From Anaerolineae bacterium (GTDB taxonomy: Bacteria > Chloroflexota > Anaerolineae > Aggregatilineales > Phototrophicaceae), in NCBI GenBank assembly GCA_022841825.1, contig JALHQT010000002.1:248001-312000 (forward strand): a stretch of DNA of 64,000 nt, read 5' to 3'. Shown piece after piece: positions 1 through 64,000 of this stretch. The number at the start of each line of letters is the position of its first letter. Position 1 is the first letter of the stretch. The notes below the pieces were generated by a model, which saw nothing but the letters and a program-made list of their open reading frames with translations, was not told the DNA's origin and did no database searches. Made by a program: the position numbers and the translations under genes.

Positions 1-1
1 C

Positions 2-226
2 TTCACCATCCCGGTCGGCGGGGCGAGCAGCCTGGACGAGCACGCGCATGATCACGGCGTGGTCGTCATGCATGGGCGGGCGCGCGTCATGCTGGGCGAG
101 GCGTTCGACGAGGTGCAGGCGGGCGATGTCGTCTACATCCCGTCGTGGGAGCGGCATCAGTTCACGACGCTGGGCGACGAGCCGTTCTCGTTCCTGTGCA
201 TCATCCCGCCGAAGCCAGTGAAATAG
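2..226 (+). CDS. Cupin-domain protein, C-terminal part (5' end outside window)
   Basis: The reading frame is open from the window edge to a TAG at 224-226 and gives 74 residues. They contain a cupin-like pattern: an early His cluster (DEHAHDH), a Gly-rich turn, then GDVVYIPSWERHQF followed by a last strand. In the cupin fold the His and Glu residues of these two motifs bind a metal, so this is probably a small metal-binding sensor, isomerase or dioxygenase-like protein. The N-terminus is missing, so length and start cannot be judged. The ligand and reaction cannot be read from this fragment. It is followed by a repeat island and then an SDR dehydrogenase on the same strand. Confidence 0.7.
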   Translation, partial: FTIPVGGASSLDEHAHDHGVVVMHGRARVMLGEAFDEVQAGDVVYIPSWERHQFTTLGDEPFSFLCIIPPKPVK

Positions 227-553
227 CGTGATAGCGAATTAGCGAAGAAGCAAATTAGCTTGATAGCTTGATAGCAAGTTAGCTCGATAGCTTGAGAGCG
301 AATTAGCAAAGAAGCAAATTAGCTCGATAGCAAGTTAGCTCGATAGCTTGAGAGCGAATTAGCGAAGAAGCAAATTAGCTCGATAGCTTGAGAGCGAATT
401 AGCAAAGAAGCAAATTAGCTTGATGGCGAATTAGCAAGTCGGCTCGATAGCTTGATAGGAAGCTTTGGCAATAGCGAGCAACCGTGATAAAAAAGCTATC
501 AGGCTATCGAGCTATCAAGCTAATTCGCTTCTTTGCTAATCCGCTAATTTGCT
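227..553. repeat. TAGC-word repeat island with inverted arm
   Basis: This 327-base gap is built from short words (GATAGC, TTAGC, GAAGAAGC). A 27-nt core (gcgaattagc then R-aagaagcaaattagct) occurs four times at 234-260, 298-324, 354-380 and 394-420. An opposite-orientation near-copy lies at 494-553, so the whole island could fold into a large imperfect hairpin. No gene was seen in it. It is not a CRISPR array because there are no unique spacers. It resembles in style the short tandemly repeated sequences known from cyanobacteria, but the words differ. Confidence 0.85.
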
Positions 554-579
554 CTCTCCCAACGAATCGATGGAACCCT

Positions 580-1395
580 ATGAAGTTACAACACAAAGTC
601 GCCATCATCACGGGCGCGGGGCAGGGGATCGGGCTGGCGATGGGCGAACGCTTCTCCGCTGAGGGCGCGCACGTCGTCGTCGCCGAGATCGACCGCGATC
701 TCGTCCACAGCGCCGCCGAACGCATCTCCGCCGCCGGGACGGAGGCGCTCGCCTACCCCATCGACGTGACGGACAGCGACGCCGTCCAGCGCATGATCGC
801 CGAGGTGGTCGCGCGCTATGACAAGCTCGACATCCTGGTCAACAATGCCGGGCACAGCGAGCGGGTATCGTTCCTGGAGATGACGCCCACGCAGTGGGAC
901 TTCTTGCAGAAGGTCAACCAGCGCGCCGTCTTCTTCGCCATGCAGGCGGCGGCGAAGCAAATGATCGCCCAGATGCCGGACGAGGTGCGCGCGGCGGGGC
1001 GCGCCGAGCGGAGCTATGGCAAGATCATCAACCTGTCGTCCATCGCCGGGCGGCGCGGGCGGGCGGATGCGCTGCATTACTCGGTGTCGAAGGCGGCGGT
1101 CATCACGATGACGCAGGGCGCGGCGATGGCGCTCGCGCCGTACAACATCAACGTAAATGCCATCTGCCCCAGCGTGGTGCCGACGGCGATGTGGGACAAG
1201 CTGGATCGCGAGTGGGGTCCGCAGTTGGGCTACCCGCCGGGCGGCTTCTATAAGGCGCGGGTGGAGAAGGTGCCGCTCAAGCGCGCGGGCACCGTCCACG
1301 AGATCGCGGCGATGGCGACCTTCCTCTGTTCGGACGACGGCGATTACATCACCGGGCAAACCTACAACGTGGATGGCGGGAGCGAGCTGAATTAA
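580..1395 (+). CDS. Short-chain dehydrogenase/reductase (SDR), polyol dehydrogenase-like
   Basis: This 271-residue protein is a classical SDR: an NAD(P)-dependent oxidoreductase that interconverts an alcohol and a ketone. The Rossmann glycine motif TGAGQGIG is at residues 11-18, NNAG at 88-91, the active-site Ser at 153/154 and YxxxK at 167-171. An acidic residue after beta-2 (AEIDRD) favours NAD over NADP. The region VPTAMWDKLDREW before the last helices resembles sorbitol/L-iditol dehydrogenase-type SDRs, so a sugar alcohol is a reasonable but unproven substrate. The frame continues upstream to a GTG at 484, but that part is repeat sequence; ATG at 580 (MKLQHKVAIITG) is the natural SDR start. 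The preceding cupin gene may belong to the same sugar-related unit. Confidence 0.88.
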   Translation: MKLQHKVAIITGAGQGIGLAMGERFSAEGAHVVVAEIDRDLVHSAAERISAAGTEALAYPIDVTDSDAVQRMIAEVVARYDKLDILVNNAGHSERVSFLEMTPTQWDFLQKVNQRAVFFAMQAAAKQMIAQMPDEVRAAGRAERSYGKIINLSSIAGRRGRADALHYSVSKAAVITMTQGAAMALAPYNINVNAICPSVVPTAMWDKLDREWGPQLGYPPGGFYKARVEKVPLKRAGTVHEIAAMATFLCSDDGDYITGQTYNVDGGSELN

Positions 1396-1403
1396 GGGGA
1401 AAG

Positions 1404-1640
1404 GTGATGAAGGGATGAGGCAAGAGGTGATGAGGTAGGGGCGCACCCATGGGTTCGCCCGCACGCTGCATCAGTCGTAGGGGCTTGACGCGCCAGACAC
1501 GCAAAGACACCGCCAGGGCATGAAATGCCCCGGCTACAGCGACACCGCCCCCTTCGGGGGCTGGCGCTGCGGTATCCGAGCAAAGAGGAGTCAGCCTGCG
1601 CAGCAGGCGTCGTCGCCATAGCCGGACGTTTCCAACGTCT
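1404..1640. repeat. Intergenic repeat mosaic (word repeats and palindromes)
   Basis: The gap of about 300 bases between the SDR gene and the convergent STAND gene holds no gene. It starts with GGTGATGA-type words (1404-1435), then a degraded GTAGGGGCG-clamp element (about 1435-1470). After these come a palindrome GGGCAT-GAA-ATGCCC at 1516-1530, a GC hairpin GCCCCC-TTC-GGGGGC at 1547-1561 and GACGTT-TCC-AACGTC at 1625-1639. All belong to repeat families found elsewhere in the window. The strong GC hairpin could act as a terminator for the SDR gene, but there is no clear T-tract. Confidence 0.7.
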
Positions 1641-1697
1641 GGCGGCGCTGCCCTGCTCCCCCCACTCCGCAATCGCCGTGACGACGCCCCTCGCGGG

Positions 1698-4600
1698 CTA
1701 CTTGCCGCCTAGCTGCTGAAGAATGGCTGCGATCTGCTCTTCCGTCGCGCCTGCCTGCGCCAGCGCCGCGCGCACCGCCTCGCCGCCGCCCTGCTGGTAG
1801 AGCGCCATAACCTGGCGCATGAACTCTGCCTGGGGATCTTCTTGCGGTTCTTCTTCCCCATCCCGTTTGCGCTTCAGCCATTCGAGGACGCGGCGGTCGC
1901 TTTCCAAATCGGGATGTTCGATCTGCTCGTCCAGGGCAACGCAGCGCTCAAGGTATTCGACGGCGTGATCCAGGTCGCCAAGGCTCTCGTAGATCGTGCC
2001 GATATTGTAGCAGGTCACCGCCTCGCCGCCGCGGTCGCCCACCGCGCATCTCAAAGTCAGCGCCTGCTGGTAGAATTCCAGCGCCACCCGCTTCTCCCCG
2101 AGCGCATCCCATGCCAAGCCGATATTGTTGAGCGTCGCCGCCTCCCTGCCGCGGTCGCCAACGGCGCGGAACACGGGCAGCGCCTGCTCGTAGAACTCCA
2201 GTGCCTTACGCGTCTCGCCTAGGTCAGACCAGACACCGCCAATATTGTTGAGCGTCATTGCTTCGCCTACTTGGTAGCCAACGGCGCGGAACACGGGCAG
2301 CGCCTGTTCATAGAAAATCAGCGCTTTACGATTCTCACCGAGAGCACCCCATGTGAAGCCTATATTGTTGAGCGTCATTGCCTCCCCGCCGCGGTCGCCG
2401 ACGGCGCGATTCAAGGGCAGCGCCTGCTCATAGAAGTTCAGCGCCTTACGCTTTTCACCTAGCGCAGACCATGCAGCTCCGATATTGTTGAGCGTCATTG
2501 CCTCCCCCTCGCGGTCGCCGACGATGCGATACACAGACAGTGCCTGCTCGTAGTGTTTGAGTGCCTCGCGTTGCTCACCCATAGCAGACCACGACGTGCC
2601 TACTCCAGTTGCAAGAAACGCCTCACGCTCATTATCTGCTCCCTTCTTACTCGCTTCTAGCCCTGCTTCCAGCCATGCCAAGCCGCGCAGCTCGCGTCCA
2701 CGAGCGGTGTCGATCAGTAACCTACGGTTCGCCACATAGGGCGACACAGCATACGCGAAATCACTGGCGCGCTGCGTCAGCGCATCGTCCGGCGCATCCG
2801 TGCCGCGCCAGCGCGCAACCAGCGCTTCGCCGACCGCATCGACATGCGGCAGCAGCGGGTCGAGCGTCGCCCAGGCTTCCAGCGGCAGCTCATTGAATGC
2901 GGCTGCCTGTCTTGTCACCACGTCTGCATAACGTCCGAACACCGCTTCTGCCTCGCCTTCGCGTTCCAGCAGCGCGCGGGCGTAGGCGCGCAGCAGGCGG
3001 TGCTGTCCGTAACGCGGCGCTTCCGCCCGCTCGTCGGTCCCTTGCAGCAGGCTGGCGTCCAGCAGCGCCTCCAGCGCCCTGTCTGCTGCGCCAGGGTCGT
3101 CATCGCCCCAGACCGCCGCCGCTGCAGCCCCATCCCAGGTGCTTTCGATGGGAAAGATGCCGAGCGCGCGGAAGCGCCGCCGCAGGTCGTCGTCGAGCAT
3201 GTCCAGGCTTTGCCCCAGCGATTTCGCCAGGTTCAGATCTTTGTCGTCCGGGTGAACCGCCAGGTCAGCGAAGGGCTCGCCCGCGCCTTCCAACCCCTTC
3301 AGGATTGTCTCCGTGTAGCCCAGCCCGCGCTTCTTCAGGCGGGCGGCTGCCAGCGTGATCGCCAGGGTGTGCCCGCCGAGCGCCGCGCTGATGCGCATCA
3401 GGCGCGGGTCGTCCGGCGGCGCGCCCGTCTCCGTAGCGATAAGCGCCGCGCCTTCTTCGTCGGTCAGCACATTCAGGCGCACATCCACCCCCTTGATGAT
3501 GCCCGCCAGCGCGCCGCTGCGCGTCGTGATCAACATCCGGCAGGCGGTGCCGACGACCGGGAACTGCCCGACATGCCGGTGATCCCACACATCGTCCAGG
3601 ACGAGCAGCGCCTGCTTATTCTGCAGCAGTCCGCCCAGGCGGCGGCTCGCGCTTTCCAGATCGACCCCCTCGCCGACATAAGCCTCGCGGACATCGCCCA
3701 GATCGACGCCAACATCCGCCAGCCGCGTCTGGAGGTTCGGCGTCTGCCCGATCTCAACCCAGATGACGCCATTGGGGAAGTGCCTACGCACCGCACAATC
3801 CTGCATTAGCCGTATCGCCAGGGTCGATTTGCCGATGCCGCCCATGCCGTAGAGCGCGGTAGCGCGGGTGGGGGTGCTGATGACGGCGGGCGCAATGGCG
3901 TCGGCAATCAAGGCAGCCTGAGCCTGCCTGAACGGCGCATCGCGCATGATGAAGGAGTCGGGCAGCCCGCGCTTCAGCCCCAGGACTTTGCCGAGCGGCG
4001 CGTCCTGGCGCAGGTGGCTGGCGAGGTCTTCCAGCGCCTTTGCCTCCTCGCGCGGCGGGCGGATGTCGATGGCGTTGATGTCGCTGATGTCGGACGGGAT
4101 CACGCTGTGGTCGCCTGCGCGCAGCAGGATGCTGATCGGCGCGCACAGCTCGCGCGCGCACTTCAGCTCCGCCTGCACGTAGTCGGACGCCGCCGCGCCG
4201 GGTCCCGCCACCAGCACGAAGCGGTCACACTGCCGGATGGCGTCCTCGATCTCTTTGCTGAACGACAGCCCGCGCGACGGCATTGACACGCGATCCCACC
4301 ACACGGCGAAGCCTTGCGCCCTCAGGTCGTTGTACAGGCGGCGCATGAGCGACTTTTCCGAGTCGTCATAATCCTCGCCATCATCCGCCCGTGCATAGGA
4401 GAGGAAGACGCTCAAGGCGGGTGTCGCCCCGGTCGTTGGCGGGCTTTCCTGGATGAGCCGCATCAGGATCGCGGTTTGCTGCTCGGTGATCATCTCGGTA
4501 TGACTGACCAACTGGCGCATGGCGTTGTAGAACTCAGCAGTCGTCAGCAGCGGCGCGATGTCCGCTCTGGTCAGCAGCTCGTCAAAATGCTGCTCGATGA

Positions 4601-4841
4601 TCTCTTCCGCTGGCGGCTTGCCCTTGAGTACGTCGGAGATCAGGTTGGTGATGATGCCAAGACCGAGCGCGCCCGCCGTCGAGACGAACGGCAGCATCTC
4701 TTTGGGCACGGCAGCGAAACCATCGATGGAAGCGGTCCCCAATGCCAGCGCGTAGACAGCGGCTCTGCCCGCGTGTTCTACGATGGTCGATAGGGCTTGT
4801 CTTTTTTGATCGCGCGTGTAGAGGTCGGGTAGTTCGGTCAC
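1698..4841 (-). CDS. TIR-NB-ARC-TPR protein (STAND-family, candidate defence protein)
   Basis: This is a 1047-residue multidomain protein. Residues 1-130 are helical and unrecognised. A TIR domain lies at about 143-265 (FLSYARADD; GLSFSKEIEDAI). E197 sits where TIR NADases carry their catalytic glutamate. An NB-ARC/AP-ATPase module follows, with P-loop GMGGIGKST at 332-340 (K338), Walker B LLVLDDVWD and sensor ITTRSG. A winged-helix-like stretch leads to at least five TPRs of exactly 40 residues (about 747-947) and a charged C-terminus. STAND proteins of this layout oligomerise on sensing a trigger through the repeats, and the TIR then acts, often by consuming NAD+. An antiphage role is inference from architecture. 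The gene stands alone, convergent with the SDR gene. Confidence 0.9.
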   Translation of the reverse strand: MTELPDLYTRDQKRQALSTIVEHAGRAAVYALALGTASIDGFAAVPKEMLPFVSTAGALGLGIITNLISDVLKGKPPAEEIIEQHFDELLTRADIAPLLTTAEFYNAMRQLVSHTEMITEQQTAILMRLIQESPPTTGATPALSVFLSYARADDGEDYDDSEKSLMRRLYNDLRAQGFAVWWDRVSMPSRGLSFSKEIEDAIRQCDRFVLVAGPGAAASDYVQAELKCARELCAPISILLRAGDHSVIPSDISDINAIDIRPPREEAKALEDLASHLRQDAPLGKVLGLKRGLPDSFIMRDAPFRQAQAALIADAIAPAVISTPTRATALYGMGGIGKSTLAIRLMQDCAVRRHFPNGVIWVEIGQTPNLQTRLADVGVDLGDVREAYVGEGVDLESASRRLGGLLQNKQALLVLDDVWDHRHVGQFPVVGTACRMLITTRSGALAGIIKGVDVRLNVLTDEEGAALIATETGAPPDDPRLMRISAALGGHTLAITLAAARLKKRGLGYTETILKGLEGAGEPFADLAVHPDDKDLNLAKSLGQSLDMLDDDLRRRFRALGIFPIESTWDGAAAAAVWGDDDPGAADRALEALLDASLLQGTDERAEAPRYGQHRLLRAYARALLEREGEAEAVFGRYADVVTRQAAAFNELPLEAWATLDPLLPHVDAVGEALVARWRGTDAPDDALTQRASDFAYAVSPYVANRRLLIDTARGRELRGLAWLEAGLEASKKGADNEREAFLATGVGTSWSAMGEQREALKHYEQALSVYRIVGDREGEAMTLNNIGAAWSALGEKRKALNFYEQALPLNRAVGDRGGEAMTLNNIGFTWGALGENRKALIFYEQALPVFRAVGYQVGEAMTLNNIGGVWSDLGETRKALEFYEQALPVFRAVGDRGREAATLNNIGLAWDALGEKRVALEFYQQALTLRCAVGDRGGEAVTCYNIGTIYESLGDLDHAVEYLERCVALDEQIEHPDLESDRRVLEWLKRKRDGEEEPQEDPQAEFMRQVMALYQQGGGEAVRAALAQAGATEEQIAAILQQLGGK
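2001..2600 (-). repeat. 120-bp direct repeats encoding the TPR array
   Basis: Five consecutive units of exactly 120 bp encode the TPRs. The landmark word GATATTGTTGAGCGTC (or a close variant) recurs at 2121, 2241, 2361 and 2481, with a weaker copy at 2001. The DNA is more similar between units than TPR protein conservation demands. This suggests recent unit duplication or recombination, which could change the length of the sensor array between strains. Confidence 0.9.
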
Positions 4842-4966
4842 GGCATTCAGGCTCCGTGTGAGGTGTTTTGATGACGATTATATGCGCTTAAGAAAGCGAT
4901 ACAAACCGCATCACGGCTCACCCCAGGGCGAACGCATCAAAACCACAGCCACGTTTTCGCGTCGCT

Positions 4967-5110
4967 GGAAGCTCAAAGCTTCCCGCTTGAATGACGGAAA
5001 AAGCCACTGGAAGTGGCTCCAAAGCCCTTCTTCATGTCGAAAGCACGGGTTAGAGAGCCGCTTTAGCGGCTTTCGGCTGGGCTTGTAGCCTGAAGCTTTG
5101 AGCTTCAGGC
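4967..5110. repeat. Cluster of four variable-arm palindromes
   Basis: The 295-base gap between the STAND gene and the next minus-strand gene holds four perfect palindromes and no gene. They are GGAAGCT-CAA-AGCTTCC (4967-4983), AGCCACT-GGA-AGTGGCT (5002-5018), AGCCGCT-TT-AGCGGCT (5056-5071) and a 23-bp one at 5088-5110 (arm GCCTGAAGCT, loop TTG). Arms differ but each left arm ends in T and each right arm begins with A around a 2-3 nt loop. The promoter of the STAND gene should lie at its left end, but no convincing box was seen. Confidence 0.85.
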
Positions 5111-5136
5111 GGCGAAATAAGTTTGATGCAATTACC

Positions 5137-5571
5137 CTACGGCTCACCCCGCGCCTCGCCCACGCCGACATCGCGCGCCCACCATTCGATGCGCGTGATG
5201 GCGGAATCGCCGTGCAGCAGGGCGTGGATGTCCCGCGCGAGCTGCGCCTGGCGCTCCGGCGAGGGGCGCGTGCGCGCGCGTCGCATCCACAGGCAGCCCG
5301 GATCATCGGTAATCCCGACGATCCACTGTGAAAGCGGCTCGTCCTCTTCCGGCGGTGCGTACTGTCCCGCGTGAATCCAGAACTGCGACGCGTCGAGGCG
5401 CAGCCAGAAGCCATAGCCGTAATCCTCGCCGATCACGTCGTCGGCGTCGTAGCCGCGCGCGCGCAGCCCCGCCAGCAGCCACGCCGCCAGGTCATGACCC
5501 AGCACGTCGTTGATAGCATCCGGCAGCGGCGTCAGGGTGAAGCGGTCGGTATAAAATGTGACGATCTTCAT
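5137..5571 (-). CDS. Hypothetical protein, 144 residues
   Basis: I do not recognise this protein. It is soluble, acidic in the middle and rich in aromatic residues (GYGFWLRLDASQFWIHAG, SQWIVGITDD, IEWWARDV), with no signal peptide or membrane segment. The composition and a mixed alpha/beta pattern suggest a compact single domain, as in many small uncharacterised proteins of the immunity-protein kind; that comparison is only by style. ATG at 5571 is the first start in frame and there is no clear ribosome binding site. It is divergent from the UvrA-like gene, whose start is 79 bp away, so the two may share a promoter region. Confidence 0.65.
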   Translation of the reverse strand: MKIVTFYTDRFTLTPLPDAINDVLGHDLAAWLLAGLRARGYDADDVIGEDYGYGFWLRLDASQFWIHAGQYAPPEEDEPLSQWIVGITDDPGCLWMRRARTRPSPERQAQLARDIHALLHGDSAITRIEWWARDVGVGEARGEP

Positions 5572-5649
5572 GGTCGGTTTGTCCCAGTTTTACGCTTTTC
5601 GACATAAAGAGGTGCCCACTTCGCCAACACTGGAATCAAGGAGCCTCTC

Positions 5650-7893
5650 GTGCCTCAGGAATATATCGAGATTCGCGGCGCGCGCGAAAATAACCTGAAG
5701 AATGTCTCGCTGCGCATCCCGAAGCGCAAGATCACCATTTTCACGGGCGTCTCCGGCTCCGGCAAGTCGTCCATCGTCTTCGACACCATCGCCACCGAGG
5801 CGCAGCGCCTGCTCAACGAGAACTTCAGCATGTTCATCCGCAACTTCCTGCCGCGCTATTCTCAGCCAGAGGCGGACGCCATCGAAAACCTCAGCATGGC
5901 GATTGTCGTCGATCAGAAGCGCCTGGGCGGCGGCTCAACCTCGACCGTCGGCACCATCACCGACATCGCCCCAGTGCTGCGCATGATGTTCTCGCGCCTG
6001 GGGCAGCCGTTCGTCGGCTACTCGAACGCCTTCTCGTTCAACGATCCGCAGGGCATGTGCCCGGAATGCGGCGGGTTGGGGCAGAAGATGGGCGTCGTCG
6101 CCGACAGCTTCCTCGACATGTCAAAGTCGCTCAACGAGGGCGCGGTGCAGGTGCCGACGTTCGCCGCCTGGGAACGCGATAGCTACACGGCGTCCGGCTT
6201 CTTCGACAACGACAAGAAGCTGGCGGACTTCACACCGGAAGAAATGGACTTGCTGCTGCATGGCAAAGACCTGAAGTACAAATTGCAGATCGGCAGCGGC
6301 TCGATGAATGCCTCTTACGCGGGCATCATCGAGAAGTTCACCCGCTCGTACATCAAGCGTGACCTCAAGACGCTTTCCGAGCGCACGCAGAAGATGGTCG
6401 CGCCCTACATCCGAATGCAGCCCTGCCCGCTCTGTCATGGCGCGCGCCTCAGCCAGGCAGCGCTGCACTGCCGCATCGACGGGCGCAACATCGCCGAGCT
6501 TTCGGCGATGGAAATTGACGACCTTCTCGCCTATGTCCAGACGATCGACGGCGCGACGGCAGCGCCGATTGTCGCGACATTGAGCGAGCGATTAGGGCAT
6601 CTGGTCGATATCGGGCTGGAATACCTGACGCTGGATCGCCCGACGGAGACGCTGTCCGGCGGCGAATCGCAGCGCGTCAAGATCGTCAAGCATCTGACGA
6701 GCAGCCTGGTCGATGTCATGTACATCTTCGACGAGCCGAGCGTCGGGCTGCACCCGCGCGATGTCCACCGCATGAACGAGCTGCTGCAAAAGCTGCGCGA
6801 TAAGGGCAACACCGTCATCGTGGTCGAACATGACCCCGACGTGATCAAGGTCGCCGATCATGTCGTGGACGTAGGACCCGGCGCGGGGCGACATGGCGGC
6901 ACGATCGTTTACGAAGGCAGTTACGACGGGCTTCTCCAGGCGGATACGCTGACAGGTAGGCATCTCCACGAGCACATGCCCATCAAGCAGTCGGTGCGCA
7001 CGCCAAAAGGCGCGCTGCCGATCCGCCATGCCCGCACGAACAACCTTCAGGATGTCAGCGTCGATATTCCGGTTGGCGTGCTGACGGTCGTCACGGGGGT
7101 GGCGGGTTCCGGAAAAAGCTCGCTCATCAACGAGGCGTTCTTGCAGCAGCATCCGGATGCCATCGTGATTGACCAGGCGGCGGTCGGCACCTCGACACGC
7201 TCCAACCCCGCCACCTATACCGGCATCATGGACGACCTGCGCAAGGCATTCGCCAAGGCGAACGGCGTCAGCGCGTCGCTCTTCAGCTTCAATTCCGAAG
7301 GCGCCTGCCCGAACTGCCAGGGCTTGGGTGTGATCTATACCGACCTGGGCTTCCTGAACGGCGTCAAGCAGCCCTGCGAAACCTGCGGTGGCAAGCGCTT
7401 CAAAGACGAAGTGCTGGCGTACACGCTCGACGGCAAGTCGATCAGCGATGTGCTGGCGATGCGGGCGGAAGACGCGCTCGACTTCTTCACGATCAAGGAA
7501 ATCAAGCGCAGACTGCAAGCGATGCGCGATGTCGGGCTGGACTATCTGACGCTGGGACAGCCGCTCAGCACGCTGTCCGGCGGCGAGTGCCAGCGCATCA
7601 AGCTGGCGAGCGAGCTGCACAAGAAGGGCAGCATCTACGTGATGGACGAACCGACGACCGGGCTGCATATGTCCGACATCCGCCACCTGCTGGCGATCAT
7701 GAACCGGTTGGTCGATGCGGGCAACACGGTGATCGTGATCGAGCACAACCTGCATGTGATCAAGAATGCCGACTGGATCATCGACATGGGACCGGAGGGC
7801 GGCAACAAAGGCGGGCGCGTGATCTTCGAGGGAACGCCCGCGCAGCTCGCCGAGGCGTCGCACTCGCTGACGAGCGGGTATATCGCGAGATAA
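5650..7893 (+). CDS. UvrA-like ABC ATPase, short (DrrC-type)
   Basis: This 747-residue protein is a UvrA paralogue: two ABC ATPase halves with UvrA-style zinc modules. The first P-loop is GVSGSGKSS at 33-41 and the second is GVAGSGKSS. Each half has a UvrA signature (ETLSGGESQRVKI; STLSGGECQRIKLA) and a DEPSVGLHP / DEPTTGLHM Walker B. Cys pairs CPECGGLG, CPLCHGARL, CPNCQGLG and CETCGGKRF are the zinc sites. Canonical UvrA is about 940 residues; this protein is nearly 200 shorter and matches the DrrC class, which lacks the UvrB-binding region and is linked to resistance to DNA-intercalating compounds. It is probably not the housekeeping excinuclease. Translation starts at GTG 5650, just after AAGGAGCC. 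Confidence 0.88.
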   Translation: MPQEYIEIRGARENNLKNVSLRIPKRKITIFTGVSGSGKSSIVFDTIATEAQRLLNENFSMFIRNFLPRYSQPEADAIENLSMAIVVDQKRLGGGSTSTVGTITDIAPVLRMMFSRLGQPFVGYSNAFSFNDPQGMCPECGGLGQKMGVVADSFLDMSKSLNEGAVQVPTFAAWERDSYTASGFFDNDKKLADFTPEEMDLLLHGKDLKYKLQIGSGSMNASYAGIIEKFTRSYIKRDLKTLSERTQKMVAPYIRMQPCPLCHGARLSQAALHCRIDGRNIAELSAMEIDDLLAYVQTIDGATAAPIVATLSERLGHLVDIGLEYLTLDRPTETLSGGESQRVKIVKHLTSSLVDVMYIFDEPSVGLHPRDVHRMNELLQKLRDKGNTVIVVEHDPDVIKVADHVVDVGPGAGRHGGTIVYEGSYDGLLQADTLTGRHLHEHMPIKQSVRTPKGALPIRHARTNNLQDVSVDIPVGVLTVVTGVAGSGKSSLINEAFLQQHPDAIVIDQAAVGTSTRSNPATYTGIMDDLRKAFAKANGVSASLFSFNSEGACPNCQGLGVIYTDLGFLNGVKQPCETCGGKRFKDEVLAYTLDGKSISDVLAMRAEDALDFFTIKEIKRRLQAMRDVGLDYLTLGQPLSTLSGGECQRIKLASELHKKGSIYVMDEPTTGLHMSDIRHLLAIMNRLVDAGNTVIVIEHNLHVIKNADWIIDMGPEGGNKGGRVIFEGTPAQLAEASHSLTSGYIAR

Positions 7894-7929
7894 GGATCTA
7901 TCCGTAATTCAAACGCGGCTTGTCAGACT

Positions 7930-8050
7930 ACGCCCACCCATGAAATGGGCGGGCTATTGAACGACGCCCCCTGTGGGGGCTGACTCCACATATCATTGAT
8001 CAGCCCCCACAGGGGGCGGCTTCGCTGTAGCCGGGGGCATTTCATGCCCC
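7930..8050. repeat. Palindrome cluster between UvrA-like and glycosidase genes
   Basis: Four hairpins stand in a row: CCCAT-GAA-ATGGG with a G-T containing outer stem (about 7932-7954), GCCCCC-TGT-GGGGGC (7966-7980), GCCCCC-ACA-GGGGGC (8002-8016) and GGGGCAT-TTC-ATGCCCC (8034-8050). The middle two are reverse complements of one another. They follow the same rules as the other intergenic palindromes. They may end transcription of the UvrA-like gene, although no T-tract follows them. Confidence 0.8.
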
Positions 8051-8160
8051 GGCGTCGCAAGGCGAACCTCGCGCACCTGTGTTCCTCAGCCCCTTGCGCC
8101 GCTTCATGCTCTCCCCTGATAATGACCCTTCACGCCCATTCGACCGCAGCGAGGTGGCGT

Positions 8161-10599
8161 ATGCCGACGAATCGCTCTGTGTCCCTTCTTTTCATTTTCG
8201 GAGTCCTGCTGATGCTCATGATGCCCACGAACATCCCGCGCGCCGATGCGCAGGAATCCGCTGCGACACGCGAATGGATGCGCAGTGTCAGCGACCGCCT
8301 CGCCGAACGGCGCTACGTGGCGGCGGGCGACCGCGCCTATGTCGTCGGCTTGGCGGATGGCTCTTTCGCGCCGATGGGCTGGCACATTCAGGGGCAGATG
8401 GGCGGCGTGTGGATGAACAGCATCAAGGCGGCGAATGCCTACTGGCTGGCGCTGGATGGCGCGTGGCTGCCGCCTGCCGAGCGCTTCACCGCCGCGCCTG
8501 GCTATGTGCGCTTCGACTATCCCGCGCAGGACGGCGTCGCCATCCACCGCGTCGAGTTCGCGCCCGATGGCTTGCCGGTCGTCCTGATCGGCTTGACGCT
8601 GACCACGCCCGCCGATTTCGCGACGCGCGAGGCAGAGATCACGCTGCACATCCAGAGCAACCTGATGCCGTCTTACCCCTGGGATTGGAGCCAACCCCAG
8701 TCATCCGCTGAATTTAATCGCCCGGACGTGGGCAGCGATGACGCCGCGCGCGGCTGGCTGACGTTCCGCGATCCCGAACAGGCGTGGAACGGCGCTGTCG
8801 GCATGACGGGCGCGGCGGTCACGGGCGCGGTCGGCGAAGACTACTTCGGACCTGTCGAGTCGGCACGGCTGCGTTCGCGGCTGGGCGACGGCATGGGCGG
8901 CGAGCTGCGCGCGCGTATTGCCCTCACGCCGGGGAGCACGATGACCGTCTGGGTCGCCATCGCCGCCTCGCGCGCATCCGAGGACGAGACGCACGCCGCG
9001 CTGGAAGCGGCGCTCTCCGATCCCCAGGCGCTGCTCGACGCCAAGATCGCCGCGCGCATGGCGCTGTTGGCGCGCTCGCGGGTGACGCTGCCGGATGCTG
9101 CGCTCCGCGCGGCGTTCGATTGGGGCAAGCTCAATCTCGCGGATATGCACATGACGGTCACCGATATGCAGGTGCGCGATGTGAACGAGGGGCGCGCCTA
9201 CCCCGCCGAAAGTACGTACATCGCCGAGGTGCGCGGCATTCGCGCGGGCTTCCCGGATTACACCAGCTTCTTCGGCACCGACGGCGCGTACACGGCGTAT
9301 GCGCTGGTGGCATCCGGGCAGTTCGAAGCAGCGATGGATCATCTGCGGGCGTTGCGCGACTTTTCGCGCATCGTCAATGGCGAGACGGGCAAAGTGGTGC
9401 ATGAGGTGACGAACGACGGGTCGGTCTACTACGGCACGAACGCGCACCCCGGCAACACCAACGAGACCGCGCAGTTCGCCATGGCGGTCGATCTGCTCTG
9501 GCGCTGGACGGGTGACCGCGCCTTCATCGACGAGATGTATCCCTTCGTGCGCGACGGGATGCGCTACATCATGACCGAGCTTGACCGCAACGGCGATGGC
9601 TGCCCGGAAGGGCGCGGCATGGTCGAGCGTGAGGGCATGGCACACCAGACGCTCGACGTATCGGCATACACCTGGGCGGCGCTGCGTAGCCTGTCAGTCA
9701 TGGCATATCACCAGAACGACGGCGATACCGCCGACTGGGCGTTTGAAGGGTCTCGGCGTCTTGCATTGGCGTTCGACCACAGCGGTTGGTGGATGGATGA
9801 ACTGCGCCTGTACGCCGACTCGGTCGAAAACTGCGCCAGTGGGGCAGGGCGCAGCCAGCAGTACCATTGGATCAATGCCACGCCGTTTGAGGTGCGGCTC
9901 GCAAGTGACGACCGGGCGGCAGTCATCCTGGCGCAGCTCGAATCGCCGACGTTTTCCGGCGACACGGGCTTGTATCACACGGGCACCGGTGCTGGCGAAG
10001 GTGAGCGGCGCGTCTGGACGCTGCCCAACGCGGTGATGGCGGTCGCGGAAGCGAATTACGGGCGGCTGGGCGACGACCAGGCGCTGCGCTACATGCGCGC
10101 CATCGCCGACGGGATCGGTGTCGAGATGCCCGGCGCGCTGCCGGAGATCCTGCCCAGCCCGGAGTACGACGTGTTCGGCGACCTGAACGCGCGGGCGATG
10201 TTCATGCAGGCGTGGTCGTCGTATGGCGTGCAGTTTCCCATCGTCAACCAGATCCTGGGCGTCACGCCGCTCATGCAGGACGAGCGCGTGAATGTCGTGC
10301 CGCAGCTTCCGCCGGGCTGGGATGCCGCCTCGGTCGAGAATCTGCGCGTCGGCGCGGGCAGCATCGACGTATCTGCTGCGCGCGATGGGATGGTTTACAC
10401 CACGCGGGTGAGCGCGACCTTTGATATTGCGATGACGATTGGGCAGGTGCTGCCCCTCGGCGCTGACGTTGAGTCAGTGTGGGTGAATGGCGAGGCAGCC
10501 GCGTTCGAGCGTTGGGACAGCCCCTACGGCGCGCACATCACGACGCAGCTCGATGGTCGCGCGGGGGAGGCGGTCGAGATGGTGATCAGCATGCGGTAA
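8161..10599 (+). CDS. Secreted six-hairpin glycosidase-like protein
   Basis: This 812-residue protein begins with a clear signal peptide (MPTNRSVSLLFIFGVLLML, cleavage near ADAQE), so it acts outside the cytoplasm. The N-terminal 280 residues look like a beta-sandwich. The central part (about 320-640) has the repeating helices and acidic and aromatic motifs of an (alpha/alpha)6 toroid as in glycogen debranching and glucoamylase-like enzymes (TSFFGTDGAYTAYAL, NTNETAQFAMAVDLLWRWTGD, LDRNGDGCPEGRGMVE, LDVSAYTWAALRSL). The C-terminal 100 residues resemble the beta-strand domain that closes such enzymes. The likely role is hydrolysis of an external oligo- or polysaccharide; the substrate is unknown. 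Upstream codons are repeat sequence, so I chose ATG 8161. Confidence 0.75.
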   Translation: MPTNRSVSLLFIFGVLLMLMMPTNIPRADAQESAATREWMRSVSDRLAERRYVAAGDRAYVVGLADGSFAPMGWHIQGQMGGVWMNSIKAANAYWLALDGAWLPPAERFTAAPGYVRFDYPAQDGVAIHRVEFAPDGLPVVLIGLTLTTPADFATREAEITLHIQSNLMPSYPWDWSQPQSSAEFNRPDVGSDDAARGWLTFRDPEQAWNGAVGMTGAAVTGAVGEDYFGPVESARLRSRLGDGMGGELRARIALTPGSTMTVWVAIAASRASEDETHAALEAALSDPQALLDAKIAARMALLARSRVTLPDAALRAAFDWGKLNLADMHMTVTDMQVRDVNEGRAYPAESTYIAEVRGIRAGFPDYTSFFGTDGAYTAYALVASGQFEAAMDHLRALRDFSRIVNGETGKVVHEVTNDGSVYYGTNAHPGNTNETAQFAMAVDLLWRWTGDRAFIDEMYPFVRDGMRYIMTELDRNGDGCPEGRGMVEREGMAHQTLDVSAYTWAALRSLSVMAYHQNDGDTADWAFEGSRRLALAFDHSGWWMDELRLYADSVENCASGAGRSQQYHWINATPFEVRLASDDRAAVILAQLESPTFSGDTGLYHTGTGAGEGERRVWTLPNAVMAVAEANYGRLGDDQALRYMRAIADGIGVEMPGALPEILPSPEYDVFGDLNARAMFMQAWSSYGVQFPIVNQILGVTPLMQDERVNVVPQLPPGWDAASVENLRVGAGSIDVSAARDGMVYTTRVSATFDIAMTIGQVLPLGADVESVWVNGEAAAFERWDSPYGAHITTQLDGRAGEAVEMVISMR

Positions 10600-10678
10600 A
10601 ACGGCGCACCGCGTAGAACTCGCGCCAGACTTCGACATACAATAGAGGTCGCTTCTTCTCCTCCGAAAGCTGTCCGTT

Positions 10679-12625
10679 ATGTCCTGGCGCGCGTTCCTCT
10701 CCTATTCCCGGCAGCAGTACCATTTCGCAGAATCGCTGGCGCTGACGCTGCAAAACAAGGGCGTCGCGCTCTGGTTCGACGTGCAGCAGTTGGAGCCGGG
10801 GTCGGACTGGAAGGCGGACATCGAGGATGGGCTGACGCGCTCGGACATGGTGCTGCTGCTGGCGTCGAAGGCGGCGCTGGCATCGCCCTATGTCGAACGC
10901 GAATGGCGGCACGCGCTGGAACGCCGCAAGATCGTGATCGTCGGCGTGATCGAGGCGGTGCGCATCCCGCGCGACCTGCGCGCCATGCCGATCCTCGACC
11001 TGTGCGGCGACTTCAACCGTGCGACTGATCATCTCGTCGCCCAGCTCCAGCAGCCTCATCCTCCGCGTCCTGTCGCGGCATGGCGGACGCGCCTCGCGCC
11101 CGGCGTCAACCGCATGGCGCGGGCGCTGCTCGTGCGCGACCTTCAGCGGGTGCTTGGCGCGCTGCTCCTCAGCCTGATCGCGCTGGCGTTCTTCGTCTAC
11201 AGCTCGCTCGTCCGTCTCGTCATCGACGGGACGCCCCTGCTGATGAACCAGGTGATGGAGGACTGGGGACGCCCCGACCGCTACAATCCCGATCTCTCTC
11301 AAGTTGCGCCCTGGGTCTTCATCCTCATCGTCGTCGCGCTGCTGCTCAATCTGGTGCGCGTCGTCTCGCGGCTGGAGCTGCTGCCTTTCGTCGCCCGCAG
11401 ATTCGACTATAACAGCCTCAGCACGACGCCCAACATCGCGCCGGGCATGATCGTGCTCTACTGGGCGGCGTTGGCGGCGGGGCATTTCGACTTCATGCGC
11501 GGCTTCTTTGACCCGCGCGGCGTGCCGCCCATCGACCTTGGGCTGCTCATCTTCACGGGCGCGGGGATCATCCTGTTGGCGGTGCTGCCCTGGGTGAGTA
11601 AGCGCCTCGCCCCGCGCCACCCTGACCCGGACATCGTGCGCTTCGCCGAGCTGGGCAAGGTGCCGACGCAGTGGCGCGCGCACGTCAACGGCGCCGTCGC
11701 GGGAGCAACCTATGCACCGCAGCGCGCGGCGCAGGGGAGCCTGACCATGCACCTGTACGCCGAGCCGAGCGACGAGGACGTGGTCGAGGCGCTGCGCCCG
11801 CTGGTCGAGCAGATGGGCGGGCAGTTCGTCGCCGATGGGGCACCGGCGCATTATGATCTGCTTGTCCTGAGTCACGCCAGCCGACTGGAGCGCGTCCGTG
11901 CCGCGCTGGGCGGCAACGAAGGCGTGCTCGGCATCCTCGCCTCGCGCTGCACGATTCCGAATGAACTTCAGCAGCTGCGCAATTTTCAGTTGGTCGATTT
12001 CTCACGCCGCGACTCCGACTCGCTGATCGCGGCGCTTGGCTTGTTGACGGCAGCCACCGACGCCGAGCGGATGCAGATGCAAGCCTATCGCGATCCGGTC
12101 AGCTTGACCCGCGTCGCCGCACCTGGCATCGTGGCGACGCTGGCGAATGGGCTGCTGGCGCTGGCGCTGCTCTGCCTGGTGGTGATCGGGCTGTACTGGG
12201 CATCGGGGGTGACGGGCGGCGCGCTTGTCATCGACGCGGCGGCGTTGGGTGGCAGCGCGCTTCCCCTCTTCGCCGCTGCCTTCGCCGCCCTGCGTGGGCG
12301 GGCGCTGCTGCCGCGCCCGCTCCTGGTCGCGCTGGCGTTCGCGCCGCTGATAGTGATCGCCGCGAGCGCCTTTACGTTGCCCGCGCAGGTGACGCTGTTT
12401 GGTACGACCGTCGCGCTCTATCCGCAGGGCGTGCTGGCGCTGCTGGGCGCGGCGGGACTGGTGACAGGCGGCTTCGTCATCCCGCTGATGCGCAGTCCGG
12501 GTGCGCTTGTGCCGTTTGGGCGCGCGGTGTTCGGGATGCCGCCGCTGGCGATCAATCCGCTGGCGGTGCTGGGCTGGGTGCTCGCCGCGCTGGCGTTTGC
12601 AGGGCTGATAGTGAGAGGCGAGTAG
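10679..12625 (+). CDS. Multipass membrane protein with N-terminal TIR domain and second TIR-like domain
   Basis: This 648-residue protein opens with a TIR domain at residues 3-125 (FLSYSRQQYHFAES, GVALWFDVQQLEPGSDWKADIEDGL, SPYVEREW). At the position of the TIR NADase glutamate there is D47. Membrane segments follow at about 158-180, 208-228, 253-272 and 285-305. A soluble segment at about 345-460 (MHLYAEPSDEDVVEALRPLVEQMGG, YDLLVLSHASRLERVRAAL) has the strand-helix rhythm of a second, degenerate TIR or flavodoxin-like domain. Five to six more helices end the protein. A sensor or effector that alters the membrane on a cytoplasmic signal is plausible but not shown. It stands alone, 79 bp after the glycosidase-like gene, with a weak ribosome binding site. 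Confidence 0.82.
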   Translation: MSWRAFLSYSRQQYHFAESLALTLQNKGVALWFDVQQLEPGSDWKADIEDGLTRSDMVLLLASKAALASPYVEREWRHALERRKIVIVGVIEAVRIPRDLRAMPILDLCGDFNRATDHLVAQLQQPHPPRPVAAWRTRLAPGVNRMARALLVRDLQRVLGALLLSLIALAFFVYSSLVRLVIDGTPLLMNQVMEDWGRPDRYNPDLSQVAPWVFILIVVALLLNLVRVVSRLELLPFVARRFDYNSLSTTPNIAPGMIVLYWAALAAGHFDFMRGFFDPRGVPPIDLGLLIFTGAGIILLAVLPWVSKRLAPRHPDPDIVRFAELGKVPTQWRAHVNGAVAGATYAPQRAAQGSLTMHLYAEPSDEDVVEALRPLVEQMGGQFVADGAPAHYDLLVLSHASRLERVRAALGGNEGVLGILASRCTIPNELQQLRNFQLVDFSRRDSDSLIAALGLLTAATDAERMQMQAYRDPVSLTRVAAPGIVATLANGLLALALLCLVVIGLYWASGVTGGALVIDAAALGGSALPLFAAAFAALRGRALLPRPLLVALAFAPLIVIAASAFTLPAQVTLFGTTVALYPQGVLALLGAAGLVTGGFVIPLMRSPGALVPFGRAVFGMPPLAINPLAVLGWVLAALAFAGLIVRGE

Positions 12626-12688
12626 AGCAGCGGCTCGAATACTCGTCTTGCCCTCATCACCCGCTAAAGCGAATCAGCGTGGTGACGA

Positions 12689-12694
12689 TATAAT
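12689..12694 (+). promoter_or_regulatory. TATAAT -10 box placed for a leaderless transcript
   Basis: A perfect TATAAT ends eight bases before the ATG at 12702. Transcription would therefore start at or next to the start codon, giving a leaderless mRNA. No ribosome binding site precedes this gene, in agreement. No good -35 box is visible. The call is tentative because a six-base AT-rich box can occur by chance. Confidence 0.35.
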
Positions 12695-12701
12695 CGCATC
12701 C

Positions 12702-13499
12702 ATGAACACGCTGCCCTTCCACTATGAAATCCTCTCCCGCGTGCCCGCTGGCGAGGCGCACGCGACGCCGCTGCTGTTCGTGCATGGCGCATGGTGCGCC
12801 GCCTGGGTGTGGGATGAGCACTTCCTGCCCTATTTCGCCGAGCGCGGCTACGCGGCGCACGCCCTCAGCCTGCGCGGGCACGGCACGAGCTGGGGCACCT
12901 CGTATCTGGCGCGCATCGACGACTACCTGGCGGATGTGGCGCTGGTGGCGCGCACGCTGCCCGCGCCGCCTGTGCTGATCGGGCATTCGATGGGCGGCTT
13001 CCTGGCGCAAAAGTACGCCGAGCGCTACGGCGCGCGGGCGCTCGTCCTGCTGGCGTCGGTGCCGCCGCAGGGGGCGCTCCGCTCGATCCTGCACACCATC
13101 GCCCGCCAACCGCTGGATGCCGTGCGGGCGCTGGCGGCGCTCAACACGCGGGCATTCCTTGATACGCCGGAGAAGGCGCGCCATCATCTCTATTCGCGCA
13201 CGATGCCGGAGGCGCAGCTCCAGCGTTACGCCGCGCGTATCGAAGACGAGTCAGCGTTGTGGCTGCTCGACATCGCGGGGCTGTCGCTGCCGAAGGTCGA
13301 ACGGATCAAGTCACCTGTGCTGGTGCTGGGCGCGGCGGAGGATACGCTCTTCACGCAGGCGGAGGTTCAGGCGACGGCAGCGGCATACAACGCCGACTGC
13401 TTCGTGCTGCCCAACATGGCGCACAACATGATGCTGGAGTCGGGCTGGGCGGACGCAGCGGACATCATCGCGCGCTGGCTACGTGCCCAGGGTATTTAG
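12702..13499 (+). CDS. Alpha/beta hydrolase
   Basis: This 265-residue protein has the alpha/beta hydrolase fold with a full triad: nucleophile S96 in GHSMGG (94-99), D214 in GAAEDTLF and H241 in NMAHNMML. The oxyanion loop FVHGAWCAAWVWDE lies near residue 30. Proteins with this HGAW motif include esterases, lipases and plant hydroxynitrile lyase/methylesterase relatives; the substrate cannot be told. It is soluble and cytoplasmic, with a short cap. The frame runs upstream, but ATG 12702 gives the standard N-terminus and follows a -10 box directly. It is followed after 27 bases by the Uma2-type gene on the same strand. Confidence 0.85.
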   Translation: MNTLPFHYEILSRVPAGEAHATPLLFVHGAWCAAWVWDEHFLPYFAERGYAAHALSLRGHGTSWGTSYLARIDDYLADVALVARTLPAPPVLIGHSMGGFLAQKYAERYGARALVLLASVPPQGALRSILHTIARQPLDAVRALAALNTRAFLDTPEKARHHLYSRTMPEAQLQRYAARIEDESALWLLDIAGLSLPKVERIKSPVLVLGAAEDTLFTQAEVQATAAAYNADCFVLPNMAHNMMLESGWADAADIIARWLRAQGI

Positions 13500-13526
13500 C
13501 CTTATAATGATGATGAATCTGCCCGG

Positions 13527-14117
13527 ATGAATGGGAGCGCAGCACCGATGGCTGTTCGTGAGCGCATGACTATAGACGAGTTCGACCGCTTCATCACGCG
13601 CGATGAAAACGCCGACCACCTTTACGAGCTGATTCATGGGGAGATCGTCGAGAAGATGCCCACCTTGCAGCACGGCTTCGTCGCAGCGCTGATCGGTGCG
13701 CTGCTCAATCTCTACCTGCTCAAGCATGATATTGGCAATGTGTATGTCGAGGGGCGCTACCGGGCACCCAACGACCCCTACAATGACCGCCTGCCCGATG
13801 TGTCGTTCGTCGCTTACGCCAGCGATAAGCCGATGGTGGCAGAAGGCGCGGCACCCTTCATCCCGGATCTTGCCGTCGAGATTCATTCGCCGGGCGATTC
13901 ACTCAAAGCGATGGGCGAGAAGGCGCAGTTCTACCTGCTGCACGGCTGCAAAATGGTCTGGCTGGTCTACCCGCAGAAGCGGGTCATCGAAGTGCTGACG
14001 CCGGAGGATCGTGACATTCTCACGGAGATTGGCATCCTGGACGGTGGCGATGTGCTGCCGGGCTTCCACGTCCCGGTGCGCGCGTGCTTCGAAAGGCTTG
14101 CGGTCACGTTTACGTGA
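13527..14117 (+). CDS. Uma2-family (DUF820) endonuclease-like protein
   Basis: This 196-residue protein belongs to the Uma2/DUF820 family, a PD-(D/E)XK nuclease fold common in cyanobacteria and Chloroflexota. The family pattern is clear: N-terminal TIDEFDRF and YELIHGEIVEKMP, then LPDVSFV, the core DLAVEIHSPGDS and EKAQFYLLHGCKMVWLVYP. The Asp of LPDVSF and the D/E of DLAVEI are the probable metal-binding residues. The biological role of the family is unsettled; copies are often many per genome and near mobile DNA. ATG 13527 is the first start; ATG 13548 (MAVRERMT) would fit the family length equally well. A TATAAT at 13503-13508 lies upstream. Confidence 0.88.
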   Translation: MNGSAAPMAVRERMTIDEFDRFITRDENADHLYELIHGEIVEKMPTLQHGFVAALIGALLNLYLLKHDIGNVYVEGRYRAPNDPYNDRLPDVSFVAYASDKPMVAEGAAPFIPDLAVEIHSPGDSLKAMGEKAQFYLLHGCKMVWLVYPQKRVIEVLTPEDRDILTEIGILDGGDVLPGFHVPVRACFERLAVTFT

Positions 14118-14120
14118 TGG

Positions 14121-15437
14121 CTACTCTTCCCGATTCCCATAAATCTTCGTCGTGCGCTGGATCGTCCGGTAGGTCAGGTCGAGCACGTCGGCGTCCTTCT
14201 CCGGCACGTCCGGCTCACGCTCCTTGAGCGCGGGCAGCAGATAACTCACCTTCTCATCCTGGATCTCGCCGGGCATCAGCACCTTGTCGTTGATGATCAC
14301 ACCGCCCAGGATCAGCGGCAGATACGCGCGCTCGAAGTCCATCCCGCCCTGCTCCAGGGCGCGCACGATGCTGTCGCCGTAGCGCGCGATGTCGTCCTCG
14401 TCGCCCATGATCTGCCCGCTGATCGTACTCACCAGATCGAAGCTGTACGTGACAGCGTCGCGCAGGAGCGGCAGGTACAACCGTGAACCCAGCAGCTTAA
14501 TCACATTGTCTGCCGCACGTTCGTTGCGGGCGATCATGCGCAGGTAGGTCGCCATCCAGCGCGGCAGCGTCAGCTTGCGAGTCGGGTCTTTGCGCGCGTT
14601 GGCGAGCAGCGGCTCGATGGCATATATTCCCGCCGCCTGATACCCATGCCCACGTTCACGCGGGGCGGCATATTCGAGGATGATCGTCATGATCTTGGTG
14701 ATCAATGCGGCTTCCGCATCCTTGAGCGGATAACCCGCCGCTTCGTAGCGCGCCAGCGTCGCCTCCATCAGCGCGGGATAGATGATGCCGCGCTTGAGCT
14801 GCGGGAAGACGCGCGAAATGAGCAGCTCGCCGTAGTGCGCCAGCACCATCCGGTCGTCGCCATCGGCAAGCGACCAGAGCGTGATCCATTCGGGCTTGAG
14901 TTCCGGCGGCAGCGCCGGACGGGGCGCGCCGATGGTGATCGTCGTCTCCAGCGCGCTGCGCATACGCACTTTCGTCATGCTGAACGCCAGCCCGCGCAGG
15001 GTATCAAAATGCGCGCGTGCCTCCTCGCTCAACATGGCAATCGTGAAGCTGCCGCTCTCGCCGCGCAGCTTTCCAGCGTTCCCCGGCGCTTTCACGCCAA
15101 TGTCGACCGTCAGTTTGTAATCCCCCGGTGCGGCATCGGAGAGCGTAGCCACAGGAATGATCATGCAGCCGACCTCGCCCGGCTGGATGGCGATGACGGG
15201 TTTGCTGCGTGGGGCGAGGAACTTTCCCTTTTGCTTGCGGGCATCCTGTTCCGGCAGGTTCAACGCGGCGACGAGATCGACCGTCGCATCCGACGTGTTC
15301 TGCGCCAGCAGCACGATCTCGAATGCCCTGCCTGCCGGGACTTCTGCCGGGCGGGTCGCCAGCGCGCATTGCAGTACGCCAAACGCCGCACGCGACCCGG
15401 ATGCCAGGGCACCGAGGACATCGGGATAGGGATTCAC
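14121..15437 (-). CDS. Uncharacterised 438-residue protein coupled to hisS
   Basis: I do not recognise this protein. Residues about 20-135 form a beta-rich, Ig/CARDB-like domain (FEIVLLAQNTSDATVDLV, PGEVGCMIIPVATLSDAAPGDYKLTVDIGV). The rest is helical with conserved-looking acidic and aromatic residues (EWITLWSLADGDDRM, LLANARKDPTRKLTLPRWMATYLRMIARNE). No signal peptide or membrane helix is present, so it is probably cytoplasmic. Its ATG at 15437 overlaps the stop of hisS (ends 15434) by four bases, so the two are translationally coupled. This ties its expression to hisS; a link to translation is inference only. It ends three bases from the convergent Uma2 gene. Confidence 0.75.
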   Translation of the reverse strand: MNPYPDVLGALASGSRAAFGVLQCALATRPAEVPAGRAFEIVLLAQNTSDATVDLVAALNLPEQDARKQKGKFLAPRSKPVIAIQPGEVGCMIIPVATLSDAAPGDYKLTVDIGVKAPGNAGKLRGESGSFTIAMLSEEARAHFDTLRGLAFSMTKVRMRSALETTITIGAPRPALPPELKPEWITLWSLADGDDRMVLAHYGELLISRVFPQLKRGIIYPALMEATLARYEAAGYPLKDAEAALITKIMTIILEYAAPRERGHGYQAAGIYAIEPLLANARKDPTRKLTLPRWMATYLRMIARNERAADNVIKLLGSRLYLPLLRDAVTYSFDLVSTISGQIMGDEDDIARYGDSIVRALEQGGMDFERAYLPLILGGVIINDKVLMPGEIQDEKVSYLLPALKEREPDVPEKDADVLDLTYRTIQRTTKIYGNREE

Positions 15438-16762
15438 AGCAGTTCGCTCACCGCCGCCGCAGCGTCCGCGCGCGCGACAACCCGCTCCGCGCCATCGCGC
15501 AGGCGCTTGAGCTTGACCGTGCCCGCGGCAATCTCCTCCGCGCCGAGCAGCGCCACGACCGGGATGCCCTTCTTATCCGCATAACCGATCTGCTTACCGA
15601 CGCCCTTGTCCTGCATATACAGCTCGGTGCGCACGCCCGCCGCGCGCAGCTCCGCCGCCAGCCCGCTCGACGCGGCGCGCGTGTCCTCGCCGAACACGGC
15701 GACCATCACCTGCAAGACCGTACCGCCGATGCCGGGCGGGTATAAGCCGAGGATGTCCATCACGTCGATGATGCGCTCGATGCCGAGCGAGATGCCGGTC
15801 GTCGGGATCGTCTCGCCCCGGAACATGCCGACCAGGTCGTCGTAGCGCCCGCCGCCCATGATGCTGCCCAGGTTCGGCTCGGTCACGACGCCCTCGAAGA
15901 TCGGACCCGTGTAGTAGCCCAAACCGCGCACCATCGTGAAGTCGAACTCGTAGTGTTCGGCGGGCACGTCCAGTTCCGCCAGGAAGCGCGCCACATCGCG
16001 CAGCTCGGCGATGCCCGCCTGCCCCGCCTCGAAATCGCCCATGATGCCCGCGACATAATCCAACTGCTGCGTGCCCGGCTGCTTGGTGGTGACGAGGGCA
16101 AGGATTTTGGTGGCGATGTCGTCGGCGATGCCGCGCTCACGTAGCTCTTTCGCTACACCGTCCGCGCCAACCTTATCGAACTTGTCGATGCTGCGATACA
16201 GGTTCGCCAGCGGTTCGCCCTCCAGCCCGGCGTACTGCCCGATGGCGGTCAGCAGCTTGCGGTTGTTGATCTTGACGACGAACTGCGGGAAGCCGAGCTT
16301 TTTCAGCGCCGTCACCACCAGCGACACCACCTCGGCATCCGCCTGCATGGTGGCGATGCCCGCGATGTCGGCGTCGCACTGGTAGAACTCGCGATAGCGC
16401 CCGCGCTGCGGACGTTCCGCGCGCCATACGGGCGAGAGCTGGTAGCGCTTGAAGGGCAGCGAGATGTCGTTCTGGTACTGCCCGACGACGCGCGCCAGCG
16501 GCACCGTCAGATCGTAGCGCAGCGACAGCTCCTCTTTGCCCTCGGTGTGTTTGGCGTTGTAGATCAGCTTGTCGGCGTCTTCGCCATACTTGCCCATCAG
16601 CGTCTCGGTCAGTTCGAGCGACGGCGTTTGCAGCGGCTCGAAGCCGTAGAGGTGGAAGACCTCGCGGACGATCCCGAAGACGTATTCGCGCTTGATCATC
16701 TGTGCGGGCAGGAAATCGCGCATCCCTTTGGGCAGGCGCGGCTCGATCTTCGGCTTGGGCAT
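15434..16762 (-). CDS. hisS: Histidine--tRNA ligase
   Basis: This 442-residue class II synthetase joins histidine to tRNA-His. The start MPKPKIEPRLPKGMRDFLP is typical of the family. The HisRS motifs RYDLTVPLARVV (motif 2 region), GLGYYTGPIFEGV (histidine A loop) and GISLGIERI (motif 3) are all present, and the C-terminal anticodon-binding domain ends the protein (LYMQDKGVGKQIGYADKKGIPVVALLG). ATG 16762 is preceded by AGGAGT at a spacing of seven bases, so the 26 extra codons of the longer frame are rejected. It is upstream partner of an unknown gene with a four-base overlap. Length and motifs are complete; nothing is missing. Confidence 0.97.
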   Translation of the reverse strand: MPKPKIEPRLPKGMRDFLPAQMIKREYVFGIVREVFHLYGFEPLQTPSLELTETLMGKYGEDADKLIYNAKHTEGKEELSLRYDLTVPLARVVGQYQNDISLPFKRYQLSPVWRAERPQRGRYREFYQCDADIAGIATMQADAEVVSLVVTALKKLGFPQFVVKINNRKLLTAIGQYAGLEGEPLANLYRSIDKFDKVGADGVAKELRERGIADDIATKILALVTTKQPGTQQLDYVAGIMGDFEAGQAGIAELRDVARFLAELDVPAEHYEFDFTMVRGLGYYTGPIFEGVVTEPNLGSIMGGGRYDDLVGMFRGETIPTTGISLGIERIIDVMDILGLYPPGIGGTVLQVMVAVFGEDTRAASSGLAAELRAAGVRTELYMQDKGVGKQIGYADKKGIPVVALLGAEEIAAGTVKLKRLRDGAERVVARADAAAAVSELL

Positions 16763-16792
16763 GACAGGACTCCTAAAGATACTGCGTTCGCC

Positions 16793-16925
16793 ATCCCCCG
16801 CCGACGGCTCAAGCGCGTCGGCTAGCCCTATCAAGCGCACTAAAGGCGCTCTGAAAAAGCAGTCTGCGCCGATAGCCCCTTCAGTGGGCTTGATCGTTGT
16901 AGCCGAACCGCTTGAGCGGTCGGCG
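16793..16925. repeat. Palindromes in the leader of hisS
   Basis: The 261-base gap between hisS and the small membrane gene carries repeat palindromes: an imperfect one at about 16798-16820 (arms GACGGC / GCGTCGG around CTCAAG), another at about 16873-16890 (AGCCCC-TTCAG-TGGGCT, imperfect) and ACCGCT-TG-AGCGGT at 16907-16920, flanked by GTAGCCGA. These lie within the likely 5' leader of hisS. No T-box was recognised and no gene is present. Confidence 0.65.
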
Positions 16926-17023
16926 ATGGCAGCGGGTAAGGATCATGACTTTACGACAATAGCGCTGTATTGTACGTGGGGAGACGGATTTGGGGTACTC
17001 TGGATGCGCAACCCGTCAACCTT

Positions 17024-17230
17024 TCAATCGATGTACGGCACCACCCACGTCAGCAGGGCGAACAGCACGCCGAAGACGACCGCCATCACGAGCAGGCTGT
17101 TGAGCGCGAAACTGACCTGTGCCGCGCTGCCCGCGAGCCGCGCATGCCGCTCGATGCGGAGCAAGGCAAGCAATCCGACCACAGCGACAAGCGCCGCTGC
17201 ACCAGCAATGAAAGCTGCGGTGGGGAGCAT
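17024..17230 (-). CDS. Small membrane protein, 68 residues
   Basis: This short protein has two predicted membrane helices: residues 5-25 (AAFIAGAAALVAVVGLLALL) and 42-66 (ALNSLLVMAVVFGVLFALLTWV), joined by a basic stretch RIERHAR. It ends in PYID. The start at 17230 is well supported by GAGGAG seven bases upstream. It is monocistronic: the neighbours on this strand are separated by repeat DNA on both sides. No family was recognised, and small two-helix proteins of this type are common and poorly known. The clear start site and helix pattern are the evidence that it is real. Confidence 0.72.
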   Translation of the reverse strand: MLPTAAFIAGAAALVAVVGLLALLRIERHARLAGSAAQVSFALNSLLVMAVVFGVLFALLTWVVPYID

Positions 17231-17310
17231 GATGATTCTCCTCGTTCACCGTTGTGTCCATCTGCTACCGCCGACGGCTGAAGCGCCAATACGGTAGGGA
17301 TAAGGACTGC

Positions 17311-17519
17311 CGCCCTCACCCCCCGACCCCCTCTCCCACACGTCGCGCAGTGGGACTCGACAAGCGCCAGAACCTAGCGCGACGGGGGCGAGGGGGAGTC
17401 CAGAGGACTCGACTCGCATGGGGACTCTGGAAGTCCCTCTCCCCCGATGCGTTCTCGTAAGCAACACCATATATTATCCGTGCAGCATCGTGTGGGAGAG
17501 GGATTTAGGGTGAGGGCGA
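17311..17519. mobile_element. MITE-like element with 28-30 bp inverted ends (CCCTCACC type)
   Basis: The 311-base gap holds a 209-bp element with no gene. Its left end (17311-17340, CGCCCTCACC then a CCCCTCTCCCACA block) is mirrored by the right end (17491-17519, TGTGGGAGAGGG then TAGGGTGAGGGCG). Inside lie further nested inverted segments such as GGGACT/AGTCCC words. A second element with the same ends is at 40396-40671. With no transposase gene, this fits a non-autonomous miniature element. It sits just downstream of the TIR/helical-repeat gene. Confidence 0.75.
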
Positions 17520-17541
17520 CAAACGTTATCTGTAACTCAGG

Positions 17542-18684
17542 TTACTTTACGTGCTTACGGCGTTTTACTTTCCAGCGCAAATCAAGGTGTTCTTGTGCCA
17601 AATGACCTATTGATAGCTCGTCTGAGTCGACAAATGGTAACGCTTCTGCATGATCGTCCAGTAAGCTCTCAATGATTTCGGTAGACAATAGATCCCAGGT
17701 ATGTTGCATTAGCAAGAATAGAATCCTTATGCGACGCAATGATCCTCCATTTCTGTCTTGTAGCTGTTGGTTTAATTTCAGTGAATCCTCGCCTACTTTT
17801 GTTACGAGTAGTTCTACTTTGAACCGGCTAAGGTGGAAGAGGCAGTAGCGCGCGACACTCACTGTATCTGACCAACCATATCTTGACGAGGTAAAGGTAA
17901 ATGGCCTTCCTAAATCAGAGACTGGAGTGAAGTCTTCATAGGAGAGGTACAACTCGATCAACGCTTCAACAACGCGATCATTTCGCGCTGCCCATAGAAC
18001 TAGTGCATCAATTGCACCTTGGCAGCGTCTTCCGTTTGTATCACGCGCAAATTCCATAAGCACTGGGAGCACCCGCATGTTTTCGACTACTTCAGAAAGA
18101 GTCGTCGAAGCTAGAAATCTCTTATGCGGCTCACGATACGCCAAGAGCTGATCGATCACCTCTGATGCTATAGGATGCGTCAGCTTTGTGAGCGCCCTCA
18201 CCGCCGCGACAAACTTCCCATCATCAAACCCTTCCAAGTCTTCTTTCGCGCGCTTGAGTTCCGCAGGTGCATCCTCAGGAATAACCAACCCACCCACGCC
18301 CGCATTCCGGAAGCTTCTGAGCGTTGAGATCAAATCATCCCAAGTTCGCTTGCCATCTTTGAAGTTGAGATATTGCAGGCTTTCCAGTCGCGGATGCAGT
18401 TTCACATCTTCGAGCAGCAGCGTCACAATCGGTTTGTTGCAGCCCACGCCAAACGCCCATTCGTAGGTCACATATTCGGATTTCTTCGCTTCCTCCGTCA
18501 TCACCACGACTACCGCAAAAGAGGTGCGAATCGCGTTGTCGATCCCCTGCCGCCAGTCCTCGCTCGGGCGCAGTTTCGCGTCGATCCACCAGACTAATCC
18601 CGCTTCCTCAAGCATGTTCTTGAGCAGCTCGATGAAGTCGGTCATCGTTGCGTCGTGCTTGTACGAAATGAAGACATGGCTCAT
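17542..18684 (-). CDS. TIR-domain protein with C-terminal helical-repeat region
   Basis: This 380-residue protein has an N-terminal TIR domain at 3-125 (VFISYKHDATMTDFIELL, VWWIDAKLRPSEDWRQGIDNAI, SEYVTYEWAFG). The TIR NADase glutamate position holds G47, so NAD cleavage by this domain is uncertain. Residues 160-380 are almost all helical, with HEAT/ARM-like spacing (KFVAAVRALTKLTHPIASEVIDQLLAYREPH, GAIDALVLWAARNDRVVEALIELYL), as expected for a sensor or scaffold. ATG 18684 gives the natural TIR start; the longer frame adds 26 unlikely codons. The gene is visibly AT-richer than its neighbours and lies between a MITE-like element and a toxin-antitoxin pair, which suggests acquisition by transfer. 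A defence role is inference. Confidence 0.85.
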   Translation of the reverse strand: MSHVFISYKHDATMTDFIELLKNMLEEAGLVWWIDAKLRPSEDWRQGIDNAIRTSFAVVVVMTEEAKKSEYVTYEWAFGVGCNKPIVTLLLEDVKLHPRLESLQYLNFKDGKRTWDDLISTLRSFRNAGVGGLVIPEDAPAELKRAKEDLEGFDDGKFVAAVRALTKLTHPIASEVIDQLLAYREPHKRFLASTTLSEVVENMRVLPVLMEFARDTNGRRCQGAIDALVLWAARNDRVVEALIELYLSYEDFTPVSDLGRPFTFTSSRYGWSDTVSVARYCLFHLSRFKVELLVTKVGEDSLKLNQQLQDRNGGSLRRIRILFLLMQHTWDLLSTEIIESLLDDHAEALPFVDSDELSIGHLAQEHLDLRWKVKRRKHVK

Positions 18685-18727
18685 TGGACTGACGTCTCCA
18701 AAGATATTTGGTTCGAGAGTATTTGGG

Positions 18728-18916
18728 CTACTCGTCGTTTTGCTCGGGCAGTAAATGCCCATACTGTTCTTGAAAGAGATTCATGCCCTGTTCATGTAAC
18801 CCAATCAGAAGATCGTGAAGCGTAATTTCTTCTGCCAGCATCTGTTCGATTCGAGCGGCGATCTCCGGTAGCTATATTGGGGCATCAACCATCGCGTCGT
18901 TGTTGGTAATCGACAT
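18728..18916 (-). pseudogene. Small gene broken by an in-frame TAG
   Basis: Reading leftward from an ATG at 18916, the frame gives 14 residues (MSITNNDAMVDAPI), a TAG, then 47 more residues in the same frame (LPEIAARIEQMLAEEITLHDLLIGLHEQGMN and so on) to a TAG at 18728. The continuation is a good amphipathic helical protein of about 62 residues. One base change from CAG or GAG would explain the stop. It lies between the TIR/helical-repeat gene and the DUF5615 toxin on the same strand, so it may be the remnant of a small partner of either. A sequencing error is the other explanation. Confidence 0.55.
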
Positions 18917-18939
18917 GAGGCTTTACCCCAAGAGGCTAT

Positions 18940-19278
18940 CTACCGCAACCAGAAGACGCTGCCCTTTGCGTCTTCGGCTGTGTGCCCGTCCCCAAAAGCG
19001 ATCAACAACCGCACGATAATGCCAAAGTCATCCTGGCGTGCGCTGGTGATACAAATCAAGCCTGCGTGCCCCTGGCTCGCCATCGTCCTGCCGGCAAACG
19101 GATGGTCGAAGGTAACGAGGATGCGCCCCTGCTCGGTCGCATATTGCAGGTGTTCTTCATCTGGCTTCTGTGTCATTCCGACATCTACCGCCATGACAAC
19201 AGAGTAGCCGCGCTTTGCAATCTGTTCGGCAGCCGGGCGCGGCATCATTTCGTCAAAGTAGAAGCTAACCGCCGCCAT
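18940..19278 (-). CDS. DUF5615 PIN-like toxin (putative RNase)
   Basis: This 112-residue protein matches the DUF5615/Mut7-C-like branch of the PIN nuclease fold. The acidic positions expected for metal binding are present: D9-E10 (FYFDEMMP), D40-E41 (PDEEHLQYA) and D58 in GRILVTFDHPF. Such proteins pair with DUF433 antitoxins and are predicted to cut RNA. The start at 19278 (MAAVSFYFDE) overlaps the end of the DUF433 gene by 14 bases, the usual arrangement. The longer frame adds 18 codons that lie wholly within the antitoxin gene and were rejected. Activity is family inference. Confidence 0.86.
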   Translation of the reverse strand: MAAVSFYFDEMMPRPAAEQIAKRGYSVVMAVDVGMTQKPDEEHLQYATEQGRILVTFDHPFAGRTMASQGHAGLICITSARQDDFGIIVRLLIAFGDGHTAEDAKGSVFWLR

Positions 19279-19555
19279 GCTGATCCGCCAAGATGTTGAA
19301 CTGACGGATCGCTTCTTGCTCCTGCGCGTCAATCTGCTCTCGATGCTCGTCGTAGTAGAGCAGCGCCGCTAACACCTCAGCTTCACTGATGGTGAAGTTA
19401 TAGGCAGTTTCGGCGAGCGTCCAGCCATTCCTGCGATGGTTGTAGGCGATGATCGCGACCGTCACGCGCCGCCCGCGTATGTGCGGGCGGTCGCCAAAGA
19501 TGCGTGTTTCGATGTACTTGCTCAAATCGACGGGTGCCGGTGCTTGTACAGCCAT
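19265..19555 (-). CDS. DUF433 antitoxin
   Basis: This 96-residue protein is a DUF433 family member: a small helix-turn-helix-like protein that neutralises a PIN-like toxin and probably binds its own promoter. The family motif is seen as YIETRIFGDRPHIRGRRVTVAIIAYNHRRNGWTLAETAYNFTISEAEVLAALLYYDEHREQID. The toxin gene follows with a 14-base overlap. Its start codon lies three bases after the stop of the ALDH16 gene, so the pair could be cotranscribed with that metabolic gene. A second DUF433 gene without partner is at 40688-40921. Confidence 0.88.
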   Translation of the reverse strand: MAVQAPAPVDLSKYIETRIFGDRPHIRGRRVTVAIIAYNHRRNGWTLAETAYNFTISEAEVLAALLYYDEHREQIDAQEQEAIRQFNILADQHGGG

Positions 19556-19558
19556 CGC

Positions 19559-22000
19559 TTATTCCCCCGTCGGCAGCCAGACATTCTTGACCTGCACCGC
19601 CTCGTGCAGGAACTCCTCGCCCGCGCCCTGGTGCGCATCCGCCCAATCGCGTGCGATGCCGTAGCTGACGAACGTCCGCTTCATGTTGTGCGCCGAAAGC
19701 TCCTCCACCTTGGCGCTGCCGTCTGCACTGCCGAAGTACCACATCGCGTCCACGTCGTCATGCTCGACCAGCGTCTTGGTCAGGTGGTCGCGGTCGCCCG
19801 TGACGATGTTGACGACGCCGCCCGGCAGATCGCTCGTCTCCAGCACCTGATAGAAATCGGTCGCGCTCAACGGCGAGACAGGCGACGGGATGACGACGAC
19901 CGTGTTGCCGCGCGCGATGGCGGGCGCGACCAGCGAGACGAAGCCCAGCAGCGGATACTCGTCCGGGCAAGCGATGCCGACCACGCCAATCGCCTCATTG
20001 ACCGCCAGCGTCAGCCCGCGCAGCGGCGTCTCCTGCATCGTGCCGCCGAACTTATCGCTGTAGGCGGCGTAAGTGAAGAGGCGCTCGATGCTCAATTCGA
20101 CCTCGCGCGTGGCGTACGCCTCGCTCTTGCCCGTCTGCGCGGCGATGCGGCGGGCGAATTCGTCGGCGCGCGCGCTCAGGTTTTCCGCGATGTAGTAGAG
20201 GATCTGCGCGCGGTTGTGTCCGCTCTTGCTCGCCCAGCCCGCTGCCGCGTTCGCCGCCTCGACGGCATCGCGGATATCCTTGCGGTTGCCATCGCCGACC
20301 TGCCCGACGTGCGCACCGTCCGGCGCGTAGATCTCGCGGCTGTAGTTGCCATCCGGGCGCACCTGCTTGCCGCCGATGAACAGCTTGGGCGTGCGGTCGA
20401 TGGGGAACAAGGACGATTGTAGGGGCGACCCATGGGTCGCCCCTACAGACGATCCGTTAATCGGTGCGGGGCGACCGGGCACAGCGGCACCCCATTTCTC
20501 GATCTTGCCGACCTGCGGGCGCGGGCGCTCCTGCCACGTCGGGCGCACATATTCGTACAAGCCCTCTTTGCCGCCTTCGCGCCCGAAGCCGCTCTCGCGG
20601 TAGCCGCCAAAGCCGCTCGCCGCATCGAACAGGTTCGAGCAGTTGACCCAGACGGTGCCCGCCTTGACCTTACGCGCGATGTCGAGCGCCAGGTTAATGC
20701 TCTCGCTGTAGATGGTCGCCGCCAAGCCGTAGCGCGTGTTATTCGCCAGCGCGACCGCCTCTTTGGGCGTGCGGAACGAGAGCGCGACAACGACGGGTCC
20801 GAAGATCTCCTCCTGCACGACAGTCGAGGACGGTTGCACGTTGGTCAGCAGCGTTGGGCGGTACCACGAGCCTTTCTCCGGCAGCGGGCAGTCCGGCTGG
20901 TAGAGATGCGCGCCCTCTGCCACGCCCTTCTGCACCCAGTCGTCAATCGACTGGCGCTGTCCAGGATCGACTATCGCGCCGATGTCGATCGATTTGTCGA
21001 GCGGTCCGCCGATGCGCAGCAGATTCATGCGCCGCTTGACCTTGGCGATGAACTTATCGTATATGCTCTCCTGCACCAGCAGGCGCGACCCCGCGCAGCA
21101 GACCTGACCCTGGTTGAACCAGATCGCATCGACCAGCCCTTCGACCGCCGCGTCCTGGTCGGCGTCGTCGAAGACGATGAACGGCGACTTGCCGCCGAGT
21201 TCGAGCGACATGCGCTTGCCGCTGCCCGCCGTCACCTTGCGGATGATGCGCCCGACATCGGTGCTGCCTGTGAAGGCGATCTTGTCGATGTCCGGGTGCT
21301 CGGTGATGGCGGTGCCGAGCGCGCTGCTGCCCGTCATGATGTTGACGACGCCCGGCGGCACGCCCGCTTCATGCAGGATCTCTGCGAAGAGCAGCGCGCT
21401 CAGGCTGGTATACGAGGCGGGCTTGAGGATGACGGTGTTGCCCATCGCAATCGCGGGCGCGATCTTCCAGCCCATCATCATGAGCGGGAAGTTCCAGGGG
21501 ATGATCTGCCCGACGACGCCGACGGGCTGGTAGCCGGGCAGCTCCTGCTCCATCAACTGTGCCCAGCCCGCGTAGTAGTAGAAGTGGCGGGCGACCAGCG
21601 GGATGTCGAGGTCGCGCGTTTCACGGAAGGGCTTGCCGTTGTCGAGCGACTCGACCACCGCCAGCAGGCGGGCGTGCTTTTGCACCGTGCGGGCGATGGC
21701 GTACATGACGCGGGCGCGCGTGTGCCCGCTCGCCTTGCTCCACGACTCAAACGCCGTGCGCGCGGATTTCACGGCGTCGTCGAGGTCATCCTTGCCGCCG
21801 TTGGCATAGGCGGTCAGCACTTCGCCCGTCGCCGGATTGCGCGTTTCGTTGTATTTGCCGCTCTTGGGGGCGACCCACTTGCCACCGACATACAGGTCGA
21901 ACTTACGCTTGTGATCTTCCAGCCACGCCTGCGCCGCATCGGGCGCTTCCGGCGCGGGACCATAGGACATGGTGTGGAACAATTCGGCTACTTTTGACAT
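19559..22000 (-). CDS. Bacterial ALDH16: two-domain aldehyde dehydrogenase
   Basis: This 813-residue protein contains two aldehyde dehydrogenase domains. The first (about 25-490) is complete, with LELGGKSPF (general-base Glu) and nucleophile C301 in NQGQVCCAG; it oxidises an aldehyde to the acid with NAD(P)+. The second (about 535-813) keeps the fold (LFIGGKQVRPDGNY, AIARGNTVVVIPSPVSPLSATDF) but has no GQxC motif and ends early, exactly the feature of the ALDH16 family, where it stabilises the enzyme. The linker near residues 515-530 is encoded by an intergenic-type palindrome (20419-20446) and reads SVGATHGSPLQ. The start is ATG 22000 (MSKVAELFHTM). The substrate is unknown. Confidence 0.9.
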   Translation of the reverse strand: MSKVAELFHTMSYGPAPEAPDAAQAWLEDHKRKFDLYVGGKWVAPKSGKYNETRNPATGEVLTAYANGGKDDLDDAVKSARTAFESWSKASGHTRARVMYAIARTVQKHARLLAVVESLDNGKPFRETRDLDIPLVARHFYYYAGWAQLMEQELPGYQPVGVVGQIIPWNFPLMMMGWKIAPAIAMGNTVILKPASYTSLSALLFAEILHEAGVPPGVVNIMTGSSALGTAITEHPDIDKIAFTGSTDVGRIIRKVTAGSGKRMSLELGGKSPFIVFDDADQDAAVEGLVDAIWFNQGQVCCAGSRLLVQESIYDKFIAKVKRRMNLLRIGGPLDKSIDIGAIVDPGQRQSIDDWVQKGVAEGAHLYQPDCPLPEKGSWYRPTLLTNVQPSSTVVQEEIFGPVVVALSFRTPKEAVALANNTRYGLAATIYSESINLALDIARKVKAGTVWVNCSNLFDAASGFGGYRESGFGREGGKEGLYEYVRPTWQERPRPQVGKIEKWGAAVPGRPAPINGSSVGATHGSPLQSSLFPIDRTPKLFIGGKQVRPDGNYSREIYAPDGAHVGQVGDGNRKDIRDAVEAANAAAGWASKSGHNRAQILYYIAENLSARADEFARRIAAQTGKSEAYATREVELSIERLFTYAAYSDKFGGTMQETPLRGLTLAVNEAIGVVGIACPDEYPLLGFVSLVAPAIARGNTVVVIPSPVSPLSATDFYQVLETSDLPGGVVNIVTGDRDHLTKTLVEHDDVDAMWYFGSADGSAKVEELSAHNMKRTFVSYGIARDWADAHQGAGEEFLHEAVQVKNVWLPTGE
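20419..20446. repeat. GTAGGGGCG-clamp palindrome inside the ALDH16 coding sequence
   Basis: A perfect 28-bp palindrome (clamp GTAGGGGCG, core ACCCATGGGT, clamp CGCCCCTAC) lies in the interdomain linker of the ALDH16 gene. An identical copy is intergenic at 38795-38822. The reading frame is kept through it. This shows the element can move into, or be tolerated in, coding DNA. Confidence 0.92.
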
Positions 22001-22131
22001 GAGGGTTGCGACCTCTCGTATGTGCAGGTGATGGTTATCTCCCATTATCCTGTAAAATAGACGGCAAAAGCAACTGAGGGATCATGAAATGATCACACTG
22101 CAAAAACGCGATTAAATCAGGTTAAAGCCTT

Positions 22132-22160
22132 TTGACTCGGCAATTTGTTTGTGATATTCT
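22132..22160 (+). promoter_or_regulatory. Sigma70-type promoter of the Rieske/cytochrome operon
   Basis: TTGACT (22132-22137), a 17-base spacer and TATTCT (22155-22160) form a near-consensus promoter pointing to the Rieske gene at 22400. The resulting leader of about 230 bases is AT-rich for this genome. It ends with a hairpin CCCCAT-TTC-ATGGGG (22357-22371), 13 bases before the AGGAGG ribosome binding site. The hairpin belongs to the window-wide palindrome family and could affect mRNA stability or translation. Confidence 0.7.
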
Positions 22161-22399
22161 GTACAAAGTAAAAATCGCGAACGTGGTGCGAATACAAAAA
22201 CTGAGAGAAGTGCCGAATCGCTCGGTTCTTTTCGTCTCTGAAAAGTTTACTTTTCGTTGTTGTAATTGTCCTAAACGCGGTATCATCTGCGCCCACTTCT
22301 GATAAAGACTTTTGGGCGCGATTTGTCAGTATAAATCGACGCGGCTAGAGAGCGATCCCCATTTCATGGGGGATTGTATGAGTGAGGAGGACGCCAGAT
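22161..22399 (+). other. Leader region of the respiratory operon, no gene
   Basis: No coding frame was seen here. The stretch is AT-richer than its surroundings. It has a weak hairpin (CCGA-ATCGC-TCGG) followed by TTCTTTTC that could be an attenuator, and the repeat-type hairpin at 22357-22371. AGGAGG at 22385-22390 is the strong ribosome binding site of the Rieske gene. Confidence 0.5.
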
Positions 22400-22987
22400 A
22401 TGGCAAGTGCTGTTACGGCTGATGTGCAGGCAAGAGCAATCGCGACGGAACGTGCGGCGGAGATCGAAATTGCGCCCCCCAGTCGCCGTGAGTTTCTCTA
22501 TTACATCTGGACGGCGTCGCTGGTCCTGCTGCTGGGGCAGGCGGGTGCTGCGCTGATCTGGTTCGCCCTTCCGCGTTTCAAGGAAGGCACCTTCGGCGGT
22601 ACATTCGGCTTCGCGCCGGATCGTGTGCCGCAGCCAAACAGCGCGCCGGTCACCGTGCCGGAGGGACGCTTCCATGTCGTCCACAGCGATGCAGGTGTCA
22701 ACGTTCTCTACGCCGTGTGCACGCATCTGGGCTGCCTGCCGCGCTGGAACCCGGCGGAAAACCGCTTCCAGTGCCCATGCCATGGGTCACAGTTTGCGCT
22801 GACAGGCACCTACCTGGCGGGTCCCGCGCCGCGCAGCCTGGATCGCTTTGCGACTACGATCACATTCACCGATGGCTCGACTGCCACGCAGAACGAAGTG
22901 GGCGACGCTATACCGTTGGATGGCAAGACGATTGCCAGCGTCGCCATCAACACAGGGCGTCGCATCAATCATGGCAGCAAGACGTAA
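22400..22987 (+). CDS. Rieske iron-sulfur protein of a cytochrome bc/b6f-type complex
   Basis: This 195-residue protein carries a [2Fe-2S] Rieske cluster and passes electrons from quinol to cytochrome c. Box I is CTHLGC (C107, H109, C112) and box II is CPCHGS (C125, C127, H128); C107/H109/C125/H128 are the ligands and C112-C127 the disulfide. One membrane helix at about 40-62 follows SRREF, a twin-arginine-like motif, as usual for Rieske proteins inserted by Tat. ATG 22400 has AGGAGG at a spacing of nine bases. It is the first gene of the operon with cytochrome b and a di-heme cytochrome c. The short insertion between boxes and the extra C-terminal segment look normal for b6f-like versions. 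Confidence 0.95.
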
Positions 22988-23021
22988 TACCGCCCCTCTC
23001 AGGTTTGGCGAGCGGGAGCAG

Positions 23022-23076
23022 GGACGAGACATGCCTCGTCCGCTTGCAGCGTGGAGGAACGACTCGTCCACGCTGC
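23022..23076. repeat. Double hairpin between Rieske and cytochrome b genes
   Basis: Two hairpins stand side by side: GGACGAG-ACATGC-CTCGTCC (23022-23041) and GCAGCGTGGA / TCCACGCTGC (23046-23076). The first shares the GGGACGAG...CTCGTCCG words of the 57-bp elements at 43683 and 46373. It lies inside an operon, so it may tune the relative amounts of the Rieske and cytochrome b mRNAs rather than end transcription; no T-tract follows. Confidence 0.75.
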
Positions 23077-23155
23077 GAGCACGGGTGAGGTTTTAAGCGA
23101 GTGGAAGCACCGTCCCCAGGGGGATGGATATGTGTAAAGTGATGGAGCAAAAGGG

Positions 23156-24961
23156 ATGTCTGTACTTCCATTTCCATCGTTTTTAGACGACGTCAAGGAA
23201 AAAGGGTTCAAGAAGGCTGTCTTCGAGGGCATTAACGAAGTCGTCGAACGCGCGACTGCGGGGATGAACGTGCAGGACATCCGCGAAGCGCTGCGTGGCG
23301 AAGCCCCGTCGCGCAAGCCGAACCCACGCTTGCAGCCACATGCCGACGGCTTCTGGTTGCATATGCGCCCCAGCTACTTCCACAAGTCGGTGACGGGGAT
23401 TTATCCCGAATTCCGACTGGGCTGGCTTTCCACGTACTTCGTCGTCTTCGAGACGATCACCGGTATTTTCCTGATGGTCTGGTATACGCCCTCGCCGGAA
23501 GTCGCGTATGCCAACATGATCAGCATCATGAGTGCTGTGCCGCTCGGTCAGTTCATGCGCGACCTGCATCGCCTCGGTGCAGAAGCGATGGTGCTGATCG
23601 TAACACTCCATATGTTACGAACGTTCTTCACGGCGAGTTATAAAAAGCCGAGACAATTCACCTGGTTCACGGGTGTCATCCTGCTCGGTCTGACGCTGTT
23701 CCTCTCCTTCAGCGGCTACCTGCTCCCGTGGGATCAGTTGGCGCTGTGGGCGGTGACGATTGGCGCGTCGATGGTCGAAGCCGCGCCGCCGGAAGTCGTC
23801 GGCACGAACCTCAACCTGCTGCTCCGCGGCGGTCCGGAAATCGGCGCGAACGGTCTCTTGCGCTTCTACCTCCTCCATGTGCTGCTGGTGCCCGCGCTGC
23901 TGTTCGTCTTCACGGGCGTCCACTACTACAAGGTCGTGGTGCATGGGCACAGCCTGCCGCCAGCGGAAGAAAACATTGGCGAAGACACCGCCAAGCGCGT
24001 GCCGCTGGATAAGCGCGTCTACTTCATCCCCGACATTCTGACCAGCGAAATCATGTGGATCGGCATCACGACCCTGATCCTGGTCATCCTGTGTACCTGG
24101 TTCTTCCATGCCCCGCTGGAAAATCACGCCGACCCGCAGAGCACGCCGCTCGGCACGACCGCTCCCTGGTACTTCCTGTGGGTGCAGGGCGCGCTCAAAC
24201 TTGGCGACAAGGTCTTCTGGGGCATCATCTTCCCGACCATCGCGCTCGGCTTCCTGGCTGTCATGCCGTACCTCGATACAACGCCCAGCCGCCGGTGGGC
24301 ACACCGCCGCACGGCGCTCACCGTCGCCTTCCTGATGATCAGCGCGACGACCGTGCTCTCGTACATGGGCTTGGCGGAATTCGGCGTGCCGCTGTCGGCG
24401 GATGTCGAAATCCTCCATGAGATGACGATGGAACCCGCGCATAACCACATGGGTAAACTGCTGCCCATTCCGTTTGACCAACTTGCCGTCGGCATGTACA
24501 GCACGCGCGAAATTGACGCGGAAGCTGGGCAGGAGGCGGCGGCAATCGCGGCGCTCAACGCGGAAATCGCCGAGAACGGTCACATGCAGCTCATCACGAA
24601 TGCGCTCAGCACCGCATCTGCCAATTTCAGCGGCACGCCGAGCTTCACACTCGTGCCGTCGGATGCGGATGAGCTGCATAAGGCGCTGGAGTTCTTCAAC
24701 GAGCGCATGCATCATGATGCGGACGAACTCGTCAATGCCTGGGGTGGTGTCATCATCCTGGAGCAGCAGGCAGACCTGAAGCGCGCGATGGCTTTCATGA
24801 TCTGGAATGAGGTCGTCTTCGACAACGGGCGTGTCGCCTACGGCACGGATGGTGAGCCGATCCTTCGTCTGGACGAAAATGGGCAGCCGGTCACCCGTAT
24901 CGCGATGGACTACGTCTACATTCATCGTGACGCGCAGTACTTCGCCGCGCCTGGGAGCTAA
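23156..24961 (+). CDS. Cytochrome b with C-terminal extension
   Basis: This 601-residue protein is the quinol-oxidising membrane subunit. About seven helices are visible between residues 90 and 425. Haem ligands are H138/H152 (HRLGAEAMVLIVTLH) and H241/H256. The 14-residue spacing in the second pair is the b6-type, not the mitochondrial one. At the Qo site the PEWY motif reads A336-P-W-Y, so its glutamate is missing. The b6 and subunit IV parts are fused into one chain. Residues about 430-601 form a soluble extension (EILHEMTMEPAHNHMGKLL, DADELHKALEFFNERMHHDADEL) that I cannot assign. It follows the Rieske gene by 168 bases and precedes the cytochrome c gene by two bases. Confidence 0.93.
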   Translation: MSVLPFPSFLDDVKEKGFKKAVFEGINEVVERATAGMNVQDIREALRGEAPSRKPNPRLQPHADGFWLHMRPSYFHKSVTGIYPEFRLGWLSTYFVVFETITGIFLMVWYTPSPEVAYANMISIMSAVPLGQFMRDLHRLGAEAMVLIVTLHMLRTFFTASYKKPRQFTWFTGVILLGLTLFLSFSGYLLPWDQLALWAVTIGASMVEAAPPEVVGTNLNLLLRGGPEIGANGLLRFYLLHVLLVPALLFVFTGVHYYKVVVHGHSLPPAEENIGEDTAKRVPLDKRVYFIPDILTSEIMWIGITTLILVILCTWFFHAPLENHADPQSTPLGTTAPWYFLWVQGALKLGDKVFWGIIFPTIALGFLAVMPYLDTTPSRRWAHRRTALTVAFLMISATTVLSYMGLAEFGVPLSADVEILHEMTMEPAHNHMGKLLPIPFDQLAVGMYSTREIDAEAGQEAAAIAALNAEIAENGHMQLITNALSTASANFSGTPSFTLVPSDADELHKALEFFNERMHHDADELVNAWGGVIILEQQADLKRAMAFMIWNEVVFDNGRVAYGTDGEPILRLDENGQPVTRIAMDYVYIHRDAQYFAAPGS

Positions 24962-24963
24962 TC

Positions 24964-26097
24964 ATGCTGCAACGACTGATTTTCGAAAAGATTGAGCAGC
25001 GTATCCTGGTGGGTACGCTCGCCTTCCTCGCCATGATGGTGCTGGTTGGCTGGATCGCCATCAACGAAGGCGGGCGCATGGCGGCGTTCGAGCAGCAGTT
25101 CCTGGCGCGCTCGATTGAACGCGGTGCGTCGCTCTTCGCGGCGAACTGTTCCAGCTGTCACGGACTGGACAGCCGAGGTTTGGGCGGTCGTGCCCCGGCG
25201 CTCAACAGCCCGTACCTCTTCGGGCATGACTACTTCGCAGACATCCGCCGCGAAGAGCAGACGCTGAACAGCGAGAAGATCAACGCCGCGACCAGCCCAG
25301 AACGCGTCGTCGAAATCGACGCGCGCCTGGCGGAGCTGGAGAACGAACGTCAGGCACGCCTGGCGCAGTTCGGTGGGTTGGAGAACATCCCCGGCGATTA
25401 CGATCCGCTCGCACCGTCGCGTCTGAGCAACCTGGGCTACGCAGGCAGCCTGCGCTCGTACATCCTGACGACCCTGATTCACGGTCGCCCGAACAGCTCA
25501 CAGTACTGGGATAACCCGATGGTCGCCTGGGGTCAGCTCGCGGGCGGTCCGATGCGCATGGATCAGCTCGAAGACCTGACCAACTACATCCTCAACTACG
25601 ACAAGGGCGATGCCTGGACGGTCGAGGACGCCGTGGCGGTTCGACAGTACCCGATTACGGTGGTCGATATTGCACAGGCAGGTCCCCCGCGAGAGACGAT
25701 TGCGCCGCCGGATACCGATCCTACGACGATTGACCTTGACGCGGCGGTGGCGGAACTCGGCAACTTCCAGGGCAACCCGCAGACCGGACAGACGCTCTAC
25801 AACGGCGCGCTGGGCTGCGCGGGCTGCCACCTCAACGCCATCGTCGCGCCGCCGCTGGAAGGCACCTGGACGCGCGTCGTCGAGACCCGCGCCCCCGCGA
25901 CCGGGCTGTCGCCGGAAGCTTACGCCGTGCATTCGATCCTGCATCCGAATGAGTACGTGGCACCTGGCGCACCCTATATCGAGCAGGCGAACTACGCGCC
26001 AGCGATGCCCGCCAACTTCGCAGGTCGCCTGACCTATCAGGAACTGGCAGACCTGCTGGCGTTCCTGCAAACACACGACGAGCCGGTGCCGGGATAA
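24964..26097 (+). CDS. Membrane-anchored di-heme cytochrome c of the bc complex
   Basis: This 377-residue protein has an N-terminal membrane anchor (VGTLAFLAMMVLVGWIAI, about 16-33) and two c-type haem sites: CSSCH at 62-66 and CAGCH at 285-289. It therefore stays bound to the outer face of the membrane and takes electrons from the Rieske protein, filling the role of cytochrome c1/f. The middle holds a long insertion (about 85-150) with acidic and basic residues. A likely axial Met lies in YAPAMPANF near the C-terminus. It starts two bases after the cytochrome b stop, so translation is probably coupled. It is the last gene of the operon, followed by a terminator. Confidence 0.93.
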   Translation: MLQRLIFEKIEQRILVGTLAFLAMMVLVGWIAINEGGRMAAFEQQFLARSIERGASLFAANCSSCHGLDSRGLGGRAPALNSPYLFGHDYFADIRREEQTLNSEKINAATSPERVVEIDARLAELENERQARLAQFGGLENIPGDYDPLAPSRLSNLGYAGSLRSYILTTLIHGRPNSSQYWDNPMVAWGQLAGGPMRMDQLEDLTNYILNYDKGDAWTVEDAVAVRQYPITVVDIAQAGPPRETIAPPDTDPTTIDLDAAVAELGNFQGNPQTGQTLYNGALGCAGCHLNAIVAPPLEGTWTRVVETRAPATGLSPEAYAVHSILHPNEYVAPGAPYIEQANYAPAMPANFAGRLTYQELADLLAFLQTHDEPVPG

Positions 26098-26150
26098 ACA
26101 GGTGATGAGATGATGGGGTGATGAGGCAAGAGGATTGCCCCATCACCTGA
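26098..26150. repeat. GGTGATGA-word inverted repeat
   Basis: CAGGTGATGAGATGATGGGG on the left and CCCCATCACCTG on the right enclose GTGATGAGGCAAGAGGATTG. The same words occur at 1404-1435. It forms an imperfect hairpin right after the cytochrome c stop and may back up the terminator that follows. Confidence 0.7.
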
Positions 26151-26154
26151 TAAG

Positions 26155-26183
26155 ACGGCGATCCGCAATGGGTCGCCGTTTTC
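26155..26183 (+). terminator. Rho-independent terminator of the respiratory operon
   Basis: The stem ACGGCGATCC / GGGTCGCCGT (one G-T pair) with loop GCAAT is followed directly by TTTTC. It lies 58 bases after the cytochrome c stop codon. Confidence 0.75.
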
Positions 26184-26251
26184 ATTCCTATTGAGAATGA
26201 AGACTCAAGAGGCGATAAAATACAGATCGTTGGGTTTTGGAAAGACAAACA

Positions 26252-27679
26252 ATGGTTGCCCACTCAGACACTGCAACGCCCACGTCCCGCAGCCCCCGCC
26301 TGTTCATCAGCGGCGGGTTCGCGCTGGTCGTGCTGCTCGCCGCCATCTACTGGGGCGGCGCTGCCCAGCCAGGACCGCTGCTCTACGCGGGTGTCGCCTT
26401 TCTGATCGCGGTCATGATCGCCTTCGTCGCGCTGGCGTGGTGGCTGTTCCTTTCGCCGCTGCCCGCCGCACGTTCGCGCCCTTACGCGGCAAAATCGACC
26501 CCGCTGCTGCGCCAGATGCTGGCGGTGCTGGTGATCGTCTGCGGCGGCTTGTTCGTCATGGGCGGCTTTTGGGACGAGCTGTGGCATCGGCAGTTTGGCA
26601 CGCCGTTCGGCGAAGACTTCTGGTGGCGTCCACACCAACTGATCTACGGCAGCCTGGCGCTGGCGGCGATCTTCGCGCTCGGTGGGCTGGCGTATGTGCT
26701 GCGCGAGAAAGGCGACCTGCGCCGCCGCTTCCGCGCCGAGCCTGGCATCGGACTGCTGGCACTGGTCTCCGGCTACCTGATGTTCTCGGTGCCGATTGAC
26801 CCGCTCTGGCACGAAATCTACGGTCTCGACATCACCGCCTGGAGCCTGCCGCATATCATGCTGGCGATGGGCTTCACATGCGTCATGCTGGTCGCCGTCG
26901 CGCTGCAACTGTCCCTCGTCAAAGCGCAGTCGTGGCGCGGCGTGCGAGGGCTGACCTTGCAGGAGGTGCTGGCAGTCCTGCCGCTCGTCTGGGGCTATTC
27001 GATCTTCACGCAGGTGGCGACCGCCGAATGGGAAGGCTTGACCGCCATCGGCACCGATCAATTCGTCCTGGGCTTCTGGTCGCGCCCGGAATGGCTGTAT
27101 CCGGTCGTCATCATCATGGTCGGCGTCTTCATTGGCGCGTTCGCCCTGCATGCGCTCAAGCGCGTCGGCGCGGCGACGCTGCTCGGTGCGCTGGTCATCG
27201 GCGTGCGCCTGCTGATGGTCGGCGGGCTGAATGGCGCGGATGTGGGCATGAGCGCCCAATCGCATCTGCTGACCGCGCTGGTGCTGGTGGGCATGGATGT
27301 CGTTTATGCGCTGCGCCTGCGCCATGCCGCCGCGCCGCTGACGCGAGCGCTCGCCAGCCTCGCCGGGGCAGGCATGATGTTCACGCTCGGCTTTCTGTTC
27401 ATCGATGCCAACATGGTCTACCCGCGCATCAGCGCCGACACAGTGCCAGGCATGATCGTTTTCGGCGTGATCATGGCGCTGGCGGCGGGGAACGCGGGCG
27501 CGGCGATGGGCGACTGGATCGGCGGTCTGAACCGCGATGCCGCATTGGTCGCCGCCGACGCGACACATGCCACGCGCCAGGCGCTGCGTACCGGGCTGAT
27601 TCTGCTGGTGGTGGTCGTCAGTTTCGTCCTCTGGTTCACCGCGACTGCGACCCCGCCCCCGGTGTGGACGGGGACATAG
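26252..27679 (+). CDS. Polytopic membrane protein with duplicated Trp-His motif
   Basis: I do not recognise this 475-residue protein. It has about eleven membrane helices and no soluble domain. Two copies of one pattern stand out: DELWHRQFG...WWRPHQLIYGS near residues 107-130 and DPLWHEIYG...WSLPHIMLAMG near 180-205, meaning D-x-L-W-H-x-x-aromatic-G, then a Trp and PH. These suggest an internal duplication, with histidines inside the membrane positioned to bind haem, copper or another metal. It lies 155 bases after the cytochrome operon on the same strand, beyond a terminator. ATG 26252 is chosen over TTG 26237 because GGAAAG lies at good spacing. A link to respiration is inference from position. 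Confidence 0.7.
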   Translation: MVAHSDTATPTSRSPRLFISGGFALVVLLAAIYWGGAAQPGPLLYAGVAFLIAVMIAFVALAWWLFLSPLPAARSRPYAAKSTPLLRQMLAVLVIVCGGLFVMGGFWDELWHRQFGTPFGEDFWWRPHQLIYGSLALAAIFALGGLAYVLREKGDLRRRFRAEPGIGLLALVSGYLMFSVPIDPLWHEIYGLDITAWSLPHIMLAMGFTCVMLVAVALQLSLVKAQSWRGVRGLTLQEVLAVLPLVWGYSIFTQVATAEWEGLTAIGTDQFVLGFWSRPEWLYPVVIIMVGVFIGAFALHALKRVGAATLLGALVIGVRLLMVGGLNGADVGMSAQSHLLTALVLVGMDVVYALRLRHAAAPLTRALASLAGAGMMFTLGFLFIDANMVYPRISADTVPGMIVFGVIMALAAGNAGAAMGDWIGGLNRDAALVAADATHATRQALRTGLILLVVVVSFVLWFTATATPPPVWTGT

Positions 27680-27705
27680 GGATTTTCATCACGAAGGCGC
27701 GGAAC

Positions 27706-27785
27706 CGGTCTCTGGCGTCCCTGGCGCCCTGGCGCCAGGGCGGTTCAATCATACTAACCGCCACGACGCCAGGGACGCCAAGAGC
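27706..27785. repeat. TGGCGTCCCTGGCG-type inverted repeat
   Basis: The gap before the first FKBP gene contains TCTGGCGTCCCTGGCG and GAACCGCC words on the left and CCGCCACGACGCCAGGGACG on the right, forming a long imperfect hairpin. The same family (words GGCGTCCTGGCG, AACCGCAAAGGCGCG) occurs at 45098-45216, 53876-53943 and 58993-59020. No gene is present. Confidence 0.8.
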
Positions 27786-27858
27786 AGCCATTTCTGATTT
27801 GCGTGGGTAATGCTAAACTTCTGCCCTGCATTCGTTGTAGACACGAGGATAGAACGAC

Positions 27859-28404
27859 ATGAGTCAATTGGATTCGGCACCCGCGCAGCTTCCACGCATC
27901 ATCACGATCATCGGTTTGGTGCTGGCAGTGGCGATGGTCGTGCTGCTGTTTATGAACGGCGGTCAGGGGACGACGGGCGGGGCGGTCGCCACGCAGCCAA
28001 GCGGCGCGGCAGGCGGCAACACGAGCAGCGTTTCGGGCGTCAACTGCCGCGAAATCGCCGAGGCGGACGCGGCGACGCAGACGACGGCGAGCGGCTTGCA
28101 GTATCAGATTCTGCGCGACTGCGACGGCGCGAACCCGACGACGGCGTCGCAGGTGACCGTCCATTATCGCGGCACGCTCGACGATGGCACGCAGTTCGAC
28201 TCCTCGTATGATCGCGGACAGCCCGCAACCTTTGGGCTGACGCAGGTCATTCGCGGCTGGACGGAAGGCTTGCAACTGATGAGCGTGGGCGAACGCTTCC
28301 GCTTTGTCATCCCCGCCGACCTGGCGTATGGCGCGGAAGGGCGACCCGGCATCCCATCGAACGCCACGCTGACGTTCATCGTCGAGCTGTTGGGCTTCCA
28401 GTAA
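27859..28404 (+). CDS. FKBP-type peptidyl-prolyl isomerase, membrane-anchored (copy 1)
   Basis: This 181-residue protein has a single N-terminal membrane anchor (residues 13-31, RIITIIGLVLAVAMVVLLF), a Gly/Thr/Ser-rich linker and an FKBP domain at about 80-181. The domain has VTVHYRGTLDDGTQFDSSYDRG, FGLTQVIRGWTEGLQLMSVGERFRFVIP and YG...GIPSNATLTFIVELL, all FKBP hallmarks. It speeds cis/trans proline isomerisation and probably helps fold exported proteins at the outer face of the membrane. A conserved Cys pair (NCREIAEAD and LRDCDG) just before the domain could form a disulfide. The second copy starts four bases downstream; the two arose by tandem duplication. Confidence 0.93.
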   Translation: MSQLDSAPAQLPRIITIIGLVLAVAMVVLLFMNGGQGTTGGAVATQPSGAAGGNTSSVSGVNCREIAEADAATQTTASGLQYQILRDCDGANPTTASQVTVHYRGTLDDGTQFDSSYDRGQPATFGLTQVIRGWTEGLQLMSVGERFRFVIPADLAYGAEGRPGIPSNATLTFIVELLGFQ

Positions 28405-28408
28405 TCGG

Positions 28409-28921
28409 ATGGCACTAGGTCGTCTCCTGGGAGCAGCCAGCGTCCTGTTCCCCTGCGCCCTCATATTCATGCTCGCGACCTTTGTCGCGGTTGATACACG
28501 GCAAACGGTTGACGAGATGACCGCCGCCGTCGAAGCAACACTCACGTTAGAGGTGAGCTGCCGCGAGATCGCCGAGGCGGACGCACCGACGCAGACGACC
28601 GCCAGCGGCTTGCAGTATCAGATTTTGCGCGACTGCGACGGTCCGAAGCCGACGGTGACATCGACCGTGACCGTCCATTATGTCGGCACGCTGGCGGACG
28701 GCACGCAGTTCGACTCGTCGTATGATCGCGGACAGCCCGCAACATTCGGGGTGACGCAGGTGATCGCGGGCTGGACGGAAGGCTTGCAATTGATGAGCGT
28801 CGGCGAACGCTTCCGCTTCGTCATGCCGCCGGAACTTGGCTACGGCGCGGCAGGCGTGGGTAGATCGATCCCTCCGAATGCCACGCTGACGTTCATCATC
28901 GAGCTGTTGGGCTTCCAATAG
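28409..28921 (+). CDS. FKBP-type peptidyl-prolyl isomerase, membrane-anchored or exported (copy 2)
   Basis: This 170-residue paralogue of the preceding gene has a different N-terminus: a hydrophobic segment at 8-28 (AASVLFPCALIFMLATFVAV), then a short acidic linker and the FKBP domain (VTVHYVGTLADGTQFDSSYDRG, WTEGLQLMSVGERFRFVMP, IPPNATLTFIIELLGFQ). The region CREIAEADAPTQTTASGLQYQILRDCDG is nearly the same as in copy 1 at DNA level too, so the duplication is fairly recent while the anchors have diverged. It starts four bases after the stop of copy 1 and is surely in the same operon. The cysteine in the hydrophobic segment is not in a convincing lipobox. Confidence 0.92.
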   Translation: MALGRLLGAASVLFPCALIFMLATFVAVDTRQTVDEMTAAVEATLTLEVSCREIAEADAPTQTTASGLQYQILRDCDGPKPTVTSTVTVHYVGTLADGTQFDSSYDRGQPATFGVTQVIAGWTEGLQLMSVGERFRFVMPPELGYGAAGVGRSIPPNATLTFIIELLGFQ

Positions 28922-28940
28922 AAAGAATGTTTGATCGCCC

Positions 28941-29059
28941 TGCCAGATGCTCAAGCATCTGGCAAAACGCGCCTCGTAACCGAGACGATCAGCCAACATT
29001 CCAGCGTGCTTCGCCCGGTTTACCGGGCGCATTGTTTGCCGGATGCTTGAGCATCCGGC
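28941..29059. repeat. Three variable-arm palindromes after the FKBP pair
   Basis: The 281-base gap contains TGCCAGATGCT-CA-AGCATCTGGCA (28941-28964), CGCCCGGT-TT-ACCGGGCG (29012-29029) and GCCGGATGCT-TG-AGCATCCGGC (29038-29059). All follow the same T-loop-A rule. The first, 20 bases after the stop codon, could terminate or stabilise the FKBP mRNA. The rest of the gap, up to 29202, shows no gene. Confidence 0.85.
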
Positions 29060-29202
29060 GCGCAGGCAGAATAGCTGCTCCTTTACCAGTAACCCCGTAA
29101 TAAATAGTCCGCTTCTCAGCAAACCTCAAGCCTTTTGTACCCTGCATGCCCCTTGCGCGCGTTAAGATTAAACGTGTCAAGTCAGAATGTCGGATTTTGT
29201 GT

Positions 29203-29379
29203 ATGTTCAACCGTCTCTTCAACCGCGTGCAGGTCTTCATCATCAGCTTCATGCTCGTCGCCTATGTCATCCTCAACCACGACCAGTTGGCGACCGTAAG
29301 CATCCTGATCGGCTCGGTCGTCGGCGTCATCGCGCTCGCCATGACGATCCTGCTCAAGCAGTGGCCCATTGGAGAATGA
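29203..29379 (+). CDS. Small membrane protein, 58 residues
   Basis: This short protein has two membrane helices, about 8-24 (VQVFIISFMLVAYVIL) and 31-50 (VSILIGSVVGVIALAMTIL), with a basic N-terminus (FNRLFNRV). ATG 29203 is the best start; the frame is open to 29146, but those codons are basic and unlike the rest. No strong ribosome binding site precedes it. Family unknown. It stands alone between two repeat clusters, and its helix pattern and codon use are the evidence for a real gene. Confidence 0.55.
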   Translation: MFNRLFNRVQVFIISFMLVAYVILNHDQLATVSILIGSVVGVIALAMTILLKQWPIGE

Positions 29380-29429
29380 ATTTGCTTTGACGCCTCCCGC
29401 CCCAGGGAGTAATCTCTACCGCCTTAGAA

Positions 29430-29507
29430 AAAGTGACGGGTAACGAGGGACAAGACGCCTTGATGCCCTCATGACTCGTGACCCGTCACTCGTTACTCTG
29501 TTGTTTT
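29430..29507. repeat. GTGACGGGTAACGAGG-word inverted repeat
   Basis: Words GTGACGGGTAACGAGGGA on the left are mirrored by GACTCGTGACCCGTCACTCG and TTACTC on the right, around CAAGACGCCTTGATGCC. It is one of the word-repeat islands of this window and fills the gap before the amidohydrolase gene. Confidence 0.8.
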
Positions 29508-29524
29508 GATGAAGGCGGTAGATC

Positions 29525-30754
29525 ATGCTCAACCCCCAACGCACCATCGACGAACTGAAGGAGCTGCGCGCGCTCACGGGCGATGACAACGGCGCGCAGC
29601 GCGTCGCCTGGACGGACACCTGGCTGAAGGCGCGCGAGTGGATGAAAGAAAAGATCGCCGGGCTGCCCGTCGAATACGAGCGCGACCCGGCGGGCAACGT
29701 CTGGGTGACGCTGCGCGGCACAAGCGAAAAAGAGCTGCTCCTTGGCGGGCATCTCGACAGTGTGCCGAATGGCGGCTGGCTCGACGGTTGCCTGAATGTC
29801 ATGGCGGGCATCGAAGTCCTGCGCCGCATCGCCGAGGAAGGCACGCCGCCCGTCACGGTGCGCGTGGTCGATTGGGCGGACGAAGAAGGCGCGCGCTTCG
29901 GGCGCAGCCTGTTCGGCAGCAGCGCCTGTTCCGGTTTCTTCGACCCGGTCGCCATCAAGGATTACAAGGACAAAGACGGCATCACCTACGAGCAGGCGAC
30001 CGCCCGCGTCGGCGTGGACATCATGCGCGCGAAAGAAGCGGGCGCACAGCTTAAGAATGCCAAGGCATATCTGGAGCTGCATATCGAACAGGGACCCGTC
30101 CTGGAAAGCATGGGGCTGCCGCTCGGCGCGGTGCTCGGCACCTTTGGCGTCGAACGTCATTCCGTCAATTTCACCGGGCAGGCGGCACACAGCGGCTCGA
30201 CGCCGATGGACAAGCGCCGCGATGCGCTCGGCGGCGTCAGCAAGCTGCACCTGGAAATCCGCGAGATCGCCAAACGGCACGGCGGCGTCTGCACCGTCGG
30301 GCGCGTCGAGACCAAGCCGGGCATCGTCACGTCGGTCGTCGCCCACGCGCGCATGACGCTCGACCAGCGCCACCTCGACGCGGACAAGCTGGCGGCGATG
30401 TATCAGGATGCGCAGGACGCCAGCCTCCGCTTCGCGCAGGAAGAGGGGATCGAGGTTGAGTGGGAATACATTTGGCGCATCGAGCCGATCCTCTTCCACC
30501 CCGACCTGATCGAGATGTGCGATCAATCAGTGCTGGAGACCGCGGGCGTCTCGCACCGCCTGCCGAGCGGCCCGCTGCATGACGCGGCAGAGGTGGCGCG
30601 CGCGGGCGTGCCGACGATCATGATGTTCGTGCAGAGCCTGTATGGGATTTCGCACAACAAGATCGAGGATACCAAAGAGGAGCATCTCGCCATGTCGGTC
30701 GTCGCGCTCGACAAGCTGGCGACGAAAGCGATGGCGTGGGTGGCGGGACGCTAG
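29525..30754 (+). CDS. M20-family Zn hydrolase, N-carbamoyl-amino-acid hydrolase / ureidoglycolate-type
   Basis: This 409-residue enzyme belongs to the hydantoinase/carbamoylase branch of M20 metallopeptidases, which cut C-N bonds of carbamoyl amino acids, allantoate or ureidoglycolate. The two-zinc site is complete: His and Asp in GGHLDSVPNGGWLDG, Glu pair in WADEEGARFGRSLFGS, His in LELHIEQGP and a C-terminal His in SGPLHDAAEVA. The dimerisation domain insertion lies at about 210-325 (VERHSVNFTGQAAHSGSTPMDKRRDA). The precise substrate is not decidable by eye. The gene stands alone and the ATG at 29525 gives a normal N-terminus (MLNPQRTIDELKELR). It is cytoplasmic. Confidence 0.9.
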   Translation: MLNPQRTIDELKELRALTGDDNGAQRVAWTDTWLKAREWMKEKIAGLPVEYERDPAGNVWVTLRGTSEKELLLGGHLDSVPNGGWLDGCLNVMAGIEVLRRIAEEGTPPVTVRVVDWADEEGARFGRSLFGSSACSGFFDPVAIKDYKDKDGITYEQATARVGVDIMRAKEAGAQLKNAKAYLELHIEQGPVLESMGLPLGAVLGTFGVERHSVNFTGQAAHSGSTPMDKRRDALGGVSKLHLEIREIAKRHGGVCTVGRVETKPGIVTSVVAHARMTLDQRHLDADKLAAMYQDAQDASLRFAQEEGIEVEWEYIWRIEPILFHPDLIEMCDQSVLETAGVSHRLPSGPLHDAAEVARAGVPTIMMFVQSLYGISHNKIEDTKEEHLAMSVVALDKLATKAMAWVAGR

Positions 30755-30773
30755 CAGGTCACCTAACGGGCGC

Positions 30774-31028
30774 GCAGGGGCGTAAGATATTGCGCCCCAT
30801 TCACTGCAAGCTAAAGACTGCCCACGAGCATTCTCGCGACGCCTCAGGTTCAAAACCTGAGGCTAGTGCCGGATCGATAAGCCCGTAAACGGGCTGACGC
30901 AAGCCAGCACAGCCCGTTTACGGGCTTTCAGAGAGAATCTTAGCCCACAGTTTTGAACTGTGGGCGGACGAAATGCGACCAACAACGCTTAACTTGCTGC
31001 GTAGGGGGCGCAACATATTGCGCCCTAC
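30774..31028. repeat. Palindrome array with two GTAGGG(G)CG-clamp elements
   Basis: This 367-base gap is almost all repeats and has no gene. A clamp element is at about 30774-30801 (AGGGGCG-TAAGATATTG-CGCCCC). Then come a 23-bp palindrome with arm GCCTCAGGTT and loop CAA (30841-30863), AGCCCGT-AA-ACGGGCT (30880-30895), AGCCCGT-TT-ACGGGCT (30911-30926) and arm GCCCACAGTT with loop TTG (30943-30965). A second clamp element lies at 31001-31028 (core CAACATATTG). The two AGCCCGT palindromes have inverted loops. A lower-complexity stretch with GGACGAGG words leads to the bioY terminus. Confidence 0.88.
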
Positions 31029-31121
31029 AGGCGTCCGTCAAATGCGCAATCCGGACGAGGCGTCCCACCGGGAGGCTTCGCACTGCCGCGTCCGCGCATT
31101 CTGTGGATATGTTTCGCTGAC

Positions 31122-31667
31122 CTACTTCAGCAGCCTGCGTCCGCCCGTCACGAGCGCGGTCGCAATACCGACCTTGACGATGTCCCACACGATGAAGAAA
31201 CCCACGCCGCTGGCGATTGCCGCATTCCATTCCAGGTTGGCGACGAACTTCAGCACCGGCACGCCGAACGTGTAGATGACCAGCACGCCCGCCAGCCCTG
31301 CGACGAATGCCCACACTGCCGACTTGCCGCGCTCATAGATGAACCCCGCGACAAACGCCGCCGCCACGAAGCCGATCAGGTAGCCCGCCGTCGGACCGAC
31401 CAGCGCCGCCGCGCCGCGCATGTTGGCGTCAATCGGCGCGCCGAGCGCGATCAGACCGACGTAGAGAAGCTGGCTGAGGAAGCCTCCGCGCGCGCCCAGC
31501 ACCAAACCCGCCATGAGGACGGCGAGCGGCTGAAGCGTGAAGGGGACAGGATCCATCGGGATGCGGAGCTGGGCGCTGAGGGCGGTGATCGCCGTGAAAG
31601 CCAGAATGCCGAAGACATCGATGACCCAGGCACGCTCACCGCGCGCCGCCGAAAAAGAACGCAGCAT
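31122..31667 (-). CDS. bioY: Biotin ECF transporter S component BioY
   Basis: This 181-residue integral membrane protein is the biotin-binding S subunit of an energy-coupling-factor transporter. Six helices can be drawn. The family pattern is clear: LRIPMDPVPFTLQPLAVLMAGLVLGARGGFLSQLLYVGLIALGAPID near residues 34-80 and LVGPTAGYLIGFVAAAFVAG after it, both signatures of BioY. Energy-coupling subunits are not encoded next to it, so it must work alone or with EcfAAT from elsewhere. It is a single gene between repeat DNA and an unknown short gene on the same strand 52 bases upstream. Length is normal. Confidence 0.94.
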   Translation of the reverse strand: MLRSFSAARGERAWVIDVFGILAFTAITALSAQLRIPMDPVPFTLQPLAVLMAGLVLGARGGFLSQLLYVGLIALGAPIDANMRGAAALVGPTAGYLIGFVAAAFVAGFIYERGKSAVWAFVAGLAGVLVIYTFGVPVLKFVANLEWNAAIASGVGFFIVWDIVKVGIATALVTGGRRLLK

Positions 31668-31719
31668 GTTGGTTTACCCCCTGCTGACTAAACGAGCGGA
31701 ATATCCGCCGCAAAGAACA

Positions 31720-32007
31720 TCACGAATTGAGTGGTTCGACGAGGACCTCTGCCAGCTTGTTTTCGCCGGTGATCTTACTGGTCAATGGGTCGGTCTTGCT
31801 GCCATGCACCTCATAGATCGTCACGCGCACATCATAGGTCGGCAGCTCAAAGCGCGTCATCAGGTAGCCGACGCGCTGCGTGTTGCGGTAGTACTTGATC
31901 CGTCCTTGTGCATCCATCCGGAGCAGCTTCCACTTTGCCTGGTTGTACTTCATGTTCACGAGTTCGCTCGCGAACTTCTGCCGCTGTTCAGCATCCATAT
32001 GACTCAT
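31720..32007 (-). CDS. Hypothetical protein, 95 residues
   Basis: I do not recognise this protein. It begins MSHMDAEQRQKFASEL, then a basic stretch NMKYNQAKWKLLRMDAQGRIKYYRNTQRVGYLMTRFELPTYDVRVTIYEVHG, and ends with a helix (NKLAEVLVEPLNS). The pattern is two helices and three strands, soluble and basic, which would suit nucleic-acid binding, but there is no motif to prove it. GAGGA lies about eight bases upstream of ATG 32007; a second ATG three codons in is also possible. It is divergent from xseA (80 bases apart) and on the same strand as bioY. Confidence 0.7.
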   Translation of the reverse strand: MSHMDAEQRQKFASELVNMKYNQAKWKLLRMDAQGRIKYYRNTQRVGYLMTRFELPTYDVRVTIYEVHGSKTDPLTSKITGENKLAEVLVEPLNS

Positions 32008-32052
32008 CGAATGTCCTCAGTAGTGTTGCTATCACGCCAAACAGCACCATTG

Positions 32053-32058
32053 TATAAT
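32053..32058 (+). promoter_or_regulatory. TATAAT -10 box of the xseAB operon
   Basis: A perfect TATAAT with a TG just before it lies 28 bases upstream of the xseA start. The only -35-like sequence (TTGCTA, 32026-32031) is 21 bases away, longer than normal, so the TG may compensate. It is in the divergent gap shared with the short minus-strand gene. Confidence 0.45.
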
Positions 32059-32086
32059 CTCACACAGCTACTGCCAAAGGCATGTG

Positions 32087-33316
32087 ATGATTGACACGAT
32101 TTCTGTCGCCGAATTAACCGTTTACATCCGCAGCGTTCTCGAAAACGATCTGCGGTTGCAGGACATCTCGGTGCAGGGCGAAGTTTCCAACCTGACGCGC
32201 GCGACCTCCGGACATCTCTACTTTACGCTCAAAGACGCCAAAGCGCAGATCAAGTGCGTGATGTGGCGGTCGAATGTCGAGCGCGTCACGCGCATCCCCG
32301 CCAACGGCGACTCGGTCGTGGTGCATGGCGCGCTCGGCGTTTATGAGCAGAACGGTGTCTACCAGCTTTACGCCGATTCGCTGCGCCCGCTCGGCATTGG
32401 CGACCTCTATCTGCAATTCGAGCAGCTCAAGGCGGCGCTGGAAGCAGAGGGCTTGTTCGACGCCGAACGCAAGCGCGAGCTGCCGACGCACCCGAGCGTC
32501 ATCGGCATCGTCACATCGCCGGAAGCGGCGGCGTTCCAGGATGTGCAGAATGTCCTGCGGCGGCGCTACCCGCTGGCGCAGCTTGTTCTTTCGCCCACGC
32601 TCGTGCAGGGAATGGATGCGCCCGCGCAGATCGTGCGGGCGTTCAAGCGCCTGGACGCCTATGGCAAGTGCGATGTCATCCTGGTCTGTCGCGGCGGTGG
32701 CAGCATCGAAGACCTGTGGGCGTTCAACGACGAAGGAGTCGCGCGCGCCATCGTCGCCGCGCACGCGCCGGTCATCAGCGGCGTGGGGCACGAAACCGAC
32801 TTCACCATCGCCGATTTCGCCGCCGACCTGCGCGCCCCAACGCCAAGCGCCGCCGCCGAACTCGCCACCCCCGACCTCGCCGACCTGCGCGCCGAAGTCG
32901 AGATGCTGGCGCGCGCGCTCGACCTGAGCGCCGAACGCACCCTGCGCGGGATGCGCCAATCGCTCGACGACCGCCTGTGGTCGCTGCGCCAGCTTTCGCC
33001 CGCCGCGCAGATTCGCACCGCGCGTCAGCGCATCGACGACTGGACGCGCCGCCTGGACGCCCGCCAGCGCGCCCGTCTGGCGCTCCTGCGCGAACGGCTG
33101 GCGGGGCGCAGCGCCGCGCTCGAACGCGCTAATCCACGCGCCATCCTGCGGCGCGGCTACGCGCTCGTCCAGTTCAGCGAGAGCGGCGACCGTGTCATCA
33201 GCGCGTCCGAGGCAAAACCCGGCATGGGCATCACGATTACCCTGCACGATGGCGAATTGAAAGCCCGTGTGGAAGACAAGGACAGTCATGAACGCTATCG
33301 ACGAACTCTCTTTTGA
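32087..33316 (+). CDS. xseA: Exodeoxyribonuclease VII large subunit
   Basis: This 409-residue protein is the catalytic subunit of exonuclease VII, which degrades single-stranded DNA from both ends to short oligonucleotides. It has the N-terminal OB fold (ISVQGEVSNLTRATSGHLYFTLKDAKAQIKCVMW), then the family core PSVIGIVTSPEAAAFQDVQNVLRRRYP, VCRGGGSIEDLWAFNDE and GVGHETDFTIADFAADLRAPTPSAAAEL, followed by the coiled-coil arm that binds XseB and a C-terminal strand motif. ATG 32087 is preceded by AAAGG; a GTG three bases upstream is also possible. The small-subunit gene overlaps its 3' end by 29 bases. Length is near the normal 400-450. Confidence 0.96.
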   Translation: MIDTISVAELTVYIRSVLENDLRLQDISVQGEVSNLTRATSGHLYFTLKDAKAQIKCVMWRSNVERVTRIPANGDSVVVHGALGVYEQNGVYQLYADSLRPLGIGDLYLQFEQLKAALEAEGLFDAERKRELPTHPSVIGIVTSPEAAAFQDVQNVLRRRYPLAQLVLSPTLVQGMDAPAQIVRAFKRLDAYGKCDVILVCRGGGSIEDLWAFNDEGVARAIVAAHAPVISGVGHETDFTIADFAADLRAPTPSAAAELATPDLADLRAEVEMLARALDLSAERTLRGMRQSLDDRLWSLRQLSPAAQIRTARQRIDDWTRRLDARQRARLALLRERLAGRSAALERANPRAILRRGYALVQFSESGDRVISASEAKPGMGITITLHDGELKARVEDKDSHERYRRTLF

Positions 33317-33500
33317 GCGTGCCTTTGAAGAACTGGAGACGATCCTCACGCGGCTGGATGGCGGCGACCTGCCGCTCGACGAGTCGGTCTCGCTGTATGA
33401 GCGCGGGCGCAAGCTGGCGGAGCGCTGCCAGACGCTGCTGGATGCCGCCGAACTGCGCGTGAGCAAGCTGATGGATGACGGACGGTCTGAGGAGATGTGA
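33288..33500 (+). CDS. xseB: Exodeoxyribonuclease VII small subunit
   Basis: This 70-residue protein is the helical small subunit that wraps the coiled-coil arms of XseA. The family pattern SFERAFEELETILTRLDGGDLPLDESVSLYERGRKLAERCQTLLDAAELRVSKL is complete. ATG 33288 lies inside the end of xseA (29-base overlap, different frame), so translation is coupled and the subunits are made together. Length (65-80) is normal for the family. Confidence 0.95.
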   Translation: MNAIDELSFERAFEELETILTRLDGGDLPLDESVSLYERGRKLAERCQTLLDAAELRVSKLMDDGRSEEM

Positions 33501-33598
33501 CGCGCGCCGGGCTGAAAATCTTTATGCTCCCCAAAACCGATTTGCTGTATGGATCAAAGGAGGCGCAGACAGCATTCGCTTGAGACAGGATTCTCTTC

Positions 33599-34000
33599 GT
33601 GACGATAGAAGTCAACAGCGTCCCAACCGCGCTCCAGGCAATCGCTCTCGTCAGTCTCTTCTTCGCCATCCAGGGGCTGATGAACATCTTCCAGAATGGC
33701 ATCGTGGCGACGCTGGACTCGCGCGACCCGGATAAACAGCACTGGTACAACAACCGCGAACCCTGGGTCTCGCGTTTCGTCATCTATCGGGGACGCGCGG
33801 TGGGGGTGGCGATGCTGATCGTCAGCCTGATCGTGATCATCCTGTGCGGGCTGGGTATCGCCCCAGCACATTTCCCGCTGCGCCTGGAGCCTACACAAGC
33901 GTTTTGGTACGTGGTGCTGACGGCAATCGTCGGCGTGGTGCTGATCGCGGCGCTCTGGCTGTTCACCAACAAGCAGTGGATTGGCGAACACAGCGAATAA
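33599..34000 (+). CDS. Membrane protein, 133 residues, three helices
   Basis: This unrecognised protein has membrane segments at about 10-35 (ALQAIALVSLFFAIQGLMNIF), 65-90 (AVGVAMLIVSLIVIILCGLGI) and 102-124 (AFWYVVLTAIVGVVLIAALWLF). Between the first two lies a hydrophilic loop (LDSRDPDKQHWYNNREPWVSRFVIYRG). It begins with GTG at 33599; the ribosome binding site is weak. It lies 98 bases after xseB on the same strand. No function can be assigned. Confidence 0.65.
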   Translation: MTIEVNSVPTALQAIALVSLFFAIQGLMNIFQNGIVATLDSRDPDKQHWYNNREPWVSRFVIYRGRAVGVAMLIVSLIVIILCGLGIAPAHFPLRLEPTQAFWYVVLTAIVGVVLIAALWLFTNKQWIGEHSE

Positions 34001-34051
34001 CACCACTGCCTGGGTGCATACGGACATTGGGAGTGGATGCGAATTTCGCCA

Positions 34052-34225
34052 CCAGGGGTTCAAAACCCCTGGCTACAAGTTGCGGCGGGAAGCCACCTGA
34101 AGGTGGCTCTGACCCGCCGCTAGATCCCGCGACAGGCTGCGCACGATGATTCTCCCGGCGGGTCAGAGCGGGTTTCAACCTGCTTCCCGCCGGAACATTG
34201 TAGCCGGGCGGCTTTCAGCCCCCGG
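34052..34225. repeat. Nested palindrome cluster before the first GH39-like gene
   Basis: The 403-base gap 34001-34403 holds repeats, then a promoter, and no gene. There is a palindrome with arm CCAGGGGTT and loop CAA (34052-34072). AGCCACCTGA-AGGTGGCT (34091-34108) is enclosed by an outer pair GCGGCGGG / CCCGCCGC (34082-34089 / 34113-34120). A GGGTT-TC-AACC type palindrome is enclosed by CCGGCGGG / CCCGCCGG (34155-34162 / 34186-34193). An imperfect GCCGGGCGGCT-TTC-AGCCCCCGGC closes the cluster at about 34203-34225. Confidence 0.85.
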
Positions 34226-34278
34226 CGAAGCGGCTCACCCAAAAATTCGAATTCGCCCCCTCCGCTGTCTGCGCCTGT

Positions 34279-34308
34279 TTGCCAAACGCCTTCCCCCTCT
34301 GCTACAAT
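34279..34308 (+). promoter_or_regulatory. Promoter of the GH39-like gene cluster
   Basis: TTGCCA (34279-34284), 18-base spacer, TACAAT (34303-34308). It lies 95 bases upstream of the first gene of the cluster (34404) and no other good box is present in the gap. Confidence 0.55.
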
Positions 34309-34403
34309 GCCGCCCGACTTTCAGCTTTTTCCGCACTGCCTTCGCCGCTCAGACCTCGTCTGCCAGGCACTCGGAAAAGGATACGATCATTAGAGAAAGA
34401 ACA

Positions 34404-35798
34404 ATGTCCTTGAGACTGCGACTCGTCTTCCTGTTAGCACTGCTGCTGTTGGTCTCGACCGCGTTCCCCGTCTTCGCACAATCCGAAATTCCTGGCGGCT
34501 TGCAGGTGACGATCATCGAGCGGGCGCGCTTGCGCTCCGGTCCGGGCGTGGAATGGAACATCCTGGGCGCGTTCGATACGGGCACGCCCTTTAACGTTGA
34601 CGCGCAGGCACCTGGCGGCGGCTGGGTGCGCGGCATCACACCCAACGGGCAGGTCGGCTGGGTCGTCCAGACGGCGATCAACGCCTCGGCGGAGCAGGTC
34701 GCCGCGCTGCCGCGTTTGTGGGTCGATGCGCCGTTCTCGCTGCCCGCGCCCGGTGGCGCTGCCCCAGCACAGCCCGCGCCTGCGGAAGGCGGCGCGCCCG
34801 CCGATCCCGCCGCAGCGCCGACTCCCGTGCCCGCTGCGCCACCGCCGCCTGTCGCCAACTCGGCACCCCCGCCGCGCGGGTTTGCCCTGGGCGGGCATGT
34901 CTCGGGCTTTGACCAGCGCGCCATCGATTACATGCGCCAGGCAGGCATGACCTGGATCAAGAAGCAGGTGCGCCACAGCCCCGGCAAAAGCCCCGGCGAT
35001 GTCGCAGGTTTGATCAACGAAGCGCGCGGCTACGGCTTCCGCATCCTGCTCGGCGTCATCGGCATGACGCCCGATTATCTGAACCAGCCCGGCTACTTTG
35101 AAGACTACGCGGCGTTTGTCGCGGGCTTGGCGGCGCAGGGCGTGGATGCCATCGAAATCTGGAACGAGCCGAACATCGACCGCGAATGGCCCGCCGGGCA
35201 GATCGACCCCGGTCGCTACACGCAGCTTCTTGCCATGTCGTACAACGCCATCAAAGCCGCCAACCCCGGCACGCTCGTCATCAGCGGCGCGCCCGCGCCC
35301 ACCGGCTTCTTTGGCGGCTGCTCCGGCGTCGGTTGCGATGACAACCTGTTCGTGCAGGGCATGGCGGCGGCAGGCGCGGCGAACTACATGGACTGCGTCG
35401 GCATTCATTACAACGAAGGCATCCTGCCGCCGACCGCGACCAGCGGTGACCCGCGCGGCAGCAGCAATCACTACAGCCGCTACTACCCGGCGATGGTCGA
35501 TGTCTACTGGCGCGCCTTTGGCGGTCGCCGCCCTCTTTGCTTCACCGAACTCGGTTACCTGTCGCCGGAGGGTTTCCCCCCGCTGCCGGGCGCGTTCGGC
35601 TGGGCGGAGAACGTGACGGTCGCGCAGCAGGCGGCATGGCTGGATCAGGTCGTGTCGATGGCGGCGCGCAGCGGGCGCGTGCGCATCCTGATCATCTGGA
35701 ATGTCAATTTCACCAATTACGACGCCGACCCGATGGCGGGTTTCGCCATGATCCGTCCCGACGGATCATGCCCGGCGTGCGCTGCCCTGGGCAGTTGA
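34404..35798 (+). CDS. Secreted SH3b + GH39-like TIM-barrel protein (paralogue 1)
   Basis: This 464-residue exported protein has a signal peptide (1-25, MSLRLRLVFLLALLLLVSTA, FAQ cleavage), an SH3b domain at about 30-100 (GLQVTIIERARLRSGPGVEWNILGAFDTG), a Pro/Ala-rich linker at about 110-155 and a TIM-barrel of the GH39/GH-A type at 160-464. The acid/base is E255 in WNEPNIDREWP and the nucleophile E382 in CFTELGYLSPEG, so the fold should be catalytically able. SH3b domains often bind cell wall. The likely role is cleavage of a polysaccharide at or near the envelope; the substrate is unknown. Cysteines near GGCSGVGCDDN probably form a disulfide. It is the first of three adjacent paralogues. 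Confidence 0.85.
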   Translation: MSLRLRLVFLLALLLLVSTAFPVFAQSEIPGGLQVTIIERARLRSGPGVEWNILGAFDTGTPFNVDAQAPGGGWVRGITPNGQVGWVVQTAINASAEQVAALPRLWVDAPFSLPAPGGAAPAQPAPAEGGAPADPAAAPTPVPAAPPPPVANSAPPPRGFALGGHVSGFDQRAIDYMRQAGMTWIKKQVRHSPGKSPGDVAGLINEARGYGFRILLGVIGMTPDYLNQPGYFEDYAAFVAGLAAQGVDAIEIWNEPNIDREWPAGQIDPGRYTQLLAMSYNAIKAANPGTLVISGAPAPTGFFGGCSGVGCDDNLFVQGMAAAGAANYMDCVGIHYNEGILPPTATSGDPRGSSNHYSRYYPAMVDVYWRAFGGRRPLCFTELGYLSPEGFPPLPGAFGWAENVTVAQQAAWLDQVVSMAARSGRVRILIIWNVNFTNYDADPMAGFAMIRPDGSCPACAALGS

Positions 35799-35818
35799 GC
35801 CAATGAGTCGCGGGTGAC

Positions 35819-35846
35819 GTAGGGGCGTAAGATCTTGCGCCCCTAC
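35819..35846. repeat. GTAGGGGCG-clamp element with core TAAGATCTTG
   Basis: The clamp GTAGGGGCG / CGCCCCTAC encloses TAAGATCTTG, a core different from the copies at 20419 and 38795. It stands between paralogues 1 and 2 of the glycosidase cluster, 21 bases after the stop codon, and could serve as a terminator or processing site. Confidence 0.88.
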
Positions 35847-35910
35847 AATGGACAATACCCAACGCACAAAGGCAGCATAAACAACCGTACGATACGAGGT
35901 TTGGACGACG

Positions 35911-38787
35911 ATGACCAATTACGAAATCCGCGAGGGCACACAGCCCATCTCCACCCGCCCGCCGCAGAAGAGCGGCGGTCTTGGCTGCTGGATCACCGGC
36001 ATTCTCACACTGCTGGTCGTTTCGGCGCTGGTGGTGGTGGGGTTGCTGCTGCCACCGTTTAATCTGGCAGACCGCCTCTTTGGACCGCAGTACGCCATGC
36101 TGAGTCCGGAGAGCAACGCCGTCGCGCTCAACGCGCTGACGCTGATCGCCGATTCCGCCGATACGGGCGAGGAGTTCGGCGTGCTGCTGGGCGAAACGCC
36201 GATGGATCTGCTGGCACCGGGTGCGGCGAATGCGCCCTCCTGGGCGGTTGCTGCGGGCGCTGCGCTGCCGCCGAACACCGCGCTGCAAAGCAGCGTTTAT
36301 ACGCTGCAAACGACGGGCACCGCGCCGGACGCACTCAACCTGAGCTTCGCGCTGCCCGCAGGCGCGCCAGGCGACCTGTTTGACCTGTATGCCTGGGGCG
36401 GTGAAAGCGACTCCTGGCAGCACATCCCGGCGCAGCAGGTGAGCGGGGCGCTCTACACGACGGTCGAAGACATTCCGCAGCACGTCGCTGTCTTCCAGGC
36501 GCTGCCGCCGGAGCAGCCGCGCGTCCTCGTCGCCTACGATGTGACGCAGTCGCTGGCAGAGGATGTGGCAAATCTGGCGAACATCGTCGCTCCCGGTGGC
36601 TTGCAGCCGACGCTGGACGGCAAGCTGACGGGCAGCCTCGCGCCTGGTTTCGATACCAACGCGCCCTACCTCGTCATGCCGATCATCCGCAACTTCATCG
36701 ACGCGCGCGCGCTCGATACGCAGACCATCAGCACGATCCTCAGCAACAGCACGCTGCGCACACAGCACGCCGCAGAAATCGCGGCGTTCGCCAGCGCGGG
36801 TTATGACGGCGTCATCATCGACTACCGCGATCTGCCTGCCGACCAGCGCGATAACTTCAGCGCCTTTCTGCGCGACCTGCACAACCGCCTTGCGACGACC
36901 AGCCTGCAATTGGGCGTGGTCGTCCCCGCTGCCCAGAACATTGACGGCGTCTGGCAAACAGGTGCCTACGACTGGCGCGCCCTGGGGCAGGTGGTCGATC
37001 TGATGGAGATCAATCTCGCCGCCGACCCGTCGATCTTCGCGCCGAGCGGCAGCGGTCAGGTCGCGCTGGTCGATGCCATGCTGCGCTGGGGCATCGGCGA
37101 GGTCAGCCGCCAGAAGCTGTTGATCGGCGTGTCGGCACTCTCGGCGCGGCAGGTGGGCAGCGATGTCGTCGCGGTCGGTTATGACGAGGCGCTCTCGTCG
37201 CTCGGCGATGTCGAGGTCGAAGCCGAAGTCACGGACGCGGGGACGATCCTCCCCGGCACCATCATCGAAGCGCGGCTGGATGGCTTCCGAGGGGTGCCAG
37301 GTGTCGTCGACGGCACAGCGCTTTCGTTCATCGATTATCAGGATGCCAGCAGCGCGCCGATTGCCCGCATGTGGCTCGGCACGGCGGACGCCCTGCGCTA
37401 TCGCATGGATCGCACGATCCCGTTCGCTCTGAGCGGCGTCGCGTTTGACGACCTGCTCGACGGCGGCGTCGCGGGCGGCGTGCTGAACGCCATCCTCGAC
37501 TACAAGCTGAACACGCCCGCTGCCCCCGCCCCGGCGGAACTGGCGCTGCGCTGGCGCATCGAAGGCACCAACGGGCTGATCGGCGAGACGACCACCGCGC
37601 TCGATGAGCCACTGGTTGCCACCGTGACCGCGCCGGACGGCAACTACGCCGTCAACGTCGATATCGTCGGCTCCGGTCGTGCGGAATCGCCGCGCGGGGG
37701 CGCTGCCATCGTCGTCTTCGCGGCGACGCCCACGCCCACGCCCGAACCCACCCCGACCCCGACGCCGACCCCCGCCCCAACCGCCACACGCATCCCACAG
37801 GCGGTGCCTTCGGGCGGCGGGCAGGCGGCGGTTGCTCCATCTGCGGGCAGCATCGTCGTCGGACAGTTCGAGTATGGCGGTCACGTCACCAATAGCAATA
37901 CCGGGGCGTCGGGCGCGATGCGCAACGCGGGTATGAACTGGATGAAGGTGCAGATTCAGTACTCGCCAGGCATGGGCGCGGGCAGCGCCGCCGAACAGAT
38001 CAACGCGGCGCGCGCGCAAGGGTTCAAGGTGCTGCTCGGCATCGTCGGGCGTCCGGGCGACCTGGCGGCGGGCGGCGCGGGCTACGTGCAGGGCTTCGCG
38101 CAGTATCTGGCGCAGGTCGCGGCGGCAGGTCCCGATGCCATCGAAGTCTGGAACGAGCCAAACATCGACCGCGAATGGCCCACCAACCAGATCAGCGGTG
38201 CGGCGTATGCCGACATGCTCCGCCAGGCATACCAGGCGATCAAAGCGGCGAACGGCAGTGTCGCCGTCATCAGCGGCGCGCCCGCACCGACTGGCGCGGA
38301 GGCAGCGTTCCCCGGTCAGGTCGTCAACGACGACAACTGGCTGCGGCAGTTCGTCAATGCGGGCGGTCTGCAATACGCAGACTGCATTGGCGTGCACTAC
38401 AACGAGGGCATTACGCCGCCCAGCGCGCGCAGCGGTGACCCGCGTGATAACTACTACACGCGCTATCTGCTGCCGATGGTCGAGGTCTACTGGGGTATCA
38501 TCGGTGGGCAAAAGCCGCTCTGCTTCACCGAGCTGGGCTACCTGACGCCGGAAGGCTTCGGTCCGCTGCCGTCCTTCTTCAGTTGGGCGCAGAACGTCAC
38601 GCTGGCGCAGCAGGCGGCATGGCTGGCGGAGGCGGCGGCGCTGCTGTCGCAGAGCGGGCGCGTCCGGCTGATGATCGTCTGGAACATCGACTTCACAGCG
38701 TACGGCTCCGACCCACAGGCAGGCTTTGCGATGATCCGCCCCGGCGGTGGCTGCCCCGCCTGTGATGCGATGGCAAGGGCGAGATAG
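35911..38787 (+). CDS. GH18-like + GH39-like two-barrel membrane-anchored protein (paralogue 2)
   Basis: This 958-residue protein has a single anchor helix at about 27-48 (WITGILTLLVVSALVVVGLLL), a beta-rich region to about 210, then a GH18-like barrel at about 210-530 (AGYDGVIIDYRDLPADQRDNF, LQLGVVVPAAQNIDG, VVDLMEINLAADPS). In GH18 chitinases the strand-4 motif is DxxDxDxE; here it is DGVIIDYRDLP, so the usual catalytic Glu is not evident and this barrel may only bind sugar. A TPTPEPTPTPTPT linker (about 608-630) leads to a GH39-like barrel (650-958) with E749 (WNEPNIDREWP) and E874 (CFTELGYLTPEG). The last barrel is closely similar to paralogue 1. It acts outside the cell. Confidence 0.83.
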   Translation: MTNYEIREGTQPISTRPPQKSGGLGCWITGILTLLVVSALVVVGLLLPPFNLADRLFGPQYAMLSPESNAVALNALTLIADSADTGEEFGVLLGETPMDLLAPGAANAPSWAVAAGAALPPNTALQSSVYTLQTTGTAPDALNLSFALPAGAPGDLFDLYAWGGESDSWQHIPAQQVSGALYTTVEDIPQHVAVFQALPPEQPRVLVAYDVTQSLAEDVANLANIVAPGGLQPTLDGKLTGSLAPGFDTNAPYLVMPIIRNFIDARALDTQTISTILSNSTLRTQHAAEIAAFASAGYDGVIIDYRDLPADQRDNFSAFLRDLHNRLATTSLQLGVVVPAAQNIDGVWQTGAYDWRALGQVVDLMEINLAADPSIFAPSGSGQVALVDAMLRWGIGEVSRQKLLIGVSALSARQVGSDVVAVGYDEALSSLGDVEVEAEVTDAGTILPGTIIEARLDGFRGVPGVVDGTALSFIDYQDASSAPIARMWLGTADALRYRMDRTIPFALSGVAFDDLLDGGVAGGVLNAILDYKLNTPAAPAPAELALRWRIEGTNGLIGETTTALDEPLVATVTAPDGNYAVNVDIVGSGRAESPRGGAAIVVFAATPTPTPEPTPTPTPTPAPTATRIPQAVPSGGGQAAVAPSAGSIVVGQFEYGGHVTNSNTGASGAMRNAGMNWMKVQIQYSPGMGAGSAAEQINAARAQGFKVLLGIVGRPGDLAAGGAGYVQGFAQYLAQVAAAGPDAIEVWNEPNIDREWPTNQISGAAYADMLRQAYQAIKAANGSVAVISGAPAPTGAEAAFPGQVVNDDNWLRQFVNAGGLQYADCIGVHYNEGITPPSARSGDPRDNYYTRYLLPMVEVYWGIIGGQKPLCFTELGYLTPEGFGPLPSFFSWAQNVTLAQQAAWLAEAAALLSQSGRVRLMIVWNIDFTAYGSDPQAGFAMIRPGGGCPACDAMARAR

Positions 38788-38794
38788 TCAATCC

Positions 38795-38822
38795 GTAGGG
38801 GCGACCCATGGGTCGCCCCTAC
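38795..38822. repeat. GTAGGGGCG-clamp palindrome with core ACCCATGGGT
   Basis: This perfect 28-bp palindrome is identical to the one inside the ALDH16 gene (20419-20446). It starts seven bases after the stop of paralogue 2, in the gap before paralogue 3. Confidence 0.95.
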
Positions 38823-38868
38823 AGGGTTACAGGCAACAAATCGTAAACAATACGCAGGAACTCTGTTT

Positions 38869-40326
38869 ATGGCACATCTAACGACCCAACAAATGCGGCA
38901 GCGGCGCGGCATCCGCACCTTTGCGCTGGTCTGGACACTCATCACGCTCATCACGGGCATCGCCACGTTCCTGGCGATCTTCGCGGCATACGATGTCTTC
39001 AACCTCGGCGGGCGCGGACCCGGCGCGATGCGCAATGTCGCCATCGCCCCCGCGACTAACGAGGCGGTCGCCGTCGTCGCCACCAACACGCCGTTCCCGA
39101 CGCGCCAGATGGCGACATCCACCAGCGCCGCGCCAACGGAAGTCGCCGCGGTCGCACAGGCAGCGACGGGCGTGCCCACCGACGCGCCCCAGCCGACGCC
39201 GCTGCCGATTGACGTAAATCGCATGGAAGTCGGCGTACAGGTGCAGATTCCGCCTGACCAGAACCCGGAATTCATGCGCCAGTGGTTTGATGTCTCCAAG
39301 AACCAGATGAGCATGAACTGGGTCAAGCAGCAGGTGCGCTGGGAGTTCTTTGAGCCGGAAGAAGGCGTCTACGACTGGTCACAAACCGACCTCTATCTGC
39401 CGATGGCGTCGGAAATGGGGCTGAATGTGCTCGTCTCCGTCGTCACCGCGCCGGATTGGGCCCGTGAGCCAGGCGTCAACCTTGAGCAGCATGGTCCGCC
39501 TGCGGATTACGACAAGTACGTCGGCTTCGTCGAGCAGCTTCTCAACCGCTACCCCGGCATGATCCACGCCGTCGAAGTCTGGAACGAGCATAACCTCGAC
39601 CGCGAGTGGACATCGACACGCGGGTTGCGCGCGGCGGATTACATCGAGATGCTGCGTCTGACGTATCAGGCGATCAAAAACATCGACCCCGGCATCATCG
39701 TCATCAGCGGCGCACTTTCGCCAACAGGCTTGAGTGATGGTGTGCGCGCCTGGGATGATTTTGTCTACATGGATCAGATGATCGCCGCCGGGCTGCTCAA
39801 TTACACCGACTGCATCGGCGTGCACCACAACGGCATCAACGTCAGCCCGGAATACCGCTGGGATGCGACGCCCAACGACCCGACGGCGCGCTTCCGCGGT
39901 CCCTTCGACAACCCGCATCATAGCTGGAGCTTCCGTTCAACGCTGGAGCAGTATCACAACAAAGTCCAGCTCGCGGGCGGCGACCAGGGCTTGTGCATCA
40001 CCGAGTTCGGCTGGGCGGTCACGGAAGATTTCGAGGGCGTCGACGGTTGGACGGGCGTGACGCGCGGCGGCTTTGAGTTCGCGCTGGATAACACGCTGGA
40101 AGAGCAGGCGGAATTCACCGTGCTGGCGCTCGACAACATGCGCGAGTGGGGTTTCGTGCGGCTGGCGATGATCTGGAATCTGAACTACGGTCCACAGGCG
40201 GGCTGGGACCCGCAGAACGACAACGTCTTCTATTCGCTGATCGGTCCCGGCTTCTCGTTCCGCCCGGCATTCGATGCCATCCGCGACTGGCAGCGCGCCT
40301 ACGAAGCGGAATTTGCGGGGAACTGA
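38869..40326 (+). CDS. Membrane-anchored GH39-like TIM-barrel protein (paralogue 3)
   Basis: This 485-residue protein has an N-terminal anchor helix (about 17-42, TFALVWTLITLITGIATFLAIFA), a Thr/Ala/Pro-rich linker to about 115 and a GH39-like barrel. The barrel has VKQQVRWEFFEPEEGVYDW, the acid/base E240 in WNEHNLDREW (Pro of the usual NEP replaced by His) and nucleophile E379 in CITEFGWAVTEDFEG. It is the most distant of the three paralogues and has longer loops (NVSPEYRWDATPNDPTARF). It should act at the outer face of the membrane on a glycoside. It closes the three-gene cluster, all on one strand with gaps of 80-115 bases. Confidence 0.85.
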   Translation: MAHLTTQQMRQRRGIRTFALVWTLITLITGIATFLAIFAAYDVFNLGGRGPGAMRNVAIAPATNEAVAVVATNTPFPTRQMATSTSAAPTEVAAVAQAATGVPTDAPQPTPLPIDVNRMEVGVQVQIPPDQNPEFMRQWFDVSKNQMSMNWVKQQVRWEFFEPEEGVYDWSQTDLYLPMASEMGLNVLVSVVTAPDWAREPGVNLEQHGPPADYDKYVGFVEQLLNRYPGMIHAVEVWNEHNLDREWTSTRGLRAADYIEMLRLTYQAIKNIDPGIIVISGALSPTGLSDGVRAWDDFVYMDQMIAAGLLNYTDCIGVHHNGINVSPEYRWDATPNDPTARFRGPFDNPHHSWSFRSTLEQYHNKVQLAGGDQGLCITEFGWAVTEDFEGVDGWTGVTRGGFEFALDNTLEEQAEFTVLALDNMREWGFVRLAMIWNLNYGPQAGWDPQNDNVFYSLIGPGFSFRPAFDAIRDWQRAYEAEFAGN

Positions 40327-40395
40327 GCCTCGCTCGCTCTCCCTCGCCGTTCGGCGCTCGGTCGCCGAACGGTGAGTAGGCTGGATGCCGCTGCC

Positions 40396-40671
40396 GCCCT
40401 CACCCCCAGCCCCTCTCCCGAACGGCGAGTACGCCTGGGAGAGGGGAGCCAGACGAGTCGCCCAACAAGTCTACTGATGTCGAGTGAGTGATCAGGGCGT
40501 GGGACGCCCCACACGCAGTATCGCTTCCAAGACGCTAACAATAACATGGCTTCAATCAACTCAATGCTCTCAGGGCGACACCTCTGGCTCCCCTCTCCTA
40601 GCCGCGCATAATGATTCACGATTATGGGTCGTTGGAGCGCGGCGGTCGGGAGAGGGGCTGGGGGTGAGGGC
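40396..40671. mobile_element. MITE-like element with 25-bp perfect inverted ends
   Basis: The 361-base gap carries a 276-bp element with perfect 25-bp inverted ends (40396-40420, GCCCTCACCCCCAGCCCCTC then TCCCG; mirrored at 40647-40671). Inside, GAGAGGGGAGCCAGA (about 40439-40453) is mirrored by TCTGGCTCCCCTCTC (about 40581-40595), so the element is doubly nested. It shares its end words with the element at 17311. No gene lies in it. It adjoins the 3' end of the DUF433 gene, where a DUF5615 toxin would be expected. Confidence 0.82.
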
Positions 40672-40687
40672 TGACTACGAACACGCA

Positions 40688-40921
40688 TTATCTCGGATAG
40701 GCATACACCGCACGAAAGTCGTCTGTTTCAAGATCGGGATAATCTGCGATGATGTCGGCTTCTGTCATGCCAGAACTCAGAAGTTCCAAGAGCATTTCCA
40801 CAGGATAGCGCAACCCTCTGATAACAGGCTGTCCATGGCAGATGTTGGGGTCGATTGTGATACGCTTGAGCAGTTCGTGAGCAGGCACAGTTTTCTCCGG
40901 ACTTTGAAACAAGTTTAGCAT
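40688..40921 (-). CDS. DUF433 antitoxin, no partner toxin
   Basis: This 77-residue protein is a DUF433 member: LKRITIDPNICHGQPVIRGLRYPVEMLLELLSSGMTEADIIADYPDLETDDFRAVYAY is the family pattern nearly complete. Such proteins are antitoxins that usually precede a DUF5615 toxin with overlap. Here the stop at 40688 is followed by a MITE-like element 16 bases on, and no toxin frame is present. It may be an orphan regulator, or the toxin was lost when the element inserted. ATG 40921 is chosen; the frame upstream to 41011 runs into the FbpC gene end and is unlikely. Confidence 0.85.
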   Translation of the reverse strand: MLNLFQSPEKTVPAHELLKRITIDPNICHGQPVIRGLRYPVEMLLELLSSGMTEADIIADYPDLETDDFRAVYAYPR

Positions 40922-40931
40922 ACTTTTGTTC

Positions 40932-41954
40932 TCACCCGCTTCCGTACGCCCGCCCTTTCCCCCGGACTCTGACGCCCACCCGCTGTCCCGGCAGGAAGCG
41001 CTCGCCCGCATCCGCGCGCGCGACCAGCTTCAGCCCGGCGTCCGTCTCAACGCCGATGCGCTGGTCGTGCCCGTAGAACTCGCGCCAGCGCACCTGCGCC
41101 TGCGTCCCGCCGTCTTCGCCGCCCAGCAGGAGCTGCTCCGGGCGCAGCAGCACATCGACCGCCCCGGATGCCGCCTCGTCGAGCGTGACATCGCCCAGCG
41201 CGATGCGCGCGGTCATGCCGTGCGCGCGCCCCGGCAGAAAATTCGCCTCACCCACGAACGCCGCCACGGCTTTGGTCGCAGGCTGACGGTAGAGAGTCTG
41301 TGCGTCGGCTGCCTGGGCGATCTGCCCGTCAAACATCACCGCCACCTCGTCCGCCAGGCTCAACGCCTCCTCCTGGTCGTGCGTCACGATCAGGCAGGTG
41401 ATGCCCGCCCCGCGCAGGATGGTGCTGATCTCCGCTCGCACCTGTGCCCGCAGCGCCGTATCCAGATTGCTGAATGGCTCATCCAGCAGCAGCACACGCG
41501 GTGCCGGGGCAAGCGCACGCGCCAGCGCCACGCGCTGCTGCTGCCCGCCAGACAGCTCATGGGGCATCCGCCTGCCCAGCCCCTTGAGACCGACCAGAGC
41601 CAGCATCTCGACGATGCGCTCGCTTTTTGCGCCGCGCAGCCCAAAGGCGATGTTGTCCTGCACGCTCAGATGCGGGAAGAGCGCGTACTCCTGGAAGACC
41701 ATGCCAATGCGCCGCTCTTCCGTCGGCAGCGCGCGTCTGGCATCAGCGACGACCCGCCCATCCACGCTGATCTCCCCGGCATCCGGCGGCTCAAACCCCG
41801 CGATCAGCCGCAGCGTCGTCGTCTTGCCGCAGCCGCTCGGTCCCAGCAGCGCGATGATCTGCCCGGCACGCGCATGCAGGTCAATGCCACGCAGCACCGG
41901 ATTTCCATCGTATGCCTTTGTCAGATCGACACATTGGAGGGCGTACTCGCTCAT
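40932..41954 (-). CDS. fbpC: Iron(III) ABC transporter ATP-binding protein
   Basis: This 340-residue ATPase drives ferric iron import. It has Walker A GPSGCGKTT, the Q-loop VFQEYALFPHLSV, signature LSGGQQQRVALARAL, Walker B RVLLLDEPFSNLD and H-loop VTHDQEEAL, then a C-terminal regulatory beta domain (TOBE type, about 235-340). Its ATG at 41954 overlaps the stop of the permease gene (41951) by four bases, so the two are made together. Order on this strand is binding protein, permease, ATPase. ATPases with this layout also serve sulfate, thiosulfate or putrescine; the FbpA neighbour makes iron the best call. Confidence 0.92.
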   Translation of the reverse strand: MSEYALQCVDLTKAYDGNPVLRGIDLHARAGQIIALLGPSGCGKTTTLRLIAGFEPPDAGEISVDGRVVADARRALPTEERRIGMVFQEYALFPHLSVQDNIAFGLRGAKSERIVEMLALVGLKGLGRRMPHELSGGQQQRVALARALAPAPRVLLLDEPFSNLDTALRAQVRAEISTILRGAGITCLIVTHDQEEALSLADEVAVMFDGQIAQAADAQTLYRQPATKAVAAFVGEANFLPGRAHGMTARIALGDVTLDEAASGAVDVLLRPEQLLLGGEDGGTQAQVRWREFYGHDQRIGVETDAGLKLVARADAGERFLPGQRVGVRVRGKGRAYGSG

Positions 41955-43627
41955 GTCGCGGACGTATCTCCACCCCCCCGCATGAGCAGGAAGACGGGCA
42001 GCAGCCCAACCGCGACAATCGTCAGCGCCGGAATCGACGCCGCCTGCCAGAACGACTCCGCAGCCAGCATGTACGCCCACACGCCGAGTGTGTCCATGCC
42101 GAACGGGCGCAGCAGCAGCGTGGCGGGCAGCTCTTTCATGATGTCCACGAAGACCAGGATCGCGCCCGCCAGCATCCCGTTGGCGATCAGCGGTGCCTGG
42201 ATGCGCCGCAGGATGCGCAGGGGACTTGCGCCCAGGGTGCGCGCCGCTTCTTCCATCGACGGTTTGACCTTGACCATGCTGGCATCGACGCTGCCATAGG
42301 CGACGGCGGCGAAGCGCACCACATACGCATAGATCAGCCCGGCGAGCGAGCCTGTCAGAATCAAGCCCGTGCCAAACAGATCGCCAAGCGCATGATCAAT
42401 TGGTGACAGCGTCAGCAGCACGCCCGCCGCCACGACCGACCCCGGCAGCGCGTAACCGAGCGTGCCTAGGCGTGCCGCGCCGCGCACCCATCTGCTCTTG
42501 TAGATGCGCGCGCCATGCGCAAGCACCAGCGCCAGCCCAACGGTCGCCGCTGCGCCGCCGCCAGACAGCAGGAACGTATTGCCGACGTACTGCCCGTAGA
42601 CCGTCTCCCAGGTGCCGGGGATCAAGCCGTTGATCTCCGCGACCGCCCAGACGACAAGCTGCCCGACGGGCAGGAGGAAGGCGGCGAAGAGGACGACGAA
42701 ACAGGCGAGGAAAGCGACCAGCGCGCGCCACCCGCGCAGGCGCAGGCGTGTCACTCTGCGCCCCTTGCCACCCTGCTGATGAAAGCGCGCGCGCCCGCGC
42801 ATCCAACGCTCGACGACCAGCAGCCCCAGCGCGAAGACCATCAGCAGCGACGCTAGTTCGGTCGCCGCCACGCGATCCATGCGCCCTTCCCACAGGCGGA
42901 CGACGCCTTCGCTGATGGTTGGGAACGAGAAGAAGCGCACCGTCGCAAAATCGGTCATCGCCTCCATCAGCGCCAGCGAGACGCCCGCTGCCAGCGAGGG
43001 GCGCGCCATCGGCAGCGCCAACCGGAAGAACGCGCTGCGCCGCGTGCAGCCCAGCGCACGCGCGGCTTCCAGCGTCGTGCCCGCCTGCTCGCGGAAGGCG
43101 GCGCGCGCCAGCATGTAGACGTACGGGTAGAGCACCAGAGTCAGCACCAGGATCGCGCTGCCGCCGGTGTAGATGTCCGGGAAGGGCGCGCCGCGTCCAA
43201 AAAGCTGTCGCCACGCCGATTGGATCGGTCCGGCGAAATCGAACAACGACATAAACGTGAACCCCATGACGAAGGCGGGCATCGCCAGCGGCAACAGCAG
43301 CGCATGTTCGAGGATACGGCGTCCTGGAAATTCGTGCGTCACGACCAGCCACGCCAGCCCCGTCCCGATGACCAGCGTGCCCACCCCGACGCCCACCATC
43401 AGCAGCAGCGTGTTGCCGAGCATCGTCGGCAGAATCGTCTCCCACAGCTCTGCCCATAGATCGACGCGCGGCGTCAGCAGTTCCGCCGCCAGCAGCGCGA
43501 TCGGCAGCAGCGTCAACCCGGCAGCCAGCAGCGGCACCAGCGGCAGACGAAAACGCAAACGCGCCTTGGGGAGCGGCGCGGCGGTATCATTTAATCTGGG
43601 GATGATCGGTCGTGAGGCTGTCGTCAT
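41951..43627 (-). CDS. fbpB: Iron(III) ABC transporter permease (fused two-domain)
   Basis: This 558-residue membrane protein has about twelve helices in two homologous halves, as usual for FbpB/SfuB. Each half has the EAA loop that docks on the ATPase: TTLEAARALGCTRRSAFFRLALPMARPSLAAG in the first and PSMEEAARTLGASPLRILRRIQAPLIANGM in the second. It forms the channel for ferric iron handed over by the binding protein. It overlaps fbpC by four bases. The start at 43627 (MTTASRPIIPRLND) gives a short cytoplasmic tail before the first helix. Upstream, between it and fbpA, stands a composite repeat, so the two parts of the operon could be unequally expressed. Confidence 0.93.
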   Translation of the reverse strand: MTTASRPIIPRLNDTAAPLPKARLRFRLPLVPLLAAGLTLLPIALLAAELLTPRVDLWAELWETILPTMLGNTLLLMVGVGVGTLVIGTGLAWLVVTHEFPGRRILEHALLLPLAMPAFVMGFTFMSLFDFAGPIQSAWRQLFGRGAPFPDIYTGGSAILVLTLVLYPYVYMLARAAFREQAGTTLEAARALGCTRRSAFFRLALPMARPSLAAGVSLALMEAMTDFATVRFFSFPTISEGVVRLWEGRMDRVAATELASLLMVFALGLLVVERWMRGRARFHQQGGKGRRVTRLRLRGWRALVAFLACFVVLFAAFLLPVGQLVVWAVAEINGLIPGTWETVYGQYVGNTFLLSGGGAAATVGLALVLAHGARIYKSRWVRGAARLGTLGYALPGSVVAAGVLLTLSPIDHALGDLFGTGLILTGSLAGLIYAYVVRFAAVAYGSVDASMVKVKPSMEEAARTLGASPLRILRRIQAPLIANGMLAGAILVFVDIMKELPATLLLRPFGMDTLGVWAYMLAAESFWQAASIPALTIVAVGLLPVFLLMRGGGDTSAT

Positions 43628-43644
43628 GTCTTCATCCAGAATAC

Positions 43645-43777
43645 TCGTGCGCAGTGCGTGGTGCGCGGTGCTAACAAACCCGGTAGGGACGAGGCACGCC
43701 TCGTCCGTTCGTCGCGGACGCGATGAATGGCGTCCCTACTTGGCGACATTTTCGCACTACGCACTGCGCACCTCGCA
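43645..43777. repeat. Composite repeat: GTGCGTGG words flanking a 57-bp double hairpin
   Basis: Outer arms made of GTGCG-words (GTGCGCAGTGCGTGGTGCGC at about 43649 and CGCACTACGCACTGCGCACC at about 43753) enclose a 57-bp core (43683-43739). The core starts GTAGGGACGAGG and ends TGGCGTCCCTAC and contains two hairpins. The same composite occurs at 46331-46477. It separates fbpA from fbpB inside the operon. Confidence 0.85.
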
Positions 43778-43780
43778 CAA

Positions 43781-44812
43781 TCAGAATCCGTACCCCGCGC
43801 GTTCGAGCAGGGCGACCGCCGCTTCCTGCGTATCGCCGTAGCTGCTGAGCGTGACCGGGTCAATCGTGAACTCGCCAAACTCGGCGATGACCGGGATGAG
43901 TTCGGCGTCAGGATTGACCGGGAACTCGTAGTTGCCGCCGGGAATACCGGTCTCGTCGCCCACCTGCCCATCTGTCACCATCCACTCGATCAGCGTGATG
44001 GCGTTTTCGACGTTGAGCGCGGCAGCGGTCACGCCGACGCCGCTGACATTGCGGAAGACTCCGCGCTGGTCTTCGCCCTGGTTCGCCCAGAAGAGCGCGA
44101 CCGGAAATTCGGGGTCTTCGCTCAACAGGCGCGCCAGATAGTAGTGATTGGTCAGCCCGACATCGCAGCCACCCGCAGCGATGGTCTCCAGGATGCGGGT
44201 ATCGCTGTCGATATAGGTCGGGTTATTCGCCACCCAACCCGCCACGACGGTTTCGGCAGCTTCTTCGCCCAGGTCGTTGATCAGCGCGCCCACCAGCGAG
44301 ATCGTGTAGATGTGCGTGGCGGGACGCAGGCACAGCCGCCCGTTCCACATGGGGTCAGCAAGCTGCTCGTAGGTCGAAAGTTCGCTCGGATCGACCGTCT
44401 GCGGGTTGTACATGATCGTGCGCATCCGCTGGGAGACGGCGAACCACAGGTTATCCGGGTCGCGCAGGTCTTCCGGCACGGCAGCGGTAATGATGTCGGA
44501 CTCGACCGGTTGCAGCAAGCCTTCGCTGGCAGCCAGATCCAGCCCACCCGCGTCAATCGTGAAGTAGACATCGGCGACGGTCTGCGTACCTTCCGCGCGC
44601 AGTCGCTCCAGGATCGACTGCGCCGACCCCTGTGACAACCGGACTTCGATACCCGTCGCGTCGGTGAAGGACGTGAACGCGGCTTCCATCGCGCCATAAT
44701 GCCGCGCCGAATAAACATTGACCACTTCGCGTTCCTGGGCGGCAGCGGGCAGGACAGCCCCCATTACACACAACGCGAGCACGACGATCATCAGCAAACG
44801 ATGAGGATGCAT
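43781..44812 (-). CDS. fbpA: Iron(III)-binding protein of the Fbp transporter
   Basis: This 343-residue exported protein binds ferric iron outside the membrane and gives it to FbpB. It has a signal peptide (LLMIVVLALCVMGAVLPAAA) and the periplasmic-binding fold. The start of the mature protein VVNVYSARHYGAMEAAFTSF and the pair of tyrosines in GLTNHYYLARL, the iron ligands in FbpA/FutA proteins, support the assignment. GVGVTAAALNVENAITLIEWM is also family-typical. ATG 44812 has AAGGAG seven bases away; the TTG six bases upstream is too close to it. No lipobox is visible, so how it is held near the membrane is unclear. Confidence 0.92.
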   Translation of the reverse strand: MHPHRLLMIVVLALCVMGAVLPAAAQEREVVNVYSARHYGAMEAAFTSFTDATGIEVRLSQGSAQSILERLRAEGTQTVADVYFTIDAGGLDLAASEGLLQPVESDIITAAVPEDLRDPDNLWFAVSQRMRTIMYNPQTVDPSELSTYEQLADPMWNGRLCLRPATHIYTISLVGALINDLGEEAAETVVAGWVANNPTYIDSDTRILETIAAGGCDVGLTNHYYLARLLSEDPEFPVALFWANQGEDQRGVFRNVSGVGVTAAALNVENAITLIEWMVTDGQVGDETGIPGGNYEFPVNPDAELIPVIAEFGEFTIDPVTLSSYGDTQEAAVALLERAGYGF

Positions 44813-44834
44813 CCCCAAACTCCTTGTCTAAACG

Positions 44835-44961
44835 CAGAAATCGGCATACGATTTCTGTACCTACCTTTAGGTCACAGCGCCGGGTTTTGGCTCAAGCCCC
44901 ACTTGAGCCGGATGTTTCCCCGGCGTTGTGCGTTTCATTATGCGCGACCCCATGAGCATAA
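44835..44961 (-). promoter_or_regulatory. Structured leader RNA of the fbp operon (candidate cis-regulatory element)
   Basis: Read on the minus strand, the fbpA leader has four hairpins: ATTATGC/GCATAAT; an outer stem CGCCGGG/CCCGGCG (44878-44884 / 44919-44925) holding an inner stem GGCTCAAG/CTTGAGCC (44889-44909); ACCT/AGGT (44863-44872); and CAGAAATCG-TATGC-CGATTTCTG (44835-44857), ending 22 bases before the start codon. Internal loops read GAAACATCC and AAAA. This is more ordered than other gaps and its arms do not follow the palindrome-repeat rules. It was compared by eye with known riboswitch consensus sequences (c-di-GMP, TPP, cobalamin, glycine) and matched none. A role in iron control is inference. 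Confidence 0.45.
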
Positions 44962-45097
44962 TTCCACGCTTGTGATTAATTTCGCAACCTGACGAAGCGA
45001 GACATCGAACATGACCGCGTTAATGGATCAGGTTATTGCAGCGGGAATTCAGGTTTAAGCACGGTTAAATCGATGCTGGGGATACAAAACCGGGAAG

Positions 45098-45216
45098 AAC
45101 GCCAGGAGCATATATTGACCTTGGCGTTCCTGGCGTCCTGGCGGTGGGCTTTATCTGAACCGCCAAGCCGCGAAGAACGCCAGGAGCATCCTATGGTCGT
45201 GGCGTCCTGGCGTTTC
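45098..45216. repeat. GGCGTCCTGGCG-type repeat pair
   Basis: The gap 44813-45223 holds the fbp leader on its left and this repeat on its right. AAGAACGCCAGGAGCAT occurs twice (about 45099 and 45176). Each time it is followed by TTGGCGTTCCTGGCGTCCTG-like or GTCGTGGCGTCCTGGCG words, with GAACCGCCAAG in the middle. No gene is present between the leader and the DUF4340 gene. Confidence 0.82.
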
Positions 45217-45223
45217 CCTTTTC

Positions 45224-46279
45224 CTACGGCGTCGCCGTCGCTGCGGGTGTGACGCTCGCGCGCGGTGTTGCTGTAGCAGGCGCAGTGGTCGCCTCAGCGG
45301 TCGAAGCGGCAGCGGGTGTCGCCTCTGCCGTCGAGACGGCGGGTTCTGCCGTCGCTTCGGGCGTGGCAGTCAGGATGACAGCCGCGTCCGCCGTCGCCGT
45401 CAGCATGTCGATCAGGGACTGCATCTCCGCCTCGGCGGTCGCCGTCTGCTCGACTTCGCTGAATGGATTCGCCGTGGGCGGCAGCGGTGTGCTGGTCGGC
45501 GGCAGCGGCAGATAGGGCGGTTCGCCCAGCAGCGCGATCAGCGAATCGATGGCATCCGCTGGCACGAGATAGATCATCGCCGCTTCCGCCAGGCTGACGA
45601 CGGCGGTCGCCGTCGGGACGGGCGTCTCCGTCGGTGCGTCGGTCGGGCGCGGCGTGTTGGTCTCCGTCGGCTCGACGGTGGGCGCAGCGGTCGGCTCGGT
45701 CGTCGGCGTCTGCGCCACGCTGGGGTCAAGCGTAGGCACGACCTCGGTCGGCGCGGCAGTCGGCGCGGGCGCGCCGCTGCCCGGCGTGCTTTCCAGGACG
45801 GCGAAGTAGCGGTTGCCCGCCACGTTCTTTTCGCCGATATGCAGCACATAGACGCCGCCATCGTCCGTTTGCAGTTCCACGGTGTGCGTCGGGTTGCTCA
45901 AGCCAAAGCTCTCCAGCGCCGCTTCTGGCGCGAAGCTGTTGGTGGAAGACAGCGACACAAAGCTGCTGATCAGGCTGGGCACGGTGAGTTGATCGACCGT
46001 GCGGTTCTCGGTCGGCACCGTCGCCCCGCTGGCGGTCTCGACCGCCCACTGGAAGCTCGGATCGCGCGTCAGCACGGTGCTGTCGCCCGTCAGATTATCG
46101 CGCACCAGCAGCCGCACACCACGCGTGCTGTCCAGCGCATCAAACAGGCGAACCACCGCCTCGGTGGGCTGTGGGGTCGGCGTGCTGGCTGCCTGCTGCT
46201 GACTATTGAGCAGCACCCCGCCGACGATGATGACGATCAAGGCAACGACGAGGGCAACAGTCCCCCAGTTGAGTTTCAT
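45224..46279 (-). CDS. DUF4340-domain protein with Thr/Pro/Ala-rich tail
   Basis: This 351-residue protein has an N-terminal anchor (residues 8-24, VALVVALIVIIVGGVLL) and a DUF4340 domain at about 45-150 (RDPSFQWAVETASGATVPTENRTVDQLTVPSLISSFVSL, FGLSNPTHTVELQTDDGG). A long low-complexity region of TPTEPTAAPT and TAEATPAAAS repeats follows. DUF4340 proteins sit with Gld-type ABC exporters and are thought to act at the outer membrane face or cell wall. It is the last gene of a four-gene operon (ATPase, permease, GldG-like, DUF4340), separated from the third gene by a composite repeat. The tail looks secreted and glycosylatable; function unknown. Confidence 0.83.
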   Translation of the reverse strand: MKLNWGTVALVVALIVIIVGGVLLNSQQQAASTPTPQPTEAVVRLFDALDSTRGVRLLVRDNLTGDSTVLTRDPSFQWAVETASGATVPTENRTVDQLTVPSLISSFVSLSSTNSFAPEAALESFGLSNPTHTVELQTDDGGVYVLHIGEKNVAGNRYFAVLESTPGSGAPAPTAAPTEVVPTLDPSVAQTPTTEPTAAPTVEPTETNTPRPTDAPTETPVPTATAVVSLAEAAMIYLVPADAIDSLIALLGEPPYLPLPPTSTPLPPTANPFSEVEQTATAEAEMQSLIDMLTATADAAVILTATPEATAEPAVSTAEATPAAASTAEATTAPATATPRASVTPAATATP

Positions 46280-46330
46280 CTTATGACATCTCCTCTAAGT
46301 CAAGGTAATCCTGATGTGCCTTAAGAAGAT

Positions 46331-46477
46331 GTGCGTGGTGCGCAGTGCGTGGTGCGGACAAGCTGGAGTCCTGTAGGGACGGCATTGATGCCGTCCGTGT
46401 TGCGCGGACGCCATGAATGGCGTCCCTACAACGGCTGTGTTCTTTCGCACCACGCACTACGCACTACGCACCTACCG
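46331..46477. repeat. Composite repeat: GTGCGTGG words flanking a 57-bp double hairpin (second copy)
   Basis: The same plan as at 43645: outer arms GTGCGTGGTGCGCAGTGCGT (46331) and CGCACTACGCACTACGCACC (right), core of 57 bp at 46373-46429 with GTAGGGACGGCATTGATGCC and ATGAATGGCGTCCCTAC. Core sequence differs from the first copy in the first hairpin but keeps its pairing. It lies inside the Gld-type operon. Confidence 0.87.
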
Positions 46478-46508
46478 GACAACATCCGTGAGATACGATT
46501 GATCTGGC

Positions 46509-48209
46509 TTACTCCCGCCGCCGCTCGCGGTTGGCGTACCAGACGAACCCGCCGAGTGCCAGAATACCGAACGGGATCAGCCACTGCGTGATCAGGTTGA
46601 TCGAGCGCAGCGTCCCGTCGTCGGTGAAGACCGGGCTGTTGGTCGGCGATTCGGTCTGGTCAACCGTGATCGTCTGGACGAAGTCGTTGAAGTTGGTCGT
46701 CCAGACCAGGCTGTTGAGCGTCACTTCCAGGTTATAAACCTGCTGCGACGAGGTGACATCGTCAATGCCGAACAGCGTGGAGAAGAGGACGACGCGCGCG
46801 CCCGTCTGCGTATTCTCCGACGCCGCCGCGACCACGATAGGTCCGCGTGTATCGCTCTCGGTCGGCTCGATGGCTGTGCGGAAAGCCTCCTCACTGTCCT
46901 GCGCGGCGAGCAGCGCGGCGGCATCCGCTTTCACATACGACTCCGGCGAGGTCTGTACCAGACGATCCACCAGAACGTTTTGCGGCAGCGGGTCGGCAAC
47001 CGTGATGCTGTGCGGAAGCTGGAGCAGGACGAAGGCATTGGTCGTCGGGATGCCGTTGTTGGTCACAAACGACTGCGAGTCGAGCGTGTTGGAGACCGGG
47101 AACAGCGGCGTGCCCGCCGACAGCGTCTGGTCGAGGACGACATCGTTATTCATGCGCAGACCGAAGTTGGCGAACAAGTAGTCGTTCAGCGCTGGGTCAG
47201 TCGCCAGCGCGCTGCCGTCCTGCGTGAAGCTGGATTCGGAGAAGATGATGACATCACCGCCGCCGTTCATGTAATCGGTCAGGATTTGCAGTTCATCGGC
47301 GGTGAACGTGCCGATGCCGCCAGGGATGACGACGACTTCGCCATCGCGCGCCTCGTCGTTCAGGCGGAACTCGCCTTCAGGCGCGGTCAACTGCAAGAGC
47401 GAGACATCCTGCACCGCCCAATCGAAGCGCGTCGTCAGGAACTGCTTGAGCAGCGTCATGCTCTCGTTGACGGTCCCTTGCGCGGTCAGGAAATAGGCGA
47501 CGAAATTGCCCTGTGCCGACGCGCGCAGAATGGCATTGGTCAACTGCTGCTGATTGATCGTGCTGACGGTCTCGGCGGTTTCCGGGTCGATCTGCCCGTC
47601 TTCACCCGGCACGCCGACGATGATGGTGCCCTCGCGGGTGATGGTGAAACGCTCGACAAGGTCGGGGCGCTGGTTGGGGTCGATGAACTGGTAAGCGACC
47701 TTGCCGCCGCTCGCTTCGGCGTATTCGCCCAGCAGCAGCGTATCGCGTTCGCGGCTGCCCGCCTGCGCCGTCCCGTAGAACGCCAGCATCTGCACCTGCG
47801 GCAGCGTGGGATCGACGGCGAGCGACTGCATGGCATCGCGTGATTCGGCGGTGAGCGAAAACAGATTGCTCTCGGTCACGTCAGCGCGGAGGTTGGCACC
47901 GCGCGCCACGACGTAGATGACGCCCATCGCCACGAGCAGGAGGATGGTCACCAGGATGCTGGCACCGCCGTAGCGCAGCGAGCGACCGCTGATGAAATCG
48001 CCCGCCTGCTTGGGTGCCATCAGCGCCCAGACGATCAGCGAGAGCACGCCAAAGGCGAGCGCGCCAAAGCCGACGACCGCTTCGCCCTGAAGCAGCAGCA
48101 CGCCGAGCGCGACCAGGAAGCAGATGCCCGCCAGTGCCAGGAGGAACTGAGGCGGGATGAACGGCTCTTGCGCCGTTTCGGGAGTAAGGTTCGGTGTCTG
48201 ATCGGTCAT
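46509..48209 (-). CDS. GldG-like ABC-associated membrane protein
   Basis: This 566-residue protein has two helices near the N-terminus (FLLALAGICFLVALGVLLL; VVGFGALAFGVLSLIVWAL), a third at about 90-108, a large external domain (about 115-530) and a C-terminal helix (WLIPFGILALGGFVWYA). The external part contains the ABC_transp_aux pattern (PQVQMLAFYGTAQ, KVAYQFIDPNQRPDLVERFTI, LLKQFLTTRFDW, VVVIPGGIGTFTADELQILTDYMNGGGDVIIFSE), the hallmark of GldG and its relatives in ABC transporters. It starts three bases after the permease gene. GldG relatives occur in many non-gliding bacteria, so gliding motility should not be assumed. Confidence 0.87.
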   Translation of the reverse strand: MTDQTPNLTPETAQEPFIPPQFLLALAGICFLVALGVLLLQGEAVVGFGALAFGVLSLIVWALMAPKQAGDFISGRSLRYGGASILVTILLLVAMGVIYVVARGANLRADVTESNLFSLTAESRDAMQSLAVDPTLPQVQMLAFYGTAQAGSRERDTLLLGEYAEASGGKVAYQFIDPNQRPDLVERFTITREGTIIVGVPGEDGQIDPETAETVSTINQQQLTNAILRASAQGNFVAYFLTAQGTVNESMTLLKQFLTTRFDWAVQDVSLLQLTAPEGEFRLNDEARDGEVVVIPGGIGTFTADELQILTDYMNGGGDVIIFSESSFTQDGSALATDPALNDYLFANFGLRMNNDVVLDQTLSAGTPLFPVSNTLDSQSFVTNNGIPTTNAFVLLQLPHSITVADPLPQNVLVDRLVQTSPESYVKADAAALLAAQDSEEAFRTAIEPTESDTRGPIVVAAASENTQTGARVVLFSTLFGIDDVTSSQQVYNLEVTLNSLVWTTNFNDFVQTITVDQTESPTNSPVFTDDGTLRSINLITQWLIPFGILALGGFVWYANRERRRE

Positions 48210-48212
48210 GGT

Positions 48213-49019
48213 TTAGGCTCTCCAGCGGCGCGACTCGACGATGCGGGTCGTGATGAAGAGTGCGCCAATGATCAGGAAGGCGAAATACAGCACATCGTGC
48301 AGGCGGAAGATACCCTGTGCCATCGAGTCGTTATAGTGCGCGGTCAGGCTCAGTTCGCGCAGGATATTCCCCAGCACGCTCAGGTTGGCGTTGGTCGAAA
48401 GCGCGGTCGCGCCCTGGTCGGCGAGGTACAGGATGAGCACGGTCGCCGCGCTCAGGAATGCCGCGACGATCTGGTCTTCAGTCAGCGCCGTCCAGATCAT
48501 GCAAACGGCGATGACGCCGCCGCCATACAGCCACGCGCCGACATATGAGCCGAAGGTCGCGCCCATATCCGGCACGCCCACCTGCATATTGACGAGGTGA
48601 AAGACGAGCGTGAACGCCAGCAAAATGGTGAAATACGTCCATGCCGCCAGGAACTTGCCCAGCACGTACTGCCAGTCGCCCATCGGCAGGGTCATCAGGA
48701 CTTCGAGCGTGCCTTCGCGCGATTCTTCCGCCAGCAGACGCATCGTCAGCAGCGGCGCGATCAGGAACATCAGGAAGGTCAGCAGGTTGGGCATGTAGGT
48801 CGAGTTCGCCGGGAGCTGGTTGCGCACCGACGTGACCAGGTAGCTGTTGAACAGCAGCGCCAGGAAGAACAGGACGGCGAAGGCGATGGCATATGCCACC
48901 GGCGAACGGAAGTAGAGCCTGAGCTCGCGCTTGAAGACCGCCCAGAACGGCAGGCTGCCGCCGCTCTCAACGTCGCGCGTCAGATGAGCGCTGCTCACCG
49001 GCATCGGTGCGTCGGTCAT
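48213..49019 (-). CDS. ABC transporter permease (GldF/NosY type)
   Basis: This 268-residue protein has six membrane helices of the ABC-2 type and the family motif LAEESREGTLEVLMTLPMGDWQYVLGKFLAAWTYF after helix 2. It forms the membrane part of an exporter with the ATPase whose gene overlaps its start by four bases. The GldG-like gene follows by three bases. Substrate unknown; relatives move copper-site parts (NosY), gliding-related or antibiotic compounds. A soluble N-terminus of about 25 residues precedes the first helix. Confidence 0.9.
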   Translation of the reverse strand: MTDAPMPVSSAHLTRDVESGGSLPFWAVFKRELRLYFRSPVAYAIAFAVLFFLALLFNSYLVTSVRNQLPANSTYMPNLLTFLMFLIAPLLTMRLLAEESREGTLEVLMTLPMGDWQYVLGKFLAAWTYFTILLAFTLVFHLVNMQVGVPDMGATFGSYVGAWLYGGGVIAVCMIWTALTEDQIVAAFLSAATVLILYLADQGATALSTNANLSVLGNILRELSLTAHYNDSMAQGIFRLHDVLYFAFLIIGALFITTRIVESRRWRA

Positions 49020-49984
49020 GACGACATCTCCTCGTCAGAAGTTTCGGTTATGGCTTCAGGTTCTGGCTCGTGCGTTTCCTGGCGCGTCAGTTCCAGGAAG
49101 ATTTCTTCGAGATTGATGGCGAGCGGACGCAGTTCGACCAAGCCGATGCCCGCGCCCACCAGCGCCTGCGCGATTGCGCCGCGCGGGTCTGCGCCGGGGG
49201 CAGGGGTGGCGACGATGCCGTCCATGCCGAGTTCGGCATCGGCGACGCCGGAAACCGCGCGCATGACCGACAGCGCCTTGTTCAGGTCGCCGCTGACGCG
49301 CGTGATGATGCGTCCGCCGCGTTCGAGCTGCCCACGCAGCGCGGCGGGCGAGCCTTCGGCGACGATCTCACCCTGGTTGATGATGATCACGTTGTCGCAG
49401 ACCTGCTCGGCTTCCGAAAGGATGTGCGTGCTGAAGAGGACGGTGTGGTCATGACCGAGGTCACGCACGACATCGCGCAGTTCCAGCACCTGGATCGGGT
49501 CGAGACCAATCGTCGGCTCGTCGAGGATCAGCACTGGCGGGTTATGAACCAGCGCCTGCGCCAGACCGACGCGCTGCTTCATACCCTTCGAGAGCGTACG
49601 GATGCGGCTGTCCGCGCGGCTGGATAAGCCCACGCGCGCCAGGACTTCGTCGGCGCGGGCGCGGCGATTGCGGACACCGCGAATCTCGGCGATGTACATC
49701 AGGTAGTCGCGCGCGGTCATGTCGCGGTAGAGCGGCACGTTTTCCGGCAGATAGCCGACGCGCTTGCGCACTTCCATGCTCTGCTCAAAGACATCGTATC
49801 CGGCGACCGTCGCTTTGCCGTCCGAAGGCGGCATGAACCCGGTCAGGATACGCATGGTCGTCGTCTTCCCGGCACCATTGGGACCGAGAAAGCCGGTGAC
49901 CTGACCGGGGCGCGCGACGAAGGAGACGCCGCGAATGGCGGCGTTTTCGCCGTAGCGTTTGGTCAAATTCTGGACTTCTATCAT
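49016..49984 (-). CDS. ABC transporter ATP-binding protein (GldA/NosF type)
   Basis: This 322-residue ATPase powers the exporter of this operon. It has Walker A GPNGAGKTTTMRIL, the Q-loop GYLPENVPLYRDMTARDYL (PEN type, typical of ABC-2 exporters), signature TLSKGMKQRVGLAQAL, Walker B PVLILDEPTIGLDP and switch STHILSEAE. A C-terminal extension (about 215-322) ends in an acidic tail (EPEPEAITETSDEEMSS). ATG 49984 has GGGGAG at a spacing of about eight bases. It is the first gene of the operon and overlaps the permease by four bases. No promoter box was sure in the 169-base gap upstream. Confidence 0.93.
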   Translation of the reverse strand: MIEVQNLTKRYGENAAIRGVSFVARPGQVTGFLGPNGAGKTTTMRILTGFMPPSDGKATVAGYDVFEQSMEVRKRVGYLPENVPLYRDMTARDYLMYIAEIRGVRNRRARADEVLARVGLSSRADSRIRTLSKGMKQRVGLAQALVHNPPVLILDEPTIGLDPIQVLELRDVVRDLGHDHTVLFSTHILSEAEQVCDNVIIINQGEIVAEGSPAALRGQLERGGRIITRVSGDLNKALSVMRAVSGVADAELGMDGIVATPAPGADPRGAIAQALVGAGIGLVELRPLAINLEEIFLELTRQETHEPEPEAITETSDEEMSS

Positions 49985-50153
49985 CTAAAAACTCCCCAGC
50001 TTACAGGTAAATCCACTGGTCGAGATCAACCGAATCAGCACACTCAATTGCCTGATTTCTGTTCGAAATGGGCGAAAAACCCGTGAGATTATAGCGCGCG
50101 GGTGTGCGGGCAGGAAACGCCTAGAATCCACACATTTGTAAAATATGTGTAAC

Positions 50154-50690
50154 TCATGAGGGCAGCGCCTTGACAAGCGCAATCGCATCTTCCAGCCAGG
50201 CGATGTACGTTTCGGTGATGCGCTCGCCTAAATCGAGCGTAAGGCGCGCCAATGCCTCCTCGCGCGGGTGATCGCCGTCAAAGGCGCTTTCCAGCGCCGC
50301 GAAGCGCGCGCGCTGCTCCTGCCGCGCCGCCAACTGTCCTTCCAGCAGCGCCACGATCTCGTCGCTGCGGAGCTGGGCGGCGAAGAAGAGCTGAATGAGA
50401 AATGCCTCGCGGTGGGCGGGCGGCGGCTGGAATTCGTGCAGCCAGCGCGCAAACTCCGCGCGCCCGGCATCCGTGATGCTGTACACGCGGCGGTTCGGGC
50501 GGTCATGCTGGATTTCGATGCTGCTGGTCGCCCATCCCTTCTCCTCGATCCGTTCCAGCTCGCGGTAGATCTGCGGCAGCACTGCGCTCCAGAAGTGCGC
50601 GATGCTCTTGTCAAACGCCTGTGTCTTCAGATCGTAGCCCGTCATCGGCATATAACCGAGTATTCCCAGGATGGCATGAGGAAGTGACAT
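50154..50690 (-). CDS. PadR-family transcriptional regulator
   Basis: This 178-residue protein has the PadR winged helix at about 1-85 (AILGILGYMPMTGYDLKTQAF, FWSAVLPQIYRELERIEEKGW, RRVYSITDAGRAEFARWL) and a C-terminal helical domain for dimerisation (REAFLIQLFFAAQLRSDEIVALLEGQLAARQEQRARF). PadR proteins repress genes next to their own until a small, often phenolic or drug-like ligand binds. It is divergent from the deazaflavin oxidoreductase / cytochrome c pair, and the 92-base gap between them has a dyad that is a likely operator. The most probable target is the pair, and itself. Confidence 0.93.
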   Translation of the reverse strand: MSLPHAILGILGYMPMTGYDLKTQAFDKSIAHFWSAVLPQIYRELERIEEKGWATSSIEIQHDRPNRRVYSITDAGRAEFARWLHEFQPPPAHREAFLIQLFFAAQLRSDEIVALLEGQLAARQEQRARFAALESAFDGDHPREEALARLTLDLGERITETYIAWLEDAIALVKALPS

Positions 50691-50726
50691 TCGACGCCTC
50701 TCGTCGTGACATTCCGTCCTGCAACC

Positions 50727-50732
50727 ATTATA
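50727..50732 (-). promoter_or_regulatory. -10 box of the padR gene
   Basis: On the minus strand this reads TATAAT, 37 bases upstream of the padR start. The matching -35 region falls inside the AT-rich dyad at 50748-50765, so binding of the regulator there would block its own promoter. Confidence 0.45.
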
Positions 50733-50747
50733 GCAAATCTGCGTAAT

Positions 50748-50765
50748 ATATAACCAGATTTATAT
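50748..50765. promoter_or_regulatory. Candidate PadR operator
   Basis: ATATAA and TTATAT form an inverted repeat around six bases (CCAGAT) in the gap between divergent padR and the oxidoreductase. PadR family sites are AT-rich dyads of similar size, so this is the likely binding site. It lies 17 bases upstream of the oxidoreductase start. Confidence 0.5.
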
Positions 50766-50782
50766 GTACTCAGGTATCTAAG

Positions 50783-51190
50783 ATGAAGATGCAGCAAATT
50801 CTCAACCAGATCGCCAACCCCGCGATGAAGTGGCTGCTGCGGTCACCGCTGCATGGCGTGGTCAGCGGGCGCGTCGTCCTGATCGAATTCGCCGGGCGCA
50901 AGAGCGGCAAGACCTACCGTACGCCGGTCATGTACGCGGCGACGACCGGCGGTATCGTCGTTTCGACCAGCCGTGATTATCTGTGGTGGCGCAATTTGAG
51001 CGGTGGAGCGCGGGTGCGGCTGTGGCTGCGTGGGCGCGAGCAGCAGGGTACCGCCGATGTATCGCAGGACGCCGTCGACATCGACCGCGCTCTGGGGGCG
51101 ATCTATCCGAAGGCATCCGATGCCATGCGCGCGCAGATGACAAAGCGCGCCCTGGTCATCGTCAGCATTCATGTGGAGCAGCCCTCATGA
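50783..51190 (+). CDS. Deazaflavin (F420)-dependent nitroreductase-family protein
   Basis: This 135-residue protein resembles the DUF385/Ddn family of split beta-barrel oxidoreductases, which use F420 or FMN to reduce quinones and nitro compounds. The pattern VVLIEFAGRKSGKTYRTPVMYAATTGGIVVSTSRDYLWWRNLSGGARVRLWLRGREQQGTADV is the family core (GRKSG, then a strand, then W..NL). Its stop overlaps the start of the cytochrome c gene (51187), so the two are made together. It is divergent from padR and probably repressed by it. The cofactor cannot be told by eye; F420 use is known from Chloroflexota but not proven here. Confidence 0.8.
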   Translation: MKMQQILNQIANPAMKWLLRSPLHGVVSGRVVLIEFAGRKSGKTYRTPVMYAATTGGIVVSTSRDYLWWRNLSGGARVRLWLRGREQQGTADVSQDAVDIDRALGAIYPKASDAMRAQMTKRALVIVSIHVEQPS

Positions 51191-51603
51191 AACGACCCGA
51201 AATGCTTGCACTCCTTGGCGGCATCGTCTTCCTGGCGTGCATCGGCACACTCATCCTGGTCGGCAGCACCATCCCGCAGCCGATCCCACCCACGTCCGCC
51301 CCCGTCACGCTCGCGGCAGGCGTTCCGACCGCCATCCCGCTGCCCGCGGAAGAACAAACACGCGCGCGCGAAGTCTATGCGCTGCACTGTGCTGGCTGTC
51401 ATGGCGCGCAGGGGGAGGGCATGCTGCTCATCCATCCGGCGCTGGCGACCGTGCGCGTGCGCCAGGAGCTGCCCCTCGAAGAGCTGCGGCGCATCATCGT
51501 CGAAGGCGCGGGCATCGCCGACATCATGCCGCCGTATGCGGGCGTGCTGACGGACGGCGACATCGCGCTGATGGTGCGCTGGCTGCGCGCGGGGATGGGA
51601 TGA
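51187..51603 (+). CDS. Membrane-anchored mono-heme cytochrome c
   Basis: This 138-residue protein has one N-terminal membrane helix (residues 8-27, LALLGGIVFLACIGTLILVG), a Pro-rich spacer and a cytochrome c domain with CAGCH at 68-72 and a probable axial Met in DIMPPYAG near 117. It is an electron carrier at the outer membrane face. Its ATG lies within the stop of the preceding oxidoreductase gene (ATGA overlap), so the two proteins are likely made in step under PadR control. It ends seven bases from the convergent CDF gene. Confidence 0.9.
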   Translation: MKRPEMLALLGGIVFLACIGTLILVGSTIPQPIPPTSAPVTLAAGVPTAIPLPAEEQTRAREVYALHCAGCHGAQGEGMLLIHPALATVRVRQELPLEELRRIIVEGAGIADIMPPYAGVLTDGDIALMVRWLRAGMG

Positions 51604-51610
51604 GCATCGA

Positions 51611-52630
51611 CTATGCTGGCACAATCTGGATCGTGACTTCGCCGATGTGCGCGACCCGCGACCGCACCGCCTCACCGACATGCTCGGACAGATGTGCGCT
51701 GTCCGAAAGGGATAGTTGGGCGTCCGCCTGCACCGTGGTTTCCACGAACAGGCGATGCCCGACCCAGCGTGCACGCAGTGACGTGATGCCCTTGACGCCT
51801 TCGACATCCTCGATGGCATGCCACATCCGATGCGTGATGTCGGGATCGACGGCATCCATCAGGCGGTACCAGATGCGCCGTGCCGCGTCACGGGTGATGA
51901 AGAGGATCGTCACGCCGATCAGCAGTCCAATGAGCGGATCGAGGATTGGAAGCCCTATCAGGGTTCCGCCTGCGGCAAGAAGCACTGCGAGCGAGGTCAA
52001 TCCATCGATTCGCGCGTGCAATCCATCCGCGATCATGGCATCCGAGCCGATTCGTCGCCCCGTACGGATTTGCAGGAGAGCGACTGCCTCATTGCCGAGA
52101 AAACCGATGATCGCCGCTGCCGCCACCCAGGGGATGTTTTGCATCGGCACAGGGTTGATCAGCTTCTGGATGGACTCCCAGAGCACGATAGCAGCGCTGA
52201 CCGCAATCGAAAGCACGATGAAGACGCCCGCCACATCTTCCGCACGCCCAAAGCCATAGGTGTAACGCTGTGTCGCCGCACGCCGTGCAAGATAGAATGC
52301 CACCAGCAGCGGGATGGAATTCAGCGTATCGCCGATGTTGTGGGCGGTGTCCGCCAGCAGGGCGACGCTGCCGCTCACGGCGACGACGCCGACCTGGAGC
52401 AAAGACGTAATCCCCAATGCCAGCAGCGCCAGCCAGACCGTGCGAATGCCTTCTTCATTGGCGGCAAACGCGCTGTCGGCACTCAGCGATGCGTGTTCGT
52501 GACCATGCAGATGGAAGACCTGACTCAGGATGCCGACGATTCCCGTCGGATGCTGATGATCATGCCCGTGCGAATGCTCGTGGTCATGGGTGTGTTGATG
52601 CTCTGACGCATGCTCGTGTGTAGATCCCAT
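51611..52630 (-). CDS. CDF-family cation efflux protein with His-rich tail
   Basis: This 339-residue protein is a cation diffusion facilitator, a proton-coupled exporter of zinc, cobalt or similar divalent metals. It starts with a His-rich segment (EHASEHQHTHDHEHSHGHDHQ), then six helices. The transport site is seen in LLADTAHNIGDTLNSIPLL (D and H of helix 2) and ADGLHARIDGLTSL (H and D of helix 5), and the cytoplasmic C-terminal ferredoxin-like domain is at about 255-339. It is a single gene convergent with the cytochrome c gene. The His-rich region probably collects metal before export. No regulator gene is adjacent. Confidence 0.94.
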   Translation of the reverse strand: MGSTHEHASEHQHTHDHEHSHGHDHQHPTGIVGILSQVFHLHGHEHASLSADSAFAANEEGIRTVWLALLALGITSLLQVGVVAVSGSVALLADTAHNIGDTLNSIPLLVAFYLARRAATQRYTYGFGRAEDVAGVFIVLSIAVSAAIVLWESIQKLINPVPMQNIPWVAAAAIIGFLGNEAVALLQIRTGRRIGSDAMIADGLHARIDGLTSLAVLLAAGGTLIGLPILDPLIGLLIGVTILFITRDAARRIWYRLMDAVDPDITHRMWHAIEDVEGVKGITSLRARWVGHRLFVETTVQADAQLSLSDSAHLSEHVGEAVRSRVAHIGEVTIQIVPA

Positions 52631-52718
52631 AATGGCAGCCTTTTCTCTTCAAGACCTTGTTGAAAGTTCGAGTCTACTTCCGCTGTGCAGATAGACCATT
52701 CCTCCTGTTGTCGGGTTC

Positions 52719-52774
52719 GTAGGGGCAGACCCATGTGTCTGTCGAAACGGGCGCACACGCGGGTGCGCCCCTAC
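52719..52774. repeat. GTAGGGGC-clamp element with longer insert
   Basis: A GTAGGGGCAGACCCATG start and a GTGCGCCCCTAC end enclose GTGTCTGTCGAAACGGGCGC, giving two adjacent hairpins. The right end overlaps the last codons of mutY (stop at 52771). Confidence 0.75.
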
Positions 52775-53862
52775 AGCAACATCCCCTGTCTCCGGCGTAA
52801 TTCCGCGATGACCTGGCGGTCTGCTTTGCCAAAGCTGTAGGCATCCAACCTGTCCGGCGAGACCCACGCCCAATCGCGCACGCCGAGCGCCTGCGGCTCG
52901 CCCGAATCCGCGTCATAGCGACAGGTGAAGGCGTGCAGCGTAATCCTGAAGTGGGTGAAGGCGTGCCGGACGACGACAAACAACGCGCCCACCTCGACCG
53001 CGATGCCCAGTTCCTCACGTAGCTCGCGCGCCAGACAGGCTTCGAGCGTTTCGCCCGGCTCGGTCTTGCCGCCGGGGAATTCCCACAAGCCGCCGAGTAA
53101 ACCATCGAGCGGGCGCTGCGCGATCAGCAGTTCGCCGCGCGCATTCCAGATCATGCCCGCCGTCACATCGTAATGCGGCGTCTTCGCCTTCGCCGCCTTG
53201 ACCGGGCGTTGCTGCTGCGTGCCGCTGGCACATGCGCGGCAGTGGGCGCGCACGGGGCATTCGTCGCACAGGGGTGCGCGCGGCTTGCAGACGACGCGCC
53301 CCAGATCCATCAGCGCCTGGTTGTAATCGCCGACGCGAGCGGGCGGCAGCCGCTCCTCCGCCCGCGACCAGAGGCGGGCGATCACGGCGGGCTGCGTCAC
53401 GTCGTCCGCCAGATCATCCAGGCGTGAAAAGACGCGGATGACGTTGCCATCCAGCACGGGCGCGCGCTCGCCAAAGGCGATGCTGGCAATCGCGCCCGCC
53501 GTGTAGCGCCCGATGCCGGGCAGCGCCTGCAATCCTTCAGCGCTGGCGGGGAACTGCCCGCCGTGTTCGCTGGCGAGAGTCTGCGCGGCGCGATGCAGGT
53601 TGCGGGCGCGGCTGTAATAGCCCAGCCCCTCCCAGCGCTTGAGCACGTCGTCGAGCGGTGCCGCAGCCAGCGCGCCGACCGTCGGATACGCTTCCAGAAA
53701 GCGCGCGTAGTACGGTTTAACCGTCTCGATCTGCGTCTGCTGGAGCATGATCTCGCTCAACCAGACGCGATACGGGTCGGTCTCACCGCGCCAGGGCAGC
53801 CCGATGGCGAGCGCGTCATACCAGCCCAGCAGGTCAGCAGTGAAGGTGTCGGGTGTCAGCAA
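52771..53862 (-). CDS. mutY: Adenine glycosylase MutY with intact Nudix box
   Basis: This protein of about 363 residues removes adenine mispaired with 8-oxoguanine. The start of the HhH domain LSEIMLQQTQIETVKPYY holds the catalytic Glu, LPGIGRYTAGAIASIAFG is the HhH motif and GDYNQALMDLG has the catalytic Asp. The four Cys of the iron-sulfur loop (C-X6-C-X2-C-X5-C) are all present. The C-terminal domain has GGKTEPGETLEACLARELREELG, a complete Nudix box, whereas E. coli MutY has lost it. The frame runs to 53955, but the first 30 codons are repeat DNA; TTG 53862, with AGGAG 11 bases away, gives the normal N-terminus. The start is uncertain. Confidence 0.9.
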   Translation of the reverse strand: MLTPDTFTADLLGWYDALAIGLPWRGETDPYRVWLSEIMLQQTQIETVKPYYARFLEAYPTVGALAAAPLDDVLKRWEGLGYYSRARNLHRAAQTLASEHGGQFPASAEGLQALPGIGRYTAGAIASIAFGERAPVLDGNVIRVFSRLDDLADDVTQPAVIARLWSRAEERLPPARVGDYNQALMDLGRVVCKPRAPLCDECPVRAHCRACASGTQQQRPVKAAKAKTPHYDVTAGMIWNARGELLIAQRPLDGLLGGLWEFPGGKTEPGETLEACLARELREELGIAVEVGALFVVVRHAFTHFRITLHAFTCRYDADSGEPQALGVRDWAWVSPDRLDAYSFGKADRQVIAELRRRQGMLL

Positions 53863-53875
53863 GGTCTTCAAGTCT

Positions 53876-53943
53876 CCTGGCGTCCTGGCGTCGTGGCGGT
53901 TGATACCATTGAACCGCAAAGGCGCGAAGGACGCCAAGAACGG
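53876..53943. repeat. GGCGTCCTGGCG-type repeat at the mutY 5' end
   Basis: CTCCTGGCGTCCTGGCGTCG on the left and GAACCGCAAAGGCGCGAAGG with ACGCCAAGAAC on the right form the same imperfect hairpin as at 27706 and 45098. It extends the mutY frame upstream by about 30 codons without being coding. Confidence 0.82.
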
Positions 53944-54037
53944 GTTCCAGATCACCTCGCTTATGTGGGGACGCGGGCGCGCTGTTTCGCGCTATACTTC
54001 CCGCATTGCGTGCGGCGTCGTTCCGAAAGGCGTGGCG

Positions 54038-54820
54038 ATGAGTCCTTCAGGTGTCCAGGAATACCAACCTTTTACGATCACCTTTGACGGCGGCGTACAG
54101 GCGCGGGCTGTCTATACACCGCGCTTTGGCGACCCCGGCAGTATCCTCCAGGGTTTGAGCCTAAAGCACAGTCCGGTCATCTTCATCATCGGCGGCGCAG
54201 GCTTGATGGAAGAAGAGTCAGTCGATCAAATCCGCAAGATGGTCGAAAACGGCTTGGCGAAGTTCGCCGAGGAACGCCAGGTGACGATCATTGACGGCGG
54301 CACGGCGGCGGGCGTGATGGAGCTGATCGGCGAAGCACGGCAGCGCTCAGGCTACACCTTCCCCCTCGTCGGCGTCGCGCCCTTCTCACAGATCGAATAC
54401 CCCGGTCACAAGCTCGACACCAGCAAAGCCATCCTTGATAAGGGGCACAGCCATTTTGTCCTGACGGATGGTGCCGAATTCGGCGACGAATCCGACATGA
54501 TCGCCATGCTCGCCACCGCGCTCAGTTATGATCGTCGGCTGCCCGCGCTGGGGTTGGTCATCAACGGCGGGCAGATCACACAGCGCGAGGTCTACATGCG
54601 CTCGGCATCGGGGCAGATGGTCTTCCCGCTGCTCGTGTTGGAGGGCAGTGGGCGCTTCGCCGACGAGCTGTCTGAGGCGGCGCGCACGCGCATCCTGCCA
54701 CCCGATAACGCCGATCAGTTCCGGCAGGTGCTGGCAGCGGATGTCCAGTTCATCCGAGTGCGCGAAGGCGCGGACGCCCTGCGCGAGCGGCTGGTCAACT
54801 ATTTCGCCACCCAAGAGTGA
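54038..54820 (+). CDS. LSDAT (SLOG)-family protein, prokaryotic TRPM-like sensor domain
   Basis: This 260-residue protein matches the LSDAT/SLOG superfamily, the fold also found at the N-terminus of TRPM channels. Its marks are VIFIIGGAGLMEEESVDQIRKMVENGLAKFAEERQVTIIDGGTAAGVMELIGEARQRSG (two Gly-rich loops and a conserved Glu) and LTDGAEFGDESDMIAMLATALS. SLOG domains bind or cut nucleotides and their derivatives and are predicted sensors in bacterial signalling and conflict systems. ATG 54038 follows GAAAGG at good spacing; the longer frame back to 53747 is repeat DNA and mutY antisense. A membrane TPR gene follows by 66 bases on the same strand. No membrane part is present in this one. Confidence 0.83.
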   Translation: MSPSGVQEYQPFTITFDGGVQARAVYTPRFGDPGSILQGLSLKHSPVIFIIGGAGLMEEESVDQIRKMVENGLAKFAEERQVTIIDGGTAAGVMELIGEARQRSGYTFPLVGVAPFSQIEYPGHKLDTSKAILDKGHSHFVLTDGAEFGDESDMIAMLATALSYDRRLPALGLVINGGQITQREVYMRSASGQMVFPLLVLEGSGRFADELSEAARTRILPPDNADQFRQVLAADVQFIRVREGADALRERLVNYFATQE

Positions 54821-54886
54821 TTTGTGCGCAGCGACGGTTTATGGTTCACTAAACCGAAAGCTGAGATCCACCAAAGGAGCACCCCC

Positions 54887-56185
54887 ATGCGGCTGATCTC
54901 CGCCCTCATCCTCCTTGTCCTCCTCGTCGTCCCGGCGCGCGCCGATGCGCAGGAAGCAACGCCCATCCCGATGACGCCGGATGCCGCGCTCGGCGAGATG
55001 CGCCAGCTCATGGACGAAGCACGCACGCATGTGGACGATGCGCGCCGCTATGCCGAAGACGCCAGCAGTTTCCTCGGCATCTTCGAGGCGCTCGGTCTCA
55101 GCGTCACGGTCGGCGGCGCGCTGCTGGCGGCGTTTGGCGTCCTGCGGCTGCTGTCCGCGCAAAATGCACTGACGACGACGCGCGAGAAGATGGAAGCTGA
55201 ACTGATACGAACGCGCCAGCGTTTTGAGGAAGAACTCTCGCGCAAGGAAGCGGAACTGGACATGCTGAATCAGCAGCTTCGGATGCAAAGCGAAGCCTCG
55301 ACGCGCGCCGCCGCCGAAGCGACCGCCCGCGCGACACTGGCGCTCTCGCTGCTGCCGCTGGGCGAACGGCAGTACCGGGCGCAGGATTTCGACGGCGCGA
55401 TCCAGACGTACAAACGCGCGCTTGACCTCGCCGACAACAACCCGGTCACGCATCTGCGCATCGGCTACGTCTACACCCAGTCCGGCAAGCTGGAAGAGGC
55501 GCGTTATCACCTCAACCGCGCGATGGAGATCGAACCGAACTTCCCCAACGCGATGGCGGCGCTGGGCTACGTGCACCGGCGCATCGGCGAAAAGATGCCC
55601 GACGGCTTGGAAAAAGACGCCATGCTGAATGAGGGCGAGGGGCACATCATTCAGGCGCTCAGGATTTCGCCGATGCTGATCGACGACGACGGCGAGTCGT
55701 GGTGGGGGTCGCTCGGCGGCTTGTATCGGCGGCGCGGGCAGGTCGATCAGGCGATCAATGCGTACGAGCGCGCCGCACTCATCACGCCGCACTCGTCTTA
55801 TCCTTTCAGCAATCTGGCGCTCCTTTACATGGAGAAGGAGGATCGCGAAAAGATGCTGGCGACCTTCAAGCGCGTCGAACGTCTCGCCGCCGCCGAGACG
55901 CAGGCGGAAGTTGATAACTACTGGGCATATGCCGACCTGCTGGCGTCGCAGCTTGCGCTGGGCAAAGCGGGGGAAGCGGAACATGCGCTGCGTTCGGTGA
56001 TCGACATCGCGCCAGAAAGCTCGCCCTACGTGCTGACCATGCTGATCGACACGCTGACGCGCCTGACGAAAGCGCTCGGCGGCGAAAACGCAGCGCCGTA
56101 CATCCGCTCTTTTATCGACCGCCTGCGCGAAGAAATCGCCGAACGCGAAGAACGCCAGAAGGCGCGCGAGGAAGTCGGCTCATAA
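54887..56185 (+). CDS. Membrane-anchored coiled-coil TPR protein
   Basis: This 432-residue protein has a signal peptide (MRLISALILLVLLVVPARADAQE), a short external region, a membrane helix at about 68-90 (ALGLSVTVGGALLAAFGVLRLL), a coiled coil at about 95-145 and an array of TPRs at about 155-400 (PLGERQYRAQDFDGAIQTYKRALDLADNNPVTHLRIGYVYTQSGKLEEARYHLNRAMEIEPNFPNAMAALGYVHR; GGLYRRRGQVDQAINAYERAALITPHSSYPFSNLALLYM). It ends in a charged helix. ATG 54887 has AAAGGAG nine bases upstream. Topology places the TPRs in the cytoplasm if the signal peptide is cleaved and the helix spans once. It sits downstream of the LSDAT gene, which may be its partner. Confidence 0.82.
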   Translation: MRLISALILLVLLVVPARADAQEATPIPMTPDAALGEMRQLMDEARTHVDDARRYAEDASSFLGIFEALGLSVTVGGALLAAFGVLRLLSAQNALTTTREKMEAELIRTRQRFEEELSRKEAELDMLNQQLRMQSEASTRAAAEATARATLALSLLPLGERQYRAQDFDGAIQTYKRALDLADNNPVTHLRIGYVYTQSGKLEEARYHLNRAMEIEPNFPNAMAALGYVHRRIGEKMPDGLEKDAMLNEGEGHIIQALRISPMLIDDDGESWWGSLGGLYRRRGQVDQAINAYERAALITPHSSYPFSNLALLYMEKEDREKMLATFKRVERLAAAETQAEVDNYWAYADLLASQLALGKAGEAEHALRSVIDIAPESSPYVLTMLIDTLTRLTKALGGENAAPYIRSFIDRLREEIAEREERQKAREEVGS

Positions 56186-56200
56186 GACCGCGCGCCTTTT
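56159..56200 (+). terminator. Terminator overlapping the TPR gene stop codon
   Basis: Stem AAGGCGCGCG / CGCGCGCCTT (10 bp) with a loop of about 20 bases containing the TAA stop (56183-56185), then TTTT. It should end the LSDAT-TPR transcript. Confidence 0.6.
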
Positions 56201-56244
56201 CATGCGTGCATGTCATGAAACCTGGACAAAAGGAGAGGGGCAAT

Positions 56245-56268
56245 GCCCGCCACATGGCGGGCGTTTTT
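56245..56268 (+). terminator. Rho-independent terminator before the second hydrolase gene
   Basis: Stem GCCCGCC / GGCGGGC with loop ACAT is followed by GTTTTT. It is a classical terminator and lies after the LSDAT-TPR pair, insulating the hydrolase gene. Confidence 0.8.
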
Positions 56269-56321
56269 GCATATAATCAGTCCTAGAATTAATACTAGTA
56301 TTGTTTGGGGAGACTATTGCG

Positions 56322-57212
56322 ATGTTTTTAGATCGTACCCCATCCTGGCTTGTCGATTGGTTTGCCGCTCCGGGTTGGGCGGAGGTGATGGACGCCTACT
56401 ATGCGCGCCAGCTTCGCCGCTTCGACTTCCGCTATCAAACGCGCATGGTCGAGACCGATTACGGCACCACGCATCTGTTGGCGACGGGGCGTCAGGGTGC
56501 CCCGCCGATCATCCTGCTGCACGGGCGAAGCCTGAACGCGACGCTCTGGTGCGACTATCTGAAGACCTTCAGCGACCGCTATCGTGTCTACGCCATCGAC
56601 ATCCTGGGCGAAGGCGGCAAGAGCGCGCCGCAGCACCCATTCACCTGGGGGAGTGGCTACGCACGCTGGATGACACAGGTGCTGGATGCGCTCGAAGTCG
56701 ATCAGGCGCACCTGATCGGCATGTCGTTCGGAGGCTGGCTGGCGATGAAGCTGGCGATCCACGCGCCGGAGCGGGTGCGCGCCCTGTCGCTGCTGGCACC
56801 CGCCGGCTTCGTCTGGGCAAGCGCGGGGTTCGTCTGGCTGGGAATGCGTGCGGGCATGTCGATGCGTCTCGAACACGCGCGCCAGTTGGTGGAGTTCTGC
56901 TCTGGCAAGCATGTTGAGATCAAGGACGAGGACTGCGAGCTGCTGCACACCGTCTTCCGCTATCACCGCGCCAATGCCGAGCCGCCGCCGCCCTTTAGCG
57001 ACGCGCACCTGCGGACGATGCTGGTGCCGACGCAGGTGTTGATGGGGTCGCACGACCGCGTCTTCGCGCCCAGCCAGGTGATCGGGCGGGCGCAGCACAC
57101 GCTGCCGGAACTGCATGATGCCGCCATCATGCGTGGCATCGGGCACGGCATGTTAAGCGACCGCCCGGAAGCGGTACGCCAGCGCGTGCGGTCGTTCCTG
57201 GATGTACATTGA
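56322..57212 (+). CDS. Alpha/beta hydrolase
   Basis: This 296-residue protein has the alpha/beta hydrolase fold with a full triad: S135 in GMSFGGW, D245 in GSHDRVF and H275 in GIGHGML. The oxyanion motif LLHGRSLNATLW is near residue 60. The start is at ATG 56322, with GGGGAG at a spacing of nine bases; the GTG-like codons upstream are outside the gene. It begins MFLDRTPSWLVDWFAAPGW, an amphipathic helix. The family includes esterases, haloperoxidase-like and C-C hydrolases, and the substrate is open. Insulated upstream by a terminator and downstream by a strong hairpin. Confidence 0.88.
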   Translation: MFLDRTPSWLVDWFAAPGWAEVMDAYYARQLRRFDFRYQTRMVETDYGTTHLLATGRQGAPPIILLHGRSLNATLWCDYLKTFSDRYRVYAIDILGEGGKSAPQHPFTWGSGYARWMTQVLDALEVDQAHLIGMSFGGWLAMKLAIHAPERVRALSLLAPAGFVWASAGFVWLGMRAGMSMRLEHARQLVEFCSGKHVEIKDEDCELLHTVFRYHRANAEPPPPFSDAHLRTMLVPTQVLMGSHDRVFAPSQVIGRAQHTLPELHDAAIMRGIGHGMLSDRPEAVRQRVRSFLDVH

Positions 57213-57216
57213 GAAT

Positions 57217-57248
57217 CAACTGGGGTATGGCTTGCCATACCCCAGTTG
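57217..57248. terminator. Bidirectional hairpin between convergent genes
   Basis: A perfect stem of 14 bp (arm CAACTGGGGTATGG) with loop CTTG lies four bases after the hydrolase stop, between it and the convergent lipoprotein-like gene. It has no T-tract, so its strength as a terminator is uncertain, but its position fits. Confidence 0.6.
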
Positions 57249-57290
57249 AACGCATCAGCGAAAGGCGCTGCGTCCCGACGATTGGCGGGA

Positions 57291-58319
57291 TTAAGCGCCG
57301 CCCATCACGCCGCCCAAGCCCTGCATCAGCTCCTCGGTCGTGACGACCGTCGCGCCATCCGGCGCTGTGACGAGCGGTGCTGCGTTGTGGTCGGAGAACG
57401 AGATCGTGCCCGCCATCGTGAAGGGTTCGCCTTCGGTCTCGGCGGCGAGGTTGATGGTGATGTCCTGGATGAACTGATTGTCACCCGTGAGCGTCATGGA
57501 AGCGGTCACGCTGGCGTTCTGAAGATCCGCCAGATCCTGCGCGGACATCGCTTCGCCACCCTGTGCCTCCATCATCGACTGGATTTCGGGATCGTTGAGC
57601 AGACCCGCCAGATCAACTGTGAAATTGAACGTGCCACCGTCGCGGGAAATCGTGATGTACTGGTTGGCGATGCCCATGACGCGGGCGACCTCTTCCTGCG
57701 GCACGGGCGTGACTTCGGTCGTCCCCGTCATCCCGCTCATGTCGCCGGTCATCGAGCCGAGCATCGGACCCAACTGGGTGAACAGATCGACCAGGTTCGT
57801 GCCACCCCAGCCAGTCGGGAAGCCGGGACCCATCATCGCGCCGAACATCGCCAGGCTGTCGAAGTTAATGTAACCGATGCTGTCCACCAGGCGCAGATCG
57901 AGCGTGATTGGTCCGGGAAGCGTGGCATCGCCAGGCGGCGGGGTGATGGTAAAGGAGAGCGAGCCGTTGAAGTTGGCAATACCGCTGACGGCATTGTTGA
58001 TGATGGCGGTTGGGTCTGCCGACGCCAGGTCGAGGCTCTGTTCGGGCGATAAACCGATACCGGCACCCGTCCAGGTCGCGGCGATGTCAAAGCCGAAATC
58101 TGCAGGCGAGCCGTCCATCGTACCTGCGAAAGCGAGATTTGCCGACATCGTACCGGAAGTCAACGCGGACATGTTGGTCGAGGCGGTCTGCAAGAGTGCG
58201 CAGTCGTCTGCCGAGAGATTGCCACACAAGACCTGTGGCTCGCCCTGTGCCTGTGCCATCGCTCCGACGCTCAGGAGCAGCAGCAGCATACACGCTAACA
58301 GAATACGTACTTTCGGCAT
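57291..58319 (-). CDS. Exported protein of unknown function, beta-rich
   Basis: This 342-residue protein has a signal peptide (VRILLACMLLLLLSVGAMAQ; mature start near AQGEPQ). The Cys in LLACMLL lies inside the signal's hydrophobic core and is not a convincing lipobox. The rest is low in charged residues, rich in Thr, Gly, Asn and Met, and made of many short strands (SANLAFAGTMDGSPADFGFDIAATWTG, GSLSFTITPPPG, PITLDLRLVDSIGYINFDSLAMF, NFTVDLAGLLNDPEIQSMM). This is like LppX/LprG-type lipid-binding shells, but the match is only by style. AAAGGA precedes ATG 58319 at a good distance. Function unknown. Confidence 0.75.
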   Translation of the reverse strand: MPKVRILLACMLLLLLSVGAMAQAQGEPQVLCGNLSADDCALLQTASTNMSALTSGTMSANLAFAGTMDGSPADFGFDIAATWTGAGIGLSPEQSLDLASADPTAIINNAVSGIANFNGSLSFTITPPPGDATLPGPITLDLRLVDSIGYINFDSLAMFGAMMGPGFPTGWGGTNLVDLFTQLGPMLGSMTGDMSGMTGTTEVTPVPQEEVARVMGIANQYITISRDGGTFNFTVDLAGLLNDPEIQSMMEAQGGEAMSAQDLADLQNASVTASMTLTGDNQFIQDITINLAAETEGEPFTMAGTISFSDHNAAPLVTAPDGATVVTTEELMQGLGGVMGGA

Positions 58320-58452
58320 CTTTACATCCTTTCAAGGTAGAGAATTGACTCTCTCATTATGAGACGACATATCCTTCATGTCGCGTAAAGCTATTTCTTC
58401 TACAGGACTAAAAGACCAAAACGAACACCATGCCTGGCGTCGATTCACGGCA

Positions 58453-58950
58453 TCACGCGCTCATGATGCCGCAGACGGGCAGCGCCCAATCGAGGGCGGT
58501 ATCGCGTTCAAGCTGGGCGTCAATGCGCGCGGCGATGTCCGGCGGGTACGGCGCGGTGCGGCGCAGCGTCAGGTCGGCGAACGAGTTGACGCACTCGAAT
58601 GTCGCCGAAAGCGCGCCGCGCGTCTCGTTGACCATGAACATCATGTAGTGGACGCGTTTAGCGGAGCGCGCGTTCAGGCGGCTGTAAACGGCGACGGTAT
58701 CGCCGATGTTGACCTCGCTCACATAATGCAGATGGTGTTCGAGGTCGAAGCCGCCTGTCCCGTGCGCCGCGTGATATTCCGGCGTGATGCCAAAGCCCGC
58801 CACGAGTGGGTAGCCCGCGTCGTCAAAAATCGCCATGTAGCCGCGCACATTCATGTGGCGGTTCTCGTCCTGGTATTCAGGCGGCACGACGACGCGCAGG
58901 AGAAAGGTGAGGGTGGAGATCTTTTCGAGTGGGATGGGGGGAAGTTTCAT
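58453..58950 (-). CDS. Hotdog-fold acyl-CoA thioesterase-like protein
   Basis: This 165-residue protein resembles 4HBT thioesterases that release free acid from acyl-CoA. PPEYQDENRHMNVRGYMAIFDDAGYPLVAGFG is the family pattern (the Asn-His-Met-Asn part with the following Asp). The central strands FDLEHHLHYVSEVNIGDTVAVYSRLNARSAKRVHYMMFMVNE and ATFECVNSFADLTLRRTAPYPP follow. It is cytoplasmic and of normal length. It is a single gene between the exported protein and a repeat. The substrate class cannot be seen from the sequence. Confidence 0.8.
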   Translation of the reverse strand: MKLPPIPLEKISTLTFLLRVVVPPEYQDENRHMNVRGYMAIFDDAGYPLVAGFGITPEYHAAHGTGGFDLEHHLHYVSEVNIGDTVAVYSRLNARSAKRVHYMMFMVNETRGALSATFECVNSFADLTLRRTAPYPPDIAARIDAQLERDTALDWALPVCGIMSA

Positions 58951-58992
58951 GAAAGGTGGTCGCTCTTCTCGATGGTTGCCAGTTCAATATCA

Positions 58993-59020
58993 TTGAACCG
59001 CAAAGGCGCGAAGGACGCAA
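58993..59020. repeat. Short GAACCGCAAAGGCGCGAAGG repeat
   Basis: The words TTGAACCGCAAAGGCGCGAA and GGACGCAAAG are the right half of the GGCGTCCTGGCG family. They stand in the gap between the thioesterase and the oxidase terminus. Nothing else is seen in that gap. Confidence 0.75.
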
Positions 59021-59092
59021 AGCCTATCCAGCTTCACGTCCTCCAGCCATTCGCAATGTGACAGAGCGACCTATCGATTGAGCCTATCAAGA

Positions 59093-60895
59093 CTACGGTA
59101 TGACACGCAGTGGTCGCATCATCTCGTTGTCTTCATGCTCCAGCATGTGGCAGTGCCACACGTAACCTGGGGCGGCGGTCGCGTCGAATGGATACTCCCC
59201 ACCTTCGATTGGCGCGACACGCACCAGGATGCGCGTCACCTCGCCAGGGTTCATACGCACCGTGTCTTTCCAGCCGCGCTCGTTCGAGGCGGGCGGCAGT
59301 GCGGGTCCCTGTAGATAGGGTGCCACGGGCACAGGCACGTAAGCGCTGTCGTGCGGGATCGGCACGATAGGATTGGCGGCATCGAAGGCGGCGGTAAATT
59401 CCTTCTCCTTGAATCGCTGGCGATTGACGATTTGTACCTGCATCAGATGGAGGTGGATCGGGTGTGTGTCGGCGGTGATGTTGATGACCTCCCAGAGTTC
59501 GGTCGTGCCTTCGCGCACTTCTTCAGAGACAGGCGCATCCCACATCGTGCCGTTCAGCAGCGACGCCAGCGGACCACCCATGCCCATGACCTCGAACAGG
59601 GTCATCGTGCGCGTGACCGACGGTATACCGACCGATGGGAAGGTCGCCAGGCTGGGGTTGAGAACGTTAGGCAGCGGCGTGTTGTCTGGCGCTCCCACGC
59701 GCGGGACGACCCGGAATTCCATAATTTGCCCAAGCGTGTTCGGATCGATGGTGCCACCCCTGGGGAAGGGCGTGCGTGCGGAATTGCGCAGGATGAAGCG
59801 TGTGCCCGGTCTGTAGAGCGAAAAATCGACCACGACATCGGCGCGTTCGCCTGGAGCAAGCACCAACCGTTGGAATGTCGCCGGTGCGTACAGATAGCCG
59901 CCATCGGTGCCGATCTGCGTGAACGACGGACCGCTGCCGCCGCGGTTCTGGAACTGCATCTCGTAAAAGCGACCGTTTGAGCCGTTGAGCATACGGAAGC
60001 GGTATTTGCGCGGCTGAACTTCGAGGTAGGGCCAGACCTTGCCGTTGACGAGGATGGTATCGCCAAAGAATTCTGGTACCCAGAACGGATGCATGTCCGG
60101 ATTGGGACCCAATGCCGGGAAGAGGAGCTGACCATCGGTGGAGAAAATACGATCCTGGATGACGAGCGGAATCTCGAACGGACCGCTGGGCAGCCCGGCA
60201 GGCTCGCTGCCTGGGTCACGCACGATGTAGTAACCCGCCAGCCCCATATAGACATTCAGGCGGGTGATGCCAAGCGCATGGTCGTGATACCACAGGGTCG
60301 CGGGCGGCTGCTGGTTGGTGTAGTGGTAGGTGATGGTTTCCCCCGGCAGAATCCAGTCGTCCGGATGTCCATCGCTCTGCGGTTCCTGCTCGCCACCGTG
60401 TACATGCGTGGACAGAGGGATAGTGCGCGAGGTGTAGGTGAAGCCTGGCTGGAAGGGACCCATCATCATGCCTTCGCCGTCCGGGTCTGCCCAGTGCAGG
60501 GAAGGATCGACTGGCAGTGGGTGCGGACCGCTGAGTCCATTCGTCCAGTTGATCGTAATCGCCGTGCCTTTGAGCACTTCGATGGTGGCAGCCGGATAGC
60601 TGGCGGTTGCGGCGCTGGTGCCGTAACCCCACAGGTTCGTCATGGGAAGCTGTGAGTGAAGCTGCTGGCGCACTGGATACGCGCCAATGTTGTAGATGTT
60701 CGCCCCAGCACTTGGCATGGGACCCGGAATGGGCAGCGGATCGATGAATTTGATGAGCGACATCGGATTAAGGGCGACGCCGGGTGGAATGGCACCCTGG
60801 GCGAGCGCCCTGCCGATTTCTCCCCATGATGTGGGGATGAGCATACCGGCGCCCACTCCTGCACCCAACTGAATAAAGCGTCTGCGCGAAATCAT
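59093..60895 (-). CDS. Multicopper oxidase, Tat-exported
   Basis: This 600-residue enzyme oxidises a substrate (phenol, bilirubin or metal ion) and reduces O2 to water with four coppers. A Tat signal SRRRFIQLGAGVGAG starts the protein. All four copper motifs are present: LSTHVHGGE, LWYHDHALG, HPIHLHLM and WHCHMLEHEDNEMM, with a Met four after the last His as axial ligand of type-1 copper. Two large cupredoxin domains precede, including SGPHPLPVDPSLHWADPDG, similar to CotA-type spore-coat laccases and bilirubin oxidase. Start ATG 60895 is right after a GGGGG stretch; a longer frame adds 49 unlikely codons. It is a single gene. Confidence 0.92.
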   Translation of the reverse strand: MISRRRFIQLGAGVGAGMLIPTSWGEIGRALAQGAIPPGVALNPMSLIKFIDPLPIPGPMPSAGANIYNIGAYPVRQQLHSQLPMTNLWGYGTSAATASYPAATIEVLKGTAITINWTNGLSGPHPLPVDPSLHWADPDGEGMMMGPFQPGFTYTSRTIPLSTHVHGGEQEPQSDGHPDDWILPGETITYHYTNQQPPATLWYHDHALGITRLNVYMGLAGYYIVRDPGSEPAGLPSGPFEIPLVIQDRIFSTDGQLLFPALGPNPDMHPFWVPEFFGDTILVNGKVWPYLEVQPRKYRFRMLNGSNGRFYEMQFQNRGGSGPSFTQIGTDGGYLYAPATFQRLVLAPGERADVVVDFSLYRPGTRFILRNSARTPFPRGGTIDPNTLGQIMEFRVVPRVGAPDNTPLPNVLNPSLATFPSVGIPSVTRTMTLFEVMGMGGPLASLLNGTMWDAPVSEEVREGTTELWEVINITADTHPIHLHLMQVQIVNRQRFKEKEFTAAFDAANPIVPIPHDSAYVPVPVAPYLQGPALPPASNERGWKDTVRMNPGEVTRILVRVAPIEGGEYPFDATAAPGYVWHCHMLEHEDNEMMRPLRVIP

Positions 60896-61194
60896 AGTTC
60901 CCCCCCGGCAGAAACAACTGCCAGCATAAGGGTGCAGCGCCGCAGTTCTGAACAACGAACTATATGATGAATACACGTGCGCTTCCATCAGAAGCGCAGC
61001 GCCGCACATAGAAATAAGGCTTATGGAAACTCTTGTTTCCACGCTTACCAGAATATCATTACACGACCTGACAGAAAGGCGTCACTTGTCATGTCTTGAG
61101 ATGTAGGTTGTCACATGATCGGGGGAAAACAGACTTCGCATTGAGCTTCGAGGCGGACGCCTCATGAGGCGTCCGCGCGGGGGCGTTTATCGGA
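60896..61194. other. Gap upstream of the oxidase: hairpins, no gene
   Basis: This 299-base gap holds no gene. It includes an imperfect inverted pair at about 60932-60950 and 60990-61010 (TGCAGCGCCGCAG / GCGCAGCGCCGCA), a small hairpin GGAAAC-TCTT-GTTTCC (61025-61040) and a perfect 24-bp palindrome at 61153-61176 (arm GCGGACGCCTCA). The last lies 19 bases after the stop of the zinc-ribbon gene, on its downstream side. No promoter box is convincing. Confidence 0.6.
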
Positions 61195-61650
61195 TTAGTC
61201 GAAAATGTCGAAGATTTCGCCGAGGAATGATTTACGTTTGGGGTAGTACCCCTTGCGGCGGCGGTAGTCCTCCGCCCACGCCTGATAGCCCGGCGTCCGG
61301 GGGTCGAGACGTTCCCAATCATCATCATCGTATTTGATGTAGCCCTGCTGCTGCGGCGGATAAGGCTGCTGCATCCCCTGCGGAGGATACCCCGGCTGCG
61401 GTGGATACTGCTGGGGCGGCGGCATCACGGGCGGCTGCGCTGGCGGAGGTACTGCCTGGGCGGGAGGCTGCGCGGCTGGGCGCGACTGCTGTTCGTATGC
61501 CGCCGCGCGCTCGATGATCTTATCGAGTTCGCCGCGATCCAACCAGACGCCCCGGCAGAGCGAGCAGTAGTCGATCTCGATGCCGTTGCGGTCGGCGATT
61601 TGCATGGAGCCGCCCTGACAATCAGAACGTTCGCATTGGACTTTCAACAT
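61195..61650 (-). CDS. zf-TFIIB-type zinc ribbon protein with Pro/Gln-rich middle
   Basis: This 151-residue protein starts with a TFIIB-like zinc ribbon: MLKVQCERSDCQGGSMQIADRNGIEIDYCSLCRGVWLDRGELDKII. The four Cys (two pairs) bind zinc, and VWLDRGEL is the family mark. Residues about 55-105 are Pro/Gln/Tyr-rich (QQYPPQPGYPPQGMQQPYPPQQ), a disordered stretch. The last 45 residues are charged and end in an amphipathic helix (SFLGEIFDIFD). Its role in bacteria is unknown; the family is often near membrane or stress genes. Start ATG 61650 has GAAAGGAT upstream. Single gene, upstream of lgt on the map but not its neighbour in the operon. Confidence 0.85.
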   Translation of the reverse strand: MLKVQCERSDCQGGSMQIADRNGIEIDYCSLCRGVWLDRGELDKIIERAAAYEQQSRPAAQPPAQAVPPPAQPPVMPPPQQYPPQPGYPPQGMQQPYPPQQQGYIKYDDDDWERLDPRTPGYQAWAEDYRRRKGYYPKRKSFLGEIFDIFD

Positions 61651-61719
61651 AAGGTTACGATCCTTTCGACAATTCTTCGTCAGGAGATCGTAATGAGATT
61701 GAATGAGTCAGGAATGATA

Positions 61720-61745
61720 AAGGGGCACCTGGGTGCCCCCTTATG
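61720..61745 (-). terminator. Terminator of the lgt gene
   Basis: Stem GGGGCACC / GGTGCCCC (61722-61739) with loop TG. On the minus strand it is followed by TTTATCATT, so it ends transcription of lgt. Confidence 0.75.
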
Positions 61746-61757
61746 ATTGGGGTTGTT

Positions 61758-62843
61758 TTACGCGGCGCTCGGCGTCGCAACGCTGGGCGCGCTGCGGCGG
61801 CGCGTGGCGAACAGCGCCAGCGCGGCGATGAAGGCGATGACGCAGATGATCTGCGTGAAGTTGAAGCCCGCGACCAGGCTGACCTCGACGCGCAGGAATT
61901 CGAGCAGGAAGCGGATGAAGGCGTACTGCATCACATAGAGCAGGAAGAAATCGCCAGGGCTGAAGCTCTTGCGGTTGCGCAGATAGAGCGAGAGCAGCAC
62001 CGCGAATGCCAGCACGTTCCACAACGCCTCGTACATGAAGAGCGGGTGGAAGAGCGTCGTCGCCGGGAAATTGACCAGACTCTGATAGACACCGGCACGG
62101 TTGGCGGAGTCAATCGTGATGCCCCAGGGCAAGGTCGTCGGCAGCCCGTACAGCTCCTGATTGACGTAATTGGCAAAACGCCCGATTGCCTGCCCCAGCG
62201 GCAGCGCGATGGCGGCGTAATCGAGCCAGGGGGCGATGGACATGCCCCCGTCCGGGAATGGCGCACCGCTGTCCCCGCCGAAGATGCGTTCCAGGATACG
62301 GCGCGTCGGCGGGATCAACCAGAGGATGGCGATCAGCAGCAGGACGACGCCCAGCACGATTGCCCACGTCACCTGCGGTGCAGGTGTCAGACCGCCGACC
62401 AGCGCGACAATGCCGAGCAGACCGACCAGCACCCACCAGAAGCGGCTGATCGTGTTGCTGATGGGGTTGTGCAGGCGGCTGAAATAGAGATAGGCACCCA
62501 ACCCGCCGCCGAGCAGCGCGCCGAAGAGATGCAAGCCCCCGCTCCAGATGGCAATCGCACCGTTCTCCGTATTGAAGAAGTTCTGGAAATACCAGGCAGT
62601 CGTCTGCCCATCCGCGACCAGGGACTCGGGCGGGAACAGAATAAACCACAAACGTGCACCGATGATCGCCGGGATGATCGCCCACGTCAGCGCGCCCCAA
62701 ATGTGATCCGAGTCGCGGCGGTCGCGCTTTGCCAACCGCGCCGCCACCGTCGCGGCGATCAACATCGCGGCGACGATGATCAACCCGTAGTACCGGATCT
62801 GCACCCGGTCAAACAGCGTAATAAACTCGCGTCCAAACTCCAT
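61758..62843 (-). CDS. lgt: Prolipoprotein diacylglyceryl transferase
   Basis: This 361-residue membrane enzyme moves a diacylglyceryl group from phosphatidylglycerol to the lipobox Cys of prolipoproteins. Seven or more helices are visible. The Lgt signature GRFANYVNQELYGLPTTLPWGI is present, as are IRYYGLIIVAAM near the N-terminus and AIWSGGLHLFGALLGGGLGA. It is longer than the usual 270-300 residues, with an insertion at about 125-190 that includes extra hydrophobic stretches (LVGLLGIVALVGGL; WAIVLGVVLLLIAILWLI). ATG 62843 is chosen; a TTG four codons upstream is closer to AAGGGGA and possible. It is followed by a terminator, and the phosphatidyltransferase gene lies 18 bases upstream on the same strand. 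Confidence 0.92.
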   Translation of the reverse strand: MEFGREFITLFDRVQIRYYGLIIVAAMLIAATVAARLAKRDRRDSDHIWGALTWAIIPAIIGARLWFILFPPESLVADGQTTAWYFQNFFNTENGAIAIWSGGLHLFGALLGGGLGAYLYFSRLHNPISNTISRFWWVLVGLLGIVALVGGLTPAPQVTWAIVLGVVLLLIAILWLIPPTRRILERIFGGDSGAPFPDGGMSIAPWLDYAAIALPLGQAIGRFANYVNQELYGLPTTLPWGITIDSANRAGVYQSLVNFPATTLFHPLFMYEALWNVLAFAVLLSLYLRNRKSFSPGDFFLLYVMQYAFIRFLLEFLRVEVSLVAGFNFTQIICVIAFIAALALFATRRRSAPSVATPSAA

Positions 62844-62861
62844 GATGTTGCCCAAATCCCC

Positions 62862-63461
62862 TTAGTGATCCAAATGCCTGTAGACATACCACAAGCGCTG
62901 TAAACCGCTGAAATTAGTGCCGACTGCCAACAGAATCAATCCCGGGACGAGAAGCGGCGGGATTGAGAACATGATCAGTAGGACGGCAAGGCGCTCCAAC
63001 CGCGAAAACAAGCCGATCTTGACCGACAGACCTGCCTCTCCGGCGCGTGCGCGGACATAGCTTACCACAAAAGTACCGTTCAATGCCGCCAGTGCCAGCA
63101 GCATCCAGTGGAACTCGTCACGCCCGGCAAAATACAGCGCCAGTGCTGAGAAAATCACGCCGTCGGCGTAGCGGTCGAGCGTCGAATCGAGCACCGCGCC
63201 AAACTTGCCCTGCCGCTGCATCGCCCGCGCCACCGCGCCATCCAGCGCGTCCAGCGGCAGCCCCAGCGCCAGGATCAGCGCGCCAAGCGGGTGCTGCCCC
63301 TGTGCAATCGGGATCGCGGCGACGATGACCACCAGCAGCCCGACAATCGTGATCACATCCGGGTGAATACCCAGGCGATGCACGGTCAAGCCGACCCGCT
63401 CCATAAAGCGGGCGGTCTGTGCGCGAACGCGGTCGGTGAGGGTGGTGGGCGGTGGCGTCAC
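62862..63461 (-). CDS. CDP-alcohol phosphatidyltransferase
   Basis: This 199-residue membrane enzyme makes a phospholipid from CDP-diacylglycerol and an alcohol phosphate. The full family motif is present: DALDGAVARAMQRQGKFGAVLDSTLDR (D-x2-DG-x2-AR-x8-G-x3-D-x3-D). Six helices surround it. It could be a phosphatidylglycerophosphate or phosphatidylinositol-phosphate synthase; the alcohol is not readable. GTG 63461 (VTPPPTTLTDRVRAQTARF) is a natural start, because the upstream codons are word-repeat DNA with Pro, His and Thr. It stands 18 bases before lgt, so both lipid genes are likely one operon. Confidence 0.88.
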   Translation of the reverse strand: MTPPPTTLTDRVRAQTARFMERVGLTVHRLGIHPDVITIVGLLVVIVAAIPIAQGQHPLGALILALGLPLDALDGAVARAMQRQGKFGAVLDSTLDRYADGVIFSALALYFAGRDEFHWMLLALAALNGTFVVSYVRARAGEAGLSVKIGLFSRLERLAVLLIMFSIPPLLVPGLILLAVGTNFSGLQRLWYVYRHLDH

Positions 63462-63462
63462 G

Positions 63463-63610
63463 ATAGTGATGCGTGATGGGTGATGCGTAATGCGTGGGAA
63501 AGGTGTGCGGGGTGCGGGGTGTGGGGTGCGATTAGATCGGATCGTGCTCGCTCGCACTTCGCACAACGCACTGCGCACAGACTCATCACGGATTCCTCAT
63601 CACTCATTAC
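63463..63610. repeat. Nested word-repeat island
   Basis: Outer words GTGATGCGTGATGGGTGATG on the left and CATCACGGATTCCTCATCAC on the right enclose inner words GGTGTGCGGGGTGCGGGG and CGCACAACGCACTGCGCAC. It is a two-level inverted repeat like those at 43645 and 46331 but without a 57-bp core. No gene is present. The left end borders the start of the phosphatidyltransferase gene. Confidence 0.82.
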
Positions 63611-63670
63611 TTTGCTTGAACTTCGACCTTGCGAGGCAGGAGTGTATCGTTTAGACTGGACATTATCAAA

Positions 63671-63744
63671 CGGAGCGTAGCGCAGCTTGGTAGCGCGCAG
63701 CGATCGGGCCGCTGAGGTCGTGGGTTCGAATCCCGCCGCTCCGA
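63671..63744 (+). tRNA. tRNA-Pro (anticodon CGG)
   Basis: The 74-nt sequence folds into a cloverleaf: acceptor CGGAGCG/CGCTCCG, D-stem GCGC/GCGC, anticodon stem CAGCG/CGCTG with loop ATCGGGC (anticodon CGG, T33, G37), variable loop AGGTC, and T-arm GTGGG-TTCGAAT-CCCGC. Discriminator base is A and CCA is not encoded. The C1-G72 pair is typical of bacterial tRNA-Pro. It reads CCG codons, which are frequent in this GC-rich genome. Confidence 0.97.
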
Positions 63745-63748
63745 CAAG

Positions 63749-63773
63749 AACCCATCATAGAGATGGGTTTTTT
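63749..63773 (+). terminator. Terminator of the tRNA-Pro gene
   Basis: Stem AACCCAT / ATGGGTT with loop CATAGAG, followed by a run of T residues (to 63773). It begins five bases after the tRNA. Confidence 0.88.
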
Positions 63774-64000
63774 GCTGTCATGTGGTGTGTCGCTTTGTGA
63801 TCGCCTCTGCGCTAAACTTACGTCATGTCTCGTCATTGCGAAGGCTTATCCGTAACGACTAGAACGTCTTCGCCTTCCTGTCATCTACGTCGCACTTCAC
63901 TTCGCTCCCATCTGACCCTGAGGCAGAGTAACCCATCGTTGCTGGAAAGAGGCAACGTCGTCTTCGCTCTAGTCATGTTGCGGAACCGTCACTCCGAAGG
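63774..64000. other. No gene seen; GTCATTGCGAAGG-type repeat words
   Basis: The last 227 bases have no convincing coding frame. Words CGTCATTGCGAAGG (about 63831) and CGTCACTCCGAAGG (63987) are near-repeats at both ends, in the style of dispersed repeats seen in many genomes. The window ends inside this region. Confidence 0.5.

Follow-up and report, generated by a model that had tools for sequence, protein, structure and literature searches.

Four-hairpin repeats with a fixed, oriented tip and paired stems in an Anaerolineae genome, probably read by an IS200-type transposase

The closest described relatives of the repeats reported here are bacterial REP sequences and the Y1 transposases that accompany them. 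Compensated stem variants are already known for GTAG REPs, and section 5 of PMC3733652, which describes them, gives the inward-placed arrangement of tags in REP dimers as "TT". The same source records GTAG-type REPs in a Chloroflexi species, T. roseum, and units of a GTAG repeat plus a stem-loop in hundreds of copies in Pseudomonas. For the Marinomonas REP transposase, the SELEX and mutation experiments described in PMC8266576 found T12, T13 and A15 of the four-base tip to be needed and N14 to be free; in vitro, swapping the stem to its complement had a moderate effect, and a stem mismatch was harmful. The account of Y1 subclass 1.2 in PMC6006769 gives it the signature Y---Q--HH, no REP and generally no terminal structures. 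REPs for this subclass are reported neither in that account nor in the open-access literature searched.

We analysed a window of 64,000 nucleotides (positions 248,001 to 312,000 of contig JALHQT010000002.1, assembly GCA_022841825.1) for which an initial annotation had listed 17 intergenic palindromes. With moderate confidence, we interpret them as REP/REPIN-like substrates of a subclass 1.2 Y1 TnpA, which would read them at the tip and foot while the arms drift and stay paired.

Hairpin elements in the window

All 17 listed palindromes were found again, a few bases from the positions first given, and all close with T..A. They include one with an arm mismatch (1512-1534) and two with arms of 6 bp (16907 and 22357). 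Their arms had been described as unrelated; this did not hold, as 15 of the 17 belong to multi-hairpin elements whose arms are shared family-wise. The four palindromes within 30841-30965 form a single four-hairpin element that is palindromic as a whole, which we call type A.

30798-31005, unstranded: type A element with imperfect terminal inverted repeats (30798-30815 and 30988-31005), from a 13-copy alignment with flanks and end positions
30841-30863, unstranded: H1, outer hairpin, tip T-CAA-A, TAG at the inner foot (bottom strand)
30880-30895, unstranded: H2, inner hairpin, tip T-AA-A
30911-30926, unstranded: H3, inner hairpin, tip T-TT-A, inverted copy of H2
30943-30965, unstranded: H4, outer hairpin, tip T-TTG-A, TAG at the inner foot (top strand)

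The hairpins H1 to H4 are spaced by 16, 15 and 16 bp. H3 is an inverted H2 and the H4 tip is an inverted H1 tip, which makes the element a palindrome of palindromes. An exact search of the genome with the inner type A hairpin gave 24 matches, 20 of them as inverted pairs 31-33 bp apart. Folded as single-stranded DNA, the type A stretch reaches -47.1 kcal/mol against -17.4 for shuffles (z -10.3), and H2 and H3 merge into one long hairpin flanked by H1 and H4. The DNA covered at the orthologous locus of 15 relatives (L055-L069) contains no four-hairpin chain, two of these loci ending at contig ends; given these cuts and a protein identity of 68-76%, no empty site is comparable at the level of bases.

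The other listed palindromes lie mostly within elements of similar layout, assigned to types B, C (two elements), D and F.

1512-1643, unstranded: type C element, four hairpins, the outer T-closed and the inner C-closed
4914-4923, unstranded: direct repeat CGGCTCACCC, left copy at the type D border
4924-5139, unstranded: type D element, four hairpins (4967-4983, 5002-5018, 5056-5071, 5088-5110) within CAGGG-type inverted repeats (4924-4941 and 5122-5139)
5140-5149, unstranded: direct repeat CGGCTCACCC, right copy at the type D border
7932-8050, unstranded: type C element, inner hairpins C-closed
16907-16920, unstranded: single short hairpin, tip T-TG-A
22357-22371, unstranded: single short hairpin, tip T-TTC-A
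28941-29059, unstranded: type B element, with clear hairpins at 28941, 29012 and 29038 and a fourth that is degenerate
34047-34230, unstranded: type F element, hairpins 34052-34072 and 34091-34108 and two weaker ones

Two further hairpin families are present in the window. One (GTAGGGGCG...CGCCCCTAC) lacks the T..A tip and occurs at 20418-20447, 35819-35846 and 38795-38822. The other (GGACG...CGTCC) has mixed tips and occurs at 43687-43706, 46377-46396 and 46406-46425; similar hairpins with C-gc-G tips flank RAYT-like genes at two loci elsewhere in the genus (L175 and L177).

Copies, polar tip and compensated stems

A covariance model built from 13 type A copies and run over the 5.9 Mb genome gave 86 matches at E<=1, corresponding to 47 distinct places (44 at E<=1e-3). 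These comprise 15 type A places (one of which, L195, is a mosaic), about 17 of type D, three of type E, seven of type F and five that are partial or degenerate. Since the search scored 150 of 1293 first-look candidates, types other than A are undercounted. Each type A place is matched on both strands, as befits an inverted dimer. Whole elements have thus been copied, contrary to the initial view that the pattern is not expected from copying of one sequence. One type E element (L213, G000:C2:6568-6708) is flanked on either side by a copy of a direct repeat of 33 bp, far longer than the border repeats of type D.

The tip rule was assessed by counting perfect hairpins with arms of at least 7 and loops of 2-3, with coding and intergenic DNA separated by a simple gene finder. 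T-closed hairpins make up 18 of 26 in the intergenic DNA of the window and 0 of 10 in its coding DNA; shuffles of the intergenic DNA that keep dinucleotides lead one to expect 0.4 (20 shuffles, loops 2-3). The statement that almost all such palindromes keep a T..A centre therefore stands as an excess over coding DNA and shuffles, and falls short in that 8 of the 26 intergenic hairpins are not T-closed. Beyond the window we sampled 40 stretches, ten of which had been chosen for holding a type A match and are excluded from the unpicked counts. Ten unpicked 20-kb stretches outside contig C1 again favour T closure in intergenic DNA (24/31 against 8/42 in coding DNA). Twenty stretches of C1 show no preference (4/13 against 10/73), so the tip rule is not genome-wide and is absent from the part of C1 that was sampled. 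Contig C1 (1.46 Mb, sampled at L014-L033) has a lower GC content in most stretches and is nearly devoid of T-tipped hairpins, which crowd the other sampled contigs.

The tip also has a polarity, absent from the initial annotation. At 46 of the 47 covariance-model places, 161 of 174 hairpins close with T..A; the remaining 13 include the inner hairpins of type E. When loops are read inward (the right half of an element as it is, the left half reversed, with the strand set by the side of the element and not by TAG), 156 of the 161 T-closed hairpins have a loop that starts with T, the commonest loops being TTG (63), TC (35), TT (28), TTC (15) and TCC (12). Of the 86 outer hairpins, 63 have TAG at the inner foot; none (0/86) has it at the outer foot. 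This foot tag is NTAG rather than strict GTAG, with 28 GTAG among the 61 read from outer hairpins.

Among the 13 type A copies, 99.3% of stem cells pair. Changes on both sides affect 11 of 34 pairs, all of them in H1 and H4, and double-change cells number 50 against 16.3 in shuffles, none of 500 shuffles being as high; slid structures give at most 7 such cells. The number of further pair types in these copies (20 against 18.8 shuffled, 183/500 as high) shows no excess, and H2, H3 and the three innermost pairs of H1 and H4 hardly vary. The notion that arm changes are compensated is accordingly borne out for the outer arms by the double changes, and is seen neither in the count of pair types, which resembles that of shuffles, nor in the near-invariant inner arms. 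H1 and H4 within one element usually differ in arm type, and identical arm types recur across elements on either side, which suggests that halves have been reshuffled.

Y1 transposases beside the hairpins

The genome holds five matches to PF01797, four of which are small proteins. All four score above the cut-off of the IS200/IS605 model and below that of the RAYT model (NF047646; 17.8 to 40.2 bits against a cut-off of 80). The search for a RAYT-like transposase thus led to IS200-like Y1 genes beside such hairpins, and to none reaching the RAYT cut-off. The signature YxxxQxxHH is present in 2 of these 4 proteins, 9 of 9 from the genus, 22 of 29 from the class and 79 of 80 from other phyla, the last figure being partly a matter of construction as that set was fetched with peptide patterns including QKEHH. 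In a tree, the 122 sequences included from these sets all cluster together, separate from five sequences of IS200 type and five of RAYTs; support for this is modest (0.709). Relatives of solved structure are IS200/IS605-type transposases such as 2a6m (IS608; E 8e-17). Among named relatives, the L009 protein is closest to one from an uncultured bacterium (41% identity) and one from an Anaerolineae MAG (44%).

Within the genome, four-hairpin elements flank the TnpA gene at L009 on both sides. Closure with T..A is seen in only 3 of their 8 hairpins; the inner ones are C-closed, and in the upstream H4 an A..T pair encloses a loop of 5 bases. The frameshifted TnpA gene at L012 starts 5 or 20 bp after a four-hairpin element, depending on the choice of start codon. 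No four-hairpin element directly adjoins L010 or L011, with a type D element about 1.1 kb from L010, and no TnpA gene was found adjoining the type A elements.

The association recurs in other genomes. A T-tipped hairpin lies within about 500 bp at 8 of 9 such loci of the genus when one mismatch is allowed; at the strict cut-off, near hairpins are T-closed in 14 of 14 cases, in 4 of 9 loci. At L158 and L179 a hairpin pair stands on each side of the Y1 gene. Across the best-scoring loci of the class, which are not a random draw, 49 of 53 near hairpins are T-closed against 5 of 10 far ones, in 11 of 29 loci; T-closed hairpins are missing nearby at 18 of the 29, and three arrays (L266, L270 and L278) contribute 25 of the 49, hairpins that share a locus not being independent in these near and far counts. 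Locus L262 coincides with L161; the class totals include it, and the TAG-foot and strict counts do not. In the three arrays, which adjoin Y1 genes, units of two hairpins with T-nn-A tips alternate, an arrangement that points to the two-hairpin half as the basic unit. In other phyla, represented by the best 80 of 103 confirmed loci, 39 of 59 near hairpins are T-closed against 19 of 68 far ones, in 17 of 80 loci, with no T-closed hairpin near the other 63. Hairpins are also denser close to Y1 genes, with 59 in 62 kb as against 99 in 504 kb farther away. T-GAA-A, not T-T.., predominates among the tagged tips of other phyla (9 of 19), so the first loop base is not universal.

We rejected the idea that the T tip is peculiar to subclass 1.2. 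Near hairpins at RAYT loci of the class are T-closed in 35 of 52 cases (9 of 30 loci), so the tip is common beyond the subclass. Elsewhere in the genus, the RAYT-like loci L175 and L177 have C-gc-G tips, and IS200-type loci are T-tipped in 3 of 5 cases.

A long protein with a C-terminal Y1_Tnp domain occurs in all 15 genus genomes searched, in open frames of 551-1279 aa. The copy of this genome lies outside the window (L037:4190-7951, contig C2) and has a weak receiver-domain match; its relatives are L163-L167, L171-L174, L176 and L180. In 12 of 12 aligned proteins the second HUH histidine is Y and the end motif has no tyrosine, so the domain looks like a domesticated, catalytically dead Y1 domain. 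These relatives and L013 were excluded from the transposase counts.

The fixed tip and the matched stem changes probably arise because an IS200-type transposase reads the tip and foot and not the stem. The repeat unit would be a tandem pair of hairpins together with its inverted copy, most outer hairpins bearing TAG at their inner foot. A small HUH/Y1 transposase, most likely IS200-like and of subclass 1.2, would bind the single-stranded hairpins by the foot and the tip T-T-N(N)-A and, once bound, would cut and rejoin the DNA strand. The stem would be recognised as a paired rod and not by its letters, so that stems could drift, provided that the two sides change in step and the tip is kept. 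Copies would spread by transposition in trans, with halves swapped between them; for type D, movement as a DDE-type MITE whose ends resemble those of ISAs1 would come on top of this or take its place. The sequences themselves establish the anatomy, the polar tip rule, the compensation in the outer stems, the copy number, the enrichment beside the transposase genes and the border duplications of type D. Binding, cleavage and mobility by the candidate TnpA, and the matching of particular TnpAs to particular subfamilies of elements, are what we infer. The T-T-N-A requirement of the Marinomonas enzyme matches the pattern here (T-TN(N)-A, the arms paired yet otherwise free) and by analogy may extend to subclass 1.2. 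The earlier suggestion that a protein reads the hairpins is favoured to this extent, by the Y1 genes beside them and, indirectly, by the T-T-N-A assay described in PMC8266576; nothing pointed to an RNase reading the loop. Evidence counter to reading by a Y1 enzyme comes from the mixed tips of L009, the lack of a directly adjoining four-hairpin element at L010 and L011, type A elements beside which no TnpA gene was found and a contig C1 that lacks the pattern in the stretches sampled. Further points against it are the majority of loci in the class and in other phyla that have no T-closed hairpin close by, the T tips of RAYT loci, the T-GAA-A tips of other phyla and the border duplications of type D. 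Taken together, the observation of the palindromes is confirmed and its interpretation partly supported, because copying is also at work.

Alternative explanations and related systems

Border duplications are not expected of a Y1 enzyme. Hallmarks of the ISAs1 family are CAGGG ends, terminal inverted repeats and target duplications of 8-10 (about 9) bp. Type D copies end in the inverted repeats CAGGGCRAWCGCWTCAAA. Borders were compared in 15 copies with both ends (13 with hairpins and two hairpin-less copies with the same ends), leaving out 3 of 16 copies whose ends were not both found. Five of the 15 share at least 7 bp and four of these share 9-12 bp, a length reached in 0 of 210 cross-pairs, which share 7 or 8 bp in 4 of 210 and never more; the other 10 of 15 share less than 7 bp. 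Duplications of at least 9 bp are present in 3 of the 13 hairpin-bearing copies. This border-anchored test supersedes a generic duplication scan of 45 elements, which had found 1-2. On contig C6, about 20 bp from a type D-like end, lies part of an ISAs1-type transposase that scores below the family cut-off and has a DDE_Tnp_1_assoc match. No intact ISAs1 with type D ends was found, the search returning fragments below cut-off, one of them beside a matching end, and no two type A or type D ends lie 0.3-10 kb apart as those of a long transposon would. Type D therefore appears to be an ISAs1-type MITE with a tetrad of hairpins inside it.

These data bear on the strongest alternative, that the elements are ordinary MITEs moved by DDE transposases, with hairpins as passengers and a tip rule merely inherited from ancestral copies. 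It would account for the ends and duplications of type D, the hairpin-less copies and the nearby ISAs1 fragment, and type A also bears inverted terminal repeats. As a general explanation we consider it unlikely. The ends of types A and D are unrelated, yet hairpin layout, tip and foot are alike; the elements beside TnpA genes lack type A and type D ends (checked for L196); arms diverge and tips do not; and hairpins with the same tip adjoin Y1 genes in other genomes. Type A borders share at least 10 bp in 3 of 15 copies against 3 of 210 cross-pairs, at an inconsistent distance from the ends, and so give no clear sign of duplications.

The hairpins might instead act in RNA, as bidirectional terminators or protectors of mRNA 3' ends, with selection on RNA pairing keeping the arms. 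Compensated stems fit this role, as do the short T runs that follow the inner hairpins of types A and D and a type B hairpin (29012) scored as terminator-like. Relative to genes, 46 places divide into 22 co-directional, 10 convergent, 7 divergent, 3 overlapping an ORF call and 4 undecided; background gaps of at least 150 bp divide into 128, 26 and 53 of the first three kinds. The convergent share (10 of the 39 places that could be classified, 26 of the 207 gaps) is about twice background and speaks for a role in RNA; the 7 of 39 places between divergent genes speak against it. The terminator scan found 5 sites against 5.1 in shuffles, none in the type A element, and with the divergent sites this argues against terminators as a common role. 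An Rfam scan of the window returned only a tRNA at gathering scores, and tip polarity and the TAG foot are left unexplained. A role of the hairpins in RNA is weakly supported and, as the source of the pattern, improbable.

Template switching in palindromes can copy a mutation of one arm into the other, so that compensation needs no protein; it may be the source of the double changes, which are as it predicts, and is highly improbable as the whole explanation, for it gives no account of the fixed T..A tip and its polarity, of TAG at the inner foot only or of the nearness to TnpA genes.

Returning to recognition by a Y1 transposase at tip and foot, a bolder extension can be put forward tentatively. 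The oriented tip (T-T-N(N)-A, in other phyla often T-GAA-A) and the TAG foot could be the whole signal for subclass 1.2, with the stem left free. One enzyme line might then serve many arm families, and DDE-type MITEs carrying the same tetrads would make the element one shared by two unrelated transposition systems. Should recognition by a Y1 transposase hold at all, subclass 1.2, listed without REPs in the account of PMC6006769, would gain a substrate, and the many hairpins with free stems and fixed tips would be a natural experiment on what enzymes of this kind recognise. Compensated stems in intergenic bacterial repeats could then also be explained at the level of DNA, which is relevant wherever covariation is taken as evidence for RNA.

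The system can be set beside those already described. With the TnpA of Y1 subclass 1.2, as characterised in PMC6006769, it shares the signature Y---Q--HH, a short protein and few copies; there the subclass is without REP and found mainly in Cyanobacteria and Bacteroidetes. It resembles the Marinomonas REPtron Mb, as presented in PMC8266576, in the tip T-T-N-A and in a stem that is paired yet freely exchangeable. The Marinomonas system has 5-bp stems, 2 bases between tag and stem and a transposase of TnpA-REP group 3, and was tested by experiment, whereas ours is known from sequence. GTAG REPs, BIMEs and REPINs (the last being the subject of PMC3116915), in the description of PMC3733652, are likewise short intergenic hairpins with loops of 2-3 and a GTAG-like tag at one foot; that description adds inverted dimers, alternative complementary stem letters and adjoining Y1 transposases. 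The elements here differ in their NTAG tag, two hairpins per half and four per element, terminal inverted repeats and a transposase that we place in another subclass. The type D elements resemble an ISAs1-type MITE in their CAGGG ends, duplications of about 9 bp and an ISAs1 fragment beside such an end; only type D fits, and it carries four REP-like hairpins. Finally, TIRtrons/TIRYT with double palindromic TIRs, as outlined in PMC3733652, are also Y1 genes flanked by units of a GTAG repeat and a stem-loop, and the present elements are distinguished from them by a regular inverted tetrad with a common tip rule.
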